Source of the DNA: Candidatus Acidulodesulfobacterium acidiphilum
GTDB taxonomy: Bacteria > SZUA-79 > Acidulodesulfobacterales > Acidulodesulfobacteraceae
DNA length: 5,369 nucleotides
Direction of reading: 5' to 3'
Assembly (NCBI GenBank): GCA_008534395.1
Contig: SHMQ01000060.1
Location: forward strand, 1 to 5,369
In this document: in pieces, positions 1 through 5,369 of the stretch
Position numbering within the stretch: the first letter of the stretch is position 1
How the letters are laid out: each line of letters opens with the position of its first letter
Notes under the pieces: model-generated
The model's database searches: none
Seen by the model: the letters and a program-made list of their open reading frames with translations, nothing else
What the model was told of the DNA's origin: nothing
Program-made: the position numbers and the translations under genes

Positions 1-183
1 TTTTTTTGACTTGCTTCCGCTGCCTTTTTTTGCCTTTTTTGAAGTTTTTTTAGTCATAGCAGAATGCTTCATAAAATGGCCGCCCTGAAAAGCATATGCG
101 CTTGAGCCTGAAGCCGCGCCTATTCCAAAAGCAAATATCACAGCTAACACGGCGGTAAATATAATATTGTTAATTTTTTTCAC
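1..183 (-). CDS. Small secreted lysine-rich protein, 3' end beyond the window
   Basis: This open frame starts with GTG at 183 and runs 61 codons without a stop to the window edge, so the C-terminus is missing. The start is supported by a GGGGGTGA Shine-Dalgarno about 6 bases upstream. The N-terminus is a clear signal peptide: MKKINN, a hydrophobic core at about residues 7-23, then SSAYA with likely cleavage after Ala31. The mature part begins FQGGHF, contains Met and His (residues 36-43), and then becomes rich in Lys, Ser and Gly (residues 45-61, many KK pairs). I do not recognise a family. It follows the secreted rhodanese gene after 71 bases in the same direction and may share its transcript. 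The Lys-rich tail could be a low-complexity binding segment or the start of a longer protein. The reading frame and export signal are well supported; function is unknown. Confidence 0.65.
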   Translation of the reverse strand, partial: MKKINNIIFTAVLAVIFAFGIGAASGSSAYAFQGGHFMKHSAMTKKTSKKAKKGSGSKSKK

Positions 184-254
184 GAATTATCACCCCCTTA
201 TTTCTATCCAATTTTTTTTTGATTTTCATTTTTTAAAACGCAAAATTCATTTTA

Positions 255-779
255 TTAATGTACGAGCGGGAAGTTTCCAAATGCTATTTTATTTCTATGA
301 AGCAAGTCTATTTTTGGATTCCAAGACGACATGCCGAATCTTAATATTTTCACGTTATAGCCCATCGTCTTTAATAATGCCGCGGCCATTGACTCCCACT
401 GTCCCACGTAGCAAATGCTTATAATCGTCCTATGTTTTGGAAGCATTTTTAAATACTTAGGCGTGAAAAGAACCTGTAAAGGTATATTATGCGCTCCGGC
501 TATATGTCCCATTTTCACGAATGCAGCATGTTCTCTGACGTCTAACAGAAAATATTGTTTCGGATTATGTTCTACAATATATTCTTTATAAAGCACCGGC
601 GCTAAAATTTGAGGAACGCCGACTATTCCCACCGCATTAGGCTTTGAACTTACGTGATGAGGGTTCATCGCTTGATAAGCCTTTTGCGCCAACATTTGGT
701 TAAAATTTCCGGCATAAGAAACTGCCGCAGACGAAAGTAAAAAAATCACGCTCAAACTTAAAATAATAAACTTTTTCAT
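255..779 (-). CDS. Secreted single-domain rhodanese-like sulfurtransferase
   Basis: This 174-residue protein has a signal peptide (residues 1-23, hydrophobic core 4-18, cleavage probably after SYA) followed by one rhodanese domain at about 55-155. Family landmarks are LLDVRE (78-83), GHIAGAHNIP (91-100) and the active-site loop CYVGQWES with candidate persulfide Cys123, ahead of the closing helix and the GMSSW segment (149-153). Rhodaneses move sulfane sulfur from donors such as thiosulfate or persulfides onto their cysteine and then to an acceptor; this one should act in the periplasm or outside the cell. The ATG is preceded by GGAGG at 5 bases. It lies 68 bases after the DsrH-like gene and appears to have its own extended -10 promoter, so it can be expressed apart from the upstream operon. 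The tryptophan inside the active-site loop is uncommon. Donor and acceptor are unknown; the domain call is firm. Confidence 0.92.
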   Translation of the reverse strand: MKKFIILSLSVIFLLSSAAVSYAGNFNQMLAQKAYQAMNPHHVSSKPNAVGIVGVPQILAPVLYKEYIVEHNPKQYFLLDVREHAAFVKMGHIAGAHNIPLQVLFTPKYLKMLPKHRTIISICYVGQWESMAAALLKTMGYNVKILRFGMSSWNPKIDLLHRNKIAFGNFPLVH

Positions 780-793
780 AGTCTTACCTCCTT

Positions 794-810
794 TTCAATT
801 TTCAATTGAA
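794..810 (-). promoter_or_regulatory. AU-rich hairpin just upstream of the rhodanese ribosome binding site
   Basis: Read on the minus strand, TTCAATTGAAAATTGAA can fold as a 7-pair stem (TTCAATT with AATTGAA) with a GAA loop, ending two bases before GGAGG. The first ten bases are also a perfect palindrome and could bind a protein as DNA. The stem is weak and AT-only apart from one G-C pair. A role in translation or as an operator is inference. Confidence 0.25.
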
Positions 811-827
811 TTTATTCTTACAACTAT

Positions 828-836
828 ATTATAACA
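828..836 (-). promoter_or_regulatory. Extended -10 promoter for the rhodanese gene
   Basis: On the minus strand the sequence TGTTATAAT gives a consensus TATAAT (833-828) with the TG of an extended -10 element. The best -35 at 18 bases (TTGCTG) is poor, as extended -10 promoters allow. Transcription would start near 821, about 40 bases before the rhodanese ATG at 779. AT-rich DNA yields chance -10 matches, so this is a candidate only. Confidence 0.5.
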
Positions 837-847
837 TTATCTTCATA

Positions 848-1018
848 TCACCAGCAAAATATTTTATCGTATTTAAATACGTCCGCTATAAAACCGTCAT
901 AGTTTATTCCCGGTTCGTAAAGTCTGATAATTTTCGTATCGTAAGATTTGGAATGCAATTCCATAATTTCAGTTTCCGTTTTTGACGGTTCTCTTTTTAA
1001 AACATGAAGTATTTTCAT
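848..1018 (-). CDS. 56-residue DsrH/TusB-like mini-protein
   Basis: This short ORF runs from ATG at 1018 to TGA at 848-850, with GGAG 8 bases upstream of the start. It begins MKILHVLKREP and ends INYDGFIADVFKYDKIFCW. From memory, E. coli TusB begins MLHTLHRSP and ends IDYTDFVRLTVKHPSQMAW. The two 19-residue ends align without gaps and share I, Y, F, K and the terminal W, and both starts have LHxL..xP. TusB is about 95 residues, so roughly 40 central residues are absent here. TusB/DsrH is the third subunit of the TusBCD/DsrEFH sulfur-relay complex in the cytoplasm. This gene is third in a DsrE-, DsrF-, DsrH-like series, 29 bases after its partner, which supports the call. The only cysteine is Cys55. 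It could instead be an unrelated small conserved protein, but the coding status is good. Confidence 0.72.
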   Translation of the reverse strand: MKILHVLKREPSKTETEIMELHSKSYDTKIIRLYEPGINYDGFIADVFKYDKIFCW

Positions 1019-1047
1019 ATTTTATTCTCCGCAATAAATAATTAATA

Positions 1048-1320
1048 TTAATATGGTATAACTATATCGTATTCGAGCATTTTATCCGCCAGTTCTTCAT
1101 TAGAAATATATTCGAATTGATTATCCCTGCAATTTGTTAAAACTGGAAGTTCAAGCATATTTAGAACCATATCGAGATGCTTGTTTATAACCTTATTATC
1201 TTCAAGTTTTCTATCAAGAACGTATACTTCTACTTTATCGTCAAGGAGCGTTAACCCTCCCGACATTCTAAGCGCTTCGGCTTGTCTGTCGCGCGTAAAT
1301 ACAGCAATCTTTTTTGTCAT
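1048..1320 (-). CDS. DsrF/TusC-like small sulfur-relay protein
   Basis: This 90-residue cytoplasmic protein starts KKIAVFTRDRQAEALRMSGGLTLL in short blocks that fit the first strand and helix of the DsrE/DsrF fold, and ends LEYDIVIPY. From memory, E. coli TusC starts MKRIAFVFS and ends ANYDVILRF, so both ends and the position of the terminal aromatic residue agree. TusC is about 119 residues; this version is about 30 shorter. The single cysteine is Cys64 (TNCRDN). TusC/DsrF is usually a structural partner in the TusBCD/DsrEFH heterohexamer. The start has GGGGG 4 bases upstream, and the gene lies only 12 bases after the DsrE-like gene, so translation is probably coupled. Membership in the DsrE/DsrF superfamily is likely; assignment to the TusC branch rests on the ends and on gene order. 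Confidence 0.8.
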   Translation of the reverse strand: MTKKIAVFTRDRQAEALRMSGGLTLLDDKVEVYVLDRKLEDNKVINKHLDMVLNMLELPVLTNCRDNQFEYISNEELADKMLEYDIVIPY

Positions 1321-1332
1321 TTTTCCCCCATT

Positions 1333-1638
1333 TTAAAAAACCAGAAACCTGTCTTCGCTTGTCAATGAGTTTATTATACTTGCGTTTTCGTACTGGGAAG
1401 CATACAGGAAACCTTCTATCTTTTCATGTATGCTTCTTATGCTGCATGAATATTCGCAAAGCGAGACATCCGAACCGGCTTCTTTTAATTTTCCGACGAA
1501 ACCCGAATCGTTTAATAAATTGACTCCGTCGTCCATTATAAAACATTTCAATTCATATCCTGATTTTTTAGCGCTGTTTATGATTTTTTCTAAGTAATCT
1601 TTATATTTATCCGTCGTTATTAAAAGAGCAAGTTTCAT
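1333..1638 (-). CDS. DsrE/TusD-like sulfurtransferase subunit
   Basis: This 101-residue protein matches the DsrE/TusD layout: MKLALLITTDKY at the first strand, a helix at about 12-26, GYELKCFIMDDGV (27-39), then a cysteine motif SLCEYSC with Cys61 and Cys65, and the end SLTSEDRFLVF. In E. coli TusD, recalled from memory, the active Cys78 sits in ICVAAALRR and the protein ends SLTCDRVVQF. Cys61 aligns with Cys78, and Arg68 matches an Arg seven residues after it. Cys61 is therefore the probable persulfide-carrying residue that would accept sulfur from TusA. TusD is about 128 residues, so this is a shortened form. The start has GAGG 8 bases upstream. It is the first of three linked Dsr-like genes and follows the small membrane-protein gene after 71 bases. 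Confidence 0.85.
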   Translation of the reverse strand: MKLALLITTDKYKDYLEKIINSAKKSGYELKCFIMDDGVNLLNDSGFVGKLKEAGSDVSLCEYSCSIRSIHEKIEGFLYASQYENASIINSLTSEDRFLVF

Positions 1639-1709
1639 TTATAAATCCTCAATGTTATTATATTTTATATTCTTCGTAAAACTTGTTTCTACAACAAATT
1701 TAAAAACAA

Positions 1710-2006
1710 TTAATAATGAGGAGATACCCCGCTTTCCGTATCCTTAACCTCTTGCTGTCCGGATTTCAGCACATATTCCCTTATTAAAAGAAGAATTGCG
1801 CCTATAATCATGATTACCCCCCACAAGATAAAACTCTCTTTTATTCCTGCTATAGCTTCATTGGATAATTTACCTATAACCTTATCTTTATTTAAATAAG
1901 ATAAGAAAAATGAGGCATATATAGTAAATAATCCGTATAAAGCCAATAATGTTATTCCGCACCAGTTATGATTTTTTCTTTTTTTCATATTGTTAGCCGC
2001 AGCCAT
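1710..2006 (-). CDS. Small two-helix membrane protein of unknown function
   Basis: This 98-residue protein has a basic N-terminus (KKRK at 8-11), a first transmembrane helix at about 16-38, a short polar loop (39-57) and a second helix at about 59-75, followed by a charged tail. The positive N-terminus and the arginine after helix 2 suggest that both ends face the cytoplasm and the loop lies outside. Met1 is favoured over Met7 because AGGGAG lies 7 bases upstream of Met1 and nothing similar precedes Met7. It sits between the YeeE/YedE transporter (44 bases before it) and the DsrE-like gene, so it may be an accessory subunit of the transporter or a link between it and the relay proteins. That is inferred from position only; I recognise no domain. 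Confidence 0.8.
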   Translation of the reverse strand: MAAANNMKKRKNHNWCGITLLALYGLFTIYASFFLSYLNKDKVIGKLSNEAIAGIKESFILWGVIMIIGAILLLIREYVLKSGQQEVKDTESGVSPHY

Positions 2007-2050
2007 ATAAATTCTCCCTTAAAAGTAAAGATAAATTTAATACTTCATTT

Positions 2051-3229
2051 TTACCATATCGCCTGTTGAAATTTAAGAGCAAGATACATTCCTAAAACAA
2101 GGGTCGGCAAAAATAACATTCCCGCCCATGAAAACATTAAAAATCCAGACCATAAAGTACCTATATTGCATCCTAAAGCTATTCTTGCGCCTACGCCTGT
2201 AAAAATACCGCCGATAAAATTTTGAAGAAACATTATTTTTCTTTTCGGCACTCTCCATTTGAATTCACCGCCTAAAATAGCCGTAGTGGTGGCGCCGGCA
2301 AATGTGGTTATAACAAGCAATGTCATCGGAATTGCAACCGGCACTATCTGAAACCAGTTTGACGATATTTTGGGCAAAAACGATGCTTTATAATGCCCTA
2401 CAGCAGTATATAGATTTATGAAAGGTGCTAAAATGTAAGTATCAAAACTGCCGTAAGGAGTTGTTACGCCCATATAAGCAACTTTATGGACGGTAAAATA
2501 TGACGTTATAAAAACTATAACTGCAACCACGGCAAATAATATCCCGCCCAACCTCGGAGAATAAGCCTCTTTAAATTTCAACATATCCCACGTTATTATC
2601 GGCTCCTTATAGTTTACGCCGCGTTCTTTACTGATTTTGCCAAATCTCCTTTTGGTCAAATATAATCCCAAAATGAGAAATGTACCGCCGAAAATTAGAG
2701 CCACTACAAACGGTCCCCATACTGCGTTTCCAAACCATTCATGAGGAATATAGTCGGCAAGTCCCGGTTTTAAGCCAAGCCACGGTATAGTGTGTAAAAT
2801 CCAGTATAGAAAATTAGTCAGCGGGAATATTATGAATGCAAAGAATATTGTTCCTACCAGTATTCCGAATAATTGCATCCAGTTTTGCGTAAATCCCGAG
2901 CCTGCCCTGAATATTAATCCGCTCATGCATGCTCCGCATAGTCCTATGCCGAAACCAAACAAAAGCGAGCCGACTAAATCATACCATCCCGAAGGAAATA
3001 CGCCTTGGACTGCAGATTGTATCGGAACTATTCCTAACGATTCTATAATGCCGAAAGCAAGAATAGAAATTCCAAAAGCCAGCAATATACCTTCTAAGAT
3101 TTTTGTATCTCTTGCCATAAACATATTATTTGTTGCAAGCACGAAACACATTCTTCCCCTTTCGAGCGCAGCCCCGAAAATTAAGCCTGCGATACCTATT
3201 ATAGCGTATTCAAGAAAATAAGGATTCAT
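2051..3229 (-). CDS. YeeE/YedE family sulfur-compound transporter
   Basis: This 392-residue polytopic membrane protein has about nine hydrophobic helices, at roughly 8-30, 45-66, 83-107, 118-146, 170-192, 228-246, 293-318, 333-354 and 361-388. It carries the hallmark Gly/Cys motifs of the family: ERGRMCFV (Cys28), GLCGACMSG (Cys101, with an extra Cys98) and ALGCNIG (Cys354). In characterised YeeE (TsuA) proteins three such cysteines line the path that passes thiosulfate into the cell, working with the TusA-like partner YeeD (TsuB). YedE/FdhT relatives, which also pair with TusA-like proteins, are linked to selenium metabolism. The length is nearer to YedE (about 400) than to YeeE (about 350), so the substrate is open: thiosulfate, another sulfane-sulfur species or a selenium compound. 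TusA lies directly upstream. The start is preceded by GGGGGG at 10 bases. Confidence 0.93.
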   Translation of the reverse strand: MNPYFLEYAIIGIAGLIFGAALERGRMCFVLATNNMFMARDTKILEGILLAFGISILAFGIIESLGIVPIQSAVQGVFPSGWYDLVGSLLFGFGIGLCGACMSGLIFRAGSGFTQNWMQLFGILVGTIFFAFIIFPLTNFLYWILHTIPWLGLKPGLADYIPHEWFGNAVWGPFVVALIFGGTFLILGLYLTKRRFGKISKERGVNYKEPIITWDMLKFKEAYSPRLGGILFAVVAVIVFITSYFTVHKVAYMGVTTPYGSFDTYILAPFINLYTAVGHYKASFLPKISSNWFQIVPVAIPMTLLVITTFAGATTTAILGGEFKWRVPKRKIMFLQNFIGGIFTGVGARIALGCNIGTLWSGFLMFSWAGMLFLPTLVLGMYLALKFQQAIW

Positions 3230-3247
3230 AATTTACATACCCCCCTA

Positions 3248-3271
3248 TAGTTAAATTATAACTAGTTAAAT
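3248..3271. repeat. Paired 9-bp direct repeat and palindrome upstream of yeeE/yedE
   Basis: TAGTTAAAT occurs at 3248-3256 and 3263-3271, a 15-base period, in the gap between tusA and the transporter gene. The perfect palindrome TAACTAGTTA (3259-3268) overlaps the second copy, and a TATAAT lies on the minus strand at 3255-3260. Together these could mark an internal promoter with an operator, but no good -35 is visible and the DNA is very AT-rich. Confidence 0.25.
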
Positions 3272-3278
3272 ATTGAGC

Positions 3279-3539
3279 TTATGATGTTTTTTTAATTTTA
3301 ATGGTAAATTCACCAGGAGCAGTCTTTGTTACGCAGTAAGGATAATTTAACTTATTAAGCATGGACGGGAACGAATTCTCTACCGCCGCCGCATGGTCGG
3401 TATAAACCTCCAGCACCTGCCCCACTTTCATTTTGTTGAGCTTTTTATGAGCCATAGCTTCCGGAATAGGACATGTTTCGCCTAAAACGTCTAATGTTTC
3501 ATCCGGTTTTACGTTTTCTAAACTTTTTTCTTCCGCCAT
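3279..3539 (-). CDS. TusA/YeeD-family sulfur carrier protein
   Basis: This 86-residue cytoplasmic protein has the TusA signature LDVLGETCPIPEAM at 16-29, with Cys23 in the CPxP motif as the persulfide-bearing residue. A second cysteine (Cys69) lies near the C-terminal strands. Length and layout are normal for the family, with a short charged extension (1-14). TusA proteins accept sulfane sulfur from a desulfurase, rhodanese or transporter and pass it to DsrE/TusD-type partners; YeeD-type members work at the inner mouth of YeeE. Here both kinds of partner are in the same gene series: the YeeE/YedE gene is 49 bases downstream and the DsrE-like genes follow. A strong AGGAGGG lies 5 bases before the ATG. 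Family is certain; whether it is closer to TusA, YeeD (TsuB) or FdhU cannot be told by eye. Confidence 0.95.
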   Translation of the reverse strand: MAEEKSLENVKPDETLDVLGETCPIPEAMAHKKLNKMKVGQVLEVYTDHAAAVENSFPSMLNKLNYPYCVTKTAPGEFTIKIKKTS

Positions 3540-3578
3540 TTAAATCCCTCCTTTTAAGATATTAAATTAGAAATTAAA

Positions 3579-4562
3579 TTAAAAGCTTTCCTGCCAAATA
3601 GGTCCTTTATACGGGAAAAACTCTTTTCCTTTAGTTGCGCCGCTAATTTTGGTTACCGTTCCATCCCCGCTGTTTGCCGTCCAGACATCGCCATTATCGT
3701 CTATTAATATAAAATTAGGATTTTTCCCTGTCTTATATGTATTTAAAACCCTGCCCGAACGGCTTAACTTCACGACTTTATCGGCATATATACAGGCGAC
3801 GAACATGTTTCCGGTAGTGCTTAGCGCAATTCCGTAAGGCGCTCCTTTTATGTTAATTTTTTCTAAAATTTTACCGTTTTTATTAAATTTTAAAACGCTG
3901 TCGCTTAACCCGTTCGTAACATATATATTTCCTGCAGGACCTATAGCAATGCCTTCCGGTTTTCTTTGAGCATCAAATACTTTTATTATCTTTCCGCTTT
4001 TGTTTAATACGGTAACGGTGCCTTTGTTTGTGAAGTTCGTAACATATATTAAACCGTTATCGTTTAAAACTATACCGTATGGAGCTATCCCTGCATAAAA
4101 AATCTTTAAAACCGTAAGCGACGGGCTTAATTTCGTAACTGTCTTTGAATGTATGGATGTTACATAAATATTTCCATCGGGTCCAACGGCGATTCCTGCC
4201 GGAATAATTCCAACTTTTACTTTTTTAAGAATTTGACCTTTATTATTAAGCTTTACTACATTTCCTATGCCTGTCGATACATAAACATAGCCGGTTTTGC
4301 TGATAACAATTCCCGAAGGCGCCCAATCGGTATTAATATTTTTAATTAATTTACCGTTTTGGTTAAGTTCAATCACATTATTAAAACCGCTTATAGCGGC
4401 ATAAACATTATCTTTTTTGCCGACCGCAAGTCCATAAGGGGTAGTTCCTACCTTAAAATTCGACTCTGTCGCCGCATTTGCGCTATTATTAATATTTCCT
4501 GAATCGATTAAAAAAATAAACGATAAAAGTAAAAATAATGAAAATTGAAGAAGTTTTTTCAT
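3579..4562 (-). CDS. Secreted seven-repeat NHL/Vgb-like beta-propeller protein
   Basis: With the chosen ATG at 4562 the protein has 327 residues. It has a signal peptide (MKKLLQF, hydrophobic 7-19, cleavage near ANA, residues 28-30) and seven imperfect repeats of about 40 residues filling the rest. Each repeat follows the pattern P-x-G-I-A-hydrophobic, then DGNIYVT, then a strand of the VxKLNKxGKIL type. This is the pattern of NHL/virginiamycin B lyase-like propellers; seven repeats would close one seven-bladed ring. The protein ends with a short tail, YKGPIWQESF. The frame is open up to a TTG at 4625 and has another ATG at 4595. I prefer 4562 because it gives a compact signal peptide and a promoter-like pair covers the longer starts, but no clear ribosome site precedes any of them. 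A binding or scaffold role outside the membrane is likely; no catalytic residues can be assigned. It lies 39 bases before tusA in the same direction. Confidence 0.85.
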   Translation of the reverse strand: MKKLLQFSLFLLLSFIFLIDSGNINNSANAATESNFKVGTTPYGLAVGKKDNVYAAISGFNNVIELNQNGKLIKNINTDWAPSGIVISKTGYVYVSTGIGNVVKLNNKGQILKKVKVGIIPAGIAVGPDGNIYVTSIHSKTVTKLSPSLTVLKIFYAGIAPYGIVLNDNGLIYVTNFTNKGTVTVLNKSGKIIKVFDAQRKPEGIAIGPAGNIYVTNGLSDSVLKFNKNGKILEKINIKGAPYGIALSTTGNMFVACIYADKVVKLSRSGRVLNTYKTGKNPNFILIDDNGDVWTANSGDGTVTKISGATKGKEFFPYKGPIWQESF

Positions 4563-4596
4563 CAAGTTATTTAAATAATTTTTAACGTATTCCATA

Positions 4597-4625
4597 ATAA
4601 TAAATTTGTTGTCCGTTACTAACAA
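4597..4625 (-). promoter_or_regulatory. Candidate promoter for the propeller-tusA-yeeE operon
   Basis: On the minus strand TTGTTA (4625-4620) and TATTAT (4602-4597) are separated by 17 bases, giving 4/6 and 5/6 matches to the sigma-70 consensus. Transcription would begin near 4590, about 28 bases ahead of the ATG at 4562. This would exclude the TTG (4625) and ATG (4595) starts for this transcript. AT-rich background makes the call tentative. Confidence 0.4.
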
Positions 4626-4660
4626 TTTAACTTGTTTCGTAATTTATAACGATAAGATTT

Positions 4661-5248
4661 TTAATGCTTATTTTTAAAAATAGATTTAGAAATACCGTCA
4701 AACAACGGATCTGTATATCCAATTAAATCCTTTTGTATTATACTTTCCATTTTTAACTGAATTATCCTAATAACAGGCCCCATTATCAAAGACGATGCTA
4801 TTAATATATCCATATCCCTAAAAACACCCTCTTCAATTTTAGCTTTTATAAATTTTTTGATGTATTCAAAGGGCTTGGCTGAACATATCGGCAAAGCTTC
4901 GGGCAAAAAATCTTTATGTTTAGTGTAAAGCACATATTTCATAAGATGCGGCTCTTCATCCGTTAATTTAAATAACGTAAATATAATAGATTTTAACGCC
5001 TCTCGATCGTTGGGTGATTTTTCTACAGCCGATACTATTTTGTTTAAAAGAATCTCGATTGCGGTATCGTATAAAAACTGTGCAATCTTTTTTTTTGAAG
5101 AGAAATGATAATATATTGCGCCTGAGCTTAATCCTGTTCCTTTAGAAATATTTCTTATTCCGACATTGCTATAACCGTTTTCGGCAAAGCTTTCCATACA
5201 GTAATCAAATATCTTTTTTTTTGTTAATTCGGATACTTCTTTGCTCAT
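4661..5248 (-). CDS. TetR/AcrR family transcriptional regulator
   Basis: This 195-residue protein has a classic TetR N-terminal DNA-binding domain: helix 1 at about 8-24 (IFDYCMESFAENGY), then the helix-turn-helix IRNISKGTGLSSGAIYYHF at 31-49, followed by SSKKKI. The remainder (about 55-190) is the helical ligand-binding and dimerisation region, with no recognisable ligand signature; two cysteines (Cys17 and one near residue 122) are present. TetR proteins usually repress their own or adjacent genes until a small ligand binds. The gene is first in the minus-strand series, about 100 bases before the propeller start, and its own leader contains a palindrome well placed for autorepression. No good Shine-Dalgarno precedes the ATG, but the start fits the domain boundary. 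Control of the downstream sulfur operon is inferred from position. Confidence 0.93.
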   Translation of the reverse strand: MSKEVSELTKKKIFDYCMESFAENGYSNVGIRNISKGTGLSSGAIYYHFSSKKKIAQFLYDTAIEILLNKIVSAVEKSPNDREALKSIIFTLFKLTDEEPHLMKYVLYTKHKDFLPEALPICSAKPFEYIKKFIKAKIEEGVFRDMDILIASSLIMGPVIRIIQLKMESIIQKDLIGYTDPLFDGISKSIFKNKH

Positions 5249-5263
5249 GTTTATTAAAATTAA

Positions 5264-5277
5264 AAAGAACGTTCGTT
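5264..5277. promoter_or_regulatory. Putative TetR operator in the leader of the regulator gene
   Basis: AAAGAACGTTCGTT is an inverted repeat with a perfect 8-base core GAACGTTC and one mismatched pair in the 14 bases. It lies about 10-23 bases downstream of the predicted transcription start and 16 bases upstream of the regulator's ATG. Palindromes of this size beside a TetR gene are commonly the autoregulatory site. It is the only G/C-containing palindrome I noticed in this AT-rich leader. Confidence 0.5.
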
Positions 5278-5292
5278 ATGTTTTATATTTTT

Positions 5293-5320
5293 ATTATATC
5301 AAAATTAAGCATAGAGTCAA
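5293..5320 (-). promoter_or_regulatory. Sigma-70-type promoter of the TetR-family gene
   Basis: On the minus strand TTGACT (5320-5315) and a perfect TATAAT (5298-5293) are separated by 16 bases, a near-consensus housekeeping promoter. Predicted transcription starts near 5286, leaving a leader of about 38 bases that contains the palindromic operator candidate. This is the best promoter in the window. Confidence 0.7.
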
Positions 5321-5369
5321 CATGATTTTAAATTAATTTTTTAAATTAGTTCTATATATCCAAATAAAG

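Follow-up and report, generated by a model that had tools for sequence, protein, structure and literature searches.

A miniature DsrEFH-like gene trio in a YTD cluster of Candidatus Acidulodesulfobacterium acidiphilum

The YTD cluster and the layout of the window

The gene arrangement studied here is that of the YTD cluster known from sulfur disproportionators, three orphan proteins of which were recognised in 2026 as DsrEFH-like (PMC13047784, PMC13293266). The name DsrEFH type II was given in the same year by Plum-Jensen et al. for the cable bacteria Electronema aureum (PMC13293266), from which the complex was purified; its predicted trimer mass is 33 kDa (PMC13293266). In this full-size form DsrE is the only subunit that TusA persulfidates, the site being Cys67, and the sulfur then moves from the complex to DsrC (PMC13293266). 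YTD clusters show raised levels when thiosulfate is disproportionated, and they have been put forward as indicators either of disproportionation or of sulfur oxidation carried out by sulfate reducers (PMC12998232, PMC13293266). The type II study counts the complex in 985 genomes, its criterion being a score above 80 bits for all three of its HMMs (PMC13293266). Cable bacteria genomics of 2026 describes type II as a non-orthologous structural analogue of DsrEFH (PMC13047784), and for the type II and the canonical complex a common ancestry has been judged difficult to derive from sequence data (PMC13293266).

The window, i.e. the whole stretch of 5,369 nucleotides that was analysed, equals contig C60 of a source genome of 2.09 Mb in 70 contigs, and its close relatives are metagenome-assembled genomes. 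All genes lie on the minus strand in the order TetR, NHL, tusA, yeeE/yedE, 98-aa membrane protein, P1, P2, P3, rhodanese and small exported protein. A TetR-family regulator (4661..5248), possibly a candidate for regulating the operon, and an exported NHL/beta-propeller protein (3579..4565) stand upstream; both were assigned by family search and are conserved in L031. The tusA gene (3279..3539; Pfam TusA 64 bits) encodes a protein with a CPIP motif, the probable sulfur donor to P1, and is followed by a sulfur-compound transporter of the yeeE/yedE family (2051..3229; Pfam Sulf_transp 164 bits). Between yeeE and P1 a conserved membrane protein of 98 aa, probably with two helices, is encoded (1710..2006); Pfam and NCBIfam family searches gave nothing above cut-off for it, and it occupies the identical place in L013, L016, L018, L019 and L031, as in every window-type locus viewed. 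The trio itself consists of P1, the DsrE-like catalytic subunit of 101 aa (1333..1638; Pfam DsrE near cut-off, profiles, invariant Cys61), P2, a miniature DsrF-like subunit of 90 aa (1048..1320; profiles, AlphaFold model, VIA-align), and P3, a miniature DsrH-like subunit of 56 aa (848..1018; profiles, alignment, AlphaFold model). An exported rhodanese-domain protein with a hydrophobic N-terminus is encoded 3' of P3 (255..779; Pfam Rhodanese 52.6 bits). The gene set of tusA, yeeE, small membrane protein, E, F, H and rhodanese is a YTD cluster.

The last gene of the window, for a small exported lysine-rich protein (1..183), is truncated by the contig edge; full-length relatives are found in L031, L013, L019 and L032 and end in GAGCL. 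Small exported proteins terminating in a cysteine motif adjoin trios more widely, with GAGCL in the window's family and IEGC in other genomes (window 1-183; L031:5897-6112; L093:4017-4283; L238, L241, L248, L253). Beside trios 11 of 24 small exported ORFs were Cys-terminal, against none of eight at other loci, several of the 11 being mutual orthologues and therefore not independent counts. These proteins are possible periplasmic sulfur carriers.

A sequence-only reading of this DNA had described three linked genes of 101, 90 and 56 residues as a miniature DsrEFH/TusDCB complex. The reading frames, their positions and their terminal residues are as described there, and the D-C-B (E-F-H) order is seen both in the window and in relatives. 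P1, P2 and P3 are genuine genes, because a purine-rich ribosome-binding-like sequence precedes the ATG of each of them and because dN is far below dS in comparison to relatives for all three (P3 against L013: dN 0.12, dS 1.02). Within the window's family the E-F-H order and near-fixed lengths are preserved.

Homology, predicted folds and lost segments of the subunits

As single sequences the three proteins are nearly silent in library searches. P1 scored 22.1 bits against Pfam DsrE, just below the cut-off of 22.7, and had one weak NCBIfam match far below cut-off, while P2 and P3 had zero matches in Pfam and NCBIfam; all three thus stay beneath the Pfam DsrE/DsrH gathering cut-offs which serve as the type I criterion. 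Against PDB sequences neither single-sequence searches (P1, P2) nor alignment searches (P1, P2, P3) gave anything relevant. Alignments of relatives, which we gathered from whole genomes, were compared profile against profile. Miniature profiles matched the full-size type II-like profiles of the same subunit with E-values of 9.7e-29 (E), 7.5e-16 (F) and 4.9e-15 (H), the H match covering all 55 columns. Against the canonical type I profiles the same-subunit values were 1.6e-14 (DsrE), 6.6e-5 (DsrF) and 6.4e-5 (DsrH), of which the latter two (7e-5 and 6e-5) are modest; full-size against canonical profiles gave 3.3e-22, 7.1e-23 and 1.4e-16 for E, F and H. These E-values come from one-against-one comparisons and are to be judged relative to the reversed-alignment controls, which gave 0.01 or worse throughout. 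Because every 3x3 profile matrix is diagonal (off-diagonal values of miniature against full-size being 6e-5 or weaker) and the reversed controls fail, the likeness goes beyond chance. On the evidence of the profiles, P1, P2 and P3 are homologues of DsrE, DsrF and DsrH, subunit for subunit. An RsmI-like protein (L068) matched by the P3 profile was dismissed as chance.

The small DsrEFH/TusDCB-type character proposed in the sequence-only reading is borne out in that each protein best matches its own subunit, and for the 90- and 56-residue proteins the DsrF and DsrH matches emerge only when profile is compared with profile. The kinship to TusBCD/DsrEFH holds at the level of the superfamily, whereas the closest relatives are, by profiles, the YTD-cluster DsrEFH type II proteins. 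The relation of type II to canonical DsrEFH is disputed, and here the sequence profiles of the miniature and full-size forms connect every subunit with its canonical equivalent.

AlphaFold models were considered for P2 and P3, and membership of P1 in the DsrE/DsrF superfamily was judged from its profile. The P2 model has a mean pLDDT of 94.5. Its top matches in VIA-align are DsrE/F structures (DsrE/F-like 3mc3, Z 11.4; YchN, 10.4; TusD, 9.7; DsrF 2hy5_B, 9.1) and these alignments extend over 87-90 residues, so that the model shows a clear DsrE/F fold. P3 is modelled with a mean pLDDT of 96.3 as beta-alpha-beta-alpha-beta, i.e. three strands and two helices. It aligns with DsrH 2hy5_C at Z 4.4 (53 of 56 residues, 2.3 A), a score equalled by unrelated folds. 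With its small size P3 cannot give a distinctive match by fold, and we regard it as DsrH-like from its profiles, position and C-terminal residues. Foldseek returned no match at E 0.001 for either model, the best match of P2 being a DsrE-fold protein; VIA-align placed DsrE/F structures at the top for P2 only.

Cys61 of P1 (codon 1456-1458, minus strand), assigned to the catalytic position already from the sequence, falls in the catalytic-cysteine column of all 66 aligned rows (45/45 miniature, 14/14 full-size and 7/7 canonical). Cys65 (codon 1444-1446, minus strand) is rarely kept outside the window's own family. The sole cysteine of P3 is Cys55. In alignments with the full-size subunits, miniature H lacks one central block of about 28-33 residues, which extends from just past the D/E of DGVY almost to the DY of the last helix and contains the ARG motif. 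Miniature F lacks three blocks, including the stretches around DGVY and ESLEERG. The ESLEERG stretch of full-size F corresponds, by its position relative to the shared RG, to the catalytic-cysteine segment of E. Because a missing stretch of F in this way matches the Cys-bearing segment of E, we infer that F and H shed vestigial active-site regions, E remaining almost full size with about 100 residues. That all three proteins are shorter than their counterparts, as first supposed, applies to F (90 vs about 115 residues) and H (56 vs about 85) but hardly to E (101 vs about 101-117), full-size type II being the reference. The window trio has a mass of 28.7 kDa.

Distribution and origin of the miniature form

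The miniature trio recurs in other genomes. Among the loci opened, 45 hold trios or E-H sets with an H of 53-62 residues and 14 have an H of 72-95 residues; as the E score served to pick the loci and miniature forms were part of the query, these frequencies are not free of bias, H length being no selection criterion. The large phylum containing G289, by our guess Nitrospirota, is rich in the miniature form, and 239 of its 295 genomes have an E-type match, not all of them miniature. Across many genera miniature loci are often near yeeE, tusA or a rhodanese gene, yeeE being near most of them, and many full-size loci adjoin moeB and cysteine synthase genes. The full-size E-F-H trios L100, L138, L140-L142 and L146 adjoin moeB/thiF and mostly also tusA and cysteine synthase genes, which suggests a biosynthetic sulfur relay. 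One genome (G421) carries both forms, the miniature at L257 and full-size type II at L258.

In a DsrE tree of 74 rows every miniature locus falls into one group (SH-aLRT 94), with full-size and type I sequences outside, so that the size class is explained by one change; the tree is based on 100 columns and has many weak forks. With the miniature loci in a single group that lies within the full-size forms, reduction is the more economical interpretation. From this tree the miniature form looks derived once and not ancestral, and the earlier suggestion of a possibly ancestral complex is accordingly given up.

We built stand-in HMMs from the 14 full-size trios in place of the three published type II HMMs. 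With these the window proteins score 53.9 (P1), 24.0 (P2) and 24.1 bits (P3), and miniature F and H in general reach at most 32 and 40 bits, respectively. These low scores suggest that miniature trios, which standard searches probably overlook, would be missed at the published cut-off of 80 bits and may have escaped the published survey.

Several divergent or incomplete arrangements were also seen. In about a dozen genomes of the family (L037:5111-5579; L048-L056) amt, for an ammonium transporter, and an aldolase-like gene directly flank a paralogous miniature F-H pair of 92 and 62 aa, which has no adjoining E gene. A lone P1 paralogue of 103-112 aa with a CEHSC or CEYSC motif (L036:4148-4486; L020-L025, L027) mostly adjoins flagellar rod and PilZ-like genes, and may be the E that partners this unlinked F-H pair. 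L033 and L034, from the window's family, have a divergent cluster of yeeE-type genes, two tusA-type genes, E, F and an exported rhodanese; in L033 there is in addition a possible H of 66 residues, too divergent for the H profile used.

Proposed function and comparison with known systems

The source genome has a dsr operon (C16) with a DsrL-like gene, dsrC, dsrM, dsrK, dsrEFH, sat, aprBA and qmoA, the names being read from translations and DsrE, DsrH and DsrC being confirmed by Pfam. This operon resembles the one described for Candidatus Acidulodesulfobacterales from acid mine drainage (PMC6776010). Its dsrEFH is of type I, full-length and near dsrC, and the idea of a genome without canonical dsrEFH was therefore rejected. 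The sequence-only reading had named full-length dsrEFH elsewhere in the genome, together with a grouping of the trio in unrelated families, as what would speak against it; the former is present, while the three proteins do not group in unrelated families. The sole DsrC found in the genome (L145, G000:C16:6749-7072) ends QLAKISGLPKPTGCV, with alanine at the position, 11 residues ahead of the penultimate one, where a cysteine would be expected. One C-terminal cysteine is missing in every DsrC found in the family with a complete C-terminus (L157-L171, L173, L174), whereas the DsrC of a comparison genome (L172) has both. A single-cysteine DsrC is unexpected for a lineage described as sulfate-reducing.

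The three genes probably encode a reduced DsrEFH heterotrimer, to be grouped with DsrEFH type II of the YTD clusters. That the subunits form a complex, that it transfers sulfur, and to which acceptor, is proposed by analogy to what experiments showed for full-size type II in cable bacteria (PMC13293266). According to this model YeeE would import a sulfur compound, TusA would take up the sulfane sulfur in the cytoplasm and pass it onto Cys61 of the E subunit, and E would hand it on, for example to DsrC as acceptor. F and H, without counterparts of the active-site loop of E, would probably act as scaffold only. By the same analogy DsrC would be the natural acceptor, but it is no more than a candidate because the DsrC of the family lacks one C-terminal cysteine and a full-length dsrEFH is nearby.

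A narrower form of this explanation, in which the complex feeds sulfur disproportionation or Dsr in the oxidative direction and not assimilation or housekeeping, is a tentative one to which we give somewhat less than an even chance. YTD clusters are raised in thiosulfate disproportionation and proposed as markers of disproportionation or of sulfate reducers that oxidise sulfur (PMC12998232, PMC13293266), and genes of the dsr, apr, sat and qmo sets are present in the genome; however, type I dsrEFH is already part of the dsr operon, and the full-size trios beside moeB/cysteine synthase (L100, L138, L142) hint at a biosynthetic use in other lineages. We consider it unlikely that P1 is a standalone E-type sulfurtransferase which shares its operon with an unrelated two-protein module P2-P3. 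The P2-P3-like pair that about a dozen genomes of the family have between amt and the aldolase gene, without a linked P1, and the P1 paralogue alone at the flagellar locus would fit such a separation, but P2 and P3 profiles match DsrF and DsrH specifically, P1 occurs elsewhere in most genomes with unlinked P2 (G016, G041, G043-45, G152), and many other genera have the three genes side by side. Still less probable is that the trio is orthologous to TusBCD and works in the 2-thiouridine modification of tRNA known from E. coli: although order and fold are as in TusDCB and the operon includes tusA, the best profile matches are YTD/type II-like proteins, the operon has a transporter and an exported rhodanese and no tRNA thiolation genes, and the organism possesses a dissimilatory dsr-apr-sat-qmo operon. 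Finally, a complex of just the two subunits E and F, with P3 as a short ORF that arose by chance or has decayed, is hardly credible and already contradicted, since the mere 56 residues of P3 and its lack of library matches are outweighed by a length of 53-62 residues in 45 loci, purifying selection, a ribosome-binding site and a DsrH profile match which spans its full length.

Within the preferred reading of a reduced type II-like heterotrimer, the miniature trios might even represent a distinct third DsrEFH form of single origin, which lost the vestigial active sites of F and H, is spread over several bacterial groups, coexists with full-size type I or II and has a different sulfur donor or acceptor; this is conceivable, although we would sooner doubt it than rely on it. 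If it is true, miniature trios were left out of the published 985 type II genomes. Since DsrEFH type II has been suggested to mark sulfate reducers that oxidise sulfur, the miniature form widens the range of genomes to consider. The miniature trio is also a natural minimal system for the role of F and H, because evolution deleted their counterparts of the active-site loop.

In comparison to DsrEFH type I (Allochromatium vinosum, PDB 2hy5) the E/F fold, the subunit order and the position of DsrE Cys78 are common features, but F and H of the window are much shorter, sequence identity is very low, P3 lacks DsrH Cys20 and the trio lies outside the dsr operon. With TusBCD of E. coli (PDB 2d1p) the trio shares the superfamily, the position of TusD Cys78 and TusA as the likely donor, whereas it has no tRNA thiolation context and its TusC- and TusB-like subunits are shorter. 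The E-F-H trios beside moeB/thiF, cysteine synthase and tusA (L100, L138, L142) have homologous subunits and the tusA neighbour in common with the window; their F and H are full-size and their gene context is apparently biosynthetic.

Closest is type II, with which the window shares the contiguous E-F-H order, the synteny with tusA and yeeE/yedE, a single conserved catalytic cysteine in E (the Cys67/Cys78 equivalent) and F and H proteins that sequence tools leave unannotated. Differences are found in size, as the F and H of the window, both with loops removed, have 90 and 56 aa instead of about 115 and about 83-88 aa and the trimer has 28.7 kDa instead of 33-35 kDa, while E with 101 aa is hardly shortened relative to the full-size E of about 101-117 aa; in addition the window operon contains the small membrane protein and the exported rhodanese. 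L258 is a textbook full-size type II locus (yeeE-tusA-E105-F115-H88, Cys67, 34.9 kDa) which reproduces the published description (33 kDa, Cys67; PMC13293266), and its subunits align with the miniature ones. The type II complex has been known since 2026, and what is new here is its recurrent miniature variant, in which only the catalytic subunit is kept whole.
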